In this document: one piece after another, positions 1 to 64,000 of the stretch
Layout: every line of letters begins with the position of its first letter
Numbering within the stretch: the first letter of the stretch is position 1
Source: Tepidamorphaceae bacterium
Lineage (GTDB): Bacteria > Pseudomonadota > Alphaproteobacteria > Rhizobiales > Tepidamorphaceae
Direction of reading: 5' to 3'
DNA: 64,000 nucleotides
Assembly (NCBI GenBank): GCA_028279445.1
Contig: JANQNT010000024.1
Location: forward strand, 62,001-126,000
The notes under the pieces: model-generated
Told to the model about the DNA's origin: nothing
What the model saw: only the letters and a program-made list of their open reading frames with translations
Database searches by the model: none
Translations under genes and position numbers: made by a program

Positions 1-772
1 CTTCGACCCAGATGCAAACCTAGCTCTGGCCGCCGCTATGCGGTCGAAGTTCCTCGTTAACCCGCAATTCAAGCAGGGGGTGTCGGAACTCTACGATATC
101 GCCAAGTTTGTTCGAGTGGCTGGCTACGAACTTGATAGGATTGTCATCGACACCTCCGTCGTTCGCGGTCTCGAGTATTACACCGGCCCGGTCTACGAGA
201 CCGAACTGACGTTCGAGACGGTCAACGAGAAGGGCGAGAAGGCCCGCTACGGCTCCGTCGCAGGCGGTGGGCGGTATGACGGGTTGGTCGCCCGCTTCAA
301 GGGCCAGCCGGTGCCCGCGACCGGGTTTTCACTCGGCGTCAGCCGATTGCAGGCGGCCCTCGCCGCGCTCGGCAAGCTGGAGGACGAGGATGTTGCCGGC
401 CCGGTCGTCGTCACCGTCATGGACCGGGACAGGATCGCCGACTACCAGGCCATGGTCGCCGAGCTGCGCAACGCCGGCGTTCGTGCCGAACTGTTTCTTG
501 GAAATCCAAAGCAATTCGGCAAGCAGCTCGATTACGCCGACCGGCGCAATTCCCCCTGCGTCGTGATTCAGGGCGAGCAGGAACGCGACAAGGGCGTTGT
601 GCTGATCAAGGACCTGATCAAGGGCGCCGAGATTGCCTCAGAGGTCACCGACCACGAGGCCTACAAGGAGGCCTCGCTCGCCGCGCAGATTGAGGTGAAG
701 CGCGACGATCTTGTCGACGAGGTGAAGAAGGTGCTCGCGAAACACGGCCTCGATGGAGGCAACGATGACTGA
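1..772 (+). CDS. hisS: Histidyl-tRNA synthetase, C-terminal part (5' truncated by window)
   Basis: Charges tRNA-His with histidine in the cytoplasm. The reading frame is already open at base 2, so the gene enters from the left edge and only the last 256 residues are visible. Class II synthetase features include the histidine-binding LEYYTGPVYE segment, the GGGRYDGL motif and the motif 3 region FSLGVSRL with its arginine. They are followed by an alpha/beta anticodon-binding domain and a lysine/aspartate-rich tail. The ATG at 38 lies inside the catalytic domain and is not a real start. The 3' end overlaps hisZ by 8 bases, which fits the alphaproteobacterial hisS-hisZ-hisG arrangement. Confidence 0.95.
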   Translation, partial: FDPDANLALAAAMRSKFLVNPQFKQGVSELYDIAKFVRVAGYELDRIVIDTSVVRGLEYYTGPVYETELTFETVNEKGEKARYGSVAGGGRYDGLVARFKGQPVPATGFSLGVSRLQAALAALGKLEDEDVAGPVVVTVMDRDRIADYQAMVAELRNAGVRAELFLGNPKQFGKQLDYADRRNSPCVVIQGEQERDKGVVLIKDLIKGAEIASEVTDHEAYKEASLAAQIEVKRDDLVDEVKKVLAKHGLDGGNDD

Positions 773-1892
773 TGTGGCCAGCCGCCTCACCGCCATGATG
801 CAGCGCTTCGCCGAGGCTGACTTTGCCCGCGTCGAACCGGCGATCCTGCAGCCGGCCGACGTGTTCCTCGATCTGTCGGGCGAGGAAATGCGCCGCCGCC
901 TGCTGCTGGTCAGCGATCCGGCGGGCAGCGAATTGTGCCTGCGCCCGGACATGACCATTCCCGTCAGCCGCTCGCATCTGGCCAATGGCGATCCGGCGCG
1001 CGCGGCGCGGTACTATTATGTCGGTCCGGTGTTCCGCCATCGCCCCGGCAGCGCGGAACATGACGAGTTCCTGCAGGCGGGCATCGAGCGCTTCGGTGAC
1101 ACCGACGCGCCGGCCGCCGATGCCGAGATCATGGCGCTGGGACTTGAGGCGGCGAAGACGCTGGGCGCCGCCAGCCTCGATATCCGCATCGGCGATCCGA
1201 CGATTTTCCTGGCCTTCGCGGAAGCCCTCGAGCTTGCTGCCGGCTGGCAGCGACGCCTGCGCGCCGGCTTCGGCAGCGCCGGCGGGGTCGCGGCCGTGCT
1301 CGCCGCATCGCAATCCGCCGATACGGACGGTGCCGCCTCCACCTACGCCACCGCGCTCGCCAAGGTCGACCCGGAAGTGGCCCGCCGCCTGGTCGCCGAG
1401 ATGGCCGACATCGCCGGCATCGCGCCGGTGGGCGGGCGTAGCGCCGATGAGATCGCCGACCGGCTGATCGAACGGGCAAGCCTCGGCGGTAGCCGGGCCA
1501 TGCCGGCGGAGGCGCGCGCGGTGCTGGAGAAGCTGGCTGCCATCAAGGACGCGCCCGCCCGCGCCCGCGACGCGATCGCCGCGCTTGCCGGTGAAGCCGG
1601 CATTGCGGTGGACGATGCGCTTACCGCCATGACCGCGCGGCTGGACGCGCTTGCTGCCGCGGGCCTCGATACCGATACGATGCGTTTCGCGGCGGGCTAC
1701 GGCCGCCGGCTCGACTACTATTCCGGCTTCGTCTTCGAGGCGCACCTGACCGGCAATGCGGCCGCCGGCCAGATCGTTGGCGGGGGACGCTACGACACGC
1801 TGCTGAGCCAGCTCGGCAGCGCCGAGCAGGTGCCCGGTGTGGGTTGCGCCATCTGGGTGGAGCGCGCGCTGGGCAAGGGAGGCGTGTCATGA
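765..1892 (+). CDS. hisZ: ATP phosphoribosyltransferase regulatory subunit HisZ
   Basis: A 375-residue histidyl-tRNA-synthetase paralogue that partners HisG in the first step of histidine biosynthesis. It keeps the HisRS-like fold (LRPDMTIPVSR near residue 65, AGYGRRLDYYSGF and VGGGRYDTLL near the C-terminus) but is shorter and ends without an anticodon-binding domain. I chose ATG 765 over ATG 753 because a GGAGG Shine-Dalgarno at 755-759 sits 5 bases before 765 and would be inside the longer form. The start overlaps the hisS stop, and the end overlaps hisG by ATGA, implying translational coupling. Confidence 0.93.
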   Translation: MTDVASRLTAMMQRFAEADFARVEPAILQPADVFLDLSGEEMRRRLLLVSDPAGSELCLRPDMTIPVSRSHLANGDPARAARYYYVGPVFRHRPGSAEHDEFLQAGIERFGDTDAPAADAEIMALGLEAAKTLGAASLDIRIGDPTIFLAFAEALELAAGWQRRLRAGFGSAGGVAAVLAASQSADTDGAASTYATALAKVDPEVARRLVAEMADIAGIAPVGGRSADEIADRLIERASLGGSRAMPAEARAVLEKLAAIKDAPARARDAIAALAGEAGIAVDDALTAMTARLDALAAAGLDTDTMRFAAGYGRRLDYYSGFVFEAHLTGNAAAGQIVGGGRYDTLLSQLGSAEQVPGVGCAIWVERALGKGGVS

Positions 1893-2872
1893 GCACGCCC
1901 CTGATCCTCGCCGTGCCGTCCAAGGGGCGGTTGCAGGAAAACGCCGATGCGTTCTTCGCCCGTGCCGGCATCGTGTTTCAACGCGCGCGCGGCGTGCGCG
2001 ACTATCGCGGCCGCATCGCTGGCGTGGAGAACGCCGAAGTGCTGTTCCTGTCGGCCTCGGAGATCGCTGGCGAACTGGCCCGCGGCAATGTGCATCTGGG
2101 CGTCACCGGCGAGGATCTGATCCGCGAGACGATTCCCGATGCGGACGCGCGGCTGGCCTTCGTCACGCCGCTCGGCTTCGGCCATGCCCGCGTGGTGGTC
2201 GCCGTGCCGCAGATCTGGATCGACGTGGACTCCATGGCCGATCTCGCCGACGTGGCGCAGAGCTTCCGCGCCCGCCATGGCCGCCGGCTGCGGGTGGCGA
2301 CAAAATACGTCAACCTGACCCGCGCGCACTTCGCGGCCTTCGGTATCAGCGATTACCGCATCGTCGAGAGCCTCGGCGCGACGGAGGGTGCACCGGTCTC
2401 CGGCGCCGCCGACCTGATCGTCGACATCACCACCACCGGTGCGACGCTTGCCGCCAACGCCCTCAAGGTGATCGGTGACGGGGTGATGCTGCAAAGCGAG
2501 GCAAACCTTGTCGCCTCGCTGCGCGCGCAGTGGTCGGAGGAGGCACGCGCCGCGCTCGCCGTCGTCCTTGACCGCGTAGCGGCGGAAGAACACGCCAGAA
2601 ACACCCGCGAGGTGCGCGCGGTGTTCGCCGCCGGAGTGGACGCCGCGCCGGCGTGTGCTGCTGCGGAAGCCGCCGGAGCGCGGATACTCGGCACGCCGCA
2701 CGGCGAGTCCATCGTTGCCGAATGCGGCGCGGAATCCATCTGGGTGTTGTCCGACATCTTCAAGCGCCATGGCGCGGCGCAGGTTGCGATCCGCCGTTCC
2801 GAGTACATATTCGCGGCGGAAAATCCGCTGCTGCAAAGGGTGACCGACCGTCTCCCGGACGCCGCGACCTGA
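1889..2872 (+). CDS. hisG: ATP phosphoribosyltransferase catalytic subunit HisG, C-terminally extended
   Basis: Condenses ATP and PRPP to phosphoribosyl-ATP, the committed step of histidine synthesis. The N-terminal VPSKGRLQENA, the GVTGEDLI segment and the PRPP-loop ADLIVDITTTGATLAAN region near residues 175-190 identify it. It is 327 residues, far longer than the usual roughly 210-230 residue HisZ-dependent short form. About 100 extra residues follow the catalytic core and end with a small alpha/beta-looking segment. I recall similar extended HisG proteins in Brucella-like rhizobia. Whether the extension is a degenerate ACT-like domain cannot be decided by eye. ATG 1889 overlaps the hisZ stop; a longer frame opening at 1844 is inside hisZ. 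Confidence 0.92.
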   Translation: MSTPLILAVPSKGRLQENADAFFARAGIVFQRARGVRDYRGRIAGVENAEVLFLSASEIAGELARGNVHLGVTGEDLIRETIPDADARLAFVTPLGFGHARVVVAVPQIWIDVDSMADLADVAQSFRARHGRRLRVATKYVNLTRAHFAAFGISDYRIVESLGATEGAPVSGAADLIVDITTTGATLAANALKVIGDGVMLQSEANLVASLRAQWSEEARAALAVVLDRVAAEEHARNTREVRAVFAAGVDAAPACAAAEAAGARILGTPHGESIVAECGAESIWVLSDIFKRHGAAQVAIRRSEYIFAAENPLLQRVTDRLPDAAT

Positions 2873-2893
2873 ACCACGAGGCCGAAGGACCGT

Positions 2894-4015
2894 ATGACGC
2901 GCAAATCCGATCTCACCCGCCGCCGTTTCGCCGGCGGCCTGGCGGCCGGCGTCGCGCTGGCGCCCCTCGCCGCGCCGCATTATGCGCGCGCCGATGCCGG
3001 CCTTGATCCGCTCATCGGCGAGATGCTGATGCTCGGCTTTCTTGGCGCGGAGGCCTCCGCCCCCTGGTCGCAGCGCCTGGCGCGTCAGATCTCGGCCGGT
3101 CAGGTCGGCGGCGTCGTGTTTCTCGGACACAACTTCAAGAGCCGCGCCGGCGTCGCGAGCCTGACCAAGCTCTACAACGCCGCCGGCGGCCGTTATCGCC
3201 CGCTGGTCTCGCTGGATCAGGAGGGCGGCGCGGTGCAGCGGCTCGGCAAGAAGCTCGGTTACACCTCGATCCCGCGGGCGCGCCAGGTGGCGCAGAAGAT
3301 GTCGGCGCGCGAGGCGAAGTCGCTCTATCTCAGCCTCGCCGACATGGTTCGCGGGGCCGGCTTCAACTTCAATCTGGCGCCTGTCGTCGATCTGGAGATC
3401 GATCCGGCCAACCCCGTGGTCGGCAAGTGGGGCCGCGCCTGGGGCCGCGATGCGGAGACCGTGACCCGCTTTGCCACCGCCTTTCTCGATGCCCATCACG
3501 ACAGGGGGCTTGCCTGCTCGCTGAAGCACTTCCCCGGGCACGGCTCCTCGCGCGGCGACAGTCATGACGGGTTCGTCGACATCACCGGCACATGGTCGCG
3601 CGCCGAACTTGAGCCCTTCGCAGCACTTGCACGTTCGCGCGCCGCCGATGCGGTGATGACCGCCCATCTCTATCACAGCGATTTCGCCGGCCGCGCCGAC
3701 GAGCCGGTCACCCTGTCGCATCGCGCCATCGAGGGCGTGCTGCGCGGCGATCTCGGGTTTGCCGGCGCGGTGATCACCGACGATCTCGACATGGGCGCGA
3801 TCCGCAACCGCTATCCGCTGCAGGAAGCGGTGGTGCGCGCCATCGCTGCGGGCAGCGACATCATCATGCTGTCGAACTCCGCCAATCCCGATGAGGAACT
3901 GCCGGCCCGCACCATCGCCAACGTGAAGGCGGCGGTCGCCGACGGACGCATCAAGCGTTCGCGCATCGAGCAGGCGGAAGCGCGCGTCGCCGCGTTGCGG
4001 GCCAAGCTGGCCTAG
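2894..4015 (+). CDS. Glycoside hydrolase family 3 protein (NagZ-like beta-N-acetylhexosaminidase) with Tat signal
   Basis: A 373-residue glycosidase of the family that removes N-acetylglucosamine from peptidoglycan fragments. The NagZ hallmark KHFPGHG lies near residue 210, followed by DSH, and the catalytic aspartate region ITDDLDMGAI is near residue 294. The N-terminus has a twin-arginine pattern (TRRRFAGG) then a hydrophobic stretch and an AxA-like cleavage site around residue 35. This points to export of a folded enzyme to the periplasm, whereas classical NagZ is cytoplasmic. It starts 21 bases after hisG and may be co-transcribed. The family is secure; the substrate is inferred. Confidence 0.85.
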   Translation: MTRKSDLTRRRFAGGLAAGVALAPLAAPHYARADAGLDPLIGEMLMLGFLGAEASAPWSQRLARQISAGQVGGVVFLGHNFKSRAGVASLTKLYNAAGGRYRPLVSLDQEGGAVQRLGKKLGYTSIPRARQVAQKMSAREAKSLYLSLADMVRGAGFNFNLAPVVDLEIDPANPVVGKWGRAWGRDAETVTRFATAFLDAHHDRGLACSLKHFPGHGSSRGDSHDGFVDITGTWSRAELEPFAALARSRAADAVMTAHLYHSDFAGRADEPVTLSHRAIEGVLRGDLGFAGAVITDDLDMGAIRNRYPLQEAVVRAIAAGSDIIMLSNSANPDEELPARTIANVKAAVADGRIKRSRIEQAEARVAALRAKLA

Positions 4016-4017
4016 GG

Positions 4018-4761
4018 CTAACGCCGGACGCGAAATTCGACGCGCGCGGAAAAGGCGGTGTCGTCGTCATCGCCGGATACGCCGAGCATGACGGTGGCCT
4101 CGACGCGGAAGATATGCGCCGTGCCGCCGGCGCCCGCCGACCAGAAGGTTCCGTCGATATCGTCGCCGATGCTCGCCTCCGCCCTGGCGCGGAAGTAGCG
4201 GGCGATCTGCCGATCGACAGCAACCCGCCCCGACACCTCCTCGTGCGGGCTGGAATAAGCCGCGCCTGCGGAAAACAGCGTGCTGGCGTCGAGGCGCCAC
4301 CAGCCTTCACCACGCACCGCCGCGCCGAATGCCTCGCCCGACTTCGCCTGGCTCGGCGGCGAGGCGTGATCCTCGTAGGTGATCCCGGCATAGACCGCGG
4401 CCCCGCGATTGCCGGACCAGAACGCCCAACCGGCCAGAGCGTTGGCCAGCGTCTTGTCGACCCATGTTCCGTTGTCGAGACGATAGTTGCCGCCGCCCAG
4501 CAGCACGTTGATGCGCAGGCCGGGCCGGTCCAGTCCGCCCCTTGGGGCAAAGGTGGATTGGGCATATCCGAAGCGGTCGTCGACGGTGACCACGGCACCG
4601 CCGGCGAGTTCGCTGAAGTAGTGTTCCTCGGAGAATTGGGTCTGGGGGAAGTAGAGTCCGGTCGACTGCGCCCGCGCGTGATCGGGCAGAGCGATCACGG
4701 TGATCATGGCCGCGACACTCAGGAACAATTTCATGCCGACGAACCGGGTCCGCGCGACCAT
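4018..4761 (-). CDS. Probable outer-membrane beta-barrel protein (BcsS-like?)
   Basis: A 247-residue protein with a signal peptide ending around ARAQ (residue 32). The rest shows alternating hydrophobic strands rich in Gly, Tyr and Trp, typical of a small outer-membrane barrel, ending in an alternating FSARVEFRVRR strand. The pattern of glycine-rich strands (LRINVLLGGGNYRLDN, AGWAFWSGNRGAAVYAG) recalls the rhizobial BcsS family linked to cellulose synthesis, but I cannot confirm this and no bcs genes are nearby. Start 4761 is chosen because a strong GGAGG-type site lies 5 bases upstream. It is convergent with the GH3 gene, with a 2-base gap. Confidence 0.55.
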   Translation of the reverse strand: MVARTRFVGMKLFLSVAAMITVIALPDHARAQSTGLYFPQTQFSEEHYFSELAGGAVVTVDDRFGYAQSTFAPRGGLDRPGLRINVLLGGGNYRLDNGTWVDKTLANALAGWAFWSGNRGAAVYAGITYEDHASPPSQAKSGEAFGAAVRGEGWWRLDASTLFSAGAAYSSPHEEVSGRVAVDRQIARYFRARAEASIGDDIDGTFWSAGAGGTAHIFRVEATVMLGVSGDDDDTAFSARVEFRVRR

Positions 4762-4865
4762 CACCCCCTCCCTGACCATCAGGTTAGGTCAGAGTCAGGC
4801 CCTGGCGCAATTTGCCCGGAGGCGAAAGCGCCGACAATTGTATCCGGGGTGCGGGAAGGTCGCGC

Positions 4866-5513
4866 TCAGACGGCGGCCTGGTTGTCGATGCGCTTCAGCC
4901 AGTCGCCGATGGTGTCGATCTCGTCCTGGCGCACCTCGTGGCCGGCATTCACCTCGCGCGGTTCGACCTTCGCGCCGCGGGCTCGGAAGGCGGCGATGAC
5001 CTCGGCGATGTGTTCGGAGGAGACGACCGGGTCGTGCCTGCCATAGGTGATCAGCACCGGCTTGCCGGCGAGGCCCGGCGGCGACGGCGGGTCGTAAGGC
5101 AGAAACGGATGCATCAGCACGGCACCGGCGAGGCGTTCAGGTGCCTCGAACATCACGTTTGCCAGCATGTTGGCACCGTTCGAGTAGCCGAGGCCGACGG
5201 CACGATCGGGGTTGCGTCCGTGTTCCTTGAAGATGCCCGGCAGCGCATCGGTCAGCGCCCTGGTGCGCTCGGCCAGGTCGGCCATGTCGTACTTGCGTTC
5301 CCCGACCCGGCGGAAAAAGCGCAGGTTGCCGTTCTCGTCGACGTCGCCCTTGAGCGCGATCAGGCCTGCGCTGGGCGACACCAGCCGCCCCAGCCCGACG
5401 AACGAGGTGTGGTCGCCGCCGGTTCCATGCAGCATCACCAGCGTCAGCGGGTCGCCGTCTTTCGCCGGCTCGTAGGCGTAGGTGTAAGTCCCGCCGTTGC
5501 GGATGACGCTCAT
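4866..5513 (-). CDS. Alpha/beta hydrolase, carboxylesterase/phospholipase type
   Basis: A 215-residue cytoplasmic serine hydrolase without a signal peptide. The oxyanion region LHGTGGDH is at residues 28-35, the nucleophile elbow GYSNGAN places Ser at 111, and Asp161 (GRHDPV) and His192 (NAGHEV) complete the triad. Size and motif order match the carboxylesterase/phospholipase (YpfH/est-like) family. The natural ester substrate cannot be predicted. ATG 5513 gives the usual family N-terminus, whereas a further 27 upstream residues have no family-like features. Neighbouring genes on both sides appear unrelated. Confidence 0.85.
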   Translation of the reverse strand: MSVIRNGGTYTYAYEPAKDGDPLTLVMLHGTGGDHTSFVGLGRLVSPSAGLIALKGDVDENGNLRFFRRVGERKYDMADLAERTRALTDALPGIFKEHGRNPDRAVGLGYSNGANMLANVMFEAPERLAGAVLMHPFLPYDPPSPPGLAGKPVLITYGRHDPVVSSEHIAEVIAAFRARGAKVEPREVNAGHEVRQDEIDTIGDWLKRIDNQAAV

Positions 5514-5709
5514 GGCCTCGTCGTCTCCAGCCTCCATGCACGCACGCATCGGGCGCCAGCAGGGAGGTCTCCAATGCCGCGCGCAGATGGTCATGCTGCG
5601 GCGGCAGTTTCAACCCCTTCCCGGCTCGCAAGCCGCCCCATCCACTGCAAATCGGCGACTTTCGGCGGCGACTTCGATCAAGGCGTCATGCCGGCGACGG
5701 TGTCGCCGC

Positions 5710-6540
5710 TCAGAACCCCGGCAGCACGATGACGCTCGGTGTGTCCGGCAGGGTGGCCAGCGAGACGGTCATGGTGGCGCTGTCGCGGAACTCGACGCGG
5801 AAGTCGTCGCGCATGCCCTGCACGAAGCGCTGCAGGTTGTAGGCGCCGAAGGCGTGCATCGGGATGACGACACTGGCGCGCAGCTCCTGCAGCACGTTGA
5901 TCATGGCTGCCTGCGACATGGTGAAACTGCCGTCGACGGGCACGAAGATCACGTCGAGGCGGCCGATCTTGGCGCGCTGCGAGGGGGTGAGTTCGTGATG
6001 CAGATGGCCCAGATGGCCGATGCACAGGCCTGCCACCTCGAAGATGAAGATCGAATTGCCGTCTTCCATGCGCCCGACGTCGCCGCCCCTGATGTCGGTG
6101 GTGACGTTGCGGATATAGACATCCTCGACTTTCAGCCGGTGGCGCGCCGGCGTGCCCTGCGGCCCCCAGCCGCGCAGCACATGATCGATGCGGGGGTCCG
6201 GCGTCTCGGTGAAATGGGTGATGTGGGCACGGTTCATGGTGACCACGTCGGGCACGCGGCCCTGGCCGTGGTTGCCGCTGTAGTCGGTGGCGATGACGAT
6301 GCCGCCGGCAGTCTCGATGCGGAAGGTGGCGTGGCCGACGAAGGTGATCGACACCTCGTCCCTGGCCAGCGCGACCGGGCTCAACGAGGCCAGCCTGAAC
6401 GGTGCGGGCGTTTGGGCAACAGCCAGACACTGGCTGATCGGCTCGTCGACCTCGCTCTGTGCGGATGCTGCTGCAGGCATAACAGCGATTGCGAACAGCA
6501 CGACGAGCAAGGTCGGCAACCTGTCGATGACACCACCCAT
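5710..6540 (-). CDS. Exported metallo-beta-lactamase-fold protein with altered metal motif
   Basis: A 276-residue protein with a signal peptide (hydrophobic core LLVVLFAIAVM, cleavage after ASA near residue 25). The first-strand pattern ITFVGHATFRIE and later GHLGHLHHEL and FVPVDGSFTM segments match UlaG-like metallo-beta-lactamase folds. The position of the canonical HxHxDH metal motif reads AHITHFTETP, so the Asp-His pair seems missing and catalysis is uncertain. ATG 6540 is supported by GGGAGG 7 bases upstream. It is convergent with nothing obvious and lies between a hydrolase and ubiA on the same strand, separated by 74 bases from ubiA. Confidence 0.7.
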   Translation of the reverse strand: MGGVIDRLPTLLVVLFAIAVMPAAASAQSEVDEPISQCLAVAQTPAPFRLASLSPVALARDEVSITFVGHATFRIETAGGIVIATDYSGNHGQGRVPDVVTMNRAHITHFTETPDPRIDHVLRGWGPQGTPARHRLKVEDVYIRNVTTDIRGGDVGRMEDGNSIFIFEVAGLCIGHLGHLHHELTPSQRAKIGRLDVIFVPVDGSFTMSQAAMINVLQELRASVVIPMHAFGAYNLQRFVQGMRDDFRVEFRDSATMTVSLATLPDTPSVIVLPGF

Positions 6541-6614
6541 GTCTTGGCCTCCCTGACGCATCGCCCAGCAGGATAGGGCACGGGTCCTGCCCGGCAAATA
6601 CGACGGCGTATGGA

Positions 6615-7574
6615 CTAACCGCCGAACTGGCGCAGCAGGCTGTCGCCGACCAGACCCAGGAAGAGGATCCAGCCAAAGTCGCGGTTGGAGCGGAACAGCT
6701 TCAGGCAACGCGGACCGTTCTCGATGTCGAGCGTCGCCACCTGCCAGGTCAGGTGCGCGGCGGCCGCGGCCAGGCCGGCAAATCCCACGATGCCCACGCC
6801 GGCAAGCAGCAAGGCGGCGCCCCACAGGGTCGCGGCGGCGGCGTAGAACAGCCCGATGCCGAGGCGCGAGTTGTTGCCGAACAGCCGGGCGGTGGACCGG
6901 ATGCCGATGATGGCGTCGTCGCGGCGGTCCTGATGGGCGTAGATGGTGTCGTAGCCGATGGTCCAGGCGATGCCGCCGAGATAGAGCAACACGGCCGGTG
7001 CGGCGATTTCACCGAATACCGCCGCCCAGCCCATCAGCGCGCCCCAGTTGAAGGCGAAGCCGAGCACCACCTGCGGCCAGGACGTGATCCGCTTCATGAA
7101 CGGATAGATTGCCACGATGGCCAGCGAACAGATGCCGAGCGCGATTGCGAAGGTGTTGAACTGGATCAGCACCAGGAAGCCGATCAGCGATTGCGCCACC
7201 ATGAACGCTTGCGCCTGACGCACGCTGACCTGGCCGGACGGGATGGGGCGCATGCGGGTACGTTCCACGTCGGCGTCAAGCTCGCGGTCGACGATGTCGT
7301 TGTAGGTGCAGCCGGCGCCGCGCATGACGATGGCGCCGATCATGAACAGCGCCAGGTGCCAAAGGTTCGGATAGGCATGGCCTGCCGCGCCGGCCGCCAG
7401 CGCCGCGGAGAACCAGCACGGCCACATCAGCAGCCACCAGCCGATTGGCCGGTCCCAGCGGGCAAGCCGCGCGTAGGGCTTCAGCCAGTCCGGCGCATGG
7501 TTGGTGACCCAGTGGCCGCGCACCGCATCGGCGGGTACGAGATCGGGCGTGTTGTCTCCGGTGGAAGCCGTCAT
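6615..7574 (-). CDS. ubiA: 4-hydroxybenzoate polyprenyltransferase
   Basis: An integral membrane enzyme that attaches the polyprenyl tail to 4-hydroxybenzoate in ubiquinone synthesis. It is 319 residues with about eight hydrophobic helices. Both Asp-rich prenyl diphosphate motifs are present: NDIVDRELDADVERTRMRP, and YDTIYAHQDRRDDAIIG in the second half. It is longer than many UbiA proteins because of a hydrophilic N-terminal lead of about 35 residues. It is divergent from rsmE across about 200 bases (7575-7773), in which I see no other gene. Ubiquinone supply suits the cytochrome oxidase genes further along. Confidence 0.93.
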   Translation of the reverse strand: MTASTGDNTPDLVPADAVRGHWVTNHAPDWLKPYARLARWDRPIGWWLLMWPCWFSAALAAGAAGHAYPNLWHLALFMIGAIVMRGAGCTYNDIVDRELDADVERTRMRPIPSGQVSVRQAQAFMVAQSLIGFLVLIQFNTFAIALGICSLAIVAIYPFMKRITSWPQVVLGFAFNWGALMGWAAVFGEIAAPAVLLYLGGIAWTIGYDTIYAHQDRRDDAIIGIRSTARLFGNNSRLGIGLFYAAAATLWGAALLLAGVGIVGFAGLAAAAAHLTWQVATLDIENGPRCLKLFRSNRDFGWILFLGLVGDSLLRQFGG

Positions 7575-7773
7575 GTCACCTGCGCATCTGGCAGTCTTCG
7601 CCGAACGGGATGGTACTATCCGGCCGAGCCCGGACGTCCCGTGGGATTCCCGGCCAGCTTGCGGTGCCCGCCTGTGGCGATCAAGGGGGAATCATGTCAC
7701 CGCAGCGTTGACGCAGGTCCGTGGTGTCTGCTGCAACGGGCGGCGGGTCCGGCAGCGGCCGGGAGGAGGTTGA

Positions 7774-8508
7774 ATGGGCAAGCAGCGACACATCTCCAGG
7801 CTCCATGTCGAAGCCGACCTGTCGGCCGGCGCGGAACTGGAGTTGCCCGCCACGCTGGTACACCGCCTCGTGACCGTGATGCGCAGCAAGGCCGGTGACG
7901 CGGTGCTGGTGTTCAACGGCCGTGACGGCGAATGGCGCGGAGCGCTGGCGCACGTGTCGCGCAAGTCCGCGACCGTGACGCTGGACGCACAAGTCCGGCC
8001 GCAACCCCGGCCCGCCGGCATCACGCTGGCCTTTGCACCCTTGAAGCACGCCCGCCTCGACTATCTCGCCCAGAAGGCCGCCGAACTGGGGGTCAGCCGC
8101 GTGGTGCCGGTGCTGAGCGAGCACACCCAGGTGAACCGGGTGAACACCGAACGTCTCCGTGCCAATCTGGTGGAGGGCGCCGAGCAATGCGGCGTGTTGT
8201 GGATCGCCGACGTCGCGCAGCCCCAAACCCTGGCGGAGTTCCTCCGGCAGACGAACGAGCCCATCGTCTTCTGCGACGAGGCTGCCCCGATCGCCGATCC
8301 CGTCAGGGCGCTCGCCGGGCTGGCCCCGCCGCTGGCCGTCCTCATCGGTCCGGAAGGCGGTTTTTCGCATGGCGAGCGCGATGAGCTGCGGGGCCTTTCC
8401 AACGCCACGGCGATCTCGCTTGGGCCGCGCGTGATGCGTGCCGACACAGCCTCCGTCGCTGCGCTGGCGCTGGTGCAAGCGGTTTGCGGAGACTGGCGCC
8501 ACGCCTGA
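7774..8508 (+). CDS. rsmE: 16S rRNA (uracil-1498-N3)-methyltransferase
   Basis: Methylates U1498 of 16S rRNA in the decoding region of the 30S subunit. The 244-residue protein has the N-terminal PUA-like domain (to about residue 70) and a SPOUT knot domain with the signature LIGPEGGFSHGE near residue 190, followed by SLGPRVMRADTA, the SAM-binding knot. A GAGGAGG site lies 5 bases before ATG 7774. In many rhizobia ubiA and rsmE are divergent and gshA follows, as here. Confidence 0.94.
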   Translation: MGKQRHISRLHVEADLSAGAELELPATLVHRLVTVMRSKAGDAVLVFNGRDGEWRGALAHVSRKSATVTLDAQVRPQPRPAGITLAFAPLKHARLDYLAQKAAELGVSRVVPVLSEHTQVNRVNTERLRANLVEGAEQCGVLWIADVAQPQTLAEFLRQTNEPIVFCDEAAPIADPVRALAGLAPPLAVLIGPEGGFSHGERDELRGLSNATAISLGPRVMRADTASVAALALVQAVCGDWRHA

Positions 8509-8509
8509 A

Positions 8510-8532
8510 ACCTGACTGTCGATACAGCCTAG
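8510..8532. repeat. 23-bp exact repeat, copy 1
   Basis: These 23 bases, starting 1 base after the rsmE stop codon, recur exactly at 54069-54091. The core reads CTGACTGTCGATACAGCC. The copy is followed by a small GGGTC/GACCC hairpin (8532-8543). An identity of this length 45 kb away, at gene 3' ends in both places, is unlikely to be chance and suggests a dispersed intergenic repeat. Confidence 0.75.
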
Positions 8533-8599
8533 GGTCGGGACCCGTTTAAGCCCGCCGTCGTGCTATCGTGCTCGATATCGCAGTTTCGGGACTGGGCCA

Positions 8600-9319
8600 A
8601 TGGTCACCAAGGACACCACCGACAAGCAACTGGGCCGCTATCTGGAAGGGCAGGCGACCGGGGTTGGCACCGACGCGTACACGACCATGGGCGCGCGGCA
8701 CCGACAGGGCGGTTCGGCCTATTCGGGCGGCGCGTCCGGCGCCGGGGACGGCAGCGCGGGAATGCTGCTCGTCGCGCTTGTCCTGCTGCTGGCCGTTTCC
8801 TTCGCCTACTTCCACAACGCAGAACTGATCGAGTTTCATCTCGGCGATCCGCTGGGCGGATACTGGATGTTCGCAATCGTGACGTTCGTCGGCATCTCGT
8901 TCGTGCATGCCGCGACGTGGAAATTCGGCTTTTTTGGCGGAATGGGCTGCGCGCTGTTGTCGGTCTTCCCGACGATCTACGCCTCTACGCTTGCCCTGTT
9001 CGACGTGTATTTTCCCTATTACACGCTGATCTTCGATTCCCCGGTCAGTGTCGGCTGGGACCGGATGTTCAAGCATTTCTGCGCCGTTGCCACGATCATC
9101 GTCTTCCTGGTCGCGGTGTTCCAGATGAACCGCTTCTACCGGGTTCTCAAGATGCCGGTGGAGCCGAAGGAAGACGCCAAGCTCCCCGGCGCGCTGCTCG
9201 CCGTGCTGCGCTGGCATATCACCTTGTCGCTGATCGCCGGCTTCGCCAGCGCGGCGCTCTTCATCGTGCTGGCGCTGATAACCGATACGCGCAGCTACAA
9301 CGCGGTGCAGCTCACCTGA
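8600..9319 (+). CDS. Hypothetical multi-pass membrane protein
   Basis: A 239-residue protein of unknown function. A glycine/serine-rich polar N-terminus (residues 1-53) precedes a hydrophobic helix at about 54-70. Three more helices follow (about residues 90-108, 113-135 and 170-190), then a polar linker (PVEPKEDAKLP) and a last helix near the C-terminus. No catalytic motif is visible. It lies between rsmE and gshA on the same strand, with gaps of 91 and 136 bases. Codon use matches its neighbours. I do not recognise the family. Confidence 0.75.
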   Translation: MVTKDTTDKQLGRYLEGQATGVGTDAYTTMGARHRQGGSAYSGGASGAGDGSAGMLLVALVLLLAVSFAYFHNAELIEFHLGDPLGGYWMFAIVTFVGISFVHAATWKFGFFGGMGCALLSVFPTIYASTLALFDVYFPYYTLIFDSPVSVGWDRMFKHFCAVATIIVFLVAVFQMNRFYRVLKMPVEPKEDAKLPGALLAVLRWHITLSLIAGFASAALFIVLALITDTRSYNAVQLT

Positions 9320-9455
9320 GGCGTTCATCACGCACGCGCAGGGCCACCATGCATGTTGGGACTTGTCGCCGGACAGCACGGGGTCTACAGCACTGGCAAA
9401 GCGCGCCCCGGCGACATGGTGATGCGCGCGGACGGACAGGGACAGGAAACGGCCC

Positions 9456-10826
9456 ATGGCTCGCGACCAGGATGACCTGAGGCCGATTGGCGCGCGCGAG
9501 GAACTGGTGGCGGAGCTGGAGGCCGGCTGCAAGCCGCCAGACGACTTCCGCATCGGTACCGAACACGAGAAGTTCGGTTTCCGGCTTCTGGACCGCACCC
9601 CCGTCCCCTATGAAGGCGATGACGGCATCCGCGCGCTGCTGGAGAACATGCAGGCGATCCTGCGCTGGCAGCCGATCCTCGACGAGGGCCGCATCATCGG
9701 CCTCACCGACCCGACCGGCGGTGGCGCCATCTCGCTGGAGCCCGGCGGCCAGTTCGAGCTTTCCGGCGCGCCGCTCAAGTCGATCCACCACACCTGCCGG
9801 GAGGTGCATTCCCATCTGGCGCAGGTGCGCGAGGTGGCCGACCGGCTCGGCATCGGTTTTCTCGGCGTCGGCGTGTCGCCGAAGTGGACCCGCGACGAGA
9901 CGCCGGTGATGCCCAAGAGCCGCTACAAGATCATGATGTCCTACATGCCCAAGGTGGGCGGCAAGGGCCTCGACATGATGTTCCGCACCTGCACGGTGCA
10001 GGTGAACCTCGATTTCTCCAGCGAAGCCGACATGGTGCGCAAGATGCGCGCCGGCCTGGCGCTGCAGCCGATTGCCACGGCGCTGTTCGCCAACTCGCCG
10101 TTTCTGGAAAGCGAACCGAACGGCTACCTCTCCTACCGCAGCGAGATCTGGCGCGACACCGATCCGGACCGCTCCGGCATGCTGCCGTTTGCCTTCGAGG
10201 ATGGTTTCGGCTTCGAGCGCTACGTCGACTATGCGCTCGATGTGCCGATGTACTTCGTCAAGCGCGGCGAGACCTATCACGACGTCGCCGGCCAGTCGTT
10301 CCGCGACCTGCTCGACGGCAAGCTGCCGGGGCTTCCCGGAGAGGTCGCCATGCGCTCCGACTGGGTCAACCACCTCTCGACGATCTTCCCGGAGGTGCGC
10401 CTGAAGCGCTTCCTTGAGATGCGCGGCACGGACGGCAGCCCCTGGCGCGGCATCTGCGCGCTGCCGGCACTCTGGGTCGGCCTGCTCTACGACGACACCG
10501 CGCTCGACGCGGCTCTCGACCTGATCGCCGGTTGGACCGACGAGGAACGCCAGGGCCTGCGCGACGCGGTGCCGAAGACCGCGCTCAAGACCCCGTTCCG
10601 CAACACCACCGTGCAGGAGATCGCGGTTCAGGTGGTGGAGATTGCCCGCGACGGGCTGAAGCGGCGCGCTGCCGGCTTCGGCGGGGAGGCGGACGAGACC
10701 CGCTTCATCGAGCCGCTGGCGGAGATCGCCGAGACCGGCGTCACCAATGCCGAACGGCTGCTCGGCCTCTATCGCGGCGAATGGGGCGGCGACATCGACC
10801 GATTGTTCTGCGAGGAGGCGTATTGA
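9456..10826 (+). CDS. gshA: Glutamate--cysteine ligase (GCS2/plant type)
   Basis: Makes gamma-glutamylcysteine from glutamate, cysteine and ATP, the first step of glutathione synthesis. At 456 residues it fits the alphaproteobacterial/plant GCS2 type rather than the gammaproteobacterial enzyme. Recognisable blocks are [12 protein letters not shown] near residue 30, the glycine-rich [17 protein letters not shown] near residue 90, and [16 protein letters not shown] near residue 175. The stop overlaps the TTG start of the next gene. The 136 bases upstream hold no other gene that I can see. Confidence 0.94.
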
Positions 10827-11746
10827 GCGCCTCCGCCGTCGATCGCAAGGTGCTGGGCCTGTTCGCGATCGTTGTCTTCACCTGGGGCACGAGCTGGTAT
10901 CCGATCACCATTCATGTGCGCTATGTGGCGCCGGAGACCGCGCTGTTCTGGCGGTTCCTTTTCTCCTCGCTGCTGATGTTCGCCGTGGTGCGCTGGCAGG
11001 GGGTGACCTTGCGCTTTGCGCCGCGCCATCATCTGTGGTTCGCCGGCATGGGCGCCTGCCTGTTCTGCTTCAACTACCTGCTGATGTACTACGCGGCCTT
11101 CGAGCTGGCTTCCGGCATGCTGGCGGTGATCTTCTCTACCGCCGCCGTGTGGGGGATGGCCATCGACGCGGCCGTCTTCCGCCGCCCGGTTGGCCTGCGC
11201 GCGGTCGCCGGCGCGGCGGTGGGGATCGGCGGTCTGGTGCTTGTCTTCGCCCCGGAGATCGCGGCAGCCGAGGTGTCTGAAGCGACGCTGGGTGCCGTCG
11301 GCCTGGCGCTGGCGGGGACGCTGGTCTTCTCCATCGGCAGCTCCTTTTCGGCTGCCGCGCAGAAACGCGGCCTGACCATACGCGGCGCCACCGCCTGGGC
11401 GCTGGTCTACGGCACCGTGCTGCTGCTTGTCGTCGTGTTGGCCGGCGGCAACGGATTTGCCCTTCCCGCCGCGCCCGACTTCGTTCTGGCCATGACCTGG
11501 CACGTGGTGTTCACCACGGCGATCGCGTTCGCGGCCTATCTGGCGCTGGTCGGGCGCATCGGCGTCGGCGGGGCGGCCTACACGACCGTGGTCTTCCCGC
11601 TCGTCGCGCTGACGCTGTCGGCATGGCTGGAAGGCTACCAGTGGACGCTTGCCGCCGCCATTGGCGTCGTGCTGGTCGGCGCCGGCAATGTTCTGGTGCT
11701 CTCGGGGGGCAGGGCGCGGCCCGCCGCGAAAGCCGGCGCAGCCTGA
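10823..11746 (+). CDS. EamA-family (DMT superfamily) transporter
   Basis: A 307-residue inner-membrane protein with ten predicted hydrophobic helices arranged as two EamA repeats. The first starts at [18 protein letters not shown], the second around residue 150. Such proteins usually export small metabolites; the substrate is unknown. The start is inferred as TTG 10823, which overlaps the gshA stop (TTGA) and has GAGGAGG 5 bases upstream. A longer frame from 10532 lies inside gshA. Coupling to gshA hints at a thiol or amino-acid-related cargo, but this is inference. Confidence 0.85.
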
Positions 11747-11762
11747 TTTACGGGTACAGGAC

Positions 11763-12626
11763 CTAGGCCACCTGCGGCGGGGCGAGGTTGTTGAGGCTGC
11801 GCTCGATGTGATCGGCCAGCGCGTCATGCACCGGCAGCGTGGCGTGCTTGGCGCGCAGCATGGCGATTTCGCACACCGGCAGCGGGGGGAACCCGTCACA
11901 CTGGGTCAGGATGCGCACATCGGAGCGGATGGCGCTTTCCGGCAGCACGCTGATCGCCAGCCCCGCCGACACGGCGCTGTTGAGCGCCGCCGCGCTGCTC
12001 GATGTGTAGGTGATGCGCCAATCCCGGCCGATCCGTTTCAGGCCGTCGACCGCCGCCATGCGCCATGAGCAGTGTTCGCCGCCTACCGCCAGCGGCACCG
12101 GGTTCTGCTGTGCGGCGCACAGCGATTCCGACGTCACCCAGTGCATCGGCTCGCGGCGCACGATGGTGCCGCCAGTATCGCCATAGGTGGTGATGCCGAT
12201 GTCGAGTTCGCCGGCGCGCACCTTGTTGGCGATCGCCCGCGACCCGTGACAGTCGACGATCACCTCCACCGACGGATGCGTGCGGTGGAAGGCAGCCAGG
12301 ACCCGCGGGAGCAGCCGCTCCGCATAGTCGTCCGGCAGGCCGAGCCGCACCATGCCGGCCATCTCCTCGCCGGAAACCGCGGTCAGCGCCGCATTGTTCA
12401 GCGCCAGTATCTTCTGCGCGTAGGAGACCAGCGTGCGCCCTTCCGAGGTCAACTGGATGTCGCGTCCGTTGCGGGTGAACAGCTCACGGTCCAGCCGCTC
12501 CTCCAGCTTCTTGATCTGCATGGAGACCGCCGACTGGGTGCGGTGCACCTCTTCCGCCGCGCGCGTGAAACTGCCGGTCTCCGCGACGGCCAGGAAGGTC
12601 CGCAACTGGTCGCTGTCGAGAATCAT
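11763..12626 (-). CDS. LysR-family transcriptional regulator
   Basis: A 287-residue regulator. The N-terminal winged helix-turn-helix is clear (LRTFLAVAETGSFTRAAEEV, then RTQSAVSMQIKKLE, residues 8-50), followed by a periplasmic-binding-protein-like effector domain starting around residue 90. LysR proteins typically bind T-N11-A sites near their own promoters. A palindrome with that spacing lies 64 bases upstream at 12690-12706. It is convergent with the EamA transporter and divergent from the DUF1127 gene, either of which could be a target. The ligand is unknown. Confidence 0.9.
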   Translation of the reverse strand: MILDSDQLRTFLAVAETGSFTRAAEEVHRTQSAVSMQIKKLEERLDRELFTRNGRDIQLTSEGRTLVSYAQKILALNNAALTAVSGEEMAGMVRLGLPDDYAERLLPRVLAAFHRTHPSVEVIVDCHGSRAIANKVRAGELDIGITTYGDTGGTIVRREPMHWVTSESLCAAQQNPVPLAVGGEHCSWRMAAVDGLKRIGRDWRITYTSSSAAALNSAVSAGLAISVLPESAIRSDVRILTQCDGFPPLPVCEIAMLRAKHATLPVHDALADHIERSLNNLAPPQVA

Positions 12627-12689
12627 GTCGAACGCCTCAACGTTTGCTCTGCCCGAACCATCAGTATTTCGAATGCGTCACATAAATAA

Positions 12690-12706
12690 CATTCGTTGGA
12701 CGAATG
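12690..12706. promoter_or_regulatory. Candidate LysR operator palindrome
   Basis: CATTCG-TTGGA-CGAATG is a perfect inverted repeat (6-5-6) in the 296-base gap between the divergent LysR and DUF1127 genes. It contains a T-N11-A core, the usual LysR-box form. A related half site (TTCGAATGCG) lies at about 12668-12677. The rest of the gap (12627-12922) shows no gene I can support. Confidence 0.45.
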
Positions 12707-12922
12707 AGCAACCACCCGCCACATTGCATCCTGTCGAACCCGAAAATTCGACGATGCCGAGTGAATTGCAGCACGCCCGGCATCCGCCTGACCCGGACGC
12801 GTCTCCCATCCCCTCTGCCCGCGACGCGTCCGGGAACGGCACCGCTCGGCCCGGCGGCCGCGCGGACTGAAACGATCGCCTGGCGACAGTGCTGCGCCAG
12901 AAAGACAAGAGGAGTGAAGACC

Positions 12923-13246
12923 ATGACGGACAGAGCGTTCCATCACAGCGGCGGTTCCGGTTCGGCCCAGGATGTTGATCTTTATCGCCTGGCGGGCCTT
13001 TCCGTGCGGCCTTTCGCGGCCCTGGCCAGCCACTTCCGGCGCCGTGCGGCACTCGCCGATCTCTCCGCTCTCGATGACCGCATGCTGTCGGATATCGGCC
13101 TGCAGCGTTTCGATATCGAGGATGCGGCCCGCCTCCCGCTGTCGCAGGACGTCACCCGTTTCCTGCGCGAGCGTGCCATCGAGCGCAAGCGTTCGGCAAC
13201 GCGCGGTGTGCATCGCCGGCACCTGCCGGGAGACGGCGACGCATGA
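12923..13246 (+). CDS. DUF1127 domain protein
   Basis: A 107-residue basic protein. The DUF1127 core is residues about 40-70: RRRAALADLSALDDRMLSDI followed by GLQRFDIE. Small DUF1127 proteins in rhizobia and Agrobacterium have been linked to RNA turnover, phosphate/carbon metabolism and stress. This one has extra arginine/histidine-rich flanks. ATG 12923 has a GAGGAG site 8-9 bases upstream; an open frame further upstream (from 12704) lacks a ribosome site and crosses the LysR promoter area. It is followed by a GC-rich hairpin at 13290-13320. Confidence 0.8.
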   Translation: MTDRAFHHSGGSGSAQDVDLYRLAGLSVRPFAALASHFRRRAALADLSALDDRMLSDIGLQRFDIEDAARLPLSQDVTRFLRERAIERKRSATRGVHRRHLPGDGDA

Positions 13247-13289
13247 TAGATGGCCATGACCCGGGCCGCGAGAGGCCCGAGACAAGGAA

Positions 13290-13320
13290 AAGCCCGCGAC
13301 GGAAAGCCCGCCGCGGGCTT
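13290..13320 (+). terminator. Probable bidirectional terminator hairpin
   Basis: A 9-bp perfect stem AAGCCCGCG / CGCGGGCTT (13290-13298 and 13312-13320) with a 13-base loop, followed on the plus strand by a pyrimidine-rich CTTCTTCGTT. It lies between the convergent DUF1127 and DUF937 genes, so it could serve both. Confidence 0.65.
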
Positions 13321-13363
13321 CTTCGTTCAGGAGGTCCTGATTCAGCAGGCCGTGCCTGGGTGG

Positions 13364-14089
13364 CTACCTGCGCCCACCCATGAATTGCTCGAAGATGCGT
13401 CCCATCGCCTCCGCGTTGGCATCCTGGGTCTTGCGGCCGGCGGTGAACAGGGCGTCGACGATCTCGGCCGGATCGAAGCCGCTCCCCTTCTTCTTGCCGG
13501 CATCCGTGCCGCCCAGCATGCTGGCGAACATCTCCTGCATCATCTCGGCCATCGGATTGGCGCCTGCTGTGCCGGCGCGCATCATCTGTTCCATCATCTG
13601 CTGCATCGGATTGCTGGCGGATGCGCCTGCGCCCATCATCTGTTGCATCATCTGCTGCATGGGGTTGGTGTTCGCTCCCTGGCGAGCCAGGCCGCCCATC
13701 ATCATCGAGGCGATGACCGGCAGCATCTGACGGTACATTTCCGTACCAATGCCGGTCATGGCGGCCGCCTGGTCGGACACCGCCCGGCTGACCGCCTTCG
13801 ATCCGAACATCTGGCTCAGCACGTCGTTGCCGTGCTCGCGCGCCTCGTCGCTCTCGGTCGACTCGGGCTGCTCGAAGAAGCGCTCGAAGCTGCCCGAACC
13901 GAGCTTGCCGAAGAAGTCCTGCATGGCTTCCAGCGACTGCGCCTGCCGGCGCATTCCCTCGTTGAAGGCCGGCATCAGCGCTTCGACGGCCTGGCGCGTC
14001 TGGTCGGGATGCAGCCCAAACTGCCGCGACAGGTTTTCCATCGCGGCGCCGTTCTGCGCCTGGCTGAGCATTTCGAACATGTTGATCAT
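13364..14089 (-). CDS. DUF937-type protein with methionine-rich repeats
   Basis: A 241-residue cytoplasmic protein. The N-terminal half (MENLSRQFGLHPDQTRQAVE, then DVLSQMFGSK near residue 90) matches DUF937 proteins. The unusual part is residues 142-188, where NPMQQMMQQMM, NPMQQMMEQMM and NPMAEMMQEMF recur at an exact 18-residue period. This is followed by a lysine-rich linker and a C-terminal helix ending GRIFEQFMGGRR. No function is known to me. Start 14089 is chosen because upstream sequence belongs to the gap before the MATE gene. The frame stays open far upstream only because the antisense of GC-rich DNA lacks stops. Confidence 0.8.
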   Translation of the reverse strand: MINMFEMLSQAQNGAAMENLSRQFGLHPDQTRQAVEALMPAFNEGMRRQAQSLEAMQDFFGKLGSGSFERFFEQPESTESDEAREHGNDVLSQMFGSKAVSRAVSDQAAAMTGIGTEMYRQMLPVIASMMMGGLARQGANTNPMQQMMQQMMGAGASASNPMQQMMEQMMRAGTAGANPMAEMMQEMFASMLGGTDAGKKKGSGFDPAEIVDALFTAGRKTQDANAEAMGRIFEQFMGGRR

Positions 14090-14190
14090 TGCGCTGCGGG
14101 GGTCCTGTGCTGGAACTGAAATCGGCGGTTGTGTCGCCCACAAGGTGCGCGCCGCCGTGCGTCGTGTCAATTTTCGGCGGCCGCAGTGGG

Positions 14191-15615
14191 TTAACCAGCG
14201 GTCGCGCTCTTGCCGGTGGAGAAGGCCGGCACCGCCATGCCGGCGCGCGGCGGCACGTCGTCGCCGCTCTCGCCCTTTTCCAGCCGCGCGATGACGCGAA
14301 ACGCAACGATGACCGCCAGAACGCCGAAGACGAGCCCGCCGAAAGCCTGTCCGAGCAGAGCGCCGGGTGCCCCGAGGACCATCGCGCCAAGCCACACCAG
14401 CGGAATGGTGCCCAGCGTCGCGCGGCCCCAGTTGAACAGCGTCGAATACCCGGCAAACCCGAGATTGTTGAAGGCGGCGTTGGCCACGAACAGCATGCCG
14501 TTGAAGACGAAGCCGCCGGCAACGAACAGGCAGAAGAAGGAGACCAGTTCGCCGGCCGGACCGGAGATGCCGAAGGCGGCCACGATCAACTGGTTGCAAG
14601 CCGCCAGCAGCGCCCAGACGACCAGCGTGTAGGCCAGCGTCAGCATCTGCGCGTCGCGTAGCGTGCGGCGCACGCGGTCGAAGCGCTGCGCGCCGAAATT
14701 CTGGCCGACGATCGGCCCCACCGCGCCCGACAGGGCGAACAGGAAGCCGAAGGCGAACGGAATGAGGCGGCCGATGACGGCCCAGCCGGCAACCGCTGAA
14801 TCGCCGAACTCGGCGATTGACCGCGTGACGAAGGCGTTGCCGACCGGCGTCGCCACATTGGTCAGCACCGCGGGCAGGGCGATCGCCCAGATCGCCGTCA
14901 GGTGCCGCAGCGTTTGCGCCAATCTCGGACGCGCGACCAGATCGTTGACGCGCACGGCTCCGTACAATCCGACCAGTGCCAGCACCATCCGCGACAGGAT
15001 CGAGGCGATCGCCGCCCCGTCGAGACCAAGCTCGAACCCGAAGATGAGGATCGGATCGAGGATCGCCGTCGCGACACCGCCGGACAGCGTCACCCCCATG
15101 GCCCGGCGCGCATCGCCGGCGGCGCGCAGAAAGGCGGACAGGATCATGCCCAGACCCAGCAGCGGCGTTGCCGGCAGCACGAAGAGCAGGAAGCGTTGGG
15201 CCAGCGCGTGCGTATTGCCCTCCGCGCCGAGCAGCGTCAGCAACGGTCCCAGCAATGGCAGCGCCAGTATCACCAGCAATACGCTCGCCACCAGCATGAA
15301 GACGAGCGCGGAAGCCGCAAGCCGTCGGGCCTCGGCGCGCTCGCCGGCGCCCAGTTGCCGCGAGACGAGCGCCGTGCCGGCGATCGCGATGCCGATGCAC
15401 ACGGAGGTTGCGAAGAACAGCACCGTGCCGGCATAGCCGATGGCCGCGGCGAGTTCGCGTTCTCCCAGTAGGCTGATGTAGAAGATGTTGGCCAGATCGA
15501 CCGCGAAGATCGCCATCAGCCCGACCGATGCCGTCGAGGTCATGACGGCGACGTGGCGCATCGTCGAACCGGTGGTGAAGACGCCCTGTTGGCGGCTACC
15601 GGGCGGACTGGCCAT
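14191..15615 (-). CDS. MATE-family efflux transporter
   Basis: A 474-residue inner-membrane cation-coupled drug/metabolite exporter with 12 hydrophobic helices in two six-helix halves (roughly residues 25-230 and 250-460). Characteristic MatE features are SRQLGAGERAEARR near residue 85 and VGQNFGAQRFDRVRR in the second half, the equivalent loop after helix 8. It lies upstream of the DUF937 gene on the same strand, with a 101-base gap. The substrate is unknown. The region 15616-15809 upstream contains only a terminator-like hairpin. Confidence 0.9.
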   Translation of the reverse strand: MASPPGSRQQGVFTTGSTMRHVAVMTSTASVGLMAIFAVDLANIFYISLLGERELAAAIGYAGTVLFFATSVCIGIAIAGTALVSRQLGAGERAEARRLAASALVFMLVASVLLVILALPLLGPLLTLLGAEGNTHALAQRFLLFVLPATPLLGLGMILSAFLRAAGDARRAMGVTLSGGVATAILDPILIFGFELGLDGAAIASILSRMVLALVGLYGAVRVNDLVARPRLAQTLRHLTAIWAIALPAVLTNVATPVGNAFVTRSIAEFGDSAVAGWAVIGRLIPFAFGFLFALSGAVGPIVGQNFGAQRFDRVRRTLRDAQMLTLAYTLVVWALLAACNQLIVAAFGISGPAGELVSFFCLFVAGGFVFNGMLFVANAAFNNLGFAGYSTLFNWGRATLGTIPLVWLGAMVLGAPGALLGQAFGGLVFGVLAVIVAFRVIARLEKGESGDDVPPRAGMAVPAFSTGKSATAG

Positions 15616-15716
15616 TGTTTCTCCGCACGCGACGGGACGGTTGCGCTGGTGTCAGCGCGATCCACCGCCGGGCGGCGGAAAAGGCACCAGAAGAAAAGGC
15701 ATCAGAAAAGGAAAAG

Positions 15717-15741
15717 GCATCGATGGTTGCCCATCGACGCC
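15717..15741 (-). terminator. Rho-independent terminator of the 52-residue lipoprotein gene
   Basis: On the minus strand a GGC(C/A)TCGATGG stem with a 4-base loop (core CCATCGA/TCGATGG plus three outer pairs, one mismatch) is followed by TTTTCCTTTTC. It lies 69 bases after the stop of the lipoprotein gene at 15810-15968. The T-rich tail includes repeated GATGCCTTTTC-like words (about 15673-15720). Confidence 0.55.
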
Positions 15742-15809
15742 CCTGAACCCCCGTTTGTACCTTGACCCGCTTATTCGCAGGGGCAAGCGTAAAACGTATG
15801 TCTGCTGAC

Positions 15810-15968
15810 TTACTTCCAGTCGGCGGCCGGCTCGACGGCGAGCGTCGGAGCGGACGTGACCGGAGCGTAGCCCTTGGTCTCAAGCGGCTGCTTGTGATGA
15901 TGGTCGCAGGCAGCAAGAGCAAGCGAAGCCGCAGCCACGCCAGCGATGATGAAGAAACGAGTCGTCAT
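15810..15968 (-). CDS. Small lipoprotein, 52 residues (microlipoprotein unit 1)
   Basis: A lipoprotein signal peptide MTTRFFIIAGVAAASLALAA is followed by lipobox Cys21 and a short mature peptide with a DHHHK cluster, then proline/alanine-rich sequence. It is expected to be acylated and anchored in the cell envelope; the function is unknown. The histidine cluster could bind metal, which is speculation. GGGGG lies upstream of the ATG. It shares its signal sequence pattern, ribosome site and upstream boxes with the 28-residue gene at 16336-16422, so the two look like a duplication. An open frame further upstream to 16100 runs through the promoter and is not used. Confidence 0.75.
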   Translation of the reverse strand: MTTRFFIIAGVAAASLALAACDHHHKQPLETKGYAPVTSAPTLAVEPAADWK

Positions 15969-16008
15969 TGTTGGGTACCCCCAAAGGTGAACCAAAGCGA
16001 GTCGGAAA

Positions 16009-16034
16009 GTATCGATGTGGCCGGGCGCGTGCAA
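16009..16034 (-). promoter_or_regulatory. Candidate promoter of microlipoprotein unit 1
   Basis: On the minus strand TTGCAC (16029-16034) and GATAC (within CGATAC, 16009-16014) form a -35/-10-like pair. The same TTGCRCGCG-N11-CGATAC arrangement occurs upstream of unit 2, with the same 41-base distance to the ATG. Conservation between duplicates is the main support. The 15-base spacer is shorter than the sigma-70 optimum. Confidence 0.5.
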
Positions 16035-16335
16035 CCGGCAGTTTCGCTGCGCCACGGATTCACCACAGGTTTGCGCAGCGACGATGTAAATCTGCAACAC
16101 AATGGCTGTGACGGCCGGAGGAGGGACGTCTTCGGCAATGTTGCCAAAGCACGGAAATTCAGCGCTTTCGGGATGATCGAAGGTCGCCCCACAACGTCAC
16201 GGGCAAGCCGGAACCGGTTGCTACCTGCGTTGTGGATCGATCAGGAACACGGCGGCGTCCTGTGGGATGCCGCCGTGTCGTTGTCCGCGAAAATCGCAAA
16301 GGTCGCGATCTTCCGAAACTGGGTGCGCGACGCCG
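16035..16335. other. Intergenic stretch between microlipoprotein units
   Basis: About 300 bases with no gene I can support. It contains a perfect 10-bp hairpin ACACGGCGGC/GCCGCCGTGT (16247-16256 and 16269-16278, 12-base loop) that could end the unit 2 transcript, though the following bases are not strongly T-rich. A possible minus-strand frame covering 15965-16192 reads through the unit 1 promoter and looks spurious. Confidence 0.4.
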
Positions 16336-16422
16336 CTACAGCCCGTATCCGAAGTGTTCGCAGCCGGCGAGTGCAAGTGAGGTCGCCGCCACGCATGCGA
16401 TGATATAGAGACGCGTGATCAT
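16336..16422 (-). CDS. Tiny lipoprotein, 28 residues (microlipoprotein unit 2)
   Basis: Reads MITRLYIIACVAATSLALAG, then lipobox Cys21, then EHFGYGL and stop. The signal peptide aligns position by position with the 52-residue unit 1 (M-T-R, II-A, VAA-SLALA-C), with the cysteine at the same residue 21. A GGGGGA ribosome site sits at the same distance from the ATG as in unit 1. The mature peptide would be only 8 residues including the acylated cysteine and a histidine. The gene is below usual size cut-offs and likely to be missed by gene callers. Function unknown. Confidence 0.6.
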   Translation of the reverse strand: MITRLYIIACVAATSLALAGCEHFGYGL

Positions 16423-16462
16423 TGTCTTGGTCCCCCGCATAGTGGTTTGTACACCCAAAAGC

Positions 16463-16488
16463 GTATCGGGGCAGCGGTTCGCGCGCAA
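16463..16488 (-). promoter_or_regulatory. Candidate promoter of microlipoprotein unit 2
   Basis: TTGCGC (16483-16488) and CGATAC (16463-16468) on the minus strand repeat the unit 1 arrangement (TTGCRCGCG, 11 bases, CGATAC) and lie at the same distance (41 bases from -10 to ATG). The leader is predicted at about 33 bases. Confidence 0.5.
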
Positions 16489-16615
16489 GTTGTCCGGCCC
16501 AATGGCGGCGAAGGCGCCGGATTGAGACCGCCGGATGTCGATATGAAATGCGGCCCTGGCGTCGCGCGTCCGGCACGGCCGGAGGCTCGCTGCAACCGCG
16601 ACGCGATCCGGCTCG

Positions 16616-18070
16616 TTACGCCGCCTGCGTACCGCCGACGGTGATCTTGTCGATGCGCAAGGTCGGCTGACCGACGCCGACCGGTACGCCCTGGCCGTTC
16701 TTGCCGCAGGTGCCGATGCCCGGATCCAGCTCCATGTCGTTGCCGATCATCGGCACCCGGCGCAACGCGTCCGGCCCGTTGCCGATGATCATCGCGCCCT
16801 TGACCGGCCGGGTGATCCGGCCGTCCTCGATCAGGTAGGCCTCGGTGCACTGGAAGACGAACTTGCCCGAGGTGATGTCGACCTGTCCGCCGCCGAAGGA
16901 GGCCGCGTACAGGCCCTGCTTGACGGAGGCGAGGATCTCGTCCGGCGCGTGTTTGCCCGACAGCATGTAGGTGTTGGTCATACGGGGCATCGGGATATGG
17001 GCGTAGGATTCCCGCCGTCCGTTGCCGGTGGGCGCCATGCCCATCAGCCGCGCGTTCTGCCGGTCCTGCATGTAGCCGACCAGGCGGCCGTCCTCGATCA
17101 GCACCGTATTGGCGCTCGGCGTGCCTTCGTCGTCGATGGTCAGCGAGCCGCGCCGGTCGGCGATCGTGCCGTCGTCGACGACGGTGATGCCCGGCGAGGC
17201 GACCTGTTCGCCCATCAGTCCGGCGAAGGCGCTTTCGCCGCGGCGGTTGAAGTCGCCCTCAAGTCCGTGGCCAACGGCTTCGTGCAGCAGGATGCCGGGC
17301 CAGCCCGGACCGAGCACCACATCCGTCTCGCCCGCCGGCGCCGGCGCCGCCTCAAGGTTGACCTCGGCCTGCCGGATCGCCTCGTCGACGATGCCCCGCC
17401 AGGCCGCCGGCGTGACGAAGTCGGCGAAACCCTGCCGGCCGCCGGTTCCGTAGGAGCCGGTCTCCTGCCGATCCCCCTGGCCGGCAACCACCGCCACATT
17501 GAGCCGCACCAGCGGACGCACGTCGCGATAGATCGCGCCGTCGGCCCGCACGATCTCGACCACCTGCCAACTGCCCACCAGCGAAGCGGTGACCTGGCGG
17601 ACCTTGTCGGACGCGCCGCGCGCGTAAGCATCGATCTCTTCCAGCAGCTTCACCTTCGCGGCGAAGTCGGGCGCGCCGATGGGGTTGGCGTTTGCATAGA
17701 GATGCGTGTTGGTGCGTGCCGGCGCGGCGGCGAGGTTGCCGCTATGGCCGGCCTTCACCACCTGAACCGCTTCACCGAGCCGCTTGATGGCGCCGATGGA
17801 AATCTCGGAAGCGTGGGCGTAGCCGGCACTCTCGCCGGCGACCGCGCGCAAGCCCACCCCCTGGCTGGTGTCGAAGTTGGCGGCCTTCAGCCGGCCGTTG
17901 TCGAAGCTCAGCGATTCGCTTTGGCGATACTCGATGAACAGCTCGCCGTCATCGGCGCCGGCAAGCGCCTCGCCGACGAGCCTGGCGGCGGTTTCCGCGG
18001 CGATACCGTTGGCTTCCAGCAAGTTGGCTTCCGATGCGGCATTCGGCGCCTGCGCGGTCTGCTTGCTCAT
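16616..18070 (-). CDS. tldD: Metalloprotease TldD
   Basis: A 484-residue subunit of the TldD/TldE(PmbA) zinc protease that trims small peptides and, in some bacteria, toxin or RiPP precursors. The zinc site HEAVGHGLEGD is near residue 262 and the C-terminal glycine-rich barrel ends ...PTLRIDKITVGG. No tldE lies in the window; it may be elsewhere. The start at 18070 (MSKQTAQA) is favoured because upstream codons overlap the IalB-like gene region. The gap to the ialB-like stop is 23 bases, so the two are probably one transcript. Confidence 0.93.
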   Translation of the reverse strand: MSKQTAQAPNAASEANLLEANGIAAETAARLVGEALAGADDGELFIEYRQSESLSFDNGRLKAANFDTSQGVGLRAVAGESAGYAHASEISIGAIKRLGEAVQVVKAGHSGNLAAAPARTNTHLYANANPIGAPDFAAKVKLLEEIDAYARGASDKVRQVTASLVGSWQVVEIVRADGAIYRDVRPLVRLNVAVVAGQGDRQETGSYGTGGRQGFADFVTPAAWRGIVDEAIRQAEVNLEAAPAPAGETDVVLGPGWPGILLHEAVGHGLEGDFNRRGESAFAGLMGEQVASPGITVVDDGTIADRRGSLTIDDEGTPSANTVLIEDGRLVGYMQDRQNARLMGMAPTGNGRRESYAHIPMPRMTNTYMLSGKHAPDEILASVKQGLYAASFGGGQVDITSGKFVFQCTEAYLIEDGRITRPVKGAMIIGNGPDALRRVPMIGNDMELDPGIGTCGKNGQGVPVGVGQPTLRIDKITVGGTQAA

Positions 18071-18093
18071 ATATGTGCTCCGTGGCCGGCGGC

Positions 18094-18642
18094 TCACTGC
18101 AGCTTGTCGTAGCCGGCGGTGAAGCCGTTCAGAGAGACCGGAATGCCGATCCCCTCTTCCGGCGTCTGGAAGATGATAAATAGTGCGTTCTTGCCGTTTC
18201 GGAAGCGCTCGAGCAGCTTGGGGTCGAAGAACACCTCGGCGACGCAGCCGGCCGGCTGGCAGCGCACGAAGACGGTGCGGCCGACCTCTTCCTCGTCGAT
18301 GATCAGCCCCAGTCCCGCCGGAAGCAGCACGCCGAGCGGCGCCAACACCCTGAGGATCGTGTCCTTCTTGTCGGCGGTGACCAGCACCACCACCACCAGG
18401 CCGACATTCTGGCGGTCCTCTGCTGTCACGCTCTGCACCATGGCGCACTGCTCGGACGGTGCGCCCGGCGGTGTGTCGCAGCGGAATTGCCAGTCGCCGA
18501 TGGTCTCGCGCAGCAGGCCCTGGGACTGGGCGCTCGGCGTGTGGACGCCATACGCCAGCAGCGTGGCGACTGCCGCGAGGACGGCCCAAAGCGCTGTGCG
18601 ACGGCGCGCGCGCGTGCGGCGGTGGATTGTGCGTGTGCTCAT
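18094..18642 (-). CDS. Invasion-associated locus B (IalB) family protein
   Basis: A 182-residue exported protein. An arginine-rich N-terminus, a hydrophobic helix (residues 18-33) and an SAQ cleavage area precede the IalB domain: IGDWQFRCDT, EQCAMVQSV, CQPAGCVAEVFF, then GIGIPVSLNGF near the end. Two cysteine pairs suit periplasmic disulfides. Bartonella IalB is linked to erythrocyte invasion, but the family is widespread in free-living rhizobia and its general role is unclear. A GAGGG ribosome site precedes ATG 18642. Synteny with tldD and cox genes matches other Hyphomicrobiales. Confidence 0.85.
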   Translation of the reverse strand: MSTRTIHRRTRARRRTALWAVLAAVATLLAYGVHTPSAQSQGLLRETIGDWQFRCDTPPGAPSEQCAMVQSVTAEDRQNVGLVVVVLVTADKKDTILRVLAPLGVLLPAGLGLIIDEEEVGRTVFVRCQPAGCVAEVFFDPKLLERFRNGKNALFIIFQTPEEGIGIPVSLNGFTAGYDKLQ

Positions 18643-19214
18643 TAAGTCGCTTTCCCTCGCGAATCGAACGTCGGCACCATAGCTGGTTCGACACACCTGT
18701 GGACCGCGAGCCGCCAGAGCGGCATTTGGCTGCGCGCGACGCGCTCCACGAGCCCTCGGCACGGCGGTGCGACACACCGCGCGCAACTGCCGCAAAAGGC
18801 ACCAGGACATGGCCGGCAATCCAAGCATCGAGCGGTACCAGACGCGTAGGCGATGTCAAGGAATCCGGGCCGCCTGCGAGGTGCAGCGCGGCGTCACGAT
18901 CCATGTGTGGGTGTTGGCGAGGCGATGCGGCGGCAGTATGGCAATCCGGCCCGCGCGGAGGGACTGTGTCAGTTTGTCCAAGCGCCATTCCCTAGAGCAA
19001 TTCTCTAGAGTATGTCTAAGATTGATGTTGCGCGGAATCGCGTCTTCGTGATTTGTCCCGTCCGGCAGGCGGGGCCGTGGCCGGGCGGTATCCCGCGTAA
19101 CTTACGGATCATACGGATACGGATCATACGGATAATGGCGAGCAGTCCGATCTTGCAGCGTCTGTTTGCTCATTCTCCATTTTGGAAGCGATGGAAACTG
19201 GGGATCTTTCCAGC
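18643..19214. other. Divergent intergenic region, ialB-like / cox operon
   Basis: About 570 bases with no convincing gene. It holds a CTAGAG-CAATT-CTCTAG inverted repeat (18992-19008), whose TAGAGCAA half resembles the hairpin repeats at 24690 and 54152, and a 15-bp tandem repeat at 19104-19133. It should contain the promoters of both flanking operons. An arginine-rich minus-strand extension up to 18828 has no ribosome site or family similarity. Confidence 0.5.
19104..19133. repeat. 15-bp perfect tandem duplication
   Basis: ACGGATCATACGGAT occurs twice head to tail (19104-19118, 19119-19133), about 80 bases before the coxB start. Each unit contains two CGGAT words. It could be a regulator-binding array or a simple replication-slippage duplication. 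Confidence 0.6.
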
Positions 19215-21793
<2,579 letters not shown>

Positions 21794-21906
21794 CGCGGTG
21801 GGCCACCTGCCAATAGCGCGAAGGGGGCGGAGCGATCGCTGCCCTTCGCGCCACAGACCCAACACCGCATTGTGGACTTCCAGTTGACGTGGACTTCGAT
21901 CAGACG

Positions 21907-22869
21907 ATGAGACAGCACGACCTACACCTCACGGCCGGTGCGGCCGCCGTCGCCTCATCGGACCGGGTCGTCTCGTCCGCGACGGTGCACGACTACTGGC
22001 AGTTGATGAAGCCGCGCGTCATGTCGCTGGCCATCTTCACCGCGCTGGTCGGCATCGTTGCCGCGCCTGGCACGCTGCATCCGGTGCTGGCGCTGACGGC
22101 GATCCTGTGCATCGCGGTGGGCGCCGGCGCGTCGGGTGCCCTCAATATGTGGTACGACGCCGACATCGACGCGAAAATGGGCCGCACCCGCACCCGCCCG
22201 GTGCCGCGCGGGCGTGTCGCGCCGGGCGAGGCGCTCGGTTTCGGCGTCGTTTTGTCGGCCTTCTCCGTGCTTATCCTCGGGCTGATGGTGAGCTGGCCGG
22301 CGGCAGCGCTGCTCGCCTTCACGATCTTCTTCTACGCCGTCGTCTATACGATGTGGCTGAAGCGCCTGACGCCGCAGAACATCGTCATCGGCGGCGCGGC
22401 CGGCGCCTTCCCGCCGATGATCGGCTGGGCGGCGGTGACGGGCACCGTGTCGGTCGAGAGCATCGTGCTGTTCCTGATCATCTTCTTCTGGACGCCGCCG
22501 CATTTCTGGGCGCTGGCGCTCTACAAGAGCGAGGAATTCGCCCGCGCCGGTATCCCGATGCTGCCGGTGGTCGCCGGCGAGGAAACGACGCGGCGCCAGA
22601 TCTGGTTCTACTCCTGGGTCATGGCGCTGACCGGGTTGCTGCCGGCTGGCGTTGGCCTCGGCGGACCGCTGTACCTGCTGGTCTCGGTGGTCACGGGGGC
22701 GGCCTTCCTGCTGCTCGCCTGGCGGGTGTTGCGCGACACCGATCTCGAGTCCGCGCGCAAACTGTTCGCTTTCTCGATTCTCTATCTGCTGCTGCTGTTT
22801 GCCGTCCTGCTCGCCGAGCCGGCGGTCGGCATCGCCGCGTTTGCGCCGTTGCATGGAGGCTGGGTGTGA
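21907..22869 (+). CDS. ctaB: Protoheme IX farnesyltransferase (heme O synthase)
   Basis: A UbiA-superfamily membrane enzyme that adds farnesyl to heme B, giving heme O, the precursor of heme A for the oxidase. About 320 residues with eight to nine helices. The first Asp-rich motif [19 protein letters not shown] is near residue 90 and the second-loop [19 protein letters not shown] near residue 195. Start is uncertain between GTG 21889 and ATG 21907; neither has a strong ribosome site. The end overlaps the next small gene by GTGA. Confidence 0.92.
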
Positions 22870-23060
22870 GCGTGGCCGAGCACGATCACGAGACCGGTCT
22901 TGCGCGCGACGAGGATGCGCAGCACGACCGTGCGCTGTTCCTCAAGCGCCGCCGGTCGCGGTCGATCGCCATCGCGCTGGCGCTGGCCGGCCTTGTGATA
23001 CTTTTCTACGTGGTCACGCTGGTCAAGCTGGGCCCGGAAGTCCTCAATCGGCCGATGTAG
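22866..23060 (+). CDS. CoxF-like small membrane protein
   Basis: A 64-residue protein with a charged N-terminus rich in His, Asp and Glu, a basic KRRRSRS stretch, and one membrane helix ([20 protein letters not shown]). The inferred GTG 22866 overlaps the ctaB stop (GTGA). Position between ctaB and ctaG matches the small coxF gene of Bradyrhizobium-type cox operons. The size and topology also fit, but sequence similarity cannot be checked here. Probably an accessory of oxidase assembly. Confidence 0.7.
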
Positions 23061-23086
23061 GGCCGAGCTGAGAGGGAGCACATCGC

Positions 23087-23713
23087 ATGACGGATCGACC
23101 GCAGAGCAGCGAACCGCTCAACCGCCGCAAGGCGGTGCGCACGGTGGTCATGTGCGTGTCGATCGTCTCGGTGATGACCGCGCTGGCCTTCGCTTCGGTC
23201 CCGCTCTACGACCTGTTCTGCCGGGTGACCGGGTTTGGCGGCACGCCGCTGCGCGCCGATGCCGGCGCCGACACCGTGCTCGACCGCCAGATCAGCATCC
23301 GCTTCGATTCCAACGTCGCTGCCGGCCTTGGCTGGGACTTCCGTCCCAAGGAGCGGGAGGTGACGATCAATGTCGGCGCCAACGGCCTTGCCTTCTATGT
23401 CGCGCGCAACACGCGCGGACACGACACCACCGGCACGGCCACCTTCAACGTGACGCCCAACATCGCCGGTCAGTACTTCGTCAAGGTGGAGTGCTTCTGC
23501 TTCCAGGAACAGACGCTTGCGCCGGGTGAAGCCGTCGACATGCCGGTCGCCTTCTACATCGACCCGGCGATCGTCGACGATCCTGACCTGAAGAACCTGC
23601 CGCAGATCACCTTGTCCTACACGTTCTTCGAGGTTGATGAGCCCGAGGAGCGCACCGTGTCGCAGGCGGGCGAGCAGAATGCACCGGCCGGTCAGGTCGG
23701 GTCGGACGGTTAG
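23087..23713 (+). CDS. ctaG: Cytochrome c oxidase assembly protein CtaG/Cox11
   Basis: Inserts copper into the CuB site of subunit I. A 208-residue protein with one N-terminal membrane helix (residues 18-42) and a periplasmic immunoglobulin-like domain carrying the Cox11 copper motif ECFCFQEQTL near residue 140. YDLFCRVTGFGGTP just after the helix holds another conserved cysteine. It sits 26 bases after the coxF-like gene in the cox operon. Confidence 0.94.
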   Translation: MTDRPQSSEPLNRRKAVRTVVMCVSIVSVMTALAFASVPLYDLFCRVTGFGGTPLRADAGADTVLDRQISIRFDSNVAAGLGWDFRPKEREVTINVGANGLAFYVARNTRGHDTTGTATFNVTPNIAGQYFVKVECFCFQEQTLAPGEAVDMPVAFYIDPAIVDDPDLKNLPQITLSYTFFEVDEPEERTVSQAGEQNAPAGQVGSDG

Positions 23714-23766
23714 AGTAGTTTCCAAGCGGGTGCGCAGGGCGCGCCCGACGGGGGAGAGAAGAGAAA

Positions 23767-24597
23767 ATGGCACAGGCACAGAACCACGATTACCACCTGG
23801 TCGATCCCAGTCCGTGGCCCTTCGTCGGATCGGTATCGGCCTTCGTGCTGGCCATCGGCGCGATCGCCACCATGCATGGCGCGACCGCCCTTTGGATGAT
23901 CCCGGGCGCGCTGGGCGTCGTCTACACGATGATCGTGTGGTGGCGCGATGTGGTGAACGAGGCCGAGTATGGCGGTCACCATACCAAGGTCGTGCAGATC
24001 CACCTGCGCTACGGCATGATCCTGTTCATCGCCTCGGAGGTGATGTTCTTCGTCGCCTGGTTCTGGGCCTATTTCGACGCCGCGCTGTATCCCGACGAGG
24101 CGATCCAGGTGATGCGCGTCGAACATACCGGCGGCCAATGGCCACCCGAGGGCATCGAGACCTTCGACCCCTGGCATCTGCCCCTGGTGAACACGCTGAT
24201 CCTGCTCACCTCGGGCACCACGGTCACCTGGGCGCACCACGCGCTGCTGCATGGTGACCGCAACGGCCTGAAGTGGGGCCTGATCTGCACCATCGCGCTC
24301 GGCGCCCTGTTCACCACCATCCAGGCCTACGAATACGCGATCGCGTATTTCGACTTCTCCGGCAGCATCTACGGCGCCACCTTCTTCATGGCGACCGGCT
24401 TCCATGGCGCCCACGTCATCATCGGCACGATCTTCCTGATCGTCTGCCTGATCCGGACCTATGCCGGGCACTTCAAGCCGGACCACCACTTCGGCTTCGA
24501 GGCGGCCGCCTGGTACTGGCACTTCGTCGACGTCGTGTGGCTGTTCCTGTTCGCCTGTATCTATGTCTGGGGCGCGGGAACGCCGGCCGCGCACTGA
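23767..24597 (+). CDS. coxC: Cytochrome c oxidase subunit III
   Basis: A 276-residue, seven-helix membrane subunit that stabilises the catalytic core of the aa3 oxidase. Conserved segments include [10 protein letters not shown] at the N-terminus, the [17 protein letters not shown] helix with its buried glutamate near residue 90, and the C-terminal [25 protein letters not shown]-type ribosome site precedes ATG 23767. Last of the core oxidase subunits before a repeat and a terminator. Confidence 0.97.
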
Positions 24598-24628
24598 CCG
24601 CGGGCACGGACCGACAAGGCACTGGCGA

Positions 24629-24731
24629 GATCATCCTGTGATTTGATTGGGTCAATCAAATCGCAGAAAGATGATCGGTTCTAACAGGTTAGAGCAACTT
24701 ATCTGCGCCGTTCCCGGCGCAGGTTGCTCTA
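24629..24731. repeat. Two-hairpin intergenic repeat element, copy 1
   Basis: Hairpin A: outer arms GATCATC (24629-24635) and GATGATC (24670-24676) enclose GATTTGATTG/CAATCAAATC (24640-24649, 24653-24662). Hairpin B: TAGAGCAAC (24690-24698) and GTTGCTCTA (24723-24731) enclose CTGCGCC/GGCGCAG. The same architecture recurs at 54091-54189 with different inner-stem bases that still pair. It lies directly before the terminator after coxC. Confidence 0.8.
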
Positions 24732-24760
24732 GGGGCGGTCATGGCCGCCCCTTTGTCTTT
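24732..24760 (+). terminator. Rho-independent terminator after coxC
   Basis: A perfect GGGGCGG/CCGCCCC stem (24732-24738, 24745-24751) with a 6-base loop is followed by TTTGTCTTT. It abuts hairpin B of the upstream repeat. Its presence argues that the open frame starting at ATG 24741 (inside the loop) is not the start of the next gene. Confidence 0.8.
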
Positions 24761-24776
24761 TGCCGCACCGCATTGC

Positions 24777-25178
24777 ATGAGCTCGATGAGTCCTGACCCC
24801 AACACTGATCCGCCGCCACGCTCGCCGCTGGCCACCGGTCTGTCGGGACGTTGCCCGCGCTGTGGCGAAGGCAAGCTGTTCGATGGTTATCTGAGCCCGG
24901 CGCGCGCCTGTCAGTCGTGTGGCCTGGACTACGGCTTTGCGGATTCCGGCGACGGGCCGGCCTTCTTCGTCATGACCGCCGTCGGCTTCCTGATCGTTGC
25001 CCTGGCACTGGTGGTGGAGATCGCCTGGCGGCCGCCCTACTGGGTCCATGCGGCGCTATGGCTCCCCCTGCTGCTGGGCTCCGCCCTGGTTCTCCTGCGG
25101 CTGATGAAGGGTGTCCTGATCGCCCAGCAATATGCGACAAGGGCGGCGGAGGGCCGGCTCGACGGGAGTGGCGGTTGA
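24777..25178 (+). CDS. DUF983 family protein
   Basis: A 133-residue membrane protein. The N-terminal half has two CxxC knuckles (CPRCGEGKLF and CQSCGLDYG), likely a zinc or other metal site. Two helices follow (about residues 62-82 and 88-108). DUF983 genes sit beside cox genes in many alphaproteobacteria, suggesting an accessory role in oxidase assembly, but the function is unproven. Start is ATG 24777 or 24786; the upstream ATG 24741 falls in the terminator. The end overlaps the SURF1 gene. Confidence 0.85.
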   Translation: MSSMSPDPNTDPPPRSPLATGLSGRCPRCGEGKLFDGYLSPARACQSCGLDYGFADSGDGPAFFVMTAVGFLIVALALVVEIAWRPPYWVHAALWLPLLLGSALVLLRLMKGVLIAQQYATRAAEGRLDGSGG

Positions 25179-25903
25179 ACGCGCCCGCGCGTCCGGTCCG
25201 GTCCGTCCTGATCGCCGGCATCGCCGCGCTGGCCGGCTTGGCATTATGCGTCTCGCTCGGCATCTGGCAGGTGCAGCGGCTCGAGTGGAAGCAGGGGTTG
25301 CAGACGGCCATCGAGGAGCGTGCCCGCGGCCCGGCGGTTGCCGCAGCTCTCCTGCACGACAGTGCCGCGCGCGGCGAGGACATCGAATACACCCGCGTGC
25401 GCGTGCGCGGCGTGTTCGACCACGCGCGCGAACTGCGGTTCTACGCCCCCGGCGTCGAGGGACCCGGCTGGAACCTCGTGACGCCGCTGTTGGCGCCGGA
25501 CGGGGCCGTCTATTTCGTCAATCGCGGTTACGTGCCGCAGGCGCGCATGGGCGAAGCCGACCGGTCGGGCGAGGAGGTCGAAATAACCGGCCTTGCGCGA
25601 ACGTATGGCCGGCGCGGGGCGTTCACGCCCGACAACGACACTGCGGCCAATGTTTGGTACTGGTATGATCTTGCCGCGATGCGCGCGCATCTTGACGAGG
25701 CAGGTGGCGGGCAGGGCGCGACGAGCCTGATTGCCGTGGTCATCGAGGCGGAAGCCGCCGGCGAGGCCTATCCGCGCGGCGGCGTCACCCGGCTTGACTT
25801 GCCGAACCGGCATCTGGAATACGCGCTCACCTGGTTCGGTCTGGCGCTGACGCTTGCGGCGGTCTACGGCGTGTGGGCCTGGCAGCAGTTGCGCCGTGTG
25901 TGA
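25175..25903 (+). CDS. SURF1 family cytochrome oxidase biogenesis protein
   Basis: Assists heme a insertion into oxidase subunit I. A 242-residue protein with two flanking membrane helices (residues 10-30 and 215-235) and a periplasmic domain between. Family marks are LGIWQVQRLEWKQ after helix 1, GPGWNLVTPL and VNRGYVP in the middle, and NRHLEYALTWFGLALTL at the C-terminus. The start is inferred as TTG 25175 overlapping the DUF983 stop (TTGA), with GGGAG upstream. An in-frame extension to 24851 lies inside the DUF983 gene. Confidence 0.9.
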   Translation: MNAPARPVRSVLIAGIAALAGLALCVSLGIWQVQRLEWKQGLQTAIEERARGPAVAAALLHDSAARGEDIEYTRVRVRGVFDHARELRFYAPGVEGPGWNLVTPLLAPDGAVYFVNRGYVPQARMGEADRSGEEVEITGLARTYGRRGAFTPDNDTAANVWYWYDLAAMRAHLDEAGGGQGATSLIAVVIEAEAAGEAYPRGGVTRLDLPNRHLEYALTWFGLALTLAAVYGVWAWQQLRRV

Positions 25904-25936
25904 AACCGCACGGCAGGCATCGGGAGACGGGGACGA

Positions 25937-27340
25937 ATGCGATATGTGAGCACCAGGGGGCAGGCCCCCGAGCTCGGCTTCTGCGACACGATACTGGCGG
26001 GTCTGGCCAGTGACGGAGGCCTGTATGTACCGCAGGACTATCCCCAGCTCGATGCGCAGACGATTGCCGCCTTCGACGGCAAACCCTACGCGGAGATCGC
26101 GCAGGCGGTGATCGGCCCCTTCACCGGCGGCGAGATCGCCGAAGACGCCCTTGGCCGCATGATCGCGGACTCCTACGCCACCTTCCGCCACACCGCCGTC
26201 GTACCGTTGATCCAGCTCGATGCCGGCCACTGGCTGATGGAGCTGTTCCATGGGCCTACGCTCGCCTTCAAGGACGTGGCAATGCAGCTTCTGGCGCGGC
26301 TGATGGACCATGTCCTGGAGGAGCGCGGCCGGCGCGCCACCGTGGTCGGCGCCACGTCCGGCGACACCGGCGGGGCGGCCATCGAAGCCTTTCGCGGGCG
26401 CGCGCGCACAGACATGTTCATCCTGTTCCCCACCGGCCGCGTCTCCGACGTGCAGCGCCGGCAGATGACGACCGTCGTGGATGCCAACGTGCATGCGCTG
26501 TCGATCGACGGCAATTTCGATGACTGCCAGCGCATCGTGAAGACGATGTTCGTCAATGCGCCGTTCCGCGAGCAGGTGGCGCTCGCCGGCGTCAACTCGA
26601 TCAACTGGGGCCGCATCGTGTCCCAGGCGGTCTACTACTTTGCCGCCGCGGCCGCGCTCGGTTCGCCGCACCGCCCGGTCAGCTTTGCCGTGCCGACCGG
26701 TAACTTCGGCGATGTGCTCGCCGGCTATGTCGCGGCGCGCATGGGGCTTCCCGTCGACCGGCTGATGGTCGCGACCAATGTCAACGACATCCTCAAGCGC
26801 GCGCTCGATACCGGGCGCTACGAGTCGCGCGGCGTGGTGGCGACAACGAGCCCGAGCATGGACATCCAGGTGTCGAGCAATTTCGAGCGGCTGCTGTTTG
26901 AGGAGACCGGACGCGATGCGCAGGCCGTGCGCGCCATGATGGCGGGTCAGGCGCAGTCCGGCGCATTTGACATTCCCGCCGAGGCGCTGGCGGCGATCCG
27001 CGCGCGCTTCGATGCTGAGCGCTGTGACGAACCGGCCACCGCGCAGATGCAGTTGGCCCTGCTGCGCGACACCGGCTATCTCGCCGATCCGCATACCGCG
27101 ATCGGCGTGCACGCCGCGCGCGCGCACACCGGCGCCTCGCCGATGGTGACGCTGTCGACCGCCCATCCGGCCAAGTTCCCTGATGCGACGCGTGAGGCGA
27201 CCGGCCTCACGCCGGCGCTTCCCGACTGGTTGTCGGACCTGCACGAGCGCGAGGAACGCATGGTGCGCCTGCCGGCGGATCAGTCCACCGTCGAGGCCTA
27301 TATCAGCGAGAACGCGCGCGCCGCGGGAGTGTCCGCATGA
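25937..27340 (+). CDS. thrC: Threonine synthase
   Basis: A PLP enzyme converting O-phosphohomoserine to threonine. At 467 residues it is the long proteobacterial/fungal type. The N-terminus MRYVSTRGQAPELGF is typical, the PLP lysine lies in GPTLAFKDVAMQ near residue 113, and the PLP phosphate loop SGDTGGAA is near residue 140. Its pathway partner thrB lies at 35192-36169. It overlaps the M16 peptidase gene by ATGA. Confidence 0.96.
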   Translation: MRYVSTRGQAPELGFCDTILAGLASDGGLYVPQDYPQLDAQTIAAFDGKPYAEIAQAVIGPFTGGEIAEDALGRMIADSYATFRHTAVVPLIQLDAGHWLMELFHGPTLAFKDVAMQLLARLMDHVLEERGRRATVVGATSGDTGGAAIEAFRGRARTDMFILFPTGRVSDVQRRQMTTVVDANVHALSIDGNFDDCQRIVKTMFVNAPFREQVALAGVNSINWGRIVSQAVYYFAAAAALGSPHRPVSFAVPTGNFGDVLAGYVAARMGLPVDRLMVATNVNDILKRALDTGRYESRGVVATTSPSMDIQVSSNFERLLFEETGRDAQAVRAMMAGQAQSGAFDIPAEALAAIRARFDAERCDEPATAQMQLALLRDTGYLADPHTAIGVHAARAHTGASPMVTLSTAHPAKFPDATREATGLTPALPDWLSDLHEREERMVRLPADQSTVEAYISENARAAGVSA

Positions 27341-28617
27341 GCGATGCGATCCGGCTGACCACGCTCGACAACGGCATTCGCGTCGTTACCGAGGTCATGC
27401 CGCGGCTTCAGACCGCCTCGCTGGGCATCTGGACGCGCACCGGCGCGCGCAACGAGACATCCGGCGAGCACGGCATCTCGCATCTTCTGGAGCACATGGC
27501 CTTCAAGGGCACCGCGCGGCGCTCGGCCATCCAGATCGCCGAGGAGATCGAACAGGTCGGCGGTGATCTCAATGCCATGACCGGCCACGAGATCACGGCC
27601 TATTTCGCCCGCGTGCTGGCTGGCGACGTGTCGCTGGCGCTCGACATCCTCACCGACATCCTGACCGGCTCGACCTTCGATGCCACCGAGCTCAAGCGCG
27701 AGCAGAACGTGATCGTGCAGGAGATCGGTGCTGCCTGGGACACGCCCGACGACATCGTCCATGACCTGTTCCAGGAAGCCGCCTTCGAAGGCCAGATTCT
27801 CGGCCGGTCGATCCTGGGAACGCCGCAGACCGTCACGGGGTTCTCCGCCACCGATCTCAACGGTTATCTCGGCGCGCATTACCGCGGTCCCGACATGGTG
27901 GTGGCGGCCGCCGGCGCCGTCGACCATGACGCAATCGTCGCCCAGGCCGCCGAGCAGCTTTCCGGTATCCCCGCACAGACGGGGTCCTCGCCGGAGGCCG
28001 GCCGCTTCACTGGAGGCGAGCGGCGCGATCTGCGCGCGCTGGAACAGGCCAATATCGTGCTGGGCTTTCCCGCGCCGCCGCTTGGCGATCCGGATTTCTA
28101 CGCCGCCCGCGTCGCCGCCGGCGTTCTGGGCGGGGGCATGTCGTCGCGGCTGTTCCAGGAAGTGCGCGAGAGGCGCGGGCTCTGCTACGCGATCTATGCC
28201 TTCACCATGTCGTTCCGCGATGCCGGAGTGCTGGCGATTTCTGCCGCCACCGGAGAAGCGGATCTCGCCGAACTGGCCGATGTGACGCTGGACGAGATCG
28301 AGCGCGCGGGGCTGCAGATTGAGGCCCGCGAAACCGAGCGCGCCAAAATGCAGCTCAAGGCCTCGATCCTGATGAGCCACGAGAGTTCGTCGAGCCGCGC
28401 CGGCCAGATGGCCCGTCAGCTTCTGATGCTGGACCGGCTGGTGTCGAGCGAGGAGATCACCGCGCGCATCGATGCGGTCTCGCCAGGCGATGTCGCGGGC
28501 TTCCTGGCATCGACGACGCGCGCTGCGGTGCCGGCGTTGTCCGGCGTCGGCCCGGTGGCGGAGCTGCCGTCCGTCGGCGATATCGCCCGGCGTCTGGGCT
28601 CTGCGCGCGCCGCCTGA
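27337..28617 (+). CDS. M16 family zinc peptidase (mitochondrial processing peptidase-like)
   Basis: A 426-residue, cytoplasmic or periplasm-facing protease. The inverted zinc motif HLLEHMAFKGT is near residue 49 and the downstream zinc-ligand glutamate region KREQNVIVQEIG near residue 123. A C-terminal domain contains GGGMSSRLFQEVRERRGLCY, the substrate-clasping segment. No signal peptide is seen. It is related to the ancestor of the mitochondrial processing peptidase beta subunit. The thrC-M16-GNAT-EAL order is a familiar rhizobial neighbourhood. ATGA overlap couples it to thrC. Confidence 0.92.
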   Translation: MSDAIRLTTLDNGIRVVTEVMPRLQTASLGIWTRTGARNETSGEHGISHLLEHMAFKGTARRSAIQIAEEIEQVGGDLNAMTGHEITAYFARVLAGDVSLALDILTDILTGSTFDATELKREQNVIVQEIGAAWDTPDDIVHDLFQEAAFEGQILGRSILGTPQTVTGFSATDLNGYLGAHYRGPDMVVAAAGAVDHDAIVAQAAEQLSGIPAQTGSSPEAGRFTGGERRDLRALEQANIVLGFPAPPLGDPDFYAARVAAGVLGGGMSSRLFQEVRERRGLCYAIYAFTMSFRDAGVLAISAATGEADLAELADVTLDEIERAGLQIEARETERAKMQLKASILMSHESSSSRAGQMARQLLMLDRLVSSEEITARIDAVSPGDVAGFLASTTRAAVPALSGVGPVAELPSVGDIARRLGSARAA

Positions 28618-28754
28618 CCGCTGCTTTGCCGGGCCATCGCAGAAAGTCGTACCGCCCTGCGGCGCAGATGGGTAATATCGCGCAGGACGTGTGATGCGGT
28701 GAGCGCGTCGCACGCGATGATGGCGCGCTGCGAGAGGATCGGAATCCTTCAGCC

Positions 28755-29351
28755 ATGGTGTTTCTGCGTTCGGTGGGCGGGGCCGAGTCCGGGCCTGTCG
28801 TCAGTGGCGATGGCGTTCGGCTGAGAACCCCACAGCTTGGCGACTATGCCGCCTGGGCGGAGTTGCGCGCGCGTTCGCGCGCTTTCCTGACGCCGTGGGA
28901 GCCGACCTGGCCGACCGATGATCTGACCCGCGCCGCCTTCCGCCGCCGCATCCGGCGCTACAGCCAGGATGTGCGCGAGGATACCGGATACGCCTTCTTC
29001 ATCTTCGATGACGCCGGCGATGCGCTGGTCGGCGGGCTGACGCTCGGTAACATTCGCCGCGGGGTCACGCAGTCCTGCGGCCTGGGCTACTGGGTCGGCG
29101 AACCGCATGCGCGCAAGGGCTATATGACACGCGCGGTGGCCGCGGCGCTGGGCTTTGCCTTCCAGCGCCTGCGCCTGCACCGCGTCGAAGCGGCTTGCCT
29201 GCCGCAGAACCAGGCGTCTATACGGCTGTTGGAGAAGGCGGGATTTGCCCGCGAGGGGTACGCGCGACGCTATCTGTGCATCAACGGCCAGTGGCAGGAT
29301 CACCTGCTCTACGCCATGCTGCAGGACGATCCGCGTCCGCCGGCAAGGTGA
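28755..29351 (+). CDS. GNAT N-acetyltransferase, RimJ-like
   Basis: A 198-residue acetyl-CoA-dependent acetyltransferase. The fold is visible from GDGVRLRTPQLGDYAAWAEL through GYWVGEPHARKGYMTRAV, the acetyl-CoA pyrophosphate loop near residue 120, to NQASIRLLEKAGFAREG. RimJ-type enzymes acetylate ribosomal proteins or other N-termini; the substrate here is unknown. The 137 bases before it hold no gene I can see. Confidence 0.88.
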   Translation: MVFLRSVGGAESGPVVSGDGVRLRTPQLGDYAAWAELRARSRAFLTPWEPTWPTDDLTRAAFRRRIRRYSQDVREDTGYAFFIFDDAGDALVGGLTLGNIRRGVTQSCGLGYWVGEPHARKGYMTRAVAAALGFAFQRLRLHRVEAACLPQNQASIRLLEKAGFAREGYARRYLCINGQWQDHLLYAMLQDDPRPPAR

Positions 29352-29365
29352 TCCGCGTTCGCGTC

Positions 29366-32284
29366 ATGGAATTGCTGAGAGTGTCAACAACGACGCCAAA
29401 CCACTGCGGGCTGTTCGCCATGCTGGTGCTCGCCGGCTGGCTCGCGCTGCTGGGCGTCTTCGCGCCGCGTGCCGTGGCGCTGGAGACGGCGATCGTCGCG
29501 CCGGAAGTGCCAGCCATTGACCTGACCCGCAGCGTCGATTCGTGGCCACGCCACGGCGACCGGCTCCAGGTCTCCACCGCGCCGGGCAGCGACGGCATCG
29601 TACGCCGCATCGAGGTGCGCGCCAGCGAGCCCGGCCGTGCCGCGTCATGGGTGGTCTTCGCGCTGGCCAACAACTCCGACGTCCAGCTCGACCGGCTGCT
29701 GGTCGCACCGCATTTCCGGTTGCTCGGCTCCGGTGTCCTCAATCCCGATCTCGGCAGCACCCGTATCGTTGCCATCACGCCGAGCCAGGGCTTTCGCCCC
29801 GAGCGCCAGGAGGCGACCGGCGCGGATGTCTATCTGGTCACGCTCGATCCGGGCACCGTCGTCACCTACGTCATCGAGCTCAAGGGCGACAACCTGCCCC
29901 AGCTTCGCCTGTGGGAACCGGAAGCCTACAAGGACACCGCCAACAGCCTGACCCTCTATCAGGGCATGGTGCTTGGCATCTCCGGCCTGCTGGCACTGTT
30001 CCTGACCATCCTGTTCGTGGTGCGCGGCACGCTGATGTTCCCGGCCGCCGCCGCGCTCGCCTGGGCGGTGCTGGCCTATCTGTGCATCGACTTCGGCTTC
30101 TGGCACAAGCTGTTCTACGTCACCCGGGCGGACGACCAGTTGTTTCGCGCCGGCGCGGAAGCCGTCATCGCCGGCTCGCTGATCCTGTTCCTGTTCGTCT
30201 ATCTGGGCTTTGGCCGCTGGCGGCTGCGCCTGGTCACCGCGGCGCTGATATGGGTCGCGGCGATCGCGCTGCTGCTGGGGATGGCATCCATCGATCCGCC
30301 GATCGCCGCCGGCATCTCGCGCGTCATCATGGGGGTCGCGGGCGTCGGCGGCCTGGTGGTGATCCTGCTGCTGGCCATCGGCGGGCAGGATCGCGCGATC
30401 CTGCTGGTGCCGACTTGGCTGTTGCTGTGCGGCTGGCTGTTCGGCGGCTGGATCGTCGTCACCGGACGCATCGAGAACGATCTGGCCGCACCCGCCCTCA
30501 ACGGCGGCATGGTGCTGATCGTGCTGCTGTTCGGGCTGACGGTCATGCAGCACGCCTTCGCCGGCGTGGCCATCGGCCACGGCTTCCTGCCCGACCTGCA
30601 ACGCAAGGCGCTGGCGCTGATCGGCGCCGGCGACTACGTCTTCGACTGGGATGTGCCGCGCGACCGCTTGTTCGTCGGCAGCGAAGTGTCGGAGCGCCTC
30701 GGCGTGCCCGTGGAGACGCTCAACGGACCGGTGCGCAAGTGGCACGACATGCTGCATGCCGCCGACCAGGACCGCTTCCGCGCCACGCTGGACACGGTCG
30801 TGGAATTGCGCCGTGGCCGCGTTCTGCAGGACGTGCGGCTGCGCTCCGCCGACGGGCACTACCTGTGGATGCGCGCCAAGATACGCCCGATTGTCGGTGC
30901 AGACGGCGAAATCCAGCGCATGGTCGGAACGCTGACCGATGTCACCGACGCCAAGACCGCCGAAGAGCGCATGCTGCACGACGCGGTGCACGACAATCTC
31001 ACCGGCCTGCCCAACCGCGAACTGTTCCTCGACCGGCTCGAGGCAGCACTGCTGCGGGCCCGCGAGAACGACGGCCCCAAGCCGACGATCATCGTCATCG
31101 ACATCGACCGCTTCCGGCAGGTCAACGACGGCATCGGCATCGCTGGCGGCGACGGCGTCCTGCTGACCCTGTCGCGGCGCCTGCAGCGCCTGCTCAAGCC
31201 GCAGGACACGCTGGCGCGGCTGGCCGGCGACCAGTTCGGCCTGATCATCGTATCGGAGACCGAGAAGGAGCGCATCGAGGCCGTTGCCGAAAGCGTGCGC
31301 AAGGCGGTTCGCGCGCCGATGAGCTTCGCCGGCAAGGAACTGTTCCTCACCGCGACACTGGGCATCGCGATCCATGATGGCGCCAAGCGCCGCCGCGAGG
31401 AACTGCTCGAAGACGCCGAGATTGCCATGTTCTACGCCAAGCGGCTCGGCCCCGACCGCACCGAGAACTACCGCCCCATCATGCGTTCGTCCGGCGCCGA
31501 CCGGCTGTCGCTGTCGAGCGACCTGCGCCGGTCCATTCAGGCCGGCGAGATCGACCTGGTTTACCAGCCCATCGTGCGGCTCTCCGACAAGCGCATCGCC
31601 GGCTTTGAGGCCCTGGCGCGCTGGAACCACCCCCGCCATGGCCGCCTCAGCCCGCAGGAGTTCATCGAGATCGCCGAGGAGAACGGCCTGATCGTCGACA
31701 TCGGTCTGCTGGCCATGGACAAGGCCGGCCATCAGCTCACCGCCTGGCAGAAGACCGTTGGCGACAGCCGGCAGATCTTCGCCAGCGTCAACGTGTCGAG
31801 CCGGCAGTTGTTGCGCCATGACCTGGTCAACGACGTCAAGTCGATCCTCACCCGCAACGGCCTTGAGCCGGGCGCCATGAAGCTGGAACTGACCGAATCC
31901 ATCGTCATGGAGAACCCGGAGCAGACCACCAAGATCCTGGAGAAGGTGCGCGAGACGGGTGCGGGCCTGGCGCTGGACGATTTCGGCACCGGCTATTCCT
32001 CGCTCAGCTACCTGCAGCGTTTCCCGTTCGACACGGTGAAGGTGGACAAGTCCTTCGTGCGCCACAACGGTGCCGGCACACGCCCCGTCATCCTGCGCTC
32101 CATCGTCGGGCTGGCCCATGATCTGGGCATGGAAGTGGTGGCGGAAGGTGCTGAATCCGACCGCGATGCGGCGGAACTCGCCACGCTCGGCTGCGAGTAC
32201 GCGCAAGGATATTACTTCGGTCGCCCGATGTCCGCCGATGAGGCGCATCGCCTGTTGGCGTACAATTCAGGCCAGCCGCATTAG
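29366..32284 (+). CDS. Membrane-bound c-di-GMP protein: periplasmic sensor-7TM-PAS-GGDEF-EAL
   Basis: A 972-residue signalling protein. After a signal-like helix (about 17-37) comes a periplasmic domain (40-190), then seven hydrophobic helices (about 196-395) in a 7TMR-DISM-like arrangement. A PAS/PAC module (about 422-525), GGDEF (about 541-700) and EAL (about 729-965) follow. The GGDEF signature reads AGDQF, so cyclase activity is doubtful. The EAL part keeps FEALARW, ELTESIVMEN and DDFGTGYSSL, so phosphodiesterase activity is likely. Start is ATG 29366; GTG 29348, overlapping the GNAT stop, is an alternative. Confidence 0.9.
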   Translation: MELLRVSTTTPNHCGLFAMLVLAGWLALLGVFAPRAVALETAIVAPEVPAIDLTRSVDSWPRHGDRLQVSTAPGSDGIVRRIEVRASEPGRAASWVVFALANNSDVQLDRLLVAPHFRLLGSGVLNPDLGSTRIVAITPSQGFRPERQEATGADVYLVTLDPGTVVTYVIELKGDNLPQLRLWEPEAYKDTANSLTLYQGMVLGISGLLALFLTILFVVRGTLMFPAAAALAWAVLAYLCIDFGFWHKLFYVTRADDQLFRAGAEAVIAGSLILFLFVYLGFGRWRLRLVTAALIWVAAIALLLGMASIDPPIAAGISRVIMGVAGVGGLVVILLLAIGGQDRAILLVPTWLLLCGWLFGGWIVVTGRIENDLAAPALNGGMVLIVLLFGLTVMQHAFAGVAIGHGFLPDLQRKALALIGAGDYVFDWDVPRDRLFVGSEVSERLGVPVETLNGPVRKWHDMLHAADQDRFRATLDTVVELRRGRVLQDVRLRSADGHYLWMRAKIRPIVGADGEIQRMVGTLTDVTDAKTAEERMLHDAVHDNLTGLPNRELFLDRLEAALLRARENDGPKPTIIVIDIDRFRQVNDGIGIAGGDGVLLTLSRRLQRLLKPQDTLARLAGDQFGLIIVSETEKERIEAVAESVRKAVRAPMSFAGKELFLTATLGIAIHDGAKRRREELLEDAEIAMFYAKRLGPDRTENYRPIMRSSGADRLSLSSDLRRSIQAGEIDLVYQPIVRLSDKRIAGFEALARWNHPRHGRLSPQEFIEIAEENGLIVDIGLLAMDKAGHQLTAWQKTVGDSRQIFASVNVSSRQLLRHDLVNDVKSILTRNGLEPGAMKLELTESIVMENPEQTTKILEKVRETGAGLALDDFGTGYSSLSYLQRFPFDTVKVDKSFVRHNGAGTRPVILRSIVGLAHDLGMEVVAEGAESDRDAAELATLGCEYAQGYYFGRPMSADEAHRLLAYNSGQPH

Positions 32285-32330
32285 CCGCGAGCCCCGAAAA
32301 GTGGGCACCGGTTTTCGGACAAGGCGAGCG
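32284..32330. repeat. Palindromic repeat unit, direct copy 1
   Basis: A 47-base sequence immediately after the EAL gene stop, repeated exactly at 32465-32511. Its core pairs CCGAAAA with TTTTCGG around a GTGGGCACCGG loop, like the short palindromic repeats that are abundant in Hyphomicrobiales genomes. A related copy is at 51072-51119. Confidence 0.8.
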
Positions 32331-32464
32331 CAAGCAAGAAAGCCGCGCGGTTTATCTCGCTCACGGCGAGTTCGCTAACGCTCACCGCCTCCGCGGGGGC
32401 GGCCTGACCGGCCGGACGCACGGTCGTGCGCCGGGTGCAGATTGCCATGTCGGTGCGGGATGAT

Positions 32465-32511
32465 GCCGCGAGCCCCGAAAAGTGGGCACCGGTTTTCGGA
32501 CAAGGCGAGCG
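32465..32511. repeat. Palindromic repeat unit, direct copy 2
   Basis: Exact 47-base copy of 32284-32330, located just after the algH stop (on the other strand). The 134 bases between the copies hold small GC-rich inverted words but no gene. The arrangement places one unit at the 3' end of each convergent gene. Confidence 0.8.
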
Positions 32512-32522
32512 GCAAGTATAAA

Positions 32523-33131
32523 TCACGCGTGGCCCGCTTCGCCGGAGAGTTGCGCCGGATCGATGCCGATCTTGGCCAGCGCCAGGTCGTACTTGCTTTC
32601 CAGTTCCGGCCCGAACACCAGATCGCGGTCGGCGTCGCAATGCAGCCAGCCGTTGGACTGAATCTCGTTTTCCAGTTGCCCCGCCCCCCAGCCCGCATAG
32701 CCAAGTGCCATGAAGGTGGAGTGCGGTCCGGCGCCTGCGGCGATTGCCTTGAGAATCTCAAGCGTTGCGGTGAGCGACACCGTGTCGTCGATCTGCAGCG
32801 TGGACTCGGTGTTGTGGTAGTCGGGGCTGTGCAGCACGAAGCCGCGGCCCGTTTCCACCGGTCCGCCCGCATGCACCTGGATCGACCGCAGGTCCGGGTC
32901 GGCCAGCCGCTCGTGGCCCGACGGCAGCACTTCAAGCTGACGCAGCAGTTCAGGGAAGGAAATGTCCTCGGCGAGCTGATCGACGCGCAACCCCATGGCG
33001 CCATCGGCGGAATGGGCGCAGACCAGGACGACCGAACGCGCAAAACGCGGGTCCGGCATGCCGGGCATCGCCACCAGCATGCGCCCTTGCAGGTAGCCCG
33101 GTTCGCTGTGCTTCGCGGGAGTCGGTCGCAT
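32523..33131 (-). CDS. YqgE/AlgH family protein (UPF0301)
   Basis: A 202-residue cytoplasmic protein. Family marks are GRMLVAMPGMPDPRFARSVV at residues 16-35, VHAGGPVETGRGFVLH near the middle, and LGYAGWGAGQLENEI near residue 143. AlgH was named for alginate regulation in Pseudomonas, but the biochemical role of the family is unknown. It is divergent from the DsbD-domain gene, with a 143-base gap. Confidence 0.9.
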   Translation of the reverse strand: MRPTPAKHSEPGYLQGRMLVAMPGMPDPRFARSVVLVCAHSADGAMGLRVDQLAEDISFPELLRQLEVLPSGHERLADPDLRSIQVHAGGPVETGRGFVLHSPDYHNTESTLQIDDTVSLTATLEILKAIAAGAGPHSTFMALGYAGWGAGQLENEIQSNGWLHCDADRDLVFGPELESKYDLALAKIGIDPAQLSGEAGHA

Positions 33132-33274
33132 GGCACAAATGGTATCGGTGCCGGCGCGATCCGCAACCCCGTTTCACGCATGGCGGCGAACAGGTGTTCC
33201 GCTCACGAAAGGCTGAACGCGATTGTCATGCCGCGCCGTTGGCAAGAGAGGGCTCGCCGGTCTATGTGCCGTGC

Positions 33275-34123
33275 ATGACGCTCCTTGGATGTCTTCGCCG
33301 TTTGGCCACTCTGGCGCTGGTCATGACCGCGTTCGCCGCGCCGGGGTCCGGCCTTGCCGGCGAGCCGGGCGTTTCGGCCTGGACCGACTCGCCCTATGCG
33401 CGCGTGCGCCTGATCAATGCCGGCCGGACCGATGAGGGCCGCTGGCGCGTTGGTGTCGAGATCGACATTCAGGAGGGCTGGAAGACCTATTGGCGCTTTC
33501 CCGGCGAGAGCGGCGTGCCGCCGGTTTTCGCCTGGAACGGATCGCGCAACGTGGCCGCCGCCGAGGTGCATTGGCCGGTTCCCAAACGCTTCATCGATGC
33601 CGGCCTCACCGCGATCGGGTACGACCGCGACGTGGTGGTGCCGGTCACCGTTGCGACCACGGCCCCCGGCGTACCGCCGCGCGTGACGATGCAACTGTCA
33701 TTCGGGGTTTGCGAGGAGATCTGCGTGCCGCTGGATGTGACCGCCAGTCTGGACCTCGGCACGCCGGCCAGCTTTCGCCAGCGCCTGGCGGTCGAAGACG
33801 CGATGCGGCAGGTTCCAGGTCAGGTCACGGGCAACGAGCGGCTGGCGCTGGTCACCGCCGGTGAGGGGCCGGGCGCCCCGCTGACCGTGACCGTGGCGCC
33901 GCGCGGTGGCGAACTGCCCGACGACGTTTTCGTCGAAGGACCGCAGGGCTGGTATCTGGCGGTGCCGCAGATGCTGCAGCGCGGCGATGACGCGGTGTCC
34001 TACCGCGTGGGCGTCAACGGCCTGCCGGACGGCGCTCGGATCGCCGGTGCCGAGGTCCGCGTGACGGCGGTTTTCCCTGCCGGCGCGGTCGAGCAAATGG
34101 TGGTCGTCGCGCCGAATTCGTGA
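33275..34123 (+). CDS. Exported DsbD N-terminal domain-like protein
   Basis: A 282-residue protein with a signal peptide (helix about 6-24, cleavage near GLAGEP). The body resembles the immunoglobulin-like N-terminal domain of DsbD, including the redox pair in FGVCEEICVPL (Cys146 and Cys150) and GWKTYWRFPGESG near residue 60. The membrane and thioredoxin domains of full DsbD are absent, so it may be a periplasmic thiol carrier working with a separate CcdA-type transporter. ATG 33275 gives a proper signal peptide. The peroxiredoxin gene follows 90 bases later. Confidence 0.8.
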   Translation: MTLLGCLRRLATLALVMTAFAAPGSGLAGEPGVSAWTDSPYARVRLINAGRTDEGRWRVGVEIDIQEGWKTYWRFPGESGVPPVFAWNGSRNVAAAEVHWPVPKRFIDAGLTAIGYDRDVVVPVTVATTAPGVPPRVTMQLSFGVCEEICVPLDVTASLDLGTPASFRQRLAVEDAMRQVPGQVTGNERLALVTAGEGPGAPLTVTVAPRGGELPDDVFVEGPQGWYLAVPQMLQRGDDAVSYRVGVNGLPDGARIAGAEVRVTAVFPAGAVEQMVVVAPNS

Positions 34124-34213
34124 ACAGCCCCCCTGACGCGCGGCCCATTGCGCCTTATCTATCTCCATGGCGCGTCCGCGCCGCACCGACATCTCCGTAC
34201 ATGAGGACAGACC

Positions 34214-34696
34214 ATGATCAAGGTTGGCGATCGGCTTCCCGATGCAAAATTCACCGTGATGACCGGGGACGGTCCCGGCCAACGCGGGAGCGACGAGATA
34301 TTCGCCGGCCGCAAGGTCGTGGTCTTCGCCGTGCCGGGCGCCTTCACGCCGACCTGCCATCTCAATCATCTACCGGGTTTCCTGGGCAATGCCGATGCGT
34401 TCAACGCCAAGGGCGTCGACGAGGTGGGCGTCATCTCGGTCAACGATGTCTTCGTGATGGAGGCCTGGGCGAAGGCCAGCGACGGCAAGGGCAAGATCAG
34501 CTTCCTGTCGGACGGCAGCGGCGACTTCACCCGCGCTGCCGGCATGGAGCTCGATCTGAGCGGCCACGGGCTGGGCGTGCGCTCCAAGCGCTACGCCATG
34601 CTGGTCGACGATGGCGTCGTGAAGGTGCTGAACATCGAGGACAACCCCGGCAAGGCGGAGTCCTCGACGGCGGAAGCGCTGCTGGCGGAAATCTAG
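34214..34696 (+). CDS. Peroxiredoxin, Prx5/AhpE-like (redoxin domain)
   Basis: A 160-residue thiol peroxidase of the atypical Prx5 class that reduces hydrogen and organic peroxides. The peroxidatic Cys48 is in PGAFTPTCHLNHLPGF, followed by VNDVFVMEAWAK and the strand ARSKRYAM-equivalent LGVRSKRYAMLVDDG. Reductant is probably glutaredoxin/glutathione, which suits gshA in the same window. The stop TAG is followed by a GGGTCC-type short motif. It is convergent with rnhA, with a gap of 25 bases. Confidence 0.92.
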   Translation: MIKVGDRLPDAKFTVMTGDGPGQRGSDEIFAGRKVVVFAVPGAFTPTCHLNHLPGFLGNADAFNAKGVDEVGVISVNDVFVMEAWAKASDGKGKISFLSDGSGDFTRAAGMELDLSGHGLGVRSKRYAMLVDDGVVKVLNIEDNPGKAESSTAEALLAEI

Positions 34697-34721
34697 GGTC
34701 CTGCCCGCGGGGGTCCGGACT

Positions 34722-35192
34722 CTATTCTTCGACGCCCTCGTCCGACTCGCCCTTCTCTGGCTTGAACGGTGCCATGCCGGCGCGCGCCAGTTCGTCGGCG
34801 CGTTCGTTGCCGGCGTCGCCGGCATGGCCCTTCACCCAGTGCCAGGTGACGTCGTGGCGTTCCAGCGCGGATTCCAGCCGCTGCCACAGGTCGATATTCT
34901 TGACCGGCTTCTTGGCGGCGGTGCGCCAGCCGCGCGCCTTCCAGTCCTTCAGCCACCTGGTGATGCCGTCCTTCACGTAGACGCTGTCGGTGTGCAGATC
35001 GATGGCGACTGGCCGTTTCATGACTTCCAGCGCCATGATGGCCGCCATCAGCTCCATGCGGTTGTTGGTGGTCAGCGGTTCGCCGCCGGAGAGTTCCTTC
35101 TCGTGGCCGTCGTAGGCGAGCAGTGCGCCCCAGCCGCCGGGTCCGGGATTGCCGGAGCAGGCCCCGTCGGTGTGCACGCTGACGCGCTGCAT
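34722..35192 (-). CDS. rnhA: Ribonuclease HI
   Basis: Degrades the RNA strand of RNA-DNA hybrids in the cytoplasm. 156 residues with the catalytic acidic residues in [15 protein letters not shown] (Asp9), NNRMELMAA (Glu) and [11 protein letters not shown] (Asp), plus the [15 protein letters not shown] histidine loop. The C-terminus is charged ([13 protein letters not shown]). ATG overlaps the thrB stop by one base (TGATG), so it is the last gene of the ispH-thrB-rnhA operon. Confidence 0.96.
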
Positions 35193-36169
35193 CAGGCGAT
35201 GGCCTTGACGTCGAGCCCGTATTCCGCCGCAGACCGCACACCGCGGTGGAAGCGCAGCCGGCGCAGATAGTCGAGCGGGTCCTTGGGGCTCACCAGCGCG
35301 CCTTCCGGCTGGTTCAGCCAGTCATAGAGCCGGGTCACCAGAAAGCGCATCGCCGCTCCGCGCGCCAGCATCGGCAAGGCGGCCGTCTCCGCCTCGCTGA
35401 CCGCCCGCACTCCGGTGTAACCGGTCATCAGCGCGCGCGCCTTGGTGATGTTGAAGGCGAGATCGGGTTCGAAACACCAGGCGTTGAGGCATATGGCGAG
35501 GTCATAGGCCAGGGCGTCGTTGCAGGCGAAGTAGAAGTCGATCAGCCCGGACAGTTCGCCGCCGAGAAAGAAGACGTTGTCGGGGAACAGGTCGGCATGG
35601 ACGATGCCCTGCGGCAGGTCCTGCGGCCATCCCGCCTCCAGCGCGTCGAGTTCCGCCACCATCTCCTGCGCCAGGCCGGGCATCACGTCGTCGGCGCGCG
35701 CGCCGGTGCTTTCGAAGATACCGCGCCAGCCGCTAACCGACAGGGCGTTGGCCCGGCTGATGCCGAAGCCCTCGCCGGCGAGGTGCATCCTGGCCAGCGC
35801 CGCGCCCACCGCCCGGCAGTGCTCAGGACTTGGCCGGCGCACCCACATGCCTTCGAGAAAGCCGATCAGCGCGGCCGGCCGGCCGGAAAGGCGGCGCAGT
35901 ACCTTGCCGTCGCGTCCATGCAGCGGCGTGGGGCAGGAGATGCCCCGTTCGGCAAGGTGCTCCATCAGCCCCAGGAAGAAGGGCAGGTCGTTTTCCTCGA
36001 CGCGCTTTTCGTAGAGCGTCAGGATGAACTGCCCATCCTGCGTGTGCACCACGTAGTTGGTGTTCTCGACGCCTTCGGCGATGCCTTTGTAGGAGAGCAG
36101 CGCGCCGACATCGTAGCCTGCGATGAAGCCCGCGATCTCTTCATCGGAAACGTCGGTGTAGACGGCCAT
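35192..36169 (-). CDS. thrB: Homoserine kinase, type II (APH-like fold)
   Basis: Phosphorylates homoserine to feed threonine synthase. At 325 residues it belongs to the alphaproteobacterial kinase type related to aminoglycoside phosphotransferases rather than the GHMP homoserine kinases. Visible motifs are [13 protein letters not shown] near residue 30, the catalytic loop [13 protein letters not shown] near residue 190, and the [10 protein letters not shown] metal-binding segment. ATG 36169 is 2 bases after the ispH stop. An in-frame extension to 36403 lies inside ispH. Confidence 0.93.
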
Positions 36170-36171
36170 GG

Positions 36172-37164
36172 CTACTCGGCGGCGGCTTCGCGCAGGGCGC
36201 GCGGCAGGTTGAAGATGACGTCCTCGTCGGCGGTGGAAACAGTCTCGAGATCGATCTCGCCGCGCTCGGCGAAGGCGCCGATGACCTCCTCGACCAGAAC
36301 CTCCGGCGCGCTCGCGCCGGCCGCGATACCCACGGTTCGGACATCGGCGAACACGCTCCAGTCGATGTCGCCGGCCCGCTGCACCAGTTGCGCGTGGGCG
36401 CATCCGGCCCGCTGCGCGACTTCAACCAGCCTTTGCGAGTTGGAGCTGTTGGGCGCGCCCACGACGATCATCGCGTCTGCTTGCGGCGCCACCGCCTTGA
36501 CCGCTTCCTGGCGGTTGGTGGTGGCGTAGCAGATATCCTCCTTGGGCGGCGCGCTCATGTTGGGGAAGCGCCCCTTCAACGTGTCGACGATCTCGGCGGT
36601 GTCGTCGACCGACAGCGTGGTCTGGGTGATGAAGGCCAGGTTGTCGGGATCGCGCGGCGTGACGGCCAGCGCGTCCTCGACGGTTTCGATCAGGGTGATG
36701 GCGCCGGGTTCGAGCTGGCCCATGGTGCCGGCCACCTCCGGATGGCCGGCGTGGCCGATCAGCAGGATTTCACGATCGCGCCTGGCGTGCAGCTTGGCTT
36801 CCTTGTGCACCTTGGTGACCAGCGGGCAGGTGGCATCAAGCTGGAAGAAATTCCGCCGATCGGCTTCTTCCGGCACCGACCTGGCCACGCCATGGGCGGA
36901 AAACACCACCGGTGCATCGGTTTCGGGGATTTCGTCCAGTTCCTTGACGAAGATCGCGCCCTTCGTCTTGAGGCTGTCCACCACATAGCGGTTGTGGACG
37001 ATTTCGTGGCGCACGTAGACCGGCGGTCCGTAGGTCTTCAATGCCAGTTCGACGATGCGGATGGCCCGGTCGACACCGGCACAGAAGCCGCGCGGCGAGC
37101 ACAGCAGGATCTTCGTGCTGCGGCTCTCCCTGCCGCCGACATCGCTGGTCCGATGCTCAGGCAT
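36172..37164 (-). CDS. ispH: 4-hydroxy-3-methylbut-2-enyl diphosphate reductase
   Basis: The iron-sulfur enzyme of the last MEP-pathway step, giving IPP and DMAPP. 330 residues with the three cluster cysteines in [12 protein letters not shown] (Cys28), [12 protein letters not shown] and [25 protein letters not shown] and the [11 protein letters not shown] segment are also typical. ATG 37164 is preceded by an AGGAGAGGG stretch. The frame could extend to 37227 but that part has no family match. Heads the ispH-thrB-rnhA operon. Confidence 0.96.
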
Positions 37165-37408
37165 CGTCACGCCGCCCTCTCCTGCACCATCCGGGCAGCC
37201 CGATTGCCTGCCCGTCAAATCCTGCAAACGCGGTTAACGCTTTATGAACGTTCCGCGCCCGGCTGTTGTTCCTTGGGGTATAGTGTGGCCGTGGGGCATG
37301 CTGTCAAGCGCGCGGCAGACGCTTGGCTTGCCTTGTTGCTGCCCTCAAGCGTATGCACAAGCACGCCACATAGGCGGCTTTGTTGGAACCTGAGGCCTGA
37401 AGCGAAAG

Positions 37409-38038
37409 ATGAGTTGCGTTTCCCCCCCTTCAGCCTGGCGGCTGGCAGGACTTGCCGCGGCCGGTGCGATGGTCCTCTCCGTTACCGCCTGTGCCAACCC
37501 GATCACCGACCGCATTGGCGAAGCGTCGAGCGGCGTTGCCGAACGGCTGGGACTGTCCGGCGAGCAAAGCCCCAGCGACGAGCAGGCCCCGCCGCCGGTA
37601 GCGCGCGGCGAGACGCGTCCCTGTCCCCAGGCGATCATCCGCGACGGCACCCAGACGCTCAGGGTCTACGAGCCGGCGGGCGAGGGCGATCCGGACTTCG
37701 TGCGCTATCAGGGATCGATCACCAAGGTCGCGCGCGAATGCATCTACGCCGGCGACGAGATCGTCACCATCAAGTTCGGTGTTCAGGGCCGGGTGGTGAT
37801 CGGCCCGTATGGCAGGCCTGGAACCTACTCGCTTCCCATCCGCGCCGTATTCGTTCCGCGCGGCGGCGAGCCGGTCTGGGGTCAGCTCTATCAGGTCTCG
37901 GTGACCATTCCCGAGGAGGGCACCAACGCCGCCTTCCAGCTTGTCGAGCAGACCGCCGCCTATACCATTCCCCCCGGTACCAGCATGAGCAACCACGCGG
38001 TCTATGTCGGCTTCGACGAACTCGCCGGCCGTCAATAA
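37409..38038 (+). CDS. Putative lipoprotein, conserved in outline only
   Basis: A 209-residue protein with a lipoprotein signal (hydrophobic segment LAGLAAAGAMVLSVTA then Cys28). The mature part starts with a flexible, polar, proline-rich segment (about 35-70), then a beta-rich domain with two further cysteines (RPCPQAIIRDG and ARECIYAGDE) and ends with NHAVYVGFDELAGRQ. The mature domain pattern (input polypeptide with VRYQGSITKVAREC) is seen in rhizobial envelope proteins of unknown function. Divergent from ispH across about 245 bases and followed by the glycine riboswitch. Confidence 0.8.
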   Translation: MSCVSPPSAWRLAGLAAAGAMVLSVTACANPITDRIGEASSGVAERLGLSGEQSPSDEQAPPPVARGETRPCPQAIIRDGTQTLRVYEPAGEGDPDFVRYQGSITKVARECIYAGDEIVTIKFGVQGRVVIGPYGRPGTYSLPIRAVFVPRGGEPVWGQLYQVSVTIPEEGTNAAFQLVEQTAAYTIPPGTSMSNHAVYVGFDELAGRQ

Positions 38039-38122
38039 AAGCACCCCGCGTCAAGGTTTATAATCCGAGGTGAGTTGACACCCGGCAGCCTGTGTCTATC
38101 ATCGGCGCCGTCGAAGAATCGA

Positions 38123-38359
38123 CCTGCGGGAGACACTGGCAGATAAGCCAGGGCCGAAGGCGCAACCGCCCCGGAAACGCTCAGGCAACAAGGGACCGCA
38201 GGCCGAAATCGACCTCTGGAAAGCAACCGGATCAAGGTCCGGTTCACCGAAGGGCGTAGACCGCCAGATGCCTTGCCGGACGATCGGTCCGGTTAGCGTC
38301 AATGTCCGGACCCGGTGTCCGGACGCGGCGGTGAAATCTCTCAGGTTTCGCGACAGAGG
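38123..38359 (+). ncRNA. Tandem glycine riboswitch
   Basis: Two consecutive glycine aptamers upstream of gcvT. Aptamer 1 is closed by CCTGCGG/CCGCAGG (38123-38129, 38196-38202) and contains GGCCGAAGGCGCAACCGC and GGAAACGCTCAGGCAA. Aptamer 2 is closed by CCTCTG/CAGAGG (38213-38218, 38354-38359) and contains CACCGAAGGGCGTA and AATCTCTCAGG. Aptamer 2 is enlarged by two extra hairpins (38276-38292 and 38305-38323). Glycine binding is expected to switch on the glycine cleavage operon. Confidence 0.92.
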
Positions 38360-38408
38360 GGGCACGTGACGGCGCAATCCGCGCCGGTGGTGCTGTGACG
38401 CGAAACCT
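38343..38408 (+). promoter_or_regulatory. Predicted expression platform of the glycine riboswitch
   Basis: AGGTTTCGCG (38343-38352), part of the conserved core strand of aptamer 2, is perfectly complementary to CGCGAAACCT (38399-38408), which ends 8 bases before the gcvT ATG. Formation of this 10-bp stem would break aptamer 2 and mask the ribosome landing site; glycine binding would free it. A small GGCGC/GCGCC hairpin lies between the arms. Inferred from complementarity only. Confidence 0.65.
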
Positions 38409-38416
38409 GGTGATGC

Positions 38417-39574
38417 ATGTCGGGGCCTGATCAAGATCAATCGAAAACGGCGAGCTTGCTGCGCACTGCGCTGCACGCCGTCCACGTTGCCGCCGGTGCG
38501 CGCATGGTTCCCTTCGCCGGCTATGACATGCCGGTGCAGTATGCCGACGGCATCATTGCCGAACACACCTGGACGCGCACCAATGCCGGTCTGTTCGACG
38601 TCTCGCATATGGGGCAGGCACGCCTCGTCGGGCCGGATCATGCAAGCGTTGCCGCGGCCATCGAGGCGCTCGTTCCCGCCGAGATCACAGGGCTTGCGCC
38701 TGGCCGCCAGCGCTACAGCCAGTTGACCAACGACGATGGCGGCATCATCGATGACCTGATGATCGCCCGGCCGGCGGACCCCGCCCACGACGGGCAATTG
38801 CTGCTGGTGGTCAACGCGGCGCGCAAGGAGGTCGACTTCGCCCATATCGCGGAGCGGCTGCCGGGCGGTATCGAGCTTGTCCGCGAGGACGAGCGCGCGC
38901 TGATCGCGTTGCAGGGGCCGCGGACCGAAGCCATTCTGTCGGCGCATGTGCCCGGCATCGCCGACATGTCCTTCATGCAATCGGTCGAGGCGCCGTTCGG
39001 CGGCATCGCCTGCCGGCTGTCGCGCTCCGGCTATACCGGCGAGTACGGTTTCGAGATTTCCGTTGAAGAAGGGCATGCCGAGCAGGTCTGGGCCGGCCTC
39101 AGCGGCGATCAGTGGGTGCGCCCGGTTGGCCTTGGCGCGCGCGATACGCTGCGGCTGGAAGCGAGTCTGTGCCTCTACGGTAGCGACATTGACGAGACCA
39201 CCTCGCCGGTGGAAGCGGGGCTTGAATGGTCGATCGGCAAGCGCCGCCGCGAGGAAGGTGGCTTTCCCGGAGCCGGCCGTATCCAGCGCGAGCTCGCCGT
39301 GCGCCCATCGCGCCGCCGGGTCGGCATCCGGCCGCAGGGCAAGGCGCCGGCGCGGGCTGGCACCGTCATCGCGGATATGCAGGGCAATGAGATCGGCGTG
39401 GTGACCAGCGGCGGCTTCGGGCCGACCGTCGGCGCACCGATCGCCATGGGCTACGTCATGCGGGAGCATGCCTTGCCCGGCACCAGGATCGCGCTGCTGG
39501 TGCGCGGTCGCGAACTTGCCGCCGAGGTCGTCGACCTGCCTTTCGTGCGGCCGCGTTTTCATCGCGCGAACTGA
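38417..39574 (+). CDS. gcvT: Glycine cleavage system T protein (aminomethyltransferase)
   Basis: Transfers the methylene group from the aminomethyl-lipoyl H protein to tetrahydrofolate, releasing ammonia. 385 residues with [17 protein letters not shown] at residues 27-43, [12 protein letters not shown] near residue 57, the folate-binding [20 protein letters not shown] near residue 195, and [14 protein letters not shown] later. First gene behind the glycine riboswitch, followed by gcvH after 34 bases. The ribosome site is weak, consistent with riboswitch control. Confidence 0.95.
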
Positions 39575-39608
39575 TCGGTTTTCGATTTTCAGGACAGGGG
39601 ACGACACC

Positions 39609-39980
39609 ATGCTGCGCTTCACCAAGGACCATGAATGGGTGCGACTGGAGGGAACGGAGGTGACCGTCGGCATCACCGACTACGCCCAGTCGCAACTCGG
39701 CGACGTCGTTTACGTGGAACTGCCGGAGATTGGCCGCGCGGTGACCGCGGGCGGCGAGGCGGCGGTGGTGGAATCGGTCAAGGCCGCAAGCGAGGTCTAC
39801 GCCCCGGTCGCCGGCGAGGTGACCGCCGTCAACGATGCGCTTGCCGAAAACCCCGGCACCGTCAACGAGGATGCCGAAGGCACCGGCTGGTTCGTGAAGA
39901 TCAAGGTTGCCGACGTGGCCGAGGTCGAAAAGCTGATGGACGAGGCCGCCTACAAGGCCTTCGTGGAGGCAGAGGGATAG
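39609..39980 (+). CDS. gcvH: Glycine cleavage system H protein
   Basis: The lipoyl carrier of the glycine cleavage complex. 123 residues, with the lipoylated Lys58 in [28 protein letters not shown] at the N-terminus and [19 protein letters not shown] near the end are typical. ATG 39609 follows a CAGGGGA site. A longer in-frame reading to 39468 overlaps gcvT. Confidence 0.96.
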
Positions 39981-40054
39981 CCGCGTTTGCGCTGGCGGGG
40001 AGCGGGGCTGCAATCCCCCTTCATCGCCGGCGCGCGCACCAACAGGAGAGCCGC

Positions 40055-40522
40055 ATGGCCCACCGCTATACCTCTGAAGTTATCTGGTCGCTCGACGAGG
40101 GCGATTTCGCCGGCAACACCTATTCGCGCGGACATCTCTGGCGCTTCGACGGCGGCATCGAGGTGCCGGGGTCCGCGTCTCCCACCATCGTGCCGTTGCC
40201 CCATTCCGTTGAGGCGGCGATCGATCCCGAAGAAGCCTTCGTCGCCGCGCTGTCGAGCTGCCATATGCTGTGGTTTCTCGATCTCGCCCGCCAGGCGGGC
40301 CATGTGGTGACGCGCTACGAGGACGAAGCCGAAGGCGAGATGGAGCGCATCGGCAAGGGTCGCCTTGCCATCACCAGGGTGACGCTGCGCCCGCGGATCA
40401 TGTTCGAGGGCACGCCGCCGGATGCCGCGGCTCTCGACGACCTGCACCATCGCGCCCACGACAACTGCTTCATCGCCAACTCCGTGACGACCGAGATCAC
40501 GGTGGAGGCGCGCTCATCGTGA
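40055..40522 (+). CDS. OsmC family protein inside the gcv operon
   Basis: A 155-residue predicted thiol peroxidase of the OsmC/Ohr fold. The two active-site cysteines are in [15 protein letters not shown] (Cys69) and [10 protein letters not shown] (Cys138), and [13 protein letters not shown] is the family helix. OsmC proteins detoxify organic hydroperoxides, some with lipoylated reductants. That makes its place between gcvH and gcvPA, beside a lipoyl protein, suggestive but unproven. AGGAGAG lies before ATG 40055, and gcvPA starts 13 bases later. Confidence 0.9.
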
Positions 40523-40535
40523 AGGGATACAGTCT

Positions 40536-41879
40536 ATGCGTTATCACCCGCTGACCGACGCCGACAGGGCGGCGATGCTGGCGAAGATCGGCGTATCGGA
40601 TATCGATGCGCTGTTCGCCGACATCCCCGAGGCCGCTCGCCTCACCGAACCGCTCGATCTGCCGACGTCGCGCAGCGAACTGGAGGTGGAGCGGGCGATG
40701 TCGGCGCTCGCGGCGAAGAACACATCCGCAGCTTCGGTGCCGTTCTTCGTCGGCGCCGGCGCCTACCGCCACCACGTACCGGCAAGCGTCGATCATCTGA
40801 TCCAGCGTTCCGAATTCCTCACCGCCTACACGCCCTATCAACCGGAGATCGCGCAAGGCACGCTGCAGCCGCTGTTCGAGTTCCAGACCCAGGTCGCCCG
40901 GCTGACCGGCATGGAGGTCGCCAACGCCTCCATGTATGACGGCTCGACGGGATGCGCCGAAGCGGTGCTGATGGCGCAACGCCTGACGCGGCGCTCCCGG
41001 GCTGTGTTGTCGGGCTCGCTGCATCCCCATTATCGCGATGTGGTCGAGACAGTCTCGCGGCTTGCCGGCGACGAGGTGGTGGCGCTGCCAGCCGATCTGG
41101 CGGGCGCTGAGGATGTCGCCGCTCATATCGACGAGACGGTCGCCTGCGTCGTGGTGCAGACGCCCGGCGTCTTCGGCAACCTCACCGATCTGAGGCCAAT
41201 CGCGGAGGCCGCTCACGCCGCCGGCGCGCTGCTGATCGCGGTGTTCACGGAAGTCATGTCGCTCGGGCTCATCGAACCGCCCGGCGCCATGGGCGCCGAC
41301 ATCGTTGTCGGCGAAGGCCAATCCATCGGCAACGGGCTGAACTACGGCGGTCCTTATGTCGGCCTGTTCGCGACGCGGCAGAAATACCTGCGCCAGATGC
41401 CGGGCCGCCTGTGCGGCGAGACGGTGGATGCGGACGGTAGGCGCGGCTACACGCTGACCCTGTCGACGCGTGAGCAGCATATCCGCCGCGACAAGGCGAC
41501 CTCCAACATCTGCACCAATTCGGGGCTGTGCTGCCTCGCCTTCACCATCCACATGAGCCTGCTCGGCGATCTCGGGCTGACAAGGCTGGCGAAGCTCAAC
41601 CACGCCAACGCGGTGCTGCTGGCCGACGGTCTGGCGAGCGTGCCCGGCGTCGAGGTGATCAACGAGACCTTCTTCAACGAGTTCGCCATCCGCGTGCCCG
41701 GCAACGCGGCCGACGTGATCGAGGCGCTTGCGCAGAAAGGTGTGCTCGGCGGCGTGCCGTTCTCCCGGCTCGATCCGCAGGCGGGTCTCGACGACGTCAT
41801 CCTCGTCGCTTCCACGGAGATCAACACGGATACCGACCGCGCCGCCTACGTATCCGCCCTCACGGAGGTGCTGGCATGA
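40536..41879 (+). CDS. gcvPA: Glycine dehydrogenase (decarboxylating) subunit 1
   Basis: N-terminal half of the P protein, a 447-residue PLP-fold subunit working with GcvPB to decarboxylate glycine. Marks are [19 protein letters not shown] at the start, [16 protein letters not shown] near residue 70, [14 protein letters not shown] near 90, and [20 protein letters not shown] near 267. The two-gene P protein is usual in Gram-positives and some alphaproteobacteria, while many rhizobia have a fused gcvP. ATGA overlap with gcvPB. Confidence 0.96.
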
Positions 41880-43441
41880 GCATGAACACACAAGGGCGGC
41901 CCTCCGCACCAGCCGATGGAACGGCATCCGCCGCGCCTGAGACCTTCACCGGCAACAAGGCGCTGATGATCGAGGAGCCGCTGCTGTTCGAGATCGGCCA
42001 TGTGGACAATTGCGGCGTCGATGTGCCGGACGCACCGGACATCGGTAGCCGCCTCGGCGGACTGGAACGCAGCGAGCCGGCCGGATTACCCGGTCTCTCG
42101 GAACCGGAAGCCATGCGCCACTATGTGCGCCTGTCGCAGAAGAACTACGCCATCGATCTCGGCATCTATCCGCTTGGCTCCTGCACCATGAAGCACAACC
42201 CGCGGCTGAACGAGAAGATGGCCCGACTGCCGGGCTTTGCCGATGTGCATCCGCTGCAACCGCAATCGAGCGTACCGGGCGCGCTGGAGCTGATCGACAC
42301 GCTTGCCGGCTGGCTCAAGGAGATGACCGGCATGGCGGCGGTCGCCATGAGCCCCAAGGCCGGCGCCCATGGCGAGCTGTGCGGCATGATGGCGATCAAG
42401 GCAGCGCTCGAGGCGCGCGGCGAGGCGCGCAGCACGGTTCTGGTGCCGGCCTCGGCCCACGGCACCAACCCCGCGACCGCCGCTCTGCTCGGCTACGGGG
42501 TCAAGGAAATCCCCGCCCGCGACGACGGTACCGTCGATCCGCAGGCGGTGGCCGATCTGCTCGACGACACCGTCGCCGGCATCATGCTGACCAACCCGAA
42601 CACCTGCGGCCTGTTCGAGCGCGACGTGATCGCCATTGCCGACGCGGTGCATAAGGCCGGCGCCTACTTCTACTGCGACGGGGCGAACTTCAATGCCATC
42701 GTCGGCAAGGCGCGGCCCGGCGATCTCGGCATCGACGCCATGCACATCAACCTGCACAAGACCTTTTCCACGCCCCATGGCGGCGGCGGACCTGGCGCCG
42801 GCCCGGTGGTCTTCTCGCAAGCGCTTGCACCCTTCGCGCCGCTGCCGGAGGTAGTCGGCGAAGGTGATGATCTCAGGCTTGCCGAGCACCGCGCGGACCT
42901 GCCGCAGAGCTTCGGCCGGCTGACGGCGTTTCACGGCCAGATGGGCATGTTCGTGCGTGCGCTCGCCTACATGATGGCCCATGGCAGCGACGGCCTGCGG
43001 CGCGCCTCGGAGGATGCGGTGCTCAACGCCAACTATGTGCGCGCCGGCCTGTCGGACCTGATGTCGCTGCCCTTCGGCGACCGCGTCTGCATGCACGAGG
43101 TGCTGTTCGACGACGCCTTCCTCAAGGACACCGGCGTCACCACGCTCGATTTCGCCAAGGCGATGATCGACGAGGGCTACCACCCGATGACCATGTATTT
43201 CCCGCTGGTGGTGCACGGCGCGATGTTGATCGAACCGACCGAGAGCGAGTCCAAGGCGAGCCTCGATCTGTTCATCGCCACGCTGCGCGATCTGGCGATC
43301 GATGCCCGTGCAGGCAAGACGGATCGGTTTTCCGGCGCGCCCTATCACAGTCCGCGCCGTCGTCTCGACGAGACCCGCGCCGCGCGCCAGCCGCGCCTGG
43401 TGTGGACGCCAGCGGAACCGGTCAAGGAAGCGGCGGAGTAG
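41876..43441 (+). CDS. gcvPB: Glycine dehydrogenase (decarboxylating) subunit 2
   Basis: C-terminal half of the P protein carrying the PLP lysine, Lys295 in [17 protein letters not shown]. 521 residues, a little longer than usual because of about 20 polar residues at the N-terminus. Other family marks are [13 protein letters not shown] near residue 100, [14 protein letters not shown] near 195, and [11 protein letters not shown] near 440. ATG 41876 overlaps the gcvPA stop. The intergenic 43442-43662 that follows should hold the ppdK promoter; I see no gene there. Confidence 0.96.
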
Positions 43442-43662
43442 GGCCCAGCCGCCTGCCGCGCCCCGACGCGTGATCGATTGCAACAGCAAGACCATGATCT
43501 CCCCAGTGAATGTGCACCTTGTGCGCTTTTTCCGGGCTGAGATACACATAGACCACAGGCTGAATTGCATCGCGGGCCGATTCGCGCGAAGAACCCGGCA
43601 GGGGATTTCGCGGCGCAGCATAACCACAGCACGGTACGTGCATTTCGGGGACACCTAAGACG

Positions 43663-46341
<2,679 letters not shown>

Positions 46342-46347
46342 GGGCAC

Positions 46348-47316
46348 ATGATCCGGGCGCCCGCCGATCTTGAAGCGCTGCGCGCGGGCGGCAAGCAGGC
46401 GCTGGCGCGCGCATTGACGGCGCTGGAGACCACCGCCGGTGAAACCGGGTTGCCCGATCCCGCAACGCTTGCGCTGCTCGATACCGCCTGGGCCGATCCG
46501 ACCGGTCGCGTCATCGGCCTGACCGGCCCGCCCGGTGTCGGCAAGTCGACGCTCACCGACGCATTGCTGCAGCGCTTTCGTGGTGAGGGCCTGCGCGTCG
46601 GCGTTATCGCCGTCGATCCCTCCTCGCTGATCACCGGCGGCGCCCTGCTGGGCGACCGCACCCGCATCCGCACCGATCCGGAGGGCGAGGCCACCTTCGT
46701 GCGCTCGTTCGCCGCCCGCGACCGGCTCGGCGGGCTCTCCGACCAGGCCTTCGCGGCCGCGGTGCTGATGCGCGCGGTGCACGACCGGGTGATCGTGGAG
46801 AGCGTTGGCATCGGACAGTCGGAGGCCGATATCGGGCTCGTCGCCGACACGCTGGTGCTGTGCGTGCAGCCTGGCTCCGGCGACAGCCTGCAGTTCATGA
46901 AGGCCGGCATCATGGAACTGCCCGATGTCGTCGCGGTGACCAAGGCCGACACCGGCAGCGCCGCGCGCCGCGCCCGCGCCGATGTGGAGGGCGCCATCGG
47001 GCTGTTCGAGCGGCGCTCGCAATGGAGCGTGCCGGTGGTTCCGGTCTCGGCTGTGACCGGCGAGGGGCTGGACGATCTGGTGGCTGCGGTCGACGCCCAC
47101 GGTGCATATATGGGCGAGGCGGACAGACTTGCCGAACGCCGTGACCGGCAGGCCCTCGACTGGATGCGTGACGGTGTGCGTCAGCGCTTCGGGGCCTATG
47201 GAAGCAAGCGCATGAATTCGCTCTCGCTCGAACCCGATGCGTCCGCGCCCTTCCGAGCATTGGCTGAGATCATCGCGCGCATTATGCCGGGACCTGACCC
47301 TAAACAATCCCGGTAA
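46348..47316 (+). CDS. meaB: Methylmalonyl-CoA mutase-associated GTPase MeaB
   Basis: A G-protein chaperone that protects and reloads B12-dependent acyl-CoA mutases. 322 residues with the P-loop GPPGVGKST near residue 60, VIAVDPSSLITGGALLGDR (the switch region), IVESVGIGQSEADI, and the guanine motif VTKADTGS. It follows ppdK by 6 bases, so they are probably co-transcribed. The mutase itself is not in the window; ethylmalonyl-CoA-pathway use in alphaproteobacteria would fit. Confidence 0.92.
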   Translation: MIRAPADLEALRAGGKQALARALTALETTAGETGLPDPATLALLDTAWADPTGRVIGLTGPPGVGKSTLTDALLQRFRGEGLRVGVIAVDPSSLITGGALLGDRTRIRTDPEGEATFVRSFAARDRLGGLSDQAFAAAVLMRAVHDRVIVESVGIGQSEADIGLVADTLVLCVQPGSGDSLQFMKAGIMELPDVVAVTKADTGSAARRARADVEGAIGLFERRSQWSVPVVPVSAVTGEGLDDLVAAVDAHGAYMGEADRLAERRDRQALDWMRDGVRQRFGAYGSKRMNSLSLEPDASAPFRALAEIIARIMPGPDPKQSR

Positions 47317-47318
47317 CC

Positions 47319-47338
47319 TTCGCTTAACCCTAAGCGAA
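47319..47338. promoter_or_regulatory. Inverted repeat downstream of meaB
   Basis: TTCGCTTA-ACCC-TAAGCGAA, a perfect 8-bp stem with 4-base loop, starts 2 bases after the meaB stop in a locally AT-rich patch. It lacks a T-run, so it could be a weak terminator or an operator for the next gene. Nearby TAACC words resemble CtrA half sites, which is only suggestive. Confidence 0.4.
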
Positions 47339-47434
47339 TTCACCACAAAATTGCCTGTATTCCATCTGTTTATAGCGTTAAGCAGGCTTCAACGCTTTTG
47401 CGGCGAAATAGACAGCCTTCGAAGGTTGTCTCGT

Positions 47435-48559
47435 ATGTTGGGCGCGTCCGCTGCTACGGGGTGTGGACGCGGCGACGCCGGTACGCGGGGATCTAAAGTG
47501 GTGTTTGCGTTGCGTAAGACAGGTCGTTTCCTGCCGCGCATTCCGCGTGGCAAGGATGCCATCCGAACAGGCGTTCTGGCTGCATTGGCCCTCGTCGCGA
47601 TGACGGGGCAGGCGGCCTATCAGGACGCTGCCGCGATGCTCACCCGCGAATTCACCGACGACGATCGCTGGCGCGCCACCTTCCTGGCCGCGCCGCATGG
47701 TGCGCAGTATCAGGCCAAGGTCGGGCTGCCCGTCAACGATGGTGCCGATGCCGACACGACCATTGGCGTCAGTGCCGGCAACGGCGAGGCGCCGATCGGC
47801 ATCGCCGCGTCCGATGCCATGCTGACCGGCAGCTTGCCCACAGGTCCCGATACCCGCGCGCCGGAAGAGCGCGTCAATCGCAGCCGCAAGGGTGCCTTGC
47901 GGATGAGCCGGCCGCCGGCCGCGCCAACGCTGAGGATCGATCCCAACGGCACCGGCATCATTCGCAACATGCCGATGCTGGTCGATCCCGCCGACATGGG
48001 CGTTGGCCGCATGTCGTTTACCAAGCCGACCGAGCAGCGCGGCGATATGGTGGTGCTGGCCTCCCTCGGCGTTGAGTTCCCGCACGGTCAGAATCTTCTG
48101 CGCAGCCTGTTCGATCCGCGCATGCCCGCCGATCCCGGCTACGATGTGAACCGCTATGCCCAGGAGCTGAACTGCCTGGCCACCGCGATCTATCATGAGG
48201 CGCGCGGCGAGCCTGATCCTGGCCAGATCGCCGTCGCCCAGGTGATCATCAACCGGGTGCGCTCGGGCTACTTCCCGGATTCGGTGTGTGGCGTCGTCTA
48301 CCAGAACAAGCACTGGCGCAATCGCTGCCAGTTCTCCTTTGCCTGCGACCGCATCTCCGACCGGGTACGCGACCGCGGTTCGTGGAAGAAGGCCAAGGCC
48401 TTCGCCGAGGACGTGATGGATGGCGATGCCTTCATCGATACGGTCAACGACTCCACGCACTATCACGCTGACTACGTGCATCCGCGCTGGGTGCGCGGCA
48501 TGGTCAAGCGCGACAAGATCGGCCGTCACATCTTCTACCAGGTCCGCAAGTGGCTGTAG
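47435..48559 (+). CDS. Exported cell wall hydrolase, SleB family
   Basis: A 374-residue protein whose C-terminal domain (about 245-370) is the SleB/Hydrolase_2 fold that cleaves peptidoglycan: CLATAIYHEARGEPDPGQ with its catalytic glutamate, QVIINRVRSGYFPDSVC, and RCQFSFACD. A membrane helix (AIRTGVLAALALVAMTGQ) near the N-terminus and a long low-complexity linker precede it, so it is likely anchored in the inner membrane facing the periplasm. The start is uncertain: ATG 47435 has GAAGG 9 bases upstream; GTG 47498 or 47501 would give a shorter cytoplasmic tail. Confidence 0.82.
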   Translation: MLGASAATGCGRGDAGTRGSKVVFALRKTGRFLPRIPRGKDAIRTGVLAALALVAMTGQAAYQDAAAMLTREFTDDDRWRATFLAAPHGAQYQAKVGLPVNDGADADTTIGVSAGNGEAPIGIAASDAMLTGSLPTGPDTRAPEERVNRSRKGALRMSRPPAAPTLRIDPNGTGIIRNMPMLVDPADMGVGRMSFTKPTEQRGDMVVLASLGVEFPHGQNLLRSLFDPRMPADPGYDVNRYAQELNCLATAIYHEARGEPDPGQIAVAQVIINRVRSGYFPDSVCGVVYQNKHWRNRCQFSFACDRISDRVRDRGSWKKAKAFAEDVMDGDAFIDTVNDSTHYHADYVHPRWVRGMVKRDKIGRHIFYQVRKWL

Positions 48560-48675
48560 TTGGTTAGCCTACGCACCGCGACATGACGTGACGCTCTCAT
48601 CAGCATTGCTGATGGCCACCATTCACAAATTGCGATTCTCACGACCACGCGAAGCTGCTTAGCTGCGCCGAGGAT

Positions 48676-48693
48676 GATTTGCATACGCAAATC
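48676..48693. promoter_or_regulatory. Operator-like palindrome before the MFS gene
   Basis: GATTTGC-ATAC-GCAAATC is a perfect 7-4-7 palindrome located 28 bases upstream of the MFS start. Such symmetry suggests a dimeric repressor site. No regulator gene is adjacent, though a TetR gene lies 2.6 kb downstream. Confidence 0.5.
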
Positions 48694-48720
48694 AGATCGG
48701 TGTGGAGCAGCGGTGCGATC

Positions 48721-49947
48721 ATGGGCACGACCGAACCGGTGCGCGACGGTATTGGCTGGCGCACGCCTCTGGTGATCATCACCTGCGGCTGCGTGATCTC
48801 AGTCATGACCTTCGGCCCGCGCTCCGCCATGGGCCTGTTCCTGACGCCGATGTCGGATGCCAATGACTGGCCGCGCGAGGTGTTTGCGCTGGCGCTGGCG
48901 ATCCAGAACCTGGTCTGGGGTCTGGCGCAGCCGGTCGCCGGCGGCCTTGCAGATCGCTATGGCACCGCGAAGGTGATCGCCGCGGGCGCGGTCATCTACG
49001 CCCTGGGCATGGGCGCGATGGCCTTTGCCGATCTGCCTGTGCTGCTGCATCTGAGCGCCGGCGTGCTCGTCGGTGTTGCGATCGGCGCGAGTTCCTTTGG
49101 CCTGGTGATCGCGGCGTTCTCGCGGCTGTTGTCGGAGGAGCGCCGTCAGGTCGCCTTCGGACTGGCCACGGCTGGAGGCTCGATGGGACAGTTCCTGTTC
49201 GCCCCGATCACGCAAGGCTTCATCGCCGCCTATGGCTGGCAGGTGGCGTTGGTACTGCTCGCCGCCATGGTGCTGGCCGTGGTGGCGCTGGCACCAACGC
49301 TGGCCGGGCGAAACGAAGCACCGGCGACGACCCGCGACCAATCGGTCAGGGAAGCCATGCGCGAAGCGTTCAGGACGCCAGGCTACGTATTGCTGACAAC
49401 GGGTTTCTTCGTCTGTGGCTTCCAGCTTGCGTTCATCACCGCGCACTTTCCGGCCTATCTGGTTGATCTCGGCATCGCTGCCAAATGGGGTGCCTGGGCA
49501 ATCGCCCTGATAGGCTTGTTCAACATCGTGGGATCATACTACTCCGGCGTGCTGTCGGGCCGTTATTCGCGTCCACGCATGCTGAGTTGGCTCTATCTGC
49601 TGCGCGCGCTGGCCTTTGTCGCCTTCCTGCTGACGCCGGTATCGGTCGCCTCGGTGCTGATTTTCTCCTGCGTCATCGGATTGCTGTGGCTATCGACGAT
49701 CCCGCCGACCTCTGGCATCGTAGTCTCCATGTTCGGGCCGCGCTGGATGGGCCTGCTTTACGGCATCGTCTTCCTGAGCCATCAGGTCGGCTCCTCCCTT
49801 GGCGTATGGCTCGGTGGGCGGCTTTACGACCAGACCGGCTCCTACGACGTGGTCTGGTGGCTCAGCGTGGCGCTGGGCCTCGCCGCGGCGGTGATCCACT
49901 GGCCGATCCGGGATGCCCCGGTGGTGCGGTTGCAGCAGGCGGGATAA
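48721..49947 (+). CDS. Major facilitator superfamily transporter
   Basis: A 408-residue inner-membrane transporter with 12 helices. The loop between helices 2 and 3 reads GGLADRYGTAKVI, the usual MFS motif, and helix 4 to 5 has GASSFGLVIAAFSRLLSEERR. The overall pattern (SAMGLFLTPMSDANDWPREVF at the N-terminus) resembles oxalate/monocarboxylate-type MFS proteins. The substrate is unknown; the coupled deiminase-family gene suggests a nitrogen compound. ATG 48721 is favoured over the TTG at 48679, which sits in the palindrome. Confidence 0.87.
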   Translation: MGTTEPVRDGIGWRTPLVIITCGCVISVMTFGPRSAMGLFLTPMSDANDWPREVFALALAIQNLVWGLAQPVAGGLADRYGTAKVIAAGAVIYALGMGAMAFADLPVLLHLSAGVLVGVAIGASSFGLVIAAFSRLLSEERRQVAFGLATAGGSMGQFLFAPITQGFIAAYGWQVALVLLAAMVLAVVALAPTLAGRNEAPATTRDQSVREAMREAFRTPGYVLLTTGFFVCGFQLAFITAHFPAYLVDLGIAAKWGAWAIALIGLFNIVGSYYSGVLSGRYSRPRMLSWLYLLRALAFVAFLLTPVSVASVLIFSCVIGLLWLSTIPPTSGIVVSMFGPRWMGLLYGIVFLSHQVGSSLGVWLGGRLYDQTGSYDVVWWLSVALGLAAAVIHWPIRDAPVVRLQQAG

Positions 49948-49951
49948 GAGC

Positions 49952-51058
49952 TTGATCAGTCGGCGAAAGTTCGCTCTGGGTTCGGCAGCGACTGGTCTGA
50001 CACTTCCCTTGATGCGCGAAGGGCCGGCCATGGCCGAGACGTCTATCCAGCCGCGCGGCTTCCACCTGCCCGAAGAGGCGGTTCGCCACGCGCGCACCTT
50101 CATGCAGTGGCCGGTCAGCCGACGGGTGCATCCCGATCCGGACTTCCTCGACCACCTGCAGTCGACCATCGCCGAGATCGCCAACACCATCGTCGCGTTC
50201 GAGCCTGTCGTGATGCTGATGGCGCGCGAGCATGCGATTCCCTCGCGCCGCAAGCTGCTGCCCCAGGTCGATATCTGGGACATCCCCACCGAAGACCTGT
50301 GGGCGCGTGATTCCGGTCCCCTGTTCGTCGTCGACGGCCAGAGCCGGCTGGCCATCGCCAACCTCAACTTCAACGGCTGGGGCGGCAAGCAGGTGCATCG
50401 CCACGACGGCCGCATCGCCGAACGCATCGCGATGCGCATGGGGCTTGAACTGATCGACAGCGGCCTTGTCGGAGAGGCGGGCGGCGTGGAAACCGACGGC
50501 GCCGGCACGCTGATCGCGCACGAGAGTTCGTGGGTGAACCCCAACCGCAACCGGCTGTCGCGCGCCGAGATTGAGGCGCGCCTGCTGGTGGCACTCGGCG
50601 CCGACAAGATGATCTGGGCGCCGGGCATTGTCGGTGCCGACATCACCGATTACCACATCGATGCGTTGGCCCGTTTCGTGCAGCCGGGCCGCGTCATCAT
50701 CCAGATGCCGGAGGAAATCGACCCGCAAGACCCGTGGTCGCGCGCCGCCTTCGAGACCCGTGACATCCTCGCCGGCAGCACCGATGCGCGCGGCGAGCCG
50801 CTGGAACTGGTGAGTGTTCCGGAACCCTACGACACGCGCGTGCGTTCGGCCGATTTCGTTGCTGCTTACGTCAACTACTACGTCTGCAACGGCGCGGTGA
50901 TCGCGGCCGAATTCGGCGACCGCGACGCCGACCGTGCAGCCGAGCAGACCCTTGCCAGGCTCTATCCCGGCCGCGAGGTGGTCATGCTCAACGTGGATGC
51001 GCTGGGCGAAGTCGGCGGCGGCATCCACTGCGCCACGCGCGAGCAGCCAGCTCGTTAG
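49952..51058 (+). CDS. Agmatine deiminase family protein with Tat signal
   Basis: A 368-residue guanidino-group hydrolase of the agmatine/peptidylarginine deiminase fold. The catalytic Cys360 lies in GGGIHCATREQP, with DLWARDSGPLFVV near residue 112 and NFNGWGGK near 140 supplying substrate-binding residues. The N-terminus ISRRKFALGSAATGLTLPLM has a twin-arginine signal, so it probably acts in the periplasm, unlike standard AguA. The start is inferred as TTG 49952, 4 bases after the MFS stop; ATG 50030 would remove the signal. Likely product from agmatine is N-carbamoylputrescine. Confidence 0.82.
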   Translation: MISRRKFALGSAATGLTLPLMREGPAMAETSIQPRGFHLPEEAVRHARTFMQWPVSRRVHPDPDFLDHLQSTIAEIANTIVAFEPVVMLMAREHAIPSRRKLLPQVDIWDIPTEDLWARDSGPLFVVDGQSRLAIANLNFNGWGGKQVHRHDGRIAERIAMRMGLELIDSGLVGEAGGVETDGAGTLIAHESSWVNPNRNRLSRAEIEARLLVALGADKMIWAPGIVGADITDYHIDALARFVQPGRVIIQMPEEIDPQDPWSRAAFETRDILAGSTDARGEPLELVSVPEPYDTRVRSADFVAAYVNYYVCNGAVIAAEFGDRDADRAAEQTLARLYPGREVVMLNVDALGEVGGGIHCATREQPAR

Positions 51059-51071
51059 GGTCCGGACCCCA

Positions 51072-51119
51072 GAGCATGTTCCCGAAAAGTGTGAGCGGTT
51101 TTCGGACAAGAACATGCTC
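51072..51119. repeat. Rhizobial palindromic repeat (REP-like), third copy
   Basis: Arms GAGCATGTTC (51072-51081) and GAACATGCTC (51110-51119) enclose CCGAAAA...TTTTCGG, giving a long imperfect hairpin. It shares the core with the 47-base units at 32284 and 32465 but has different outer arms. It follows the deiminase stop and a GGGTCCGGACCC palindrome (51057-51069). Confidence 0.8.
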
Positions 51120-51133
51120 AACATCAGATAGAT

Positions 51134-51173
51134 GGAGCCACCTGAGCGATTCAACGAAAAGCGAAATGGCTCC
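51134..51173. repeat. Inverted repeat before the TetR gene
   Basis: GGAGCCA (51134-51140) and TGGCTCC (51167-51173) with a 26-base interior. It follows the REP-like element by 14 bases and may be part of the same compound intergenic repeat. Confidence 0.4.
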
Positions 51174-51221
51174 AGACTGCATCGACAGTCGGACCCCGGT
51201 GGCAGCTCGATGGGCTGGCAT

Positions 51222-51256
51222 TGACCTCAGCGCATATATGCATACGGATCAGGTCA
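51222..51256. promoter_or_regulatory. Candidate TetR-gene promoter/operator area
   Basis: TGACCT (51222-51227) and AGGTCA (51251-51256) flank the palindrome GCATATATGC (51232-51241), with TTGACC usable as a -35 box. It is 62 bases upstream of the TetR start, where autoregulators often bind. The two symmetries are not exactly concentric. Confidence 0.35.
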
Positions 51257-51317
51257 GTTCCGCATCGTGGTGATTCGTTGCGGGCAAGCGCGGGAACGCC
51301 CTGAGGGCGGCAATGCC

Positions 51318-51947
51318 ATGGCAAGGCAGCAGCTACGGGATCGGCAGACGACACGCCGGGCGCAGATCGAGGCGGCCGCCTACACGCTGCTGCTTGAGCG
51401 CGGCTACAAGGCAACCTCGATGCTCGCCGTGGCCAAGCACGCCGGCGCCTCCAACGAGACCATGTATCGCTGGTATGGCGGCAAGCACGATCTGTTCCGC
51501 GCCATTGTCGAGACCAATGCGGCGAAGGTCGCCGACCTGCTCGACGCGGCCATCGAGGCACCGGCCGATCCGCTGGCGACACTGCGGATGGTCGGTCCCG
51601 CCCTGCTGCGGCTGGTCACCAGCGAGCGGGCGATCGCGCTGAACCGCGCGGCGGTCATCGACGTGCACGAGAGCGCCAGGCTCGGCACCATCATCGCGCA
51701 GTCCGGCCGCGAGGAGATTTTCCCGCGCATCGGCGAACTCGTCTTTGCCGCCCGCGATGCCGGGCAGCTCGAGGTCGACGATGTGGCCGAGGCCGTCGAG
51801 AGCTATCTCGGGCTGCTGATCGGCGACATGCAGATCCGCCGCGCCATCGGTGTCCTGAAGGCGCCTGACGATGCCGCCATCGAGAAACGTGCCGCGCGCG
51901 CCTTCTCCCAGTTCTGCCGGTTGTATGGTGCCCGCGACAGGGCATGA
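51318..51947 (+). CDS. TetR/AcrR family regulator
   Basis: A 209-residue repressor. The N-terminal helix-turn-helix is clear: RRAQIEAAAYTLLLERGYKA, then SMLAVAKHAGASNETMYRWY and GGKHDLFRAIVETN (residues 10-60). The C-terminal ligand domain resembles the AcrR/YbiH-like class (C-terminal helix with AFSQFCRLYGA). GAGGG lies 10 bases before ATG 51318. Candidate targets are itself and the reductase gene 136 bases downstream. Confidence 0.88.
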   Translation: MARQQLRDRQTTRRAQIEAAAYTLLLERGYKATSMLAVAKHAGASNETMYRWYGGKHDLFRAIVETNAAKVADLLDAAIEAPADPLATLRMVGPALLRLVTSERAIALNRAAVIDVHESARLGTIIAQSGREEIFPRIGELVFAARDAGQLEVDDVAEAVESYLGLLIGDMQIRRAIGVLKAPDDAAIEKRAARAFSQFCRLYGARDRA

Positions 51948-52083
51948 CGCAGGGCATTGCCCCTATCGGACCAATTTGCAATTGCCCGTCCGGCACGCGG
52001 CGCGCTAAGCCCATATCGTGTAAGGCCCCGCGCGTTGCGCGCGCCGGCTGCAACCGGGCACATGCTGCGAAAGGGTACATGTC

Positions 52084-53073
52084 ATGAGCGGATTTCGCGC
52101 GATCCTTGTCTCCAGGGAAGGCGAGAAGGGCCAGAAGGTCGAGCTGACGGACCTCACGGACAACGACTTGATGGAGGGCGACGTGACCGTGCGCGTCACC
52201 CATTCCACCGTAAACTACAAGGACGGCCTGGCGCTGACCGGCAGCGCTCCGGTGATCCGTCGCTGGCCACTGATCCCGGGTATCGATTTCACCGGCGAGG
52301 TCGAGGCCTCCGATCATGCCGACTTCAAGCCGGGCGATGCGGTCATTCTCAACGGTTGGGGTGTCGGCGAAGCCCATCACGGCGGGTTCGCGGAGAAGGC
52401 CCGCGTCAGCGGCGACTGGCTGATCCATCGGCCCGCATCCTTGAGCGGCAAGGACGCCATGGCGATCGGCACCGCCGGCTATACCGCCGCGCTGTGCGTG
52501 CTGGCGCTGACCGACCACGGGCTGACACCGGACAACGGCCCCGTGGTCGTCACCGGTGCGGCGGGAGGCGTCGGCTCAACGGCCACCGCGCTGCTGGCCA
52601 AGCTCGGGTTTCACGTCATCGCATCGACCGGCCGCGCCTCGGAAGAGGCCTATCTGAAGGACCTGGGCGCGGCCGAGATCATCGCCCGTGACGAGTTGTC
52701 CGGTGCCGCGCGCCCTCTCGGCAAGGAGCGTTGGGCGGGGGGCGTCGATTCCGTCGGCAGCCACACCCTCGCCAACGTGCTGTCGATGACGAAATACGGT
52801 GGCGTGGTCGCCGCCTGTGGCCTGGCCCAGGGCATGGACCTGCCGGCCACGGTCGCGCCGTTCATCCTGCGTGGCGTCACGCTCGCCGGCATCGATTCGG
52901 TGATGGCGCCGAAGGACAAGCGCGCCCGCGCCTATGATCTGCTCACCGAACATCTCGACCGGGCCGCGTTCGATGCCATCACGACCACGATCCCGCTTGA
53001 CGACGTGCCGGCGGCCGGCGCCGACATCATCGCCGGCAAGGTGCGCGGCCGCACCGTGGTGGAGATCGGCTGA
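52084..53073 (+). CDS. MDR-family oxidoreductase, acrylyl-CoA reductase (AcuI/YhdH) type
   Basis: A 329-residue NADPH-dependent enzyme of the zinc-free medium-chain reductase group. Marks are [16 protein letters not shown] near residue 40, [10 protein letters not shown] near 67, the NADPH loop [18 protein letters not shown] near 155, and [20 protein letters not shown] near 250. AcuI detoxifies acrylyl-CoA formed from DMSP or 3-hydroxypropionate; that role here is inferred from family likeness only. It is followed 3 bases later by a VOC gene. Confidence 0.88.
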
Positions 53074-53076
53074 GCC

Positions 53077-53475
53077 ATGGCGGATGTCGCCGCGCAACGC
53101 CCGGCGCTCTCGGCCCTGCGGATTTTTGTCGATGATCTGGCCGGCGCGCGGGACTTCTACGAAGACACCCTGGGCCTTCCGCTTGTCTGGACGGCCGAGG
53201 GCGCGCTCGGCTTCGACGTGGGCGTCAGCCTGATCGTCGAAAGCGTTCCCGCCGACGCGGACGATGACGACCGCGCGCTTGTCGGGCGTTTTGTCGGCTG
53301 TTCTTTCGCCGTCGACGACATCGATGCGCACTACACCGAACTGGCCGGACGAGGTGTCACGTTTCACGGGCCCCCGGCACATCAGCAATGGGGCGGGCAC
53401 CTTGCCCATTTCGACGATCCCGCCGGCAACGTGCTGACGCTGGTCCAGTACCCCCGCGACGGGACGCAGGATTAG
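53077..53475 (+). CDS. VOC superfamily (glyoxalase/bleomycin resistance-like) protein
   Basis: A 132-residue protein with two beta-alpha-beta-beta-beta modules. LRIFVDDLAGARDFYEDTLG at residues 10-29 and the second half CSFAVDDIDAHYTELAGRGV, ending WGGHLAHFDDPAGNVLTLVQ with the metal glutamate position replaced by Thr/Gln (LTLVQY). One metal ligand, a histidine of GHLAHF, is visible. Function is unknown; possible dioxygenase, glyoxalase or resistance activity. Co-transcribed with the upstream reductase. Confidence 0.82.
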   Translation: MADVAAQRPALSALRIFVDDLAGARDFYEDTLGLPLVWTAEGALGFDVGVSLIVESVPADADDDDRALVGRFVGCSFAVDDIDAHYTELAGRGVTFHGPPAHQQWGGHLAHFDDPAGNVLTLVQYPRDGTQD

Positions 53476-53529
53476 GCGCCGGACTCAACCAGGTTATGCA
53501 CTCTGCGTGTGTCGGATCCCGGCGCATTT

Positions 53530-53545
53530 AATTGTATATACAATT
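53530..53545. promoter_or_regulatory. MarR operator-like palindrome, site 1
   Basis: AATTGTATATACAATT is a perfect 16-bp palindrome, located 57 bases before the marR start in a very AT-rich patch. A 14/16 match (site 2) overlaps the start region. Confidence 0.65.
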
Positions 53546-53581
53546 TTAATTTCGCACTTTCGCACACTGGACTGTGTTTGA

Positions 53582-53597
53582 AATTGCGTATACAATT
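53582..53597. promoter_or_regulatory. MarR operator-like palindrome, site 2
   Basis: AATTGCGTATACAATT matches site 1 at 14 of 16 positions and ends 5 bases before the marR ATG, covering the place of a ribosome site. The 52-base spacing equals about five DNA turns, so the two sites face the same side. Confidence 0.65.
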
Positions 53598-53602
53598 AAA
53601 TC

Positions 53603-54091
53603 ATGGACGACCTGTACTGCACATGCCACCGCTTGCGCAAGGCCATGCGCCGCACGACACGCCTGTATGACCACGCGCTGGCCTCGGCGGGTCTCACGGT
53701 GACGCAGTTCAGTCTGCTCGCCGCGCTGGCCAAGTCCCCGGACATGACCCGGCCGAATCTGGCGGCGTTGATGGACATGGATGCATCGACCCTGTCGCGG
53801 GCGCTCGGTCCGCTGGCGCGACGCGGGCTGATCGTGGGCGCACAGCCGCGCCCGCGCGGCCGCGCGGCGGCTTCCGGCCTGCGGTTGAGCGCGAGGGGAA
53901 CAAGGCTGTTCAACGAGGCGGTGCCGCGTTGGCAGGTGGCGCAGCGCGCGGTGCACGTTGCCCTGGGCGGACCGCAGACCCGCGATCTGCACGATCTGCT
54001 GGACACGCTACCGGCGGACAGCGGGGATGCAGCGGAGCCGGGCGGCCGCGGTTCCGCGGCCAACAAAGACCTGACTGTCGATACAGCCTAG
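53603..54091 (+). CDS. MarR family regulator
   Basis: A 162-residue winged-helix repressor: RLRKAMRRTTRLYDHALASAGL then TQFSLLAALAKSP, the recognition segment DMDASTLSRALGPLARRGL and the wing region VGAQPRPRGRAAASG. No Shine-Dalgarno is visible before the ATG. The last residues DLTVDTA and the TAG stop are encoded by a 23-base sequence that recurs exactly at 8510-8532, so the native C-terminus was probably altered by a repeat. Twin palindromes upstream imply autoregulation. Confidence 0.87.
   Translation: MDDLYCTCHRLRKAMRRTTRLYDHALASAGLTVTQFSLLAALAKSPDMTRPNLAALMDMDASTLSRALGPLARRGLIVGAQPRPRGRAAASGLRLSARGTRLFNEAVPRWQVAQRAVHVALGGPQTRDLHDLLDTLPADSGDAAEPGGRGSAANKDLTVDTA
54069..54091. repeat. 23-bp exact repeat, copy 2 (inside marR 3' end)
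   Basis: Identical to 8510-8532. Here it supplies the last seven codons and stop of the MarR gene and joins directly to the two-hairpin element that begins at 54091. Confidence 0.75.
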
Positions 54092-54189
54092 ATCATCCTG
54101 CATTTGAGTTGAATCGCCCAAATGCAGAAAAGATGATCTACATCAAAAGAGTAGAGCAACCTACACCGGTCTCGGCGCAGATTGCTCTA
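54091..54189. repeat. Two-hairpin intergenic repeat element, copy 2
   Basis: Hairpin A: GATCATC (54091-54097) and GATGATC (54132-54138) enclose CTGCATTTG/CAAATGCAG. Hairpin B: TAGAGCAA (54152-54159) pairs with TTGCTCTA (54182-54189). Outer arms equal copy 1 (24629-24731), inner stems differ but remain complementary. It sits between the convergent marR and phosphatase genes. Confidence 0.8.
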
Positions 54190-54194
54190 ACCGT

Positions 54195-54719
54195 TCAGTC
54201 GAGCGTCAGCGCGAACGGATCGCCCTCGGCGGCGAAATCACCGCGACCGATGCCGTGCACCGCCTGGCTCATGCGCCCCTGCCGGCCAAGCAGATCGTCG
54301 GCGAGTTCGACGAGCCGCGCGTTCGGAGTGGCGCTCGGCGCCGCCGCGCGCAGGGATGCCGCCAGTTCCTCCTCGTCGCGGCGCGGGTTGAGCGCGCAGA
54401 CCGTTATGAAGGCGGCGGCCGTCGAACGGCTGATCCCCGCCCAGCAGTGGATCAGCAGCGGTGCCTCGCGATGCCAGCTTTCCGCGAACGCGATGAGTTC
54501 CTCCACGTGCTCGGTTCCCGGCGGCGTCATGCCCTCCAGCGGCGTGACGATGTCGTTGAAGCCGAGGAAGAGATGCCGCTCGGCGGCGATCTGCGCCGGC
54601 CGCTCCACCGGCGTACCGGCATTGATGAGGGTGATCATGTGAGAGGCGCCGCTGGCCTCGGCGGTGCCGGCCAGCCGCGACAGGGAGCACACGCACACGG
54701 AAGCGGGATGTTCGATCAT
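54195..54719 (-). CDS. Protein tyrosine phosphatase family protein
   Basis: A 174-residue cytoplasmic dual-specificity-like phosphatase. The P-loop is LIHCWAGISRSTAAAF near residue 90, with the nucleophile cysteine and arginine spaced HCxxGxxRS. An upstream Asp-containing loop (GFNDIVTPLEGMTPP) may hold the general acid. The substrate is unknown. The start overlaps the HD gene stop by ATGA, and it is last in the YgfZ-HD-phosphatase operon. Confidence 0.85.
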   Translation of the reverse strand: MIEHPASVCVCSLSRLAGTAEASGASHMITLINAGTPVERPAQIAAERHLFLGFNDIVTPLEGMTPPGTEHVEELIAFAESWHREAPLLIHCWAGISRSTAAAFITVCALNPRRDEEELAASLRAAAPSATPNARLVELADDLLGRQGRMSQAVHGIGRGDFAAEGDPFALTLD

Positions 54720-55387
54720 GACGCCTCGCCCGCCAGGCTCGCGGTAACGGCCTGCGCGCTTGCCGGCTTGGCCGGTTCGCCGAGCAGGCGGGCGCGCTCG
54801 GTAAACGCCTCTTGCACGTCCTGCGCCGCCCGCGCCGTCAGCGCGAACAGGTCGTCCAGCCGTTCGCCGCCGAGCTTGCCCGGCTTGCCGAAGAAGCGCT
54901 CCGCGTCGGCGTGCGAGAAACCGGCCAGTTGCGTTGCCTCGAGGAACGCCGCCACGCGGTCCGCGCGCTTGATGGCCGCGGTCCAGGTCTTGGGCAATTG
55001 GGGTGGCAGGCCGAGCCTGCGATGCACCGCCTCCTGCAGTCTGGCCTCCACCGCCTTGTAGTTGTCGCCGATCACCGCCTTGAACGGGCTGATCATGTCG
55101 CCGATCACATACTCCGGCGCATCGTGGAAGAGGGCGGCCAGGCGCAGCTCCCGGCTTGGCCGTTTCTCCAGCCGGCCGACCAGGTCCTCGACCAGCAGCG
55201 AATGCTCCGCGACGGAAAACGCATGCGCGCCAACGGTCTGGCCGTTCCAGCGGGCCACCCGCGCCAGCCCGTGCGCGATGTCCTCGACCTCGATGTCGAG
55301 CGGGGAGGGATCGAGCAGGTCAAGCCGGCGGCCCGACAGCATGCGCTGCCAGGCGCGAGGCCCGCTCTCGATCGGCTTGCCGGCCAT
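54716..55387 (-). CDS. HD-domain hydrolase (YfbR/5'-nucleotidase-like)
   Basis: A 223-residue metal-dependent phosphohydrolase. The HD metal motif is LAALFHDAPEYVIGDMI near residue 85, with an upstream metal histidine in AEHSLLVEDLV and GDNYKAVEARLQ further on. The short YfbR-type HD proteins hydrolyse deoxynucleoside monophosphates; here this is inference. ATG 55387 overlaps the YgfZ stop by one base (TGATG); GTG 55390 is an alternative. Confidence 0.85.
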   Translation of the reverse strand: MAGKPIESGPRAWQRMLSGRRLDLLDPSPLDIEVEDIAHGLARVARWNGQTVGAHAFSVAEHSLLVEDLVGRLEKRPSRELRLAALFHDAPEYVIGDMISPFKAVIGDNYKAVEARLQEAVHRRLGLPPQLPKTWTAAIKRADRVAAFLEATQLAGFSHADAERFFGKPGKLGGERLDDLFALTARAAQDVQEAFTERARLLGEPAKPASAQAVTASLAGEAS

Positions 55388-56244
55388 CACGCTGCGTTCG
55401 CGCTGGCGCCGGGCACGGCGAAATCGGCCCAGCCGGGCTGCTCGGGATGCAGTTCCACCCCGTCCGCCGTCATGGCCGCGCCGGTGGCCACCGCGCTGTC
55501 GAGCCGGTCGAGGCGTATCAGCGCAAGCCCCCGGCCGTCGAGCGAAGAGCCCATGGCGCCGATGGTCTTGCCGCCGGCCGTGATGTCGGTGCCAACGGCA
55601 AGCGTGGTGCCCGAGAAGCGCACCGGCACGAAGCGCTTGCGCGCGGTGCCCCGGTGCTGCATGCGCGACACCACCTCCTGGCCCACATAGCAGCCCTTGG
55701 CGAAGTCGATGCCGGCAAGCTGGTCGAGATTGGCTTCGTGCGGGAACACCTCCCCGGAGGCAAAGTCGGCGCCGAGCTCGGCGACACCGAGCGCGATGCG
55801 GTGGGCGCGATAGGCAGCACTGCCATCGTCCAGCAAGGCCGCGTCTGCTGCCGGCATCACGCCGCGCCCGCCAAGCGCGGCAAGCCGCGGATCGGCCGGC
55901 GCGCTGTCGGGCCCATCACCGCGCGGCCAGGCAACGACCGCGAGGTTCGTGTCGATCTCCAGCGTCACATTGGCGCGCAGCCGGTAGAACATCAGCCGCT
56001 TGTGAAAGTCGCCGGCCAGCTCGGCCGTGGTGTCGAACAGGAAGGTCTCGTCGTCCAGACGGTGGATGATGGCGTCGAACAGCAGCTTGCCCTGCGGCGT
56101 CAGCAGCGCGCCATGGGCCGCCGCGCCCGGCGCGAGCGTATCGATCTCGCAGGTCACGAGCCCCTGCAGCAAGGCGCACGCGTCCGGCCCGCCGACGCGC
56201 AGCACCGCACGCTCGTCAAGTCGAACTCCCGTTGCATCAGCCAT
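55387..56244 (-). CDS. Folate-binding protein YgfZ (GcvT-like, Fe-S cluster assembly)
   Basis: A 285-residue tetrahydrofolate-binding protein (IBA57/YgfZ) that helps repair or assemble certain iron-sulfur enzymes. The signature [18 protein letters not shown] is near residue 188, with the conserved cysteine. [20 protein letters not shown] near residue 16 matches the GcvT fold. Useful for the Fe-S enzyme IspH and others. Heads the operon with the HD and phosphatase genes and is divergent from the dihydroorotase gene. Confidence 0.9.
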
Positions 56245-56393
56245 TATCGGCAGGGCCCCGCGTCAATACGCCTGTGAAAGATCGCGCTCGCCGCTCGCCA
56301 GCGCATCCATCGTGACATAGGTAATTGGCAAGGCGCACACCGGCAAGCAAGCATTGCCGGCATGGACAAAACTCGGTTGGCGAAAGGGTGGAA

Positions 56394-57722
56394 ATGGCGA
56401 CGGGTTTCGATCTCCTCTTCAAGGGTGGCACGCTGGTCAATCACGATGGCCGTGCCGAGCGCGACATCGGTGTGCGGGACGGTCGCATCGCCGATATCGG
56501 CGACATCCCGGCCGACCAGGCCGGCGAGGTGATCGACTGCACCGGCCTGCATATCCTGCCCGGCGTGATCGATTCGCAGGTCCACTTCCGCGAGCCCGGC
56601 ATGGAGCACAAGGAAGATCTGGAATCGGGGTCGCGCGGCGCCGTCATGGGTGGCGTCACCGCCGTTTTCGAGATGCCCAACACCAAGCCGCTGACGGTTA
56701 CCGCTGCGGCACTTGAGGACAAGCTCGCCCGCGCCAGGGGCCGCATGCACTGCGACCACGCCTTCTTCGTCGGCGGCACGCACGACAACGCAAAGGACCT
56801 GCCGGAACTGGAACGGCTGCCCGGCTGCTCCGGCGTGAAGGTCTTCATCGGCTCGTCGACTGGCGACCTGATGGTCGAGGACGATGGCGGGCTTGAGCAG
56901 ATCCTGTCGCGCATCAAGCGGCGCGCCTCGTTCCATGCCGAGGACGAGCCGCGCCTGCGCGAGAGGAAGTCGCTATGCGTCACCGGCGACCCGTCCAGCC
57001 ACCCGGTGTGGCGCGACGTCGAAGCCGCTGTGATGGCGACCAACCGGCTGATCGCCATTGCCCGGCGCACCGGTGCGCGCATCCACGTGCTGCACATCTC
57101 CACCGGCGACGAGATGGATATCCTGATGGCCAACAAGGACGTCGCCACCGTCGAGGTGACGCCGCAGCATCTCACGCTGGAGGCGCCGGACTGCTACCAG
57201 CGGCTCGGCACCCACGCGCAGATGAACCCGCCGGTGCGCGATGGCGTGCACCGCGCGCGCATCTGGCAGGGCGTCACCGACGGCACCGTCGATGTGCTGG
57301 GTTCCGATCACGCGCCGCATACGCTGGAGGAAAAGGCGGGCACCTACCCCGACGTTCCCTCGGGCATGACGGGGGTGCAGACGCTGGTGCCGATCATGCT
57401 TGACCACGTCAACGCAGGCAGCCTGACGCTGGAGCGTTTCGTCGATCTGTCCAGCCATGGCCAGGCGCGCATCTTCGGCATCGCCCGCAAGGGTCGCATC
57501 GCGGCGGGCAACGATGCCGACTTCACCATCGTCGACATGAAGCGCCGCCGCACCATCACCGCCGACTGGATCGAGTCCAAGTCGAAATGGACCCCTTACG
57601 AAGGCATGGAGGTCACCGGCTGGCCGATCGGTACGGTGATCCGCGGCAACAAGGTGATGTGGGAGGATGAACTGCTGGCGCCTTCGCTCGGCCAGCCGGT
57701 GCAGTTCGTCGAGACGCTGTAG
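56394..57722 (+). CDS. Dihydroorotase (amidohydrolase family)
   Basis: Cyclises carbamoyl-aspartate to dihydroorotate in pyrimidine synthesis, or a related cyclic-amide reaction. 442 residues. Metal and substrate marks: DSQVHFREPGMEHKED near residue 60, GVKVFIGSSTGDL with the carbamylated lysine near 152, HVLHISTGDE near 235, and VLGSDHAPHTLEEK near 302. It lacks a linked aspartate carbamoyltransferase here. Some alphaproteobacterial proteins of this group act as dihydroorotase, others as hydantoinases. ATG 56394 follows AAAGGGTGG; an upstream frame from 56325 is arginine/proline-rich without family match. Confidence 0.88.
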   Translation: MATGFDLLFKGGTLVNHDGRAERDIGVRDGRIADIGDIPADQAGEVIDCTGLHILPGVIDSQVHFREPGMEHKEDLESGSRGAVMGGVTAVFEMPNTKPLTVTAAALEDKLARARGRMHCDHAFFVGGTHDNAKDLPELERLPGCSGVKVFIGSSTGDLMVEDDGGLEQILSRIKRRASFHAEDEPRLRERKSLCVTGDPSSHPVWRDVEAAVMATNRLIAIARRTGARIHVLHISTGDEMDILMANKDVATVEVTPQHLTLEAPDCYQRLGTHAQMNPPVRDGVHRARIWQGVTDGTVDVLGSDHAPHTLEEKAGTYPDVPSGMTGVQTLVPIMLDHVNAGSLTLERFVDLSSHGQARIFGIARKGRIAAGNDADFTIVDMKRRRTITADWIESKSKWTPYEGMEVTGWPIGTVIRGNKVMWEDELLAPSLGQPVQFVETL

Positions 57723-57730
57723 CAACCGCC

Positions 57731-58258
57731 GTGGCGCGGGATGTCGACATCCGGGACGCCGCGTCCAGCGATTTCGTCGCCCTGGATGCGCTCTACCCGG
57801 CCGCATTCCCCGACGAGGACTTGCTGGGCGTCGTGCACGCGCTTTCGCAGGACCGTGCCGACGTGCTCTCGCTCGTCGCTGTGGATGGCTCGGGGCTGGC
57901 CGGCCATGTGGCTTTCACGCGCTGTGCGGTTGCCGGTACCGGTGCCGAGGCGGCGTTGCTGGGACCGCTCGCGGTCTCTCCCGACCGGCAGCGGCAAGGC
58001 ATCGGGCGCGCGCTTGTCGAGGCAGGCGTGACGCGGATGACGCAAGCCGGCGTTGCGCTGATCTGCGTGCTCGGCGACCCGGCTTACTACGGCAGACTGG
58101 GGTTCACGCCTGAACGCGATATCGCCCCGCCCTATCCGATGCCGGAAGACTGGCGCGATGCCTGGCAATCGCTGCGATTGGATCAAGGCGCAAACCAACT
58201 CCGCGGCGTGCTGAACGTCCCCGCGCCCTGGGATGTCGAGGAGCTATGGCGGCCATGA
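57731..58258 (+). CDS. GNAT N-acetyltransferase (YhbS-like)
   Basis: A 175-residue acetyltransferase: VRDAASSDFVALDALYPAAFPDED-like start, the acetyl-CoA loop LGPLAVSPDRQRQGIGRALV near residue 75, and VLGDPAYYGRLGFTPE near 118. The YhbS subgroup usually acetylates amines or stress-related small molecules; the target is unknown. GTG 57731 is 8 bases after the dihydroorotase stop, so it is probably co-transcribed. Confidence 0.85.
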   Translation: MARDVDIRDAASSDFVALDALYPAAFPDEDLLGVVHALSQDRADVLSLVAVDGSGLAGHVAFTRCAVAGTGAEAALLGPLAVSPDRQRQGIGRALVEAGVTRMTQAGVALICVLGDPAYYGRLGFTPERDIAPPYPMPEDWRDAWQSLRLDQGANQLRGVLNVPAPWDVEELWRP

Positions 58259-58375
58259 GCTTGCCCCTCTCGCGACTGCTTGCATCGTATCGTTACGGCA
58301 GGTAGCTTTTACCAAAGCAGAACCGTCGCGCAAAGCTAACAAATCCAAAATCAAACAAATCATGTAATAATTATT

Positions 58376-59695
58376 ATGATTATGAGACTATCATATATAT
58401 TATTAATTTGTATGTTGGCGGCTTCTTGTGGCAAAAATTTGAACAGTAAGGTCGTAGATTGCGCAAATGAAGCAATTTATGGAAAAGATATACGGCCATG
58501 TATTGCGGCGTTAAAAGAAGAGGGCTTATCCGAGGAAGAGAATATATACGCCCACTATGCGTCGATGATTATCAATGCAAGAAATGATAATTTGGATCAG
58601 GCGCAAGCCCATATCCAGAGCATATCCGAGATCGATCCCAAGTCGCATTTTATCGATCGGGCAAGAGCCGCCCTTCACCTCTCGGGTGGCAGGCATAATG
58701 AGGCGATGACCGCCATCGAGGCCGCGATCAAGCGGGCGCCGGATGTTCGGGGGCTGTATGCAATCCGCGGTGCGATAAAGGTCCGGACGAATGGTTGTGA
58801 GGCGGCGATCGCCGACTACGACCGTGCTCTGGACAACGATGGTGACGCGCCCTCCGACAGAGTTTTCCCGCCGGCAAGGTACCATCTGCATCGAGGGTAT
58901 TGTTGGCATGTACTGAAGAAGTACGAAGACGCGATCACCGACTACAACAAATATGTAGAGCTATATCCCGGCGACCAGGCTGGAGCGGGGTGGCGATCCA
59001 TCACGTATGTGTTCAACGGCGAGTTCGACAAGGCGCTTGCAGATCTGGAGCGCGTTACGCTGCCGGAAGCCAAGCCGCCTGGATACGTAATGACGGGGCT
59101 TCGCGCGCACGACAGCCTCTACTTTGGTCCCGCAAGGGAGAACTACGAAAACGGCGTATATTACACACTGACCACGATGCAGCGGGTGACCGAGAAGGTC
59201 ACGCCGGTCAACGATGTCGGTGTCGCCGGGCGTAGGGAGCAACTCTTCGCGAAAAGCCGCTTCAACAAGCCGGAGATGCTTGTCGCGCTGGAGATGGGAT
59301 TGCTCCCGGTCGGTGCCAAGGAGTTCAAGCCGGATCAGATTGCCTTTGCGACGATGTACTTCGGAAAACTGATCAACGTCATGAATCAGTTGAACGACCC
59401 GTTCTGTAACGCCGCGATCAAGAATCTCGACGATTTTGTCGCCCAGCTTGCATACGCATCGAATTTCTTCTCCACGTTCGCGCGCGCCGTGCAACAGGAC
59501 GGGGTGAATTTCTTTGCCGCGTTGCTCGGGGGCGTGCTGATCAACGCGGTCGTCGAGGAACAGGCGACCGAGGACGCGGTCATGCTGGTCGGGCTGCATG
59601 GCTGCGACAGCGAGGTGGTGCTCGATATCCTCCGTCACGGATCGAAACTGATCCACTGGAGCGGCGACATAGCCAAGCTGAAGCGCGGGGACTGA
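58376..59695 (+). CDS. TPR-containing lipoprotein, likely acquired
   Basis: A 439-residue protein with a lipoprotein signal peptide (MIMRLSYILLICMLAAS then Cys). Tetratricopeptide-like helices follow: HIQSISEIDPKSHFIDRARA, AMTAIEAAIKRAPDVRGLYA, AIADYDRALDN, HLHRGYCWHVLKKYEDAITD, AGAGWRSITYVFNGEFDKAL. The C-terminal half is not recognised. The upstream 60 bases and first 80 or so codons are strikingly AT-rich, with ATA, TTA and AAT codons unlike every neighbour, then composition rises. This suggests horizontal transfer or a chimaeric gene. ATG 58382 is an alternative start. Confidence 0.78.
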   Translation: MIMRLSYILLICMLAASCGKNLNSKVVDCANEAIYGKDIRPCIAALKEEGLSEEENIYAHYASMIINARNDNLDQAQAHIQSISEIDPKSHFIDRARAALHLSGGRHNEAMTAIEAAIKRAPDVRGLYAIRGAIKVRTNGCEAAIADYDRALDNDGDAPSDRVFPPARYHLHRGYCWHVLKKYEDAITDYNKYVELYPGDQAGAGWRSITYVFNGEFDKALADLERVTLPEAKPPGYVMTGLRAHDSLYFGPARENYENGVYYTLTTMQRVTEKVTPVNDVGVAGRREQLFAKSRFNKPEMLVALEMGLLPVGAKEFKPDQIAFATMYFGKLINVMNQLNDPFCNAAIKNLDDFVAQLAYASNFFSTFARAVQQDGVNFFAALLGGVLINAVVEEQATEDAVMLVGLHGCDSEVVLDILRHGSKLIHWSGDIAKLKRGD

Positions 59696-59702
59696 ATCGA
59701 CG

Positions 59703-60272
59703 ATGACGAGCGAAGAGCATGCCCGCAGAAACCGGATGCTGATCGTCTATGCGGTGTTCGAGTTCCTGAGCGTCTTTGTGATCGGGTTTGCTGCGGCGAT
59801 GGTCGTTGCGCCGCCTGGTCAACCGTTGTGGTTCGAGGTCTGGGTCAAGAATGTCGATATTGCGCCCGGGATCGTCGGCATCGCCGGCGCATTCATCGGT
59901 TATATGGGGCGCTATCTGAGGCGGCATCGGACACGGGAACTGGCCGGTGACGAAGCCATGGCCCTGGCGGCCATCAGGGGGACGAGCGCAAGCGGGGCGG
60001 CGATCACCGAGGAACAGGATCGCCTGTTTCGTTCGATCGTGTCCTGGAGGACATTCCGCAACCGGTCCGCGTGGACCGGGTTCCTCCTGATCATGGGTTT
60101 TCTTGGCTGCGCAGCGGCCGGCGCGTTCTATGCCGCGTACTGGGGCCTGACCAACAATGAGCCTGTCTGGCAGTGGTCGGGGCTGATTATTGGCGTGCTA
60201 ATCGTGCTGTCGATGATTCGCGGATACCTGGAGCGGCCGCCAAGCCTCGCTCGGTTCGATATGTCGCTATAG
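59703..60272 (+). CDS. Hypothetical four-helix membrane protein
   Basis: A 189-residue protein with helices near residues 13-37, 50-67, 122-145 and 155-173. Between helices 2 and 3 is a charged cytoplasmic loop (YLRRHRTRELAGDEAMALAA). A short N-terminal polar lead and ending PPSLARFDMSL. No family recognised. It begins 7 bases after the TPR lipoprotein stop, so the two are a transcriptional pair that may function together at the envelope. Confidence 0.72.
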   Translation: MTSEEHARRNRMLIVYAVFEFLSVFVIGFAAAMVVAPPGQPLWFEVWVKNVDIAPGIVGIAGAFIGYMGRYLRRHRTRELAGDEAMALAAIRGTSASGAAITEEQDRLFRSIVSWRTFRNRSAWTGFLLIMGFLGCAAAGAFYAAYWGLTNNEPVWQWSGLIIGVLIVLSMIRGYLERPPSLARFDMSL

Positions 60273-60315
60273 CGGTTCGGTATGCCATCCCGGCAAGCAC
60301 ACACGGCATAGGTTT

Positions 60316-60331
60316 ACGTTTACGTAAACGT
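60316..60331. promoter_or_regulatory. 16-bp palindrome between convergent genes
   Basis: ACGTTTACGTAAACGT is perfectly self-complementary and ends on the first base of the convergent gene stop codon. It lies 43 bases after the 4TM gene stop. It is not a GC-rich terminator; it resembles a transcription-factor site (MerR-type LiuR sites look somewhat similar as I recall), though location at two 3' ends is unusual. Confidence 0.4.
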
Positions 60332-60975
60332 CAATCACCAGACAGCAGGAAGTACCACGTTCCGTCCGGGCCGATGCCGAGGCGGAAGAACGTGTACTGC
60401 CCGGCGTGGCCGGCCATGTCCTCCTTATCCGCCGGCGTGATGATGCGAAACAGGTCGACCTCCTGTTCCGGCGTCAGCTCGGCGAAGGGAATCGCCGCGA
60501 AGTAGGGCCACACATAGGCCTCGCGCGAGGTGCCGGGCTCCACGTGGGCATAGCCGGCGTCCAGAACTTCCAGCAGGATCGCGAGGATTTCGCGGCCGTC
60601 AGGGTCGCCCGACAGGCTGCGCAGGTGGGCGATCAGGTCGGTTTCCTGGTCCTGGCCCATTGCCGGGGGAAACTCGCTTTGCTCGATCACCGGCAGCATG
60701 GCATCGATGTTGCCGCTTTGCGCCGCCTCGATGATCGCCGTACGGGTGCGTCGCACCGCTTCGGGCAAGGCGGCGATATTCTTCGAGACAGTGGGCAGTG
60801 TGTCCGCGCCGAGACCAGGCAGACCCGGTAGATCGGTCTCGCTGTCGCGCGTCGGGGGCTCGATGGGCACGGTCTGCACCCGGTTTGCGGCGACGGCCCC
60901 GCTGGCCAGGCAGATGATCAGTGCCGCCGAGGCGAGCATCGTGATGGCGAATGTGGCCGGCCGATCAGTTCGCAT
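60331..60975 (-). CDS. Exported hypothetical protein
   Basis: A 214-residue protein with a signal peptide (FAITMLASAALIICLASGA then an AVAAN cleavage). A proline-rich segment follows (VPIEPPTRDSETDLPGLPG), then helical sequence (LPEAVRRTRTAIIEAAQSG, DLIAHLRSLSG) and a final domain YVWPYFAAIPFAELTPEQ with GPDGTWYFLLSGD at the end. Function unknown; a conserved partner of TIGR02301 genes in rhizobia, as I recall. ATG 60975 overlaps the upstream gene by 11 bases; the frame could extend further but without a signal. Confidence 0.75.
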   Translation of the reverse strand: MRTDRPATFAITMLASAALIICLASGAVAANRVQTVPIEPPTRDSETDLPGLPGLGADTLPTVSKNIAALPEAVRRTRTAIIEAAQSGNIDAMLPVIEQSEFPPAMGQDQETDLIAHLRSLSGDPDGREILAILLEVLDAGYAHVEPGTSREAYVWPYFAAIPFAELTPEQEVDLFRIITPADKEDMAGHAGQYTFFRLGIGPDGTWYFLLSGD

Positions 60976-61402
60976 AGCGGCTGGACACCTGGGCGGCGAT
61001 CTGCGCGCCCTCGCGCACGAACCGGTCGGCCAGCAGCCGCGAGGCGTCGGTGCAGGCGGCATGGGTGCGTTCATGGCCGCGATAGCCGCGGTTGAAGCCG
61101 TCGACGAAGCGCGCGCGCCGTGCCGCGCTCGGCTTCTCCGCATCGATCAGCGCTTGCATCCTGTCGCGCCAGACCTGCTCCTCGTTTGCCGCTCCGCACA
61201 GGTTGCGCAGGTAGTGTATAGCGCCGAGGATTTCCGCCAGCCGCACGAGCTGGTCGTCATAGGGCGCGGCACGTTCTGTCGGTTGTGCCGGCGTGCCGGC
61301 GTTCTGGGCGGCCGCAGGCGCGATCGCAGCCGTGGTCGCCAGAGCGGCCGCAATCAATGCCGCCGCGCCCGTGCGTCCCCATCTGTGAAAGCCTGTCACC
61401 AT
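60965..61402 (-). CDS. TIGR02301-like exported protein
   Basis: A 145-residue exported protein with a signal (GAAALIAAALATTAAIAPAAAQ) and a body typical of the TIGR02301 family of rhizobia: YDDQLVRLAEILGAIHYLRN, LCGAANEEQVWRDRMQALID and FVDGFNRGYRGHERTHAACT, with two cysteines likely bonded. Role unknown. Starts at 61453 and 61483 are possible but less good for a signal peptide. It overlaps the downstream gene, so they form an operon. Confidence 0.75.
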   Translation of the reverse strand: MVTGFHRWGRTGAAALIAAALATTAAIAPAAAQNAGTPAQPTERAAPYDDQLVRLAEILGAIHYLRNLCGAANEEQVWRDRMQALIDAEKPSAARRARFVDGFNRGYRGHERTHAACTDASRLLADRFVREGAQIAAQVSSRYAN

Positions 61403-61554
61403 GTCCAACCTTGTGACAGCGGCACGCGATGCGCGCAACCGCAACAGACCCATCAGCCTTAAGGCTGCCGGCTTGCGCCGCAACCATGTGCCGGGATGAC
61501 GGCGGCAAGATAACGGCTCAGGGTCCGGACCCCAGTGTCAGGACCCCACGGTCC

Positions 61555-62604
61555 CTACTGCCCCGGCTGCGCCTGCACGATACGGCCTTGCGGGTGGAAC
61601 GCCCGATAGACGAAGGCGAAGGTCACATCATGCACGACGTCGCTCGCGGTGCCGTTGTCCTGCCGGGTGACTATGACGTTGCCGACATCCTTGCCCTCGG
61701 CGACACGCCTGGTATCGAGCGCCGATGCCTGACCGGGCCTGTAGGTGAAGGTGAAGCCGTCGATCTCGACCTCGCCGCGCTCCACCAGCAAAGCCAGCGA
61801 CACGGCGAGCCCGGCATGCGCTCCCTTCAGCGCCACGACGCGGGCCATCGGGGCGATGTCATCGGGCAGGCTGCCGTCGTAGAGCGCGTAAGGTGCCGCG
61901 CGGCTGTCGTAGCCGACATACGGGTTGTTGCCGTAAGGCCGCCGGAACCCCTCCGGAATGTTCAGCACCTCGCCGTCGGGAAAGCGGTCCCGGAACAATG
62001 CAAATGCCTCGATCCGCACGGGGATCAGTTCAAGCTGCTTGCCGGCATGCATGCCGACGATGCCGGCACCGTCGAACTGCTGCCACCAACTGTCGCTTGA
62101 GCGGTCGTACATCACCAGGTTGGACTTGCGCAGCAGGCCGGTGGTGCCGAATTCCAGCGCCTCGCCATCGACGCGCCGGTCGAACGCAATGGCCGTATTG
62201 CACAGCGGGCAATAGGTCACCGTCACCGGCACGCTGGCGATCTCGTCGTTGACGATCTCGTGGAAGGTGACGATGCCGAGCGGATAGGCGCGCGCGGTGC
62301 CATCGATGGCGATGGAGACCACCGGCTCGGCGTCCGCGAGATCGCTCACCTCCGACACCGGGCGATAGGTCGGCGCATCGATCGACGGGATTCCGTCGCG
62401 CGGCGGGCCGCCGAAGCCGACCTCGGTCAGATCGATCCGGGTGTTGGAGAAATCGGTCTTCCAGCCCTGTGTCTGCCAGATCTCGATCAGCTCTGCCGCG
62501 GTGTGCTCGCGCGCAATCGCCTGCGCGGTCAGCGAGACCGCGACCAGGAGCAGGATGACGACGGCCACCGTGAGGCGGGCGCACGCGCGCTCGGCGAGGG
62601 TCAT
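61555..62604 (-). CDS. DUF3179 domain protein
   Basis: A 349-residue exported protein with a signal helix (VAVVILLLVAVSLTAQAIA). The DUF3179 body has FGGPPRDGIPSID, DLADAEPVVSIAIDGTARAYPL and VTVTYCPLCNTAIAFDRR, with a CxxC pair resembling a metal or disulfide motif. Then SWWQQFDGAGIVG and NPYVGYDSRAAPY follow. The family is widespread but its biochemistry is unknown to me. An intergenic gap (61403-61554) before it carries GGGTCCGGACCC-type short palindromes near 61519-61531. Confidence 0.85.
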   Translation of the reverse strand: MTLAERACARLTVAVVILLLVAVSLTAQAIAREHTAAELIEIWQTQGWKTDFSNTRIDLTEVGFGGPPRDGIPSIDAPTYRPVSEVSDLADAEPVVSIAIDGTARAYPLGIVTFHEIVNDEIASVPVTVTYCPLCNTAIAFDRRVDGEALEFGTTGLLRKSNLVMYDRSSDSWWQQFDGAGIVGMHAGKQLELIPVRIEAFALFRDRFPDGEVLNIPEGFRRPYGNNPYVGYDSRAAPYALYDGSLPDDIAPMARVVALKGAHAGLAVSLALLVERGEVEIDGFTFTYRPGQASALDTRRVAEGKDVGNVIVTRQDNGTASDVVHDVTFAFVYRAFHPQGRIVQAQPGQ

Positions 62605-62679
62605 GCAGCCATCATTACCCCAAAGCGCCTCGACAGGCGGGTCAAAGCCGCGTGAGCACAGCTCGGTCCGAACCCTGGT

Positions 62680-63114
62680 TCAGGACGTGGCGAGGGTCGC
62701 TGCGCTGGCGATGATCCGCCTGGCATTGGCGGTCATGTCGTAGGCCGGCAGATCGTCGGCGCTGACCCAGGCGACCGCGGCGGCGTCACTGGCGGCACTG
62801 GCGGTCCCGGACAGATAGCGCGCCGCAAAGTTGACGATGACGTAATGGTGGCCCGCGGCTTCATGCGGCATCACCTCCAGCGCCTCCACCTGAGCGACGA
62901 TGTGCGCTTCGACACCGGTTTCCTCGTGCAGTTCGCGCAGGGCAGCCGCCCGCAGCGTCTCGCCGTGCTCCACCTGGCCGCCCGGCAGGCTCCACAGGAA
63001 CGGCGGTTTGGCGCGCTTGACGAGCAGCACCTCGCCGGCGCGGAAAACGGCGACGGACGCCGCCACGATGGGCCGCGCCGTTGGGTCATCGGTGGGAGGA
63101 ATGCTGGCTGACAT
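62680..63114 (-). CDS. Nudix hydrolase
   Basis: A 144-residue pyrophosphohydrolase. The full Nudix box G-x5-E-x7-REL-x-EETG-V is present (GGQVEHGETL then RAAALRELHEETGV) around residues 45-68. A typical ADP-ribose/nucleoside diphosphate-type substrate is possible but unpredictable. Downstream gene in sequence of exported hypotheticals; in rhizobia a Nudix gene often lies by TIGR02301, as here. Confidence 0.9.
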   Translation of the reverse strand: MSASIPPTDDPTARPIVAASVAVFRAGEVLLVKRAKPPFLWSLPGGQVEHGETLRAAALRELHEETGVEAHIVAQVEALEVMPHEAAGHHYVIVNFAARYLSGTASAASDAAAVAWVSADDLPAYDMTANARRIIASAATLATS

Positions 63115-63171
63115 GATGGCATTATAGGGCGTGCAGGCCCGGTCTGGCGCGGCAGATGCGCCGATACAGTG

Positions 63172-63654
63172 TCAGAACATCGCATCCACGGCCGCCTGGG
63201 CCTCGCCGATCGGCTGGGTGGCGCGGCCGCGCGCGTCGAACCCGTGAATGATGCCGTTGAGACGCCCCAGCATGCTGCGCGCCGCGATCAGCGTCTCCTC
63301 GGTCATCAGGCTGAGGTGCTGATTGTCGCCGCGCTCCGCCGTGGAGACGATCTGGGCAACGGCCTGGCTCAGGAAGCCGTCGAGTTCGGCGGTGGTTTGC
63401 TCGAACGCATGGCGGCTGTCGGGCGGGACCTGCGTATAGGCGTCGATGACCTCGCCGGCGATGGACAGCCCGGAGTCGCGGAAGTGCTCCACATAGCTCT
63501 TCGGCGCCCAGTGGCGCGCGTCCGCGACGCAATCAGGCATCGACGGGATCAGCTCGATGAGCATGACGATCTCGTTGTAGTGATTGAGATAGTCGGTCGC
63601 GAGCCCGGTTTGCGGGTGGACACCCTCGATATGGGCGAAGGAAGCTGTGGACAT
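63172..63654 (-). CDS. Hypothetical alpha-helical protein
   Basis: A 160-residue soluble protein without signal or membrane helix. Predicted helical throughout: YLNHYNEIVMLIELIPSMPD, HAFEQTTAELDGFLSQAVAQ, EETLIAARSMLGRLNGII, then an Ala/Gln-rich end. It may be a small conserved protein of alphaproteobacteria. No motif suggests a function. Divergent from the SRAP gene across 168 bases. Confidence 0.7.
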   Translation of the reverse strand: MSTASFAHIEGVHPQTGLATDYLNHYNEIVMLIELIPSMPDCVADARHWAPKSYVEHFRDSGLSIAGEVIDAYTQVPPDSRHAFEQTTAELDGFLSQAVAQIVSTAERGDNQHLSLMTEETLIAARSMLGRLNGIIHGFDARGRATQPIGEAQAAVDAMF

Positions 63655-63822
63655 GCGACGTCACTTCACGCGGCAACACGACGATGACGCCAATATGCGC
63701 CGGGTCGTTTAACATCCGCTGAATGCTCGGTGGGTGAGTCGGATGGAACAGCAGGAAGAAACTGCGGGCTGGAACCGCGGAACAGGAACACCTGCTTCCA
63801 GGACAGGGGGACAACGCCGGCC

Positions 63823-64000
63823 ATGTGCGGACGCTTCGTTCTGAGATCGTCGCCTGAGGAAGTGCGCAGGACCTTCGGTCATTGGCAGCAGCCGAACTTT
63901 CCGCCGCGCCACAACATCGCGCCGACGCAGCCCATTGCGATTCTACGCGCCGGCGAGACGCCCGGCGCGGCGCCGGACTTCGCATTGGTGCGCTGGGGTC
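63823..64000 (+). CDS. SOS response-associated peptidase (SRAP/HMCES/YedK), 5' part
   Basis: Recognises abasic sites in single-stranded DNA and crosslinks through Cys2. The visible 59 residues start MCGRFVLRSSPEEVRRTF, with the catalytic Cys2 exposed after Met removal, then HNIAPTQPIAILR, the second family motif. Cut by the window end. An AGGGGGA ribosome site is about 11 bases upstream. Triple GAAC words lie in the upstream region but not with the alphaproteobacterial LexA spacing. Confidence 0.9.
   Translation, partial: MCGRFVLRSSPEEVRRTFGHWQQPNFPPRHNIAPTQPIAILRAGETPGAAPDFALVRWG

What the first reader, a model, noticed from the sequence alone, without database searches (positions are those of the whole stretch)
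15810..16488. Duplicated microlipoprotein units with matched promoters
Two tiny minus-strand genes (52 and 28 residues) share a signal peptide with lipobox Cys at residue 21, a GGGGG ribosome site, and an upstream TTGCRCGCG-N11-CGATAC pair. Both have 41 bases from -10 box to ATG. Coding and non-coding parts are conserved while the mature parts differ (DHHHK tail versus EHFGYGL). This looks like a duplicated gene-promoter unit under one regulon, with the 28-residue member invisible to standard gene calling.
Basis: partly seen in the sequence, partly recalled or inferred. Interest (0 to 1): 0.75.

Follow-up and report, generated by a model that had tools for sequence, protein, structure and literature searches.

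The report
Tiny lipoprotein gene with diverged duplicate
An alphaproteobacterium carries a real gene for a very small lipid-anchored envelope protein, found otherwise in only one relative, beside an old, shortened copy of it that may or may not still be used; it is an ordinary kind of gene, whose most interesting feature is an unusually well preserved untranslated leader.

Summary
Two minus-strand reading frames, 52 aa (15810-15968) and 28 aa (16336-16422), share a lipoprotein signal peptide with Cys21, a GGGGG ribosome site 9 nt before ATG, and an identically placed promoter. The boxes are better read as a sigma70-type TTGCRC-N17-TACNNT; the exact TTGCRCGCG-N11-CGATAC string occurs at only these two places in the 3.4-Mb genome, so no wider regulon is seen.

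The 52-aa gene is very likely real: an ortholog (65% aa identity) lies at the same place downstream of tldD in one other genome of the family (a Rhodobiaceae MAG), with -35/-10 at the same spacing, a transcript leader 31/37 identical (tldD four-fold sites: 46%) and a conserved terminator. It was not found elsewhere in 397 genomes of the order.

The 28-aa unit was found only here. It is a partial duplicate (signal-peptide DNA 47/63 identical; background maximum 0.53), but lacks the conserved leader (2/21 identical), the mature part and the terminator. Whether it is under selection is undecided. "Non-coding parts conserved" holds for the boxes only. Verdict: a small clade-restricted lipoprotein gene plus an old truncated duplicate; new member of a known kind, modest interest.

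The parts
15810..15968 (-). Unit 2: 52-aa prolipoprotein MTTRFFIIAGVAAASLALAACDHHHKQPLETKGYAPVTSAPTLAVEPAADWK; predicted mature part of 32 aa from Cys21
   Evidence: ortholog in G001; signal-peptide differences from the ortholog by codon position 5/1/13
15969..16005 (-). Unit 2 transcript leader, 31/37 identical in the ortholog; includes GGGGG ribosome site (15978-15982) inside a small possible hairpin TTGGG-GGTA-CCCAA (15971-15984)
   Evidence: element found in 2 of 397 genomes of the order
16006..16011 (-). Unit 2 -10 hexamer TACTTT (inferred)
   Evidence: TAACTT in G001
16029..16034 (-). Unit 2 -35 hexamer TTGCAC, 17-bp spacer (inferred)
   Evidence: TTGCGC in G001 at the same spacing
15713..15744 (-). 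Unit 2 intrinsic terminator (14-bp stem, T-rich tail), also present in G001
16336..16422 (-). Unit 1: 28-aa frame MITRLYIIACVAATSLALAGCEHFGYGL; predicted mature part CEHFGYGL (8 aa)
16432..16436 (-). Unit 1 GGGGG ribosome site, 9 nt before ATG
16460..16465 (-). Unit 1 -10 hexamer TACGCT (inferred)
16483..16488 (-). Unit 1 -35 hexamer TTGCGC, 17-bp spacer (inferred)
16246..16279 (-). Strong GC hairpin downstream of unit 1, with only a weak T tail (not called as a terminator by the scan)
16616..17050 (-). 3' part of tldD, the upstream neighbour in this genome and in G001

Best explanation
Unit 2 is a separately transcribed single-gene unit for a 52-aa prolipoprotein restricted to a small clade. 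A sigma70-type promoter (TTGCAC-N17-TACTTT) starts a transcript with a leader of about 30 nt; translation starts after a GGGGG site; Sec export, lipidation at Cys21 and signal peptidase II cleavage would leave a 32-aa, His-rich, probably unstructured lipid-anchored head; a terminator ends the transcript. Its function is inferred by likeness only: an envelope or vesicle surface lipoprotein of the Atu8019 / entericidin size class. Unit 1 is an old partial duplicate that kept promoter, ribosome site and signal peptide, and lost or never had the conserved leader, mature part and terminator; it more likely than not still yields a 28-aa prolipopeptide (8-residue lipopeptide CEHFGYGL). Shown: sequence anatomy, orthology and constraint of unit 2, homology of the two signal peptides. 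Inferred: transcription, translation, lipidation, location, function, and expression of unit 1.
For: Ortholog with the same neighbour tldD and 65% aa identity; leader 31/37 identical against 46% at four-fold sites of tldD, binomial about 3e-6; same -35/-10 spacing and a terminator in both genomes; signal-peptide differences from the ortholog at codon positions 5/1/13, P = 0.002. Unit 1 against unit 2: signal-peptide DNA 47/63, no indel, 15/21 aa, differences 3/3/10 by codon position, P = 0.016; background frames at most 0.53; boxes and ribosome site in identical register. That the coding part is far better kept than the leader (2/21) suggests selection on the unit 1 frame.
Against: Unit 1 found in no other genome. 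Changes private to unit 1 fall 2/3/3 over codon positions, no sign of purifying selection on its own branch, though only 8 changes. No similarity of its downstream DNA to unit 2 above shuffles. No family model matches either protein above its cut-off. Only one ortholog of unit 2, from a MAG estimated 74% complete. No expression data.
Confidence: 0.6

Rival explanations
1. Unit 1 is a decaying remnant: the duplication copied promoter and signal peptide, the rest was lost, and the open frame of 28 codons is what is left by chance.
For: Private changes of unit 1 spread evenly over codon positions (2/3/3); leader and downstream parts not recognisable; absent from relatives.
Against: Promoter boxes, ribosome site, start and lipobox are all intact with no indel, while the leader in between is beyond recognition; pairwise differences favour third positions (P = 0.016).
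Confidence: 0.35
2. The pair works like the entericidin locus ecnA/ecnB: two neighbouring tiny lipoproteins, one antagonising the other.
For: Two adjacent tiny lipoprotein frames with a common signal peptide; the mature length of 32 aa equals that of Atu8019, annotated as an entericidin B homolog.
Against: No match to PF08085 in either protein or anywhere in the own genome at E up to 1; no helix predicted beyond residue 25, at low confidence; unit 1 is absent from the genome that holds the ortholog; Atu8019 itself showed no lytic activity.
Confidence: 0.04
3. The two units are unrelated; signal peptides and promoters look alike because all such elements look alike.
For: Leader and downstream DNA unrelated; sigma70 boxes and lipobox signal peptides are constrained shapes.
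Against: Signal-peptide DNA identity 0.75 against a background mean of about 0.38 and maximum 0.53; 0 of 2000 shuffles; exact box string at only two places in the genome.
Confidence: 0.05

Closest known systems
Atu8019 of Agrobacterium tumefaciens (entericidin A/B family small lipoprotein, outer membrane vesicle docking; PMC7296081)
   Same: Alphaproteobacterial small lipoprotein of 53 aa with lipobox Cys22 and a 32-aa mature part; unit 2 is 52 aa with Cys21 and 32 aa mature.
   Different: Annotated as an entericidin; unit 2 does not match the Pfam entericidin model. The two sequences were not compared directly.
Entericidin locus ecnA/ecnB of Escherichia coli
   Same: Two neighbouring tiny lipoprotein genes.
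   Different: No Pfam PF08085 match; here one member has a mature part of only 8 residues.
LptM (YifL; PMC10567701)
   Same: Very small lipoprotein; sub-threshold similarity of the signal-peptide part (13.2 and 13.4 bits against a cut-off of 27.7).
   Different: The match covers residues 1-21 only; LptM is conserved in full only in Enterobacteriaceae.
Unannotated small proteins of Sinorhizobium meliloti found by ribosome profiling (PMC10117765)
   Same: Precedent that sub-30-aa proteins and small predicted lipoproteins are translated and missed by annotation in Alphaproteobacteria.
   Different: No sequence link shown.

Membership tests
Bacterial lipoproteins (signal peptidase II substrates) | Signal peptide with positive n-region, hydrophobic core and lipobox [LVI][ASTVI][GAS]C | tested here: met
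   Sequence of both frames: MTTR..LAAC and MITR..LAGC; same in the ortholog
Bacterial lipoproteins (signal peptidase II substrates) | Lipidation and cleavage at Cys21 | not testable with these tools
   Needs palmitate labelling or mass spectrometry
Entericidin (PF08085) | Match to the Pfam model above its cut-off | tested here: not met
   No Pfam match for either protein; no match at E up to 1 in the own genome
LptM (NF047847) | Score above the curated cut-off and match beyond the signal peptide | tested here: not met
   13.2 and 13.4 bits against 27.7, residues 1-21 only
Shared regulon with TTGCRCGCG-N11-CGATAC | Further genomic sites upstream of other genes, above chance | tested here: not met
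   Exact string at two sites only; up to 2 mismatches 38 sites against 29 for the reversed control; window count at chance with 3 mismatches. Whether the three one-mismatch sites lie upstream of genes was not examined

The most novel reading that the evidence does not exclude
Unit 1 is a functional ultra-short lipoprotein gene whose product is an 8-residue lipopeptide, CEHFGYGL, and the conserved leader of unit 2 is a regulatory RNA or binding element that the duplicate shed, so that the two tiny lipoproteins are expressed under different controls.
Probability: 0.12. Interest if true: 0.5.

Novelty: new member of a known kind. Interest (0 to 1): 0.25.

Why it matters
It documents a clade-restricted tiny lipoprotein gene that no protein-family library used here recognises, with an untranslated leader more conserved than neutral DNA, and a partial duplicate below gene-calling length. 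If unit 1 is expressed it would be an extremely short lipoprotein and a simple test of how little mature sequence one needs; otherwise it is an ordinary duplicate remnant.

Tried and rejected
Wider regulon of the boxes: not found. Leader element elsewhere in the order: only the two known sites. More distant homologs: the profile search of 397 order genomes gave, besides the known places, only weak hits with E 7e-4 or worse, which were not followed one by one; the peptide-pattern scan of the one-genome-per-species collection found one relative; IMG/VR and plasmids none. Lipoprotein frames downstream of tldD in 28 other genomes: none resembling it, one of them with hardly any downstream DNA held; a first script failed on a wrong file name and a second on too narrow a tldD motif. 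Rfam: nothing near gathering scores. Structure prediction: mature part not confidently modelled. Remnant of unit 1 in the G001 intergenic region: none above shuffles.

Full report
What is there. On the minus strand downstream of tldD lie two tiny frames: 28 codons at 16336-16422 and 52 codons at 15810-15968. Both encode a lipoprotein signal peptide ending in a lipobox with Cys21. The same bases read as TTGCRC, 17 bp, TACNNT, 37 nt from hexamer to ATG, a conventional sigma70-like layout for both. The simple promoter scan did not list them, so the promoter assignment is an inference, supported by conservation.

Is it more than chance. The signal-peptide DNA of the two units is 47/63 identical without indels, against a mean of about 0.38 and a maximum of 0.53 for other lipobox-like frames in 400 kb of the genome plus the window, and no shuffle reached it. 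The exact box string is found at only these two places in the genome. Outside the boxes and ribosome site the non-coding parts are not alike: 2/21 between -10 and the ribosome site; whole-register identity 32/78 is reached by 25 of 5000 shuffles, and local alignment is not significant.

Relatives. Among the 8 genomes held for the family, own included, one (G001) has an ortholog of the 52-aa protein; a contig of the same length in the named collection belongs to Rhodobiaceae bacterium isolate HKST-UBA55, a metagenome-assembled genome. The ortholog sits 283 nt downstream of tldD. Its promoter is TTGCGC-N17-TAACTT. The leader is 31/37 identical, while four-fold degenerate sites of tldD are 46% identical. 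The terminator is kept. The leader element (up to 3 mismatches) occurs in 2 of 397 order genomes, and the protein profile gave no other convincing match. The 28-aa unit is absent from the corresponding G001 interval and from the other genomes searched.

Is the 28-aa unit alive. For: intact promoter, ribosome site, start and lipobox in the same register; coding part kept while the leader is unrecognisable; differences from unit 2 are 3/3/10 by codon position, P = 0.016. Against: changes private to unit 1, with G001 as outgroup, are 2/3/3, so its own branch shows no purifying selection, though eight changes decide little; nothing recognisable of the mature part or terminator remains. I lean to a still expressible frame but hold the remnant reading at 0.35.

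How it most likely works. Unit 2: own promoter, short conserved leader, translation, Sec export, lipidation at Cys21, 32-aa lipid-anchored head, not confidently folded in a two-sequence prediction. Its role is inferred by likeness of size and group to Atu8019, a 53-aa vesicle lipoprotein of Agrobacterium with a 32-aa mature part (PMC7296081). Membership in the entericidin and LptM families was tested and not met. The conserved leader holds a small possible hairpin around the ribosome site in both genomes, TGGG-GGTA-CCCA, which could tune translation; with two sequences and no varying pair in the shared stem there is no covariation to test.

Novelty. Small lipoproteins missed by annotation are known in Alphaproteobacteria (PMC10117765). 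The finding is a new member of that kind with a partial duplicate. No regulon was found.

Noticed in passing
window 15969-16005 (-) and G001 (L043): The transcript leader of the 52-aa gene is more conserved than four-fold sites of the neighbouring tldD, and a CGACTCGTTT-like sequence recurs in the leader and just after the start codon.
   Followed up: partly
window 14191-15615 (-): A gene that looks like a MATE-type transporter (by eye, not searched) lies between the 52-aa gene and the next gene here, but is missing at that place in G001, where the gene for a MFxMLxQAQNGAAMENLSRQFGLHPDQ protein follows directly.
   Followed up: no
genomes G003, G004, G006, G007: Four of the eight genomes of the family gave no tldD C-terminal match at E up to 1e-40, unlike the other four.
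   Followed up: no
window 16246-16279 (-): A strong GC hairpin lies between the two units with only a weak T tail after it.
   Followed up: partly

Follow-up and report, generated by a model that had tools for sequence, protein, structure and literature searches.

Tandem glycine riboswitches precede gcvT in the betaproteobacterium Neisseria gonorrhoeae and in Bacillus subtilis, and the latter reportedly has ON logic and acts through transcription termination. The N. gonorrhoeae riboswitch is translational. According to a 2026 report, the ribosome binding site (RBS) is occluded by aptamer 2 when glycine is absent. Repression is relieved by mutation of positions -2 to -5 and, in a truncated leader, by mutation of CTCAGG in aptamer 2, and bicyclomycin leaves the glycine response of gcvT in place (PMC13104608). 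The same report describes the platform sequence as variable within Neisseria, with a predicted extended stem-loop throughout (PMC13104608). Platforms predicted to act on translation form the 'translation attenuation' class of Barrick and Breaker (2007; PMC2258182), and in later surveys translation-acting platforms belong chiefly to Proteobacteria/Pseudomonadota and Actinobacteria (PMC6944388, PMC12452182). A literature search, with most subscription journals outside it, returned no recognised description of a gcvT start-region arm or of its covariation in alphaproteobacteria.

The gcvT leader described here, from a Tepidamorphaceae bacterium, lies in a window of 64,000 nucleotides (the whole stretch of DNA that was analysed, and the basis of all position numbers). 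With a probability of about 0.83, it carries a tandem glycine riboswitch with a translational ON platform, a reading in which we infer the binding of glycine, the direction of switching, its kinetics and the downstream effect.

Results and discussion

The gcv locus and its tandem aptamers

The gcv cluster lies 3' of a tandem glycine riboswitch (RF00504) and runs, all on the plus strand, gcvT-gcvH-osmC-like-gcvPA-gcvPB. It consists of gcvT, encoding an aminomethyltransferase (38417-39574; PF01571, E 2.9e-79, and PF08669), gcvH (39603-39980; PF01597, E 2.6e-42), an OsmC-like gene between gcvH and gcvPA (40055-40522; PF02566, E 4.2e-15) and the genes for glycine dehydrogenase subunit 1 (gcvPA, 40536-41879; PF02347, E 1.1e-120) and subunit 2 (gcvPB, 41879-43441; PF21478, E 9.2e-20). 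The presence of the glycine-metabolism genes gcvT, gcvH, gcvPA and gcvPB 3' of the riboswitch is in keeping with RF00504 membership, and the sequence suggests that it may control them. A gene for pyruvate phosphate dikinase (43663-46341) is found 3' of gcvPB on the same strand. Directly 5' of the leader, also on the same strand, is a 209-aa ORF (37409-38038) with no match in Pfam, whose N-terminus is, in our own judgement, lipoprotein-like in appearance.

A candidate sigma-70-like promoter (TTGACA-16-TATCAT, 38075-38102, plus strand) was picked out by consensus match alone (11/12, with 0.1 expected) and would place the transcript start near 38109. At the other end of the leader, an out-of-frame ATG lies 4 bases 5' of the gcvT start and begins a reading frame of five codons (MHVGA, 38413-38430) that overlaps gcvT. 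By eye, the position of this ATG is that of the gcvT ATG in family relatives.

Aptamer 1 (38117-38208, plus strand) scores 57.6 bits against RF00504 (gathering threshold 32, E 2.7e-9). Aptamer 2 (38206-38366, plus strand), which has a long P3b arm, scores 32.9 bits; in one of two scans it was rescored as 38209-38366 with 25.5 bits, below the gathering threshold of 32. The core letters of aptamer 2 are common to relatives, which supports it as the second member of a tandem. In the predicted fold its P1 is formed by six Watson-Crick pairs between CCUCUG (38213-38218) and CAGAGG (38354-38359). A leader-linker helix, in which GUCGA (38110-38114) pairs with UCGAC (38209-38213), is predicted in the free fold, and C38213 is common to the linker half of this helix and to P1.

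The arm in P3b is 75 nt long (38260-38334), against 12 positions in the Rfam consensus, and holds GUCCGG-rich hairpins. A dispersed repeat in this arm was considered and rejected, as a genome search at E < 0.1 matched solely the arm's own locus. Weak Rfam matches within aptamer 2 to the L31-Actinobacteria leader (17.1 bits, gathering threshold 35) and to PhotoRC-I (12.5 bits, gathering threshold 45) were set aside. The same genome has a second tandem glycine riboswitch (L002; G000:C19:359772-359980, minus strand), 5' of a gene for a FAD-dependent oxidoreductase (PF01266, E 1.2e-67). A simple scan of that locus revealed no long complement to its aptamer-2 core.

Two complementary arms

A preliminary description of this leader had put two complementary 10-base arms, AGGTTTCGCG and CGCGAAACCT, at 38343-38352 and 38399-38408, with 8 bases separating the second from the gcvT ATG at 38417. 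Positions and spacing are correct, and the complementarity is real, yet understated: arm 1 (CAGGUUUCGCG, 38342-38352), in the 3' part of aptamer 2, is the perfect complement of arm 2 (CGCGAAACCUG, 38399-38409), on the start-region side. The 3' end of this 11-bp helix is 7 nt from the gcvT ATG. The role of arm 1 in switching is suggested by this match and by covariation, that of arm 2 by complementarity and predicted folds. Arm 1 had also been assigned to the aptamer 2 core, which holds for CAGG and for that part of the arm which belongs to P1, both conserved, but not for the letters between them, which are variable and co-evolving.

Beyond a 2-nt bulge, ACAG at 38353-38356 has an alternative partner to P1 in CUGU at 38393-38396, and through these four further possible pairs the start-region arm can also capture some of the 3' strand of P1. 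In the minimum-energy fold there is a further pair, C38340-G38410, AUC (38336-38338) is paired with GAU (38412-38414), and the predicted hairpin encloses an inner hairpin of the linker (38370-38386). Most of the candidate Shine-Dalgarno (SD)-like sequence GGUGAU (38409-38414) falls immediately 3' of the 11-bp helix, and in the predicted OFF fold the outer pairs cover the sequence. The predicted duplex of the upstream stretch with the anti-SD, which we take to be UCACCUCCUU and which may not match the 16S end of the host, has an energy of -6.6 kcal/mol.

Chance complementarity between a conserved aptamer segment and the linker is one possible source of such a helix. It is hard to reconcile with the length of the match, since a perfect match of at least 11 to the 25-nt aptamer-2 segment arose in only 13 cases when the 57-nt linker was shuffled 20,000 times with its dinucleotides preserved. 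Elsewhere in the window, a scan of every 57-nt stretch on both strands gave no match of at least 10 apart from the segment's own complement.

Covariation within the family

All eight family genomes examined have a tandem glycine riboswitch 5' of gcvT, and pairs were counted in seven of them (L013, in which the arm is one base longer, was left out). The 11-bp helix has standard pairs in 67 of 77 cells (87.0%), and a control in which the partner was slid by 1 to 3 columns gave 22-39%. Both the percentage and the covariation score were matched in 4/500 shuffles. Counting against this, 46/500 shuffles equalled the observed number of double-sided pair changes. The arm next to gcvT, for which uncompensated variation had been named as the observation that would speak against the switch, does vary in relatives, but with compensation, and the pairing is kept, as in an anti-RBS platform. 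Column pairs 6, 7 and 8 are changed on both sides, from C-G, C-G and U-A, the commonest in relatives, to U-A, U-A and C-G in the window. Among the seven genomes, helix pair 2 (A-U) forms only in the window. AGGA is found inside the arm, 6 nt 5' of the ATG, in four of seven family relatives (L014, L015, L016 and L018), where it is plausibly the SD; in the window AGGA is gone and GGUGAU adjoins the arm instead.

Covariation across the order

The gcvT loci came from named genomes, from the family and from an order-wide sample, which supplied 80 places (80 of at least 81 first-aptamer places among the matches listed; G022 was left out). From 168 stretches, 130 passed and 38 were removed (16 lacked the core pattern, 12 had no in-frame start under the rule used and 10 contained no gcvT). 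A spacing filter removed six more, leaving 124, and counting identical core sequences once gave 76 distinct aptamer-2 segments. Start codons were set automatically (SD energy plus ATG preference); some calls, for example L028, L081, L095 and L130, are in our judgement probably wrong, and those beyond the spacing limits were excluded from the test. The duplex energy of each segment (AGG...GACAG) with its own start region (-30 to +6) was then compared with its energy with the start regions of other species.

Segments paired better with their own start regions (mean -11.95 kcal/mol) than with swapped ones (-10.21 kcal/mol; 76 segments, z -6.8, 0/20,000 permutations), and the two source sets gave z -5.8 (0/20,000 permutations) and z -5.0 (1/20,000) separately. 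Controls on the 76 segments were near null for the mid-linker (z 0.5) and coding sequence (z -1.6), a result that speaks against an effect of base composition. When each of 41 families was represented by a single genome, z ranged from -6.0 to -6.8 over three random draws (0/10,000 permutations each, counts that assume independent families and are approximate), and from -5.5 to -6.3 once the window was removed (n = 40). This one-per-family test was null at -66 to -31, -50 to -14, 0 to +36 and +20 to +56 and weak at -10 to +26 (z -1.3 to -1.8). The window's duplex ranks first of 76 in both swap directions. An earlier version, whose target was the entire linker together with the coding start, was weaker (46 distinct segments, z -4.2), as was a long-arm version that included the invariant CUCUC (z -3.4).

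The pairing is not universal: in predicted folds, 46/76 own leaders have an expected count of at least eight segment-start pairs and 30/76 have fewer. Chimeras of unrelated leaders often pair too, with at least eight such pairs in 242/608 random combinations, which is what chance complementarity would lead one to expect. This is probably because the aptamer's invariant CUCUC is complementary to purine-rich SD sequences. In any leader CUCUC probably contributes some of the pairing, a share outside the reach of covariation. Given the compensated changes in the family and an own-versus-swapped excess that is confined to the start region, chance is a highly improbable explanation of the helix in the window; as a general account it is refuted by the 41-family test.

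These data make it reasonably probable that the aptamer-2 stretch between CAGG and GACAG serves as a start-region-specific antisense, which has been rewritten across the order with each gene's RBS and which outlived the relocation of the window's SD from an arm-internal AGGA to the adjacent GGUGAU. Joint rewriting of the variable stretch and the RBS would mean that one translational ON platform persists despite turnover of its letters.

Predicted folds and the mechanism of switching

The fold of the 331-nt leader was not equalled in stability by any of 100 shuffles (z -3.5). Folding with and without an aptamer constraint, proposed as a check in the preliminary description, gave two exclusive predicted states: aptamer 2 closed by P1, and a long hairpin in which the start region, with GGUGAU, is buried. 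An aptamer segment complementary to the start region is thus predicted to pair with it to the exclusion of P1, as in an anti-RBS platform. Without a constraint, pair probabilities are 0.98-1.0 for the OFF helix and 0.0 for aptamer-2 P1. Enforcing P1 raises the mean unpaired probability of arm 2 from 0.00 to 0.59; counting against the switch reading, parts of the SD remain partly paired in the predicted ON fold (unpaired probability 0.26-0.68).

The strong dominance of the predicted OFF state is also what would be seen if the hairpin were structural only, constitutively lowering gcvT translation with no control by glycine. That is improbable, as the partner segment belongs to the aptamer, its covariation with the start region extends over 41 families, and P1 is predicted to dominate until the arm emerges. 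In folds of the growing transcript the mean P1 probability is 0.93 at 38366, 0.88 at 38404 and 0.0 at 38409; at this last length the value for the OFF helix is 0.99.

The ensemble gap favours OFF by 9.2 kcal/mol, a figure that serves as a guide because the model has neither ligand nor tertiary contacts. It exceeds what equilibrium ligand binding is expected to pay and counts against a simple equilibrium; the choice between ON and OFF is thus probably made while the RNA is transcribed, under kinetic control. The leader had been described as a simple translational ON switch. The gap makes 'simple' doubtful, and translational ON is supported by the exclusive predicted folds, the covariation of the arms and the mutational precedent in N. 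gonorrhoeae. The arms, their exclusivity in predicted folds and the covariation across families were shown by the analysis; glycine most likely switches gcvT translation on.

The translational ON switch would operate as follows. As the leader is transcribed, the aptamers would fold first, with P1 closing aptamer 2. The emerging start region (38399-38409 and flanking pairs) would then compete for 38342-38356, the segment on the 3' side of aptamer 2. When glycine is lacking, the long hairpin would win, opening aptamer 2 and burying GGUGAU and its flank, and there would be little translation of gcvT and the rest of the operon. Once glycine is bound, the tandem aptamers would retain 38342-38356 and the start region would remain open.

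A search for terminator-like sites found no intrinsic terminator on the plus strand within 37900-38600, and the reading of the hairpin as one was rejected. A transcription-terminating platform has a G+C-rich hairpin and a U-tract; here the hairpin is followed by GUGAUGCAUG, and lacking a U-tract it is not an intrinsic terminator. This absence leaves room for regulation that is dual or mainly transcriptional, in which a closed start would leave the mRNA untranslated and open to termination by Rho, with the hairpin as trigger and most regulation at the RNA level. Termination in leaders without clear terminators has been discussed (PMC5756330). However, the gcvT response of N. gonorrhoeae persists under the Rho inhibitor bicyclomycin (PMC13104608), and covariation limited to the start region points to ribosome access as the selected step. 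Regulation through Rho is therefore considered unlikely.

Comparison with known systems

The leader shares aptamer class, operon type and, probably, ON logic with the B. subtilis gcvT riboswitch and, unlike that terminating switch, has no terminator that could be seen. The platform type matches the class of Barrick and Breaker, in whose paper, in the portion used, no alphaproteobacterial gcvT arm or covariation is given (PMC2258182). The design of the platform is already known from Neisseria, and the order-wide covariation is the added value. While the Rfam glycine model spans the aptamer and not the expression platform, the own-versus-swapped test reveals a platform whose pairing is conserved and whose sequence is not. 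Arm swaps between species are directly predictable from it, for example between the window type and the GGUCCUGC type of the family.

The result connects a bacterial order with a mechanism for which mutations provide the evidence in Neisseria. By its published description, the N. gonorrhoeae leader differs in being targeted by two sRNAs as well (PMC13104608); the leader here stands apart in the long P3b arm of its aptamer 2. The spacing from aptamer 2 P1 to the start is similar, 62 nt there and 57 nt here (38360-38416). Both leaders place tandem aptamers before gcvT and have aptamer-2 nucleotides (including CTCAGG in N. gonorrhoeae) that pair, here by prediction, with the start region; ON logic, described for N. 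gonorrhoeae (PMC13104608), is probable here.
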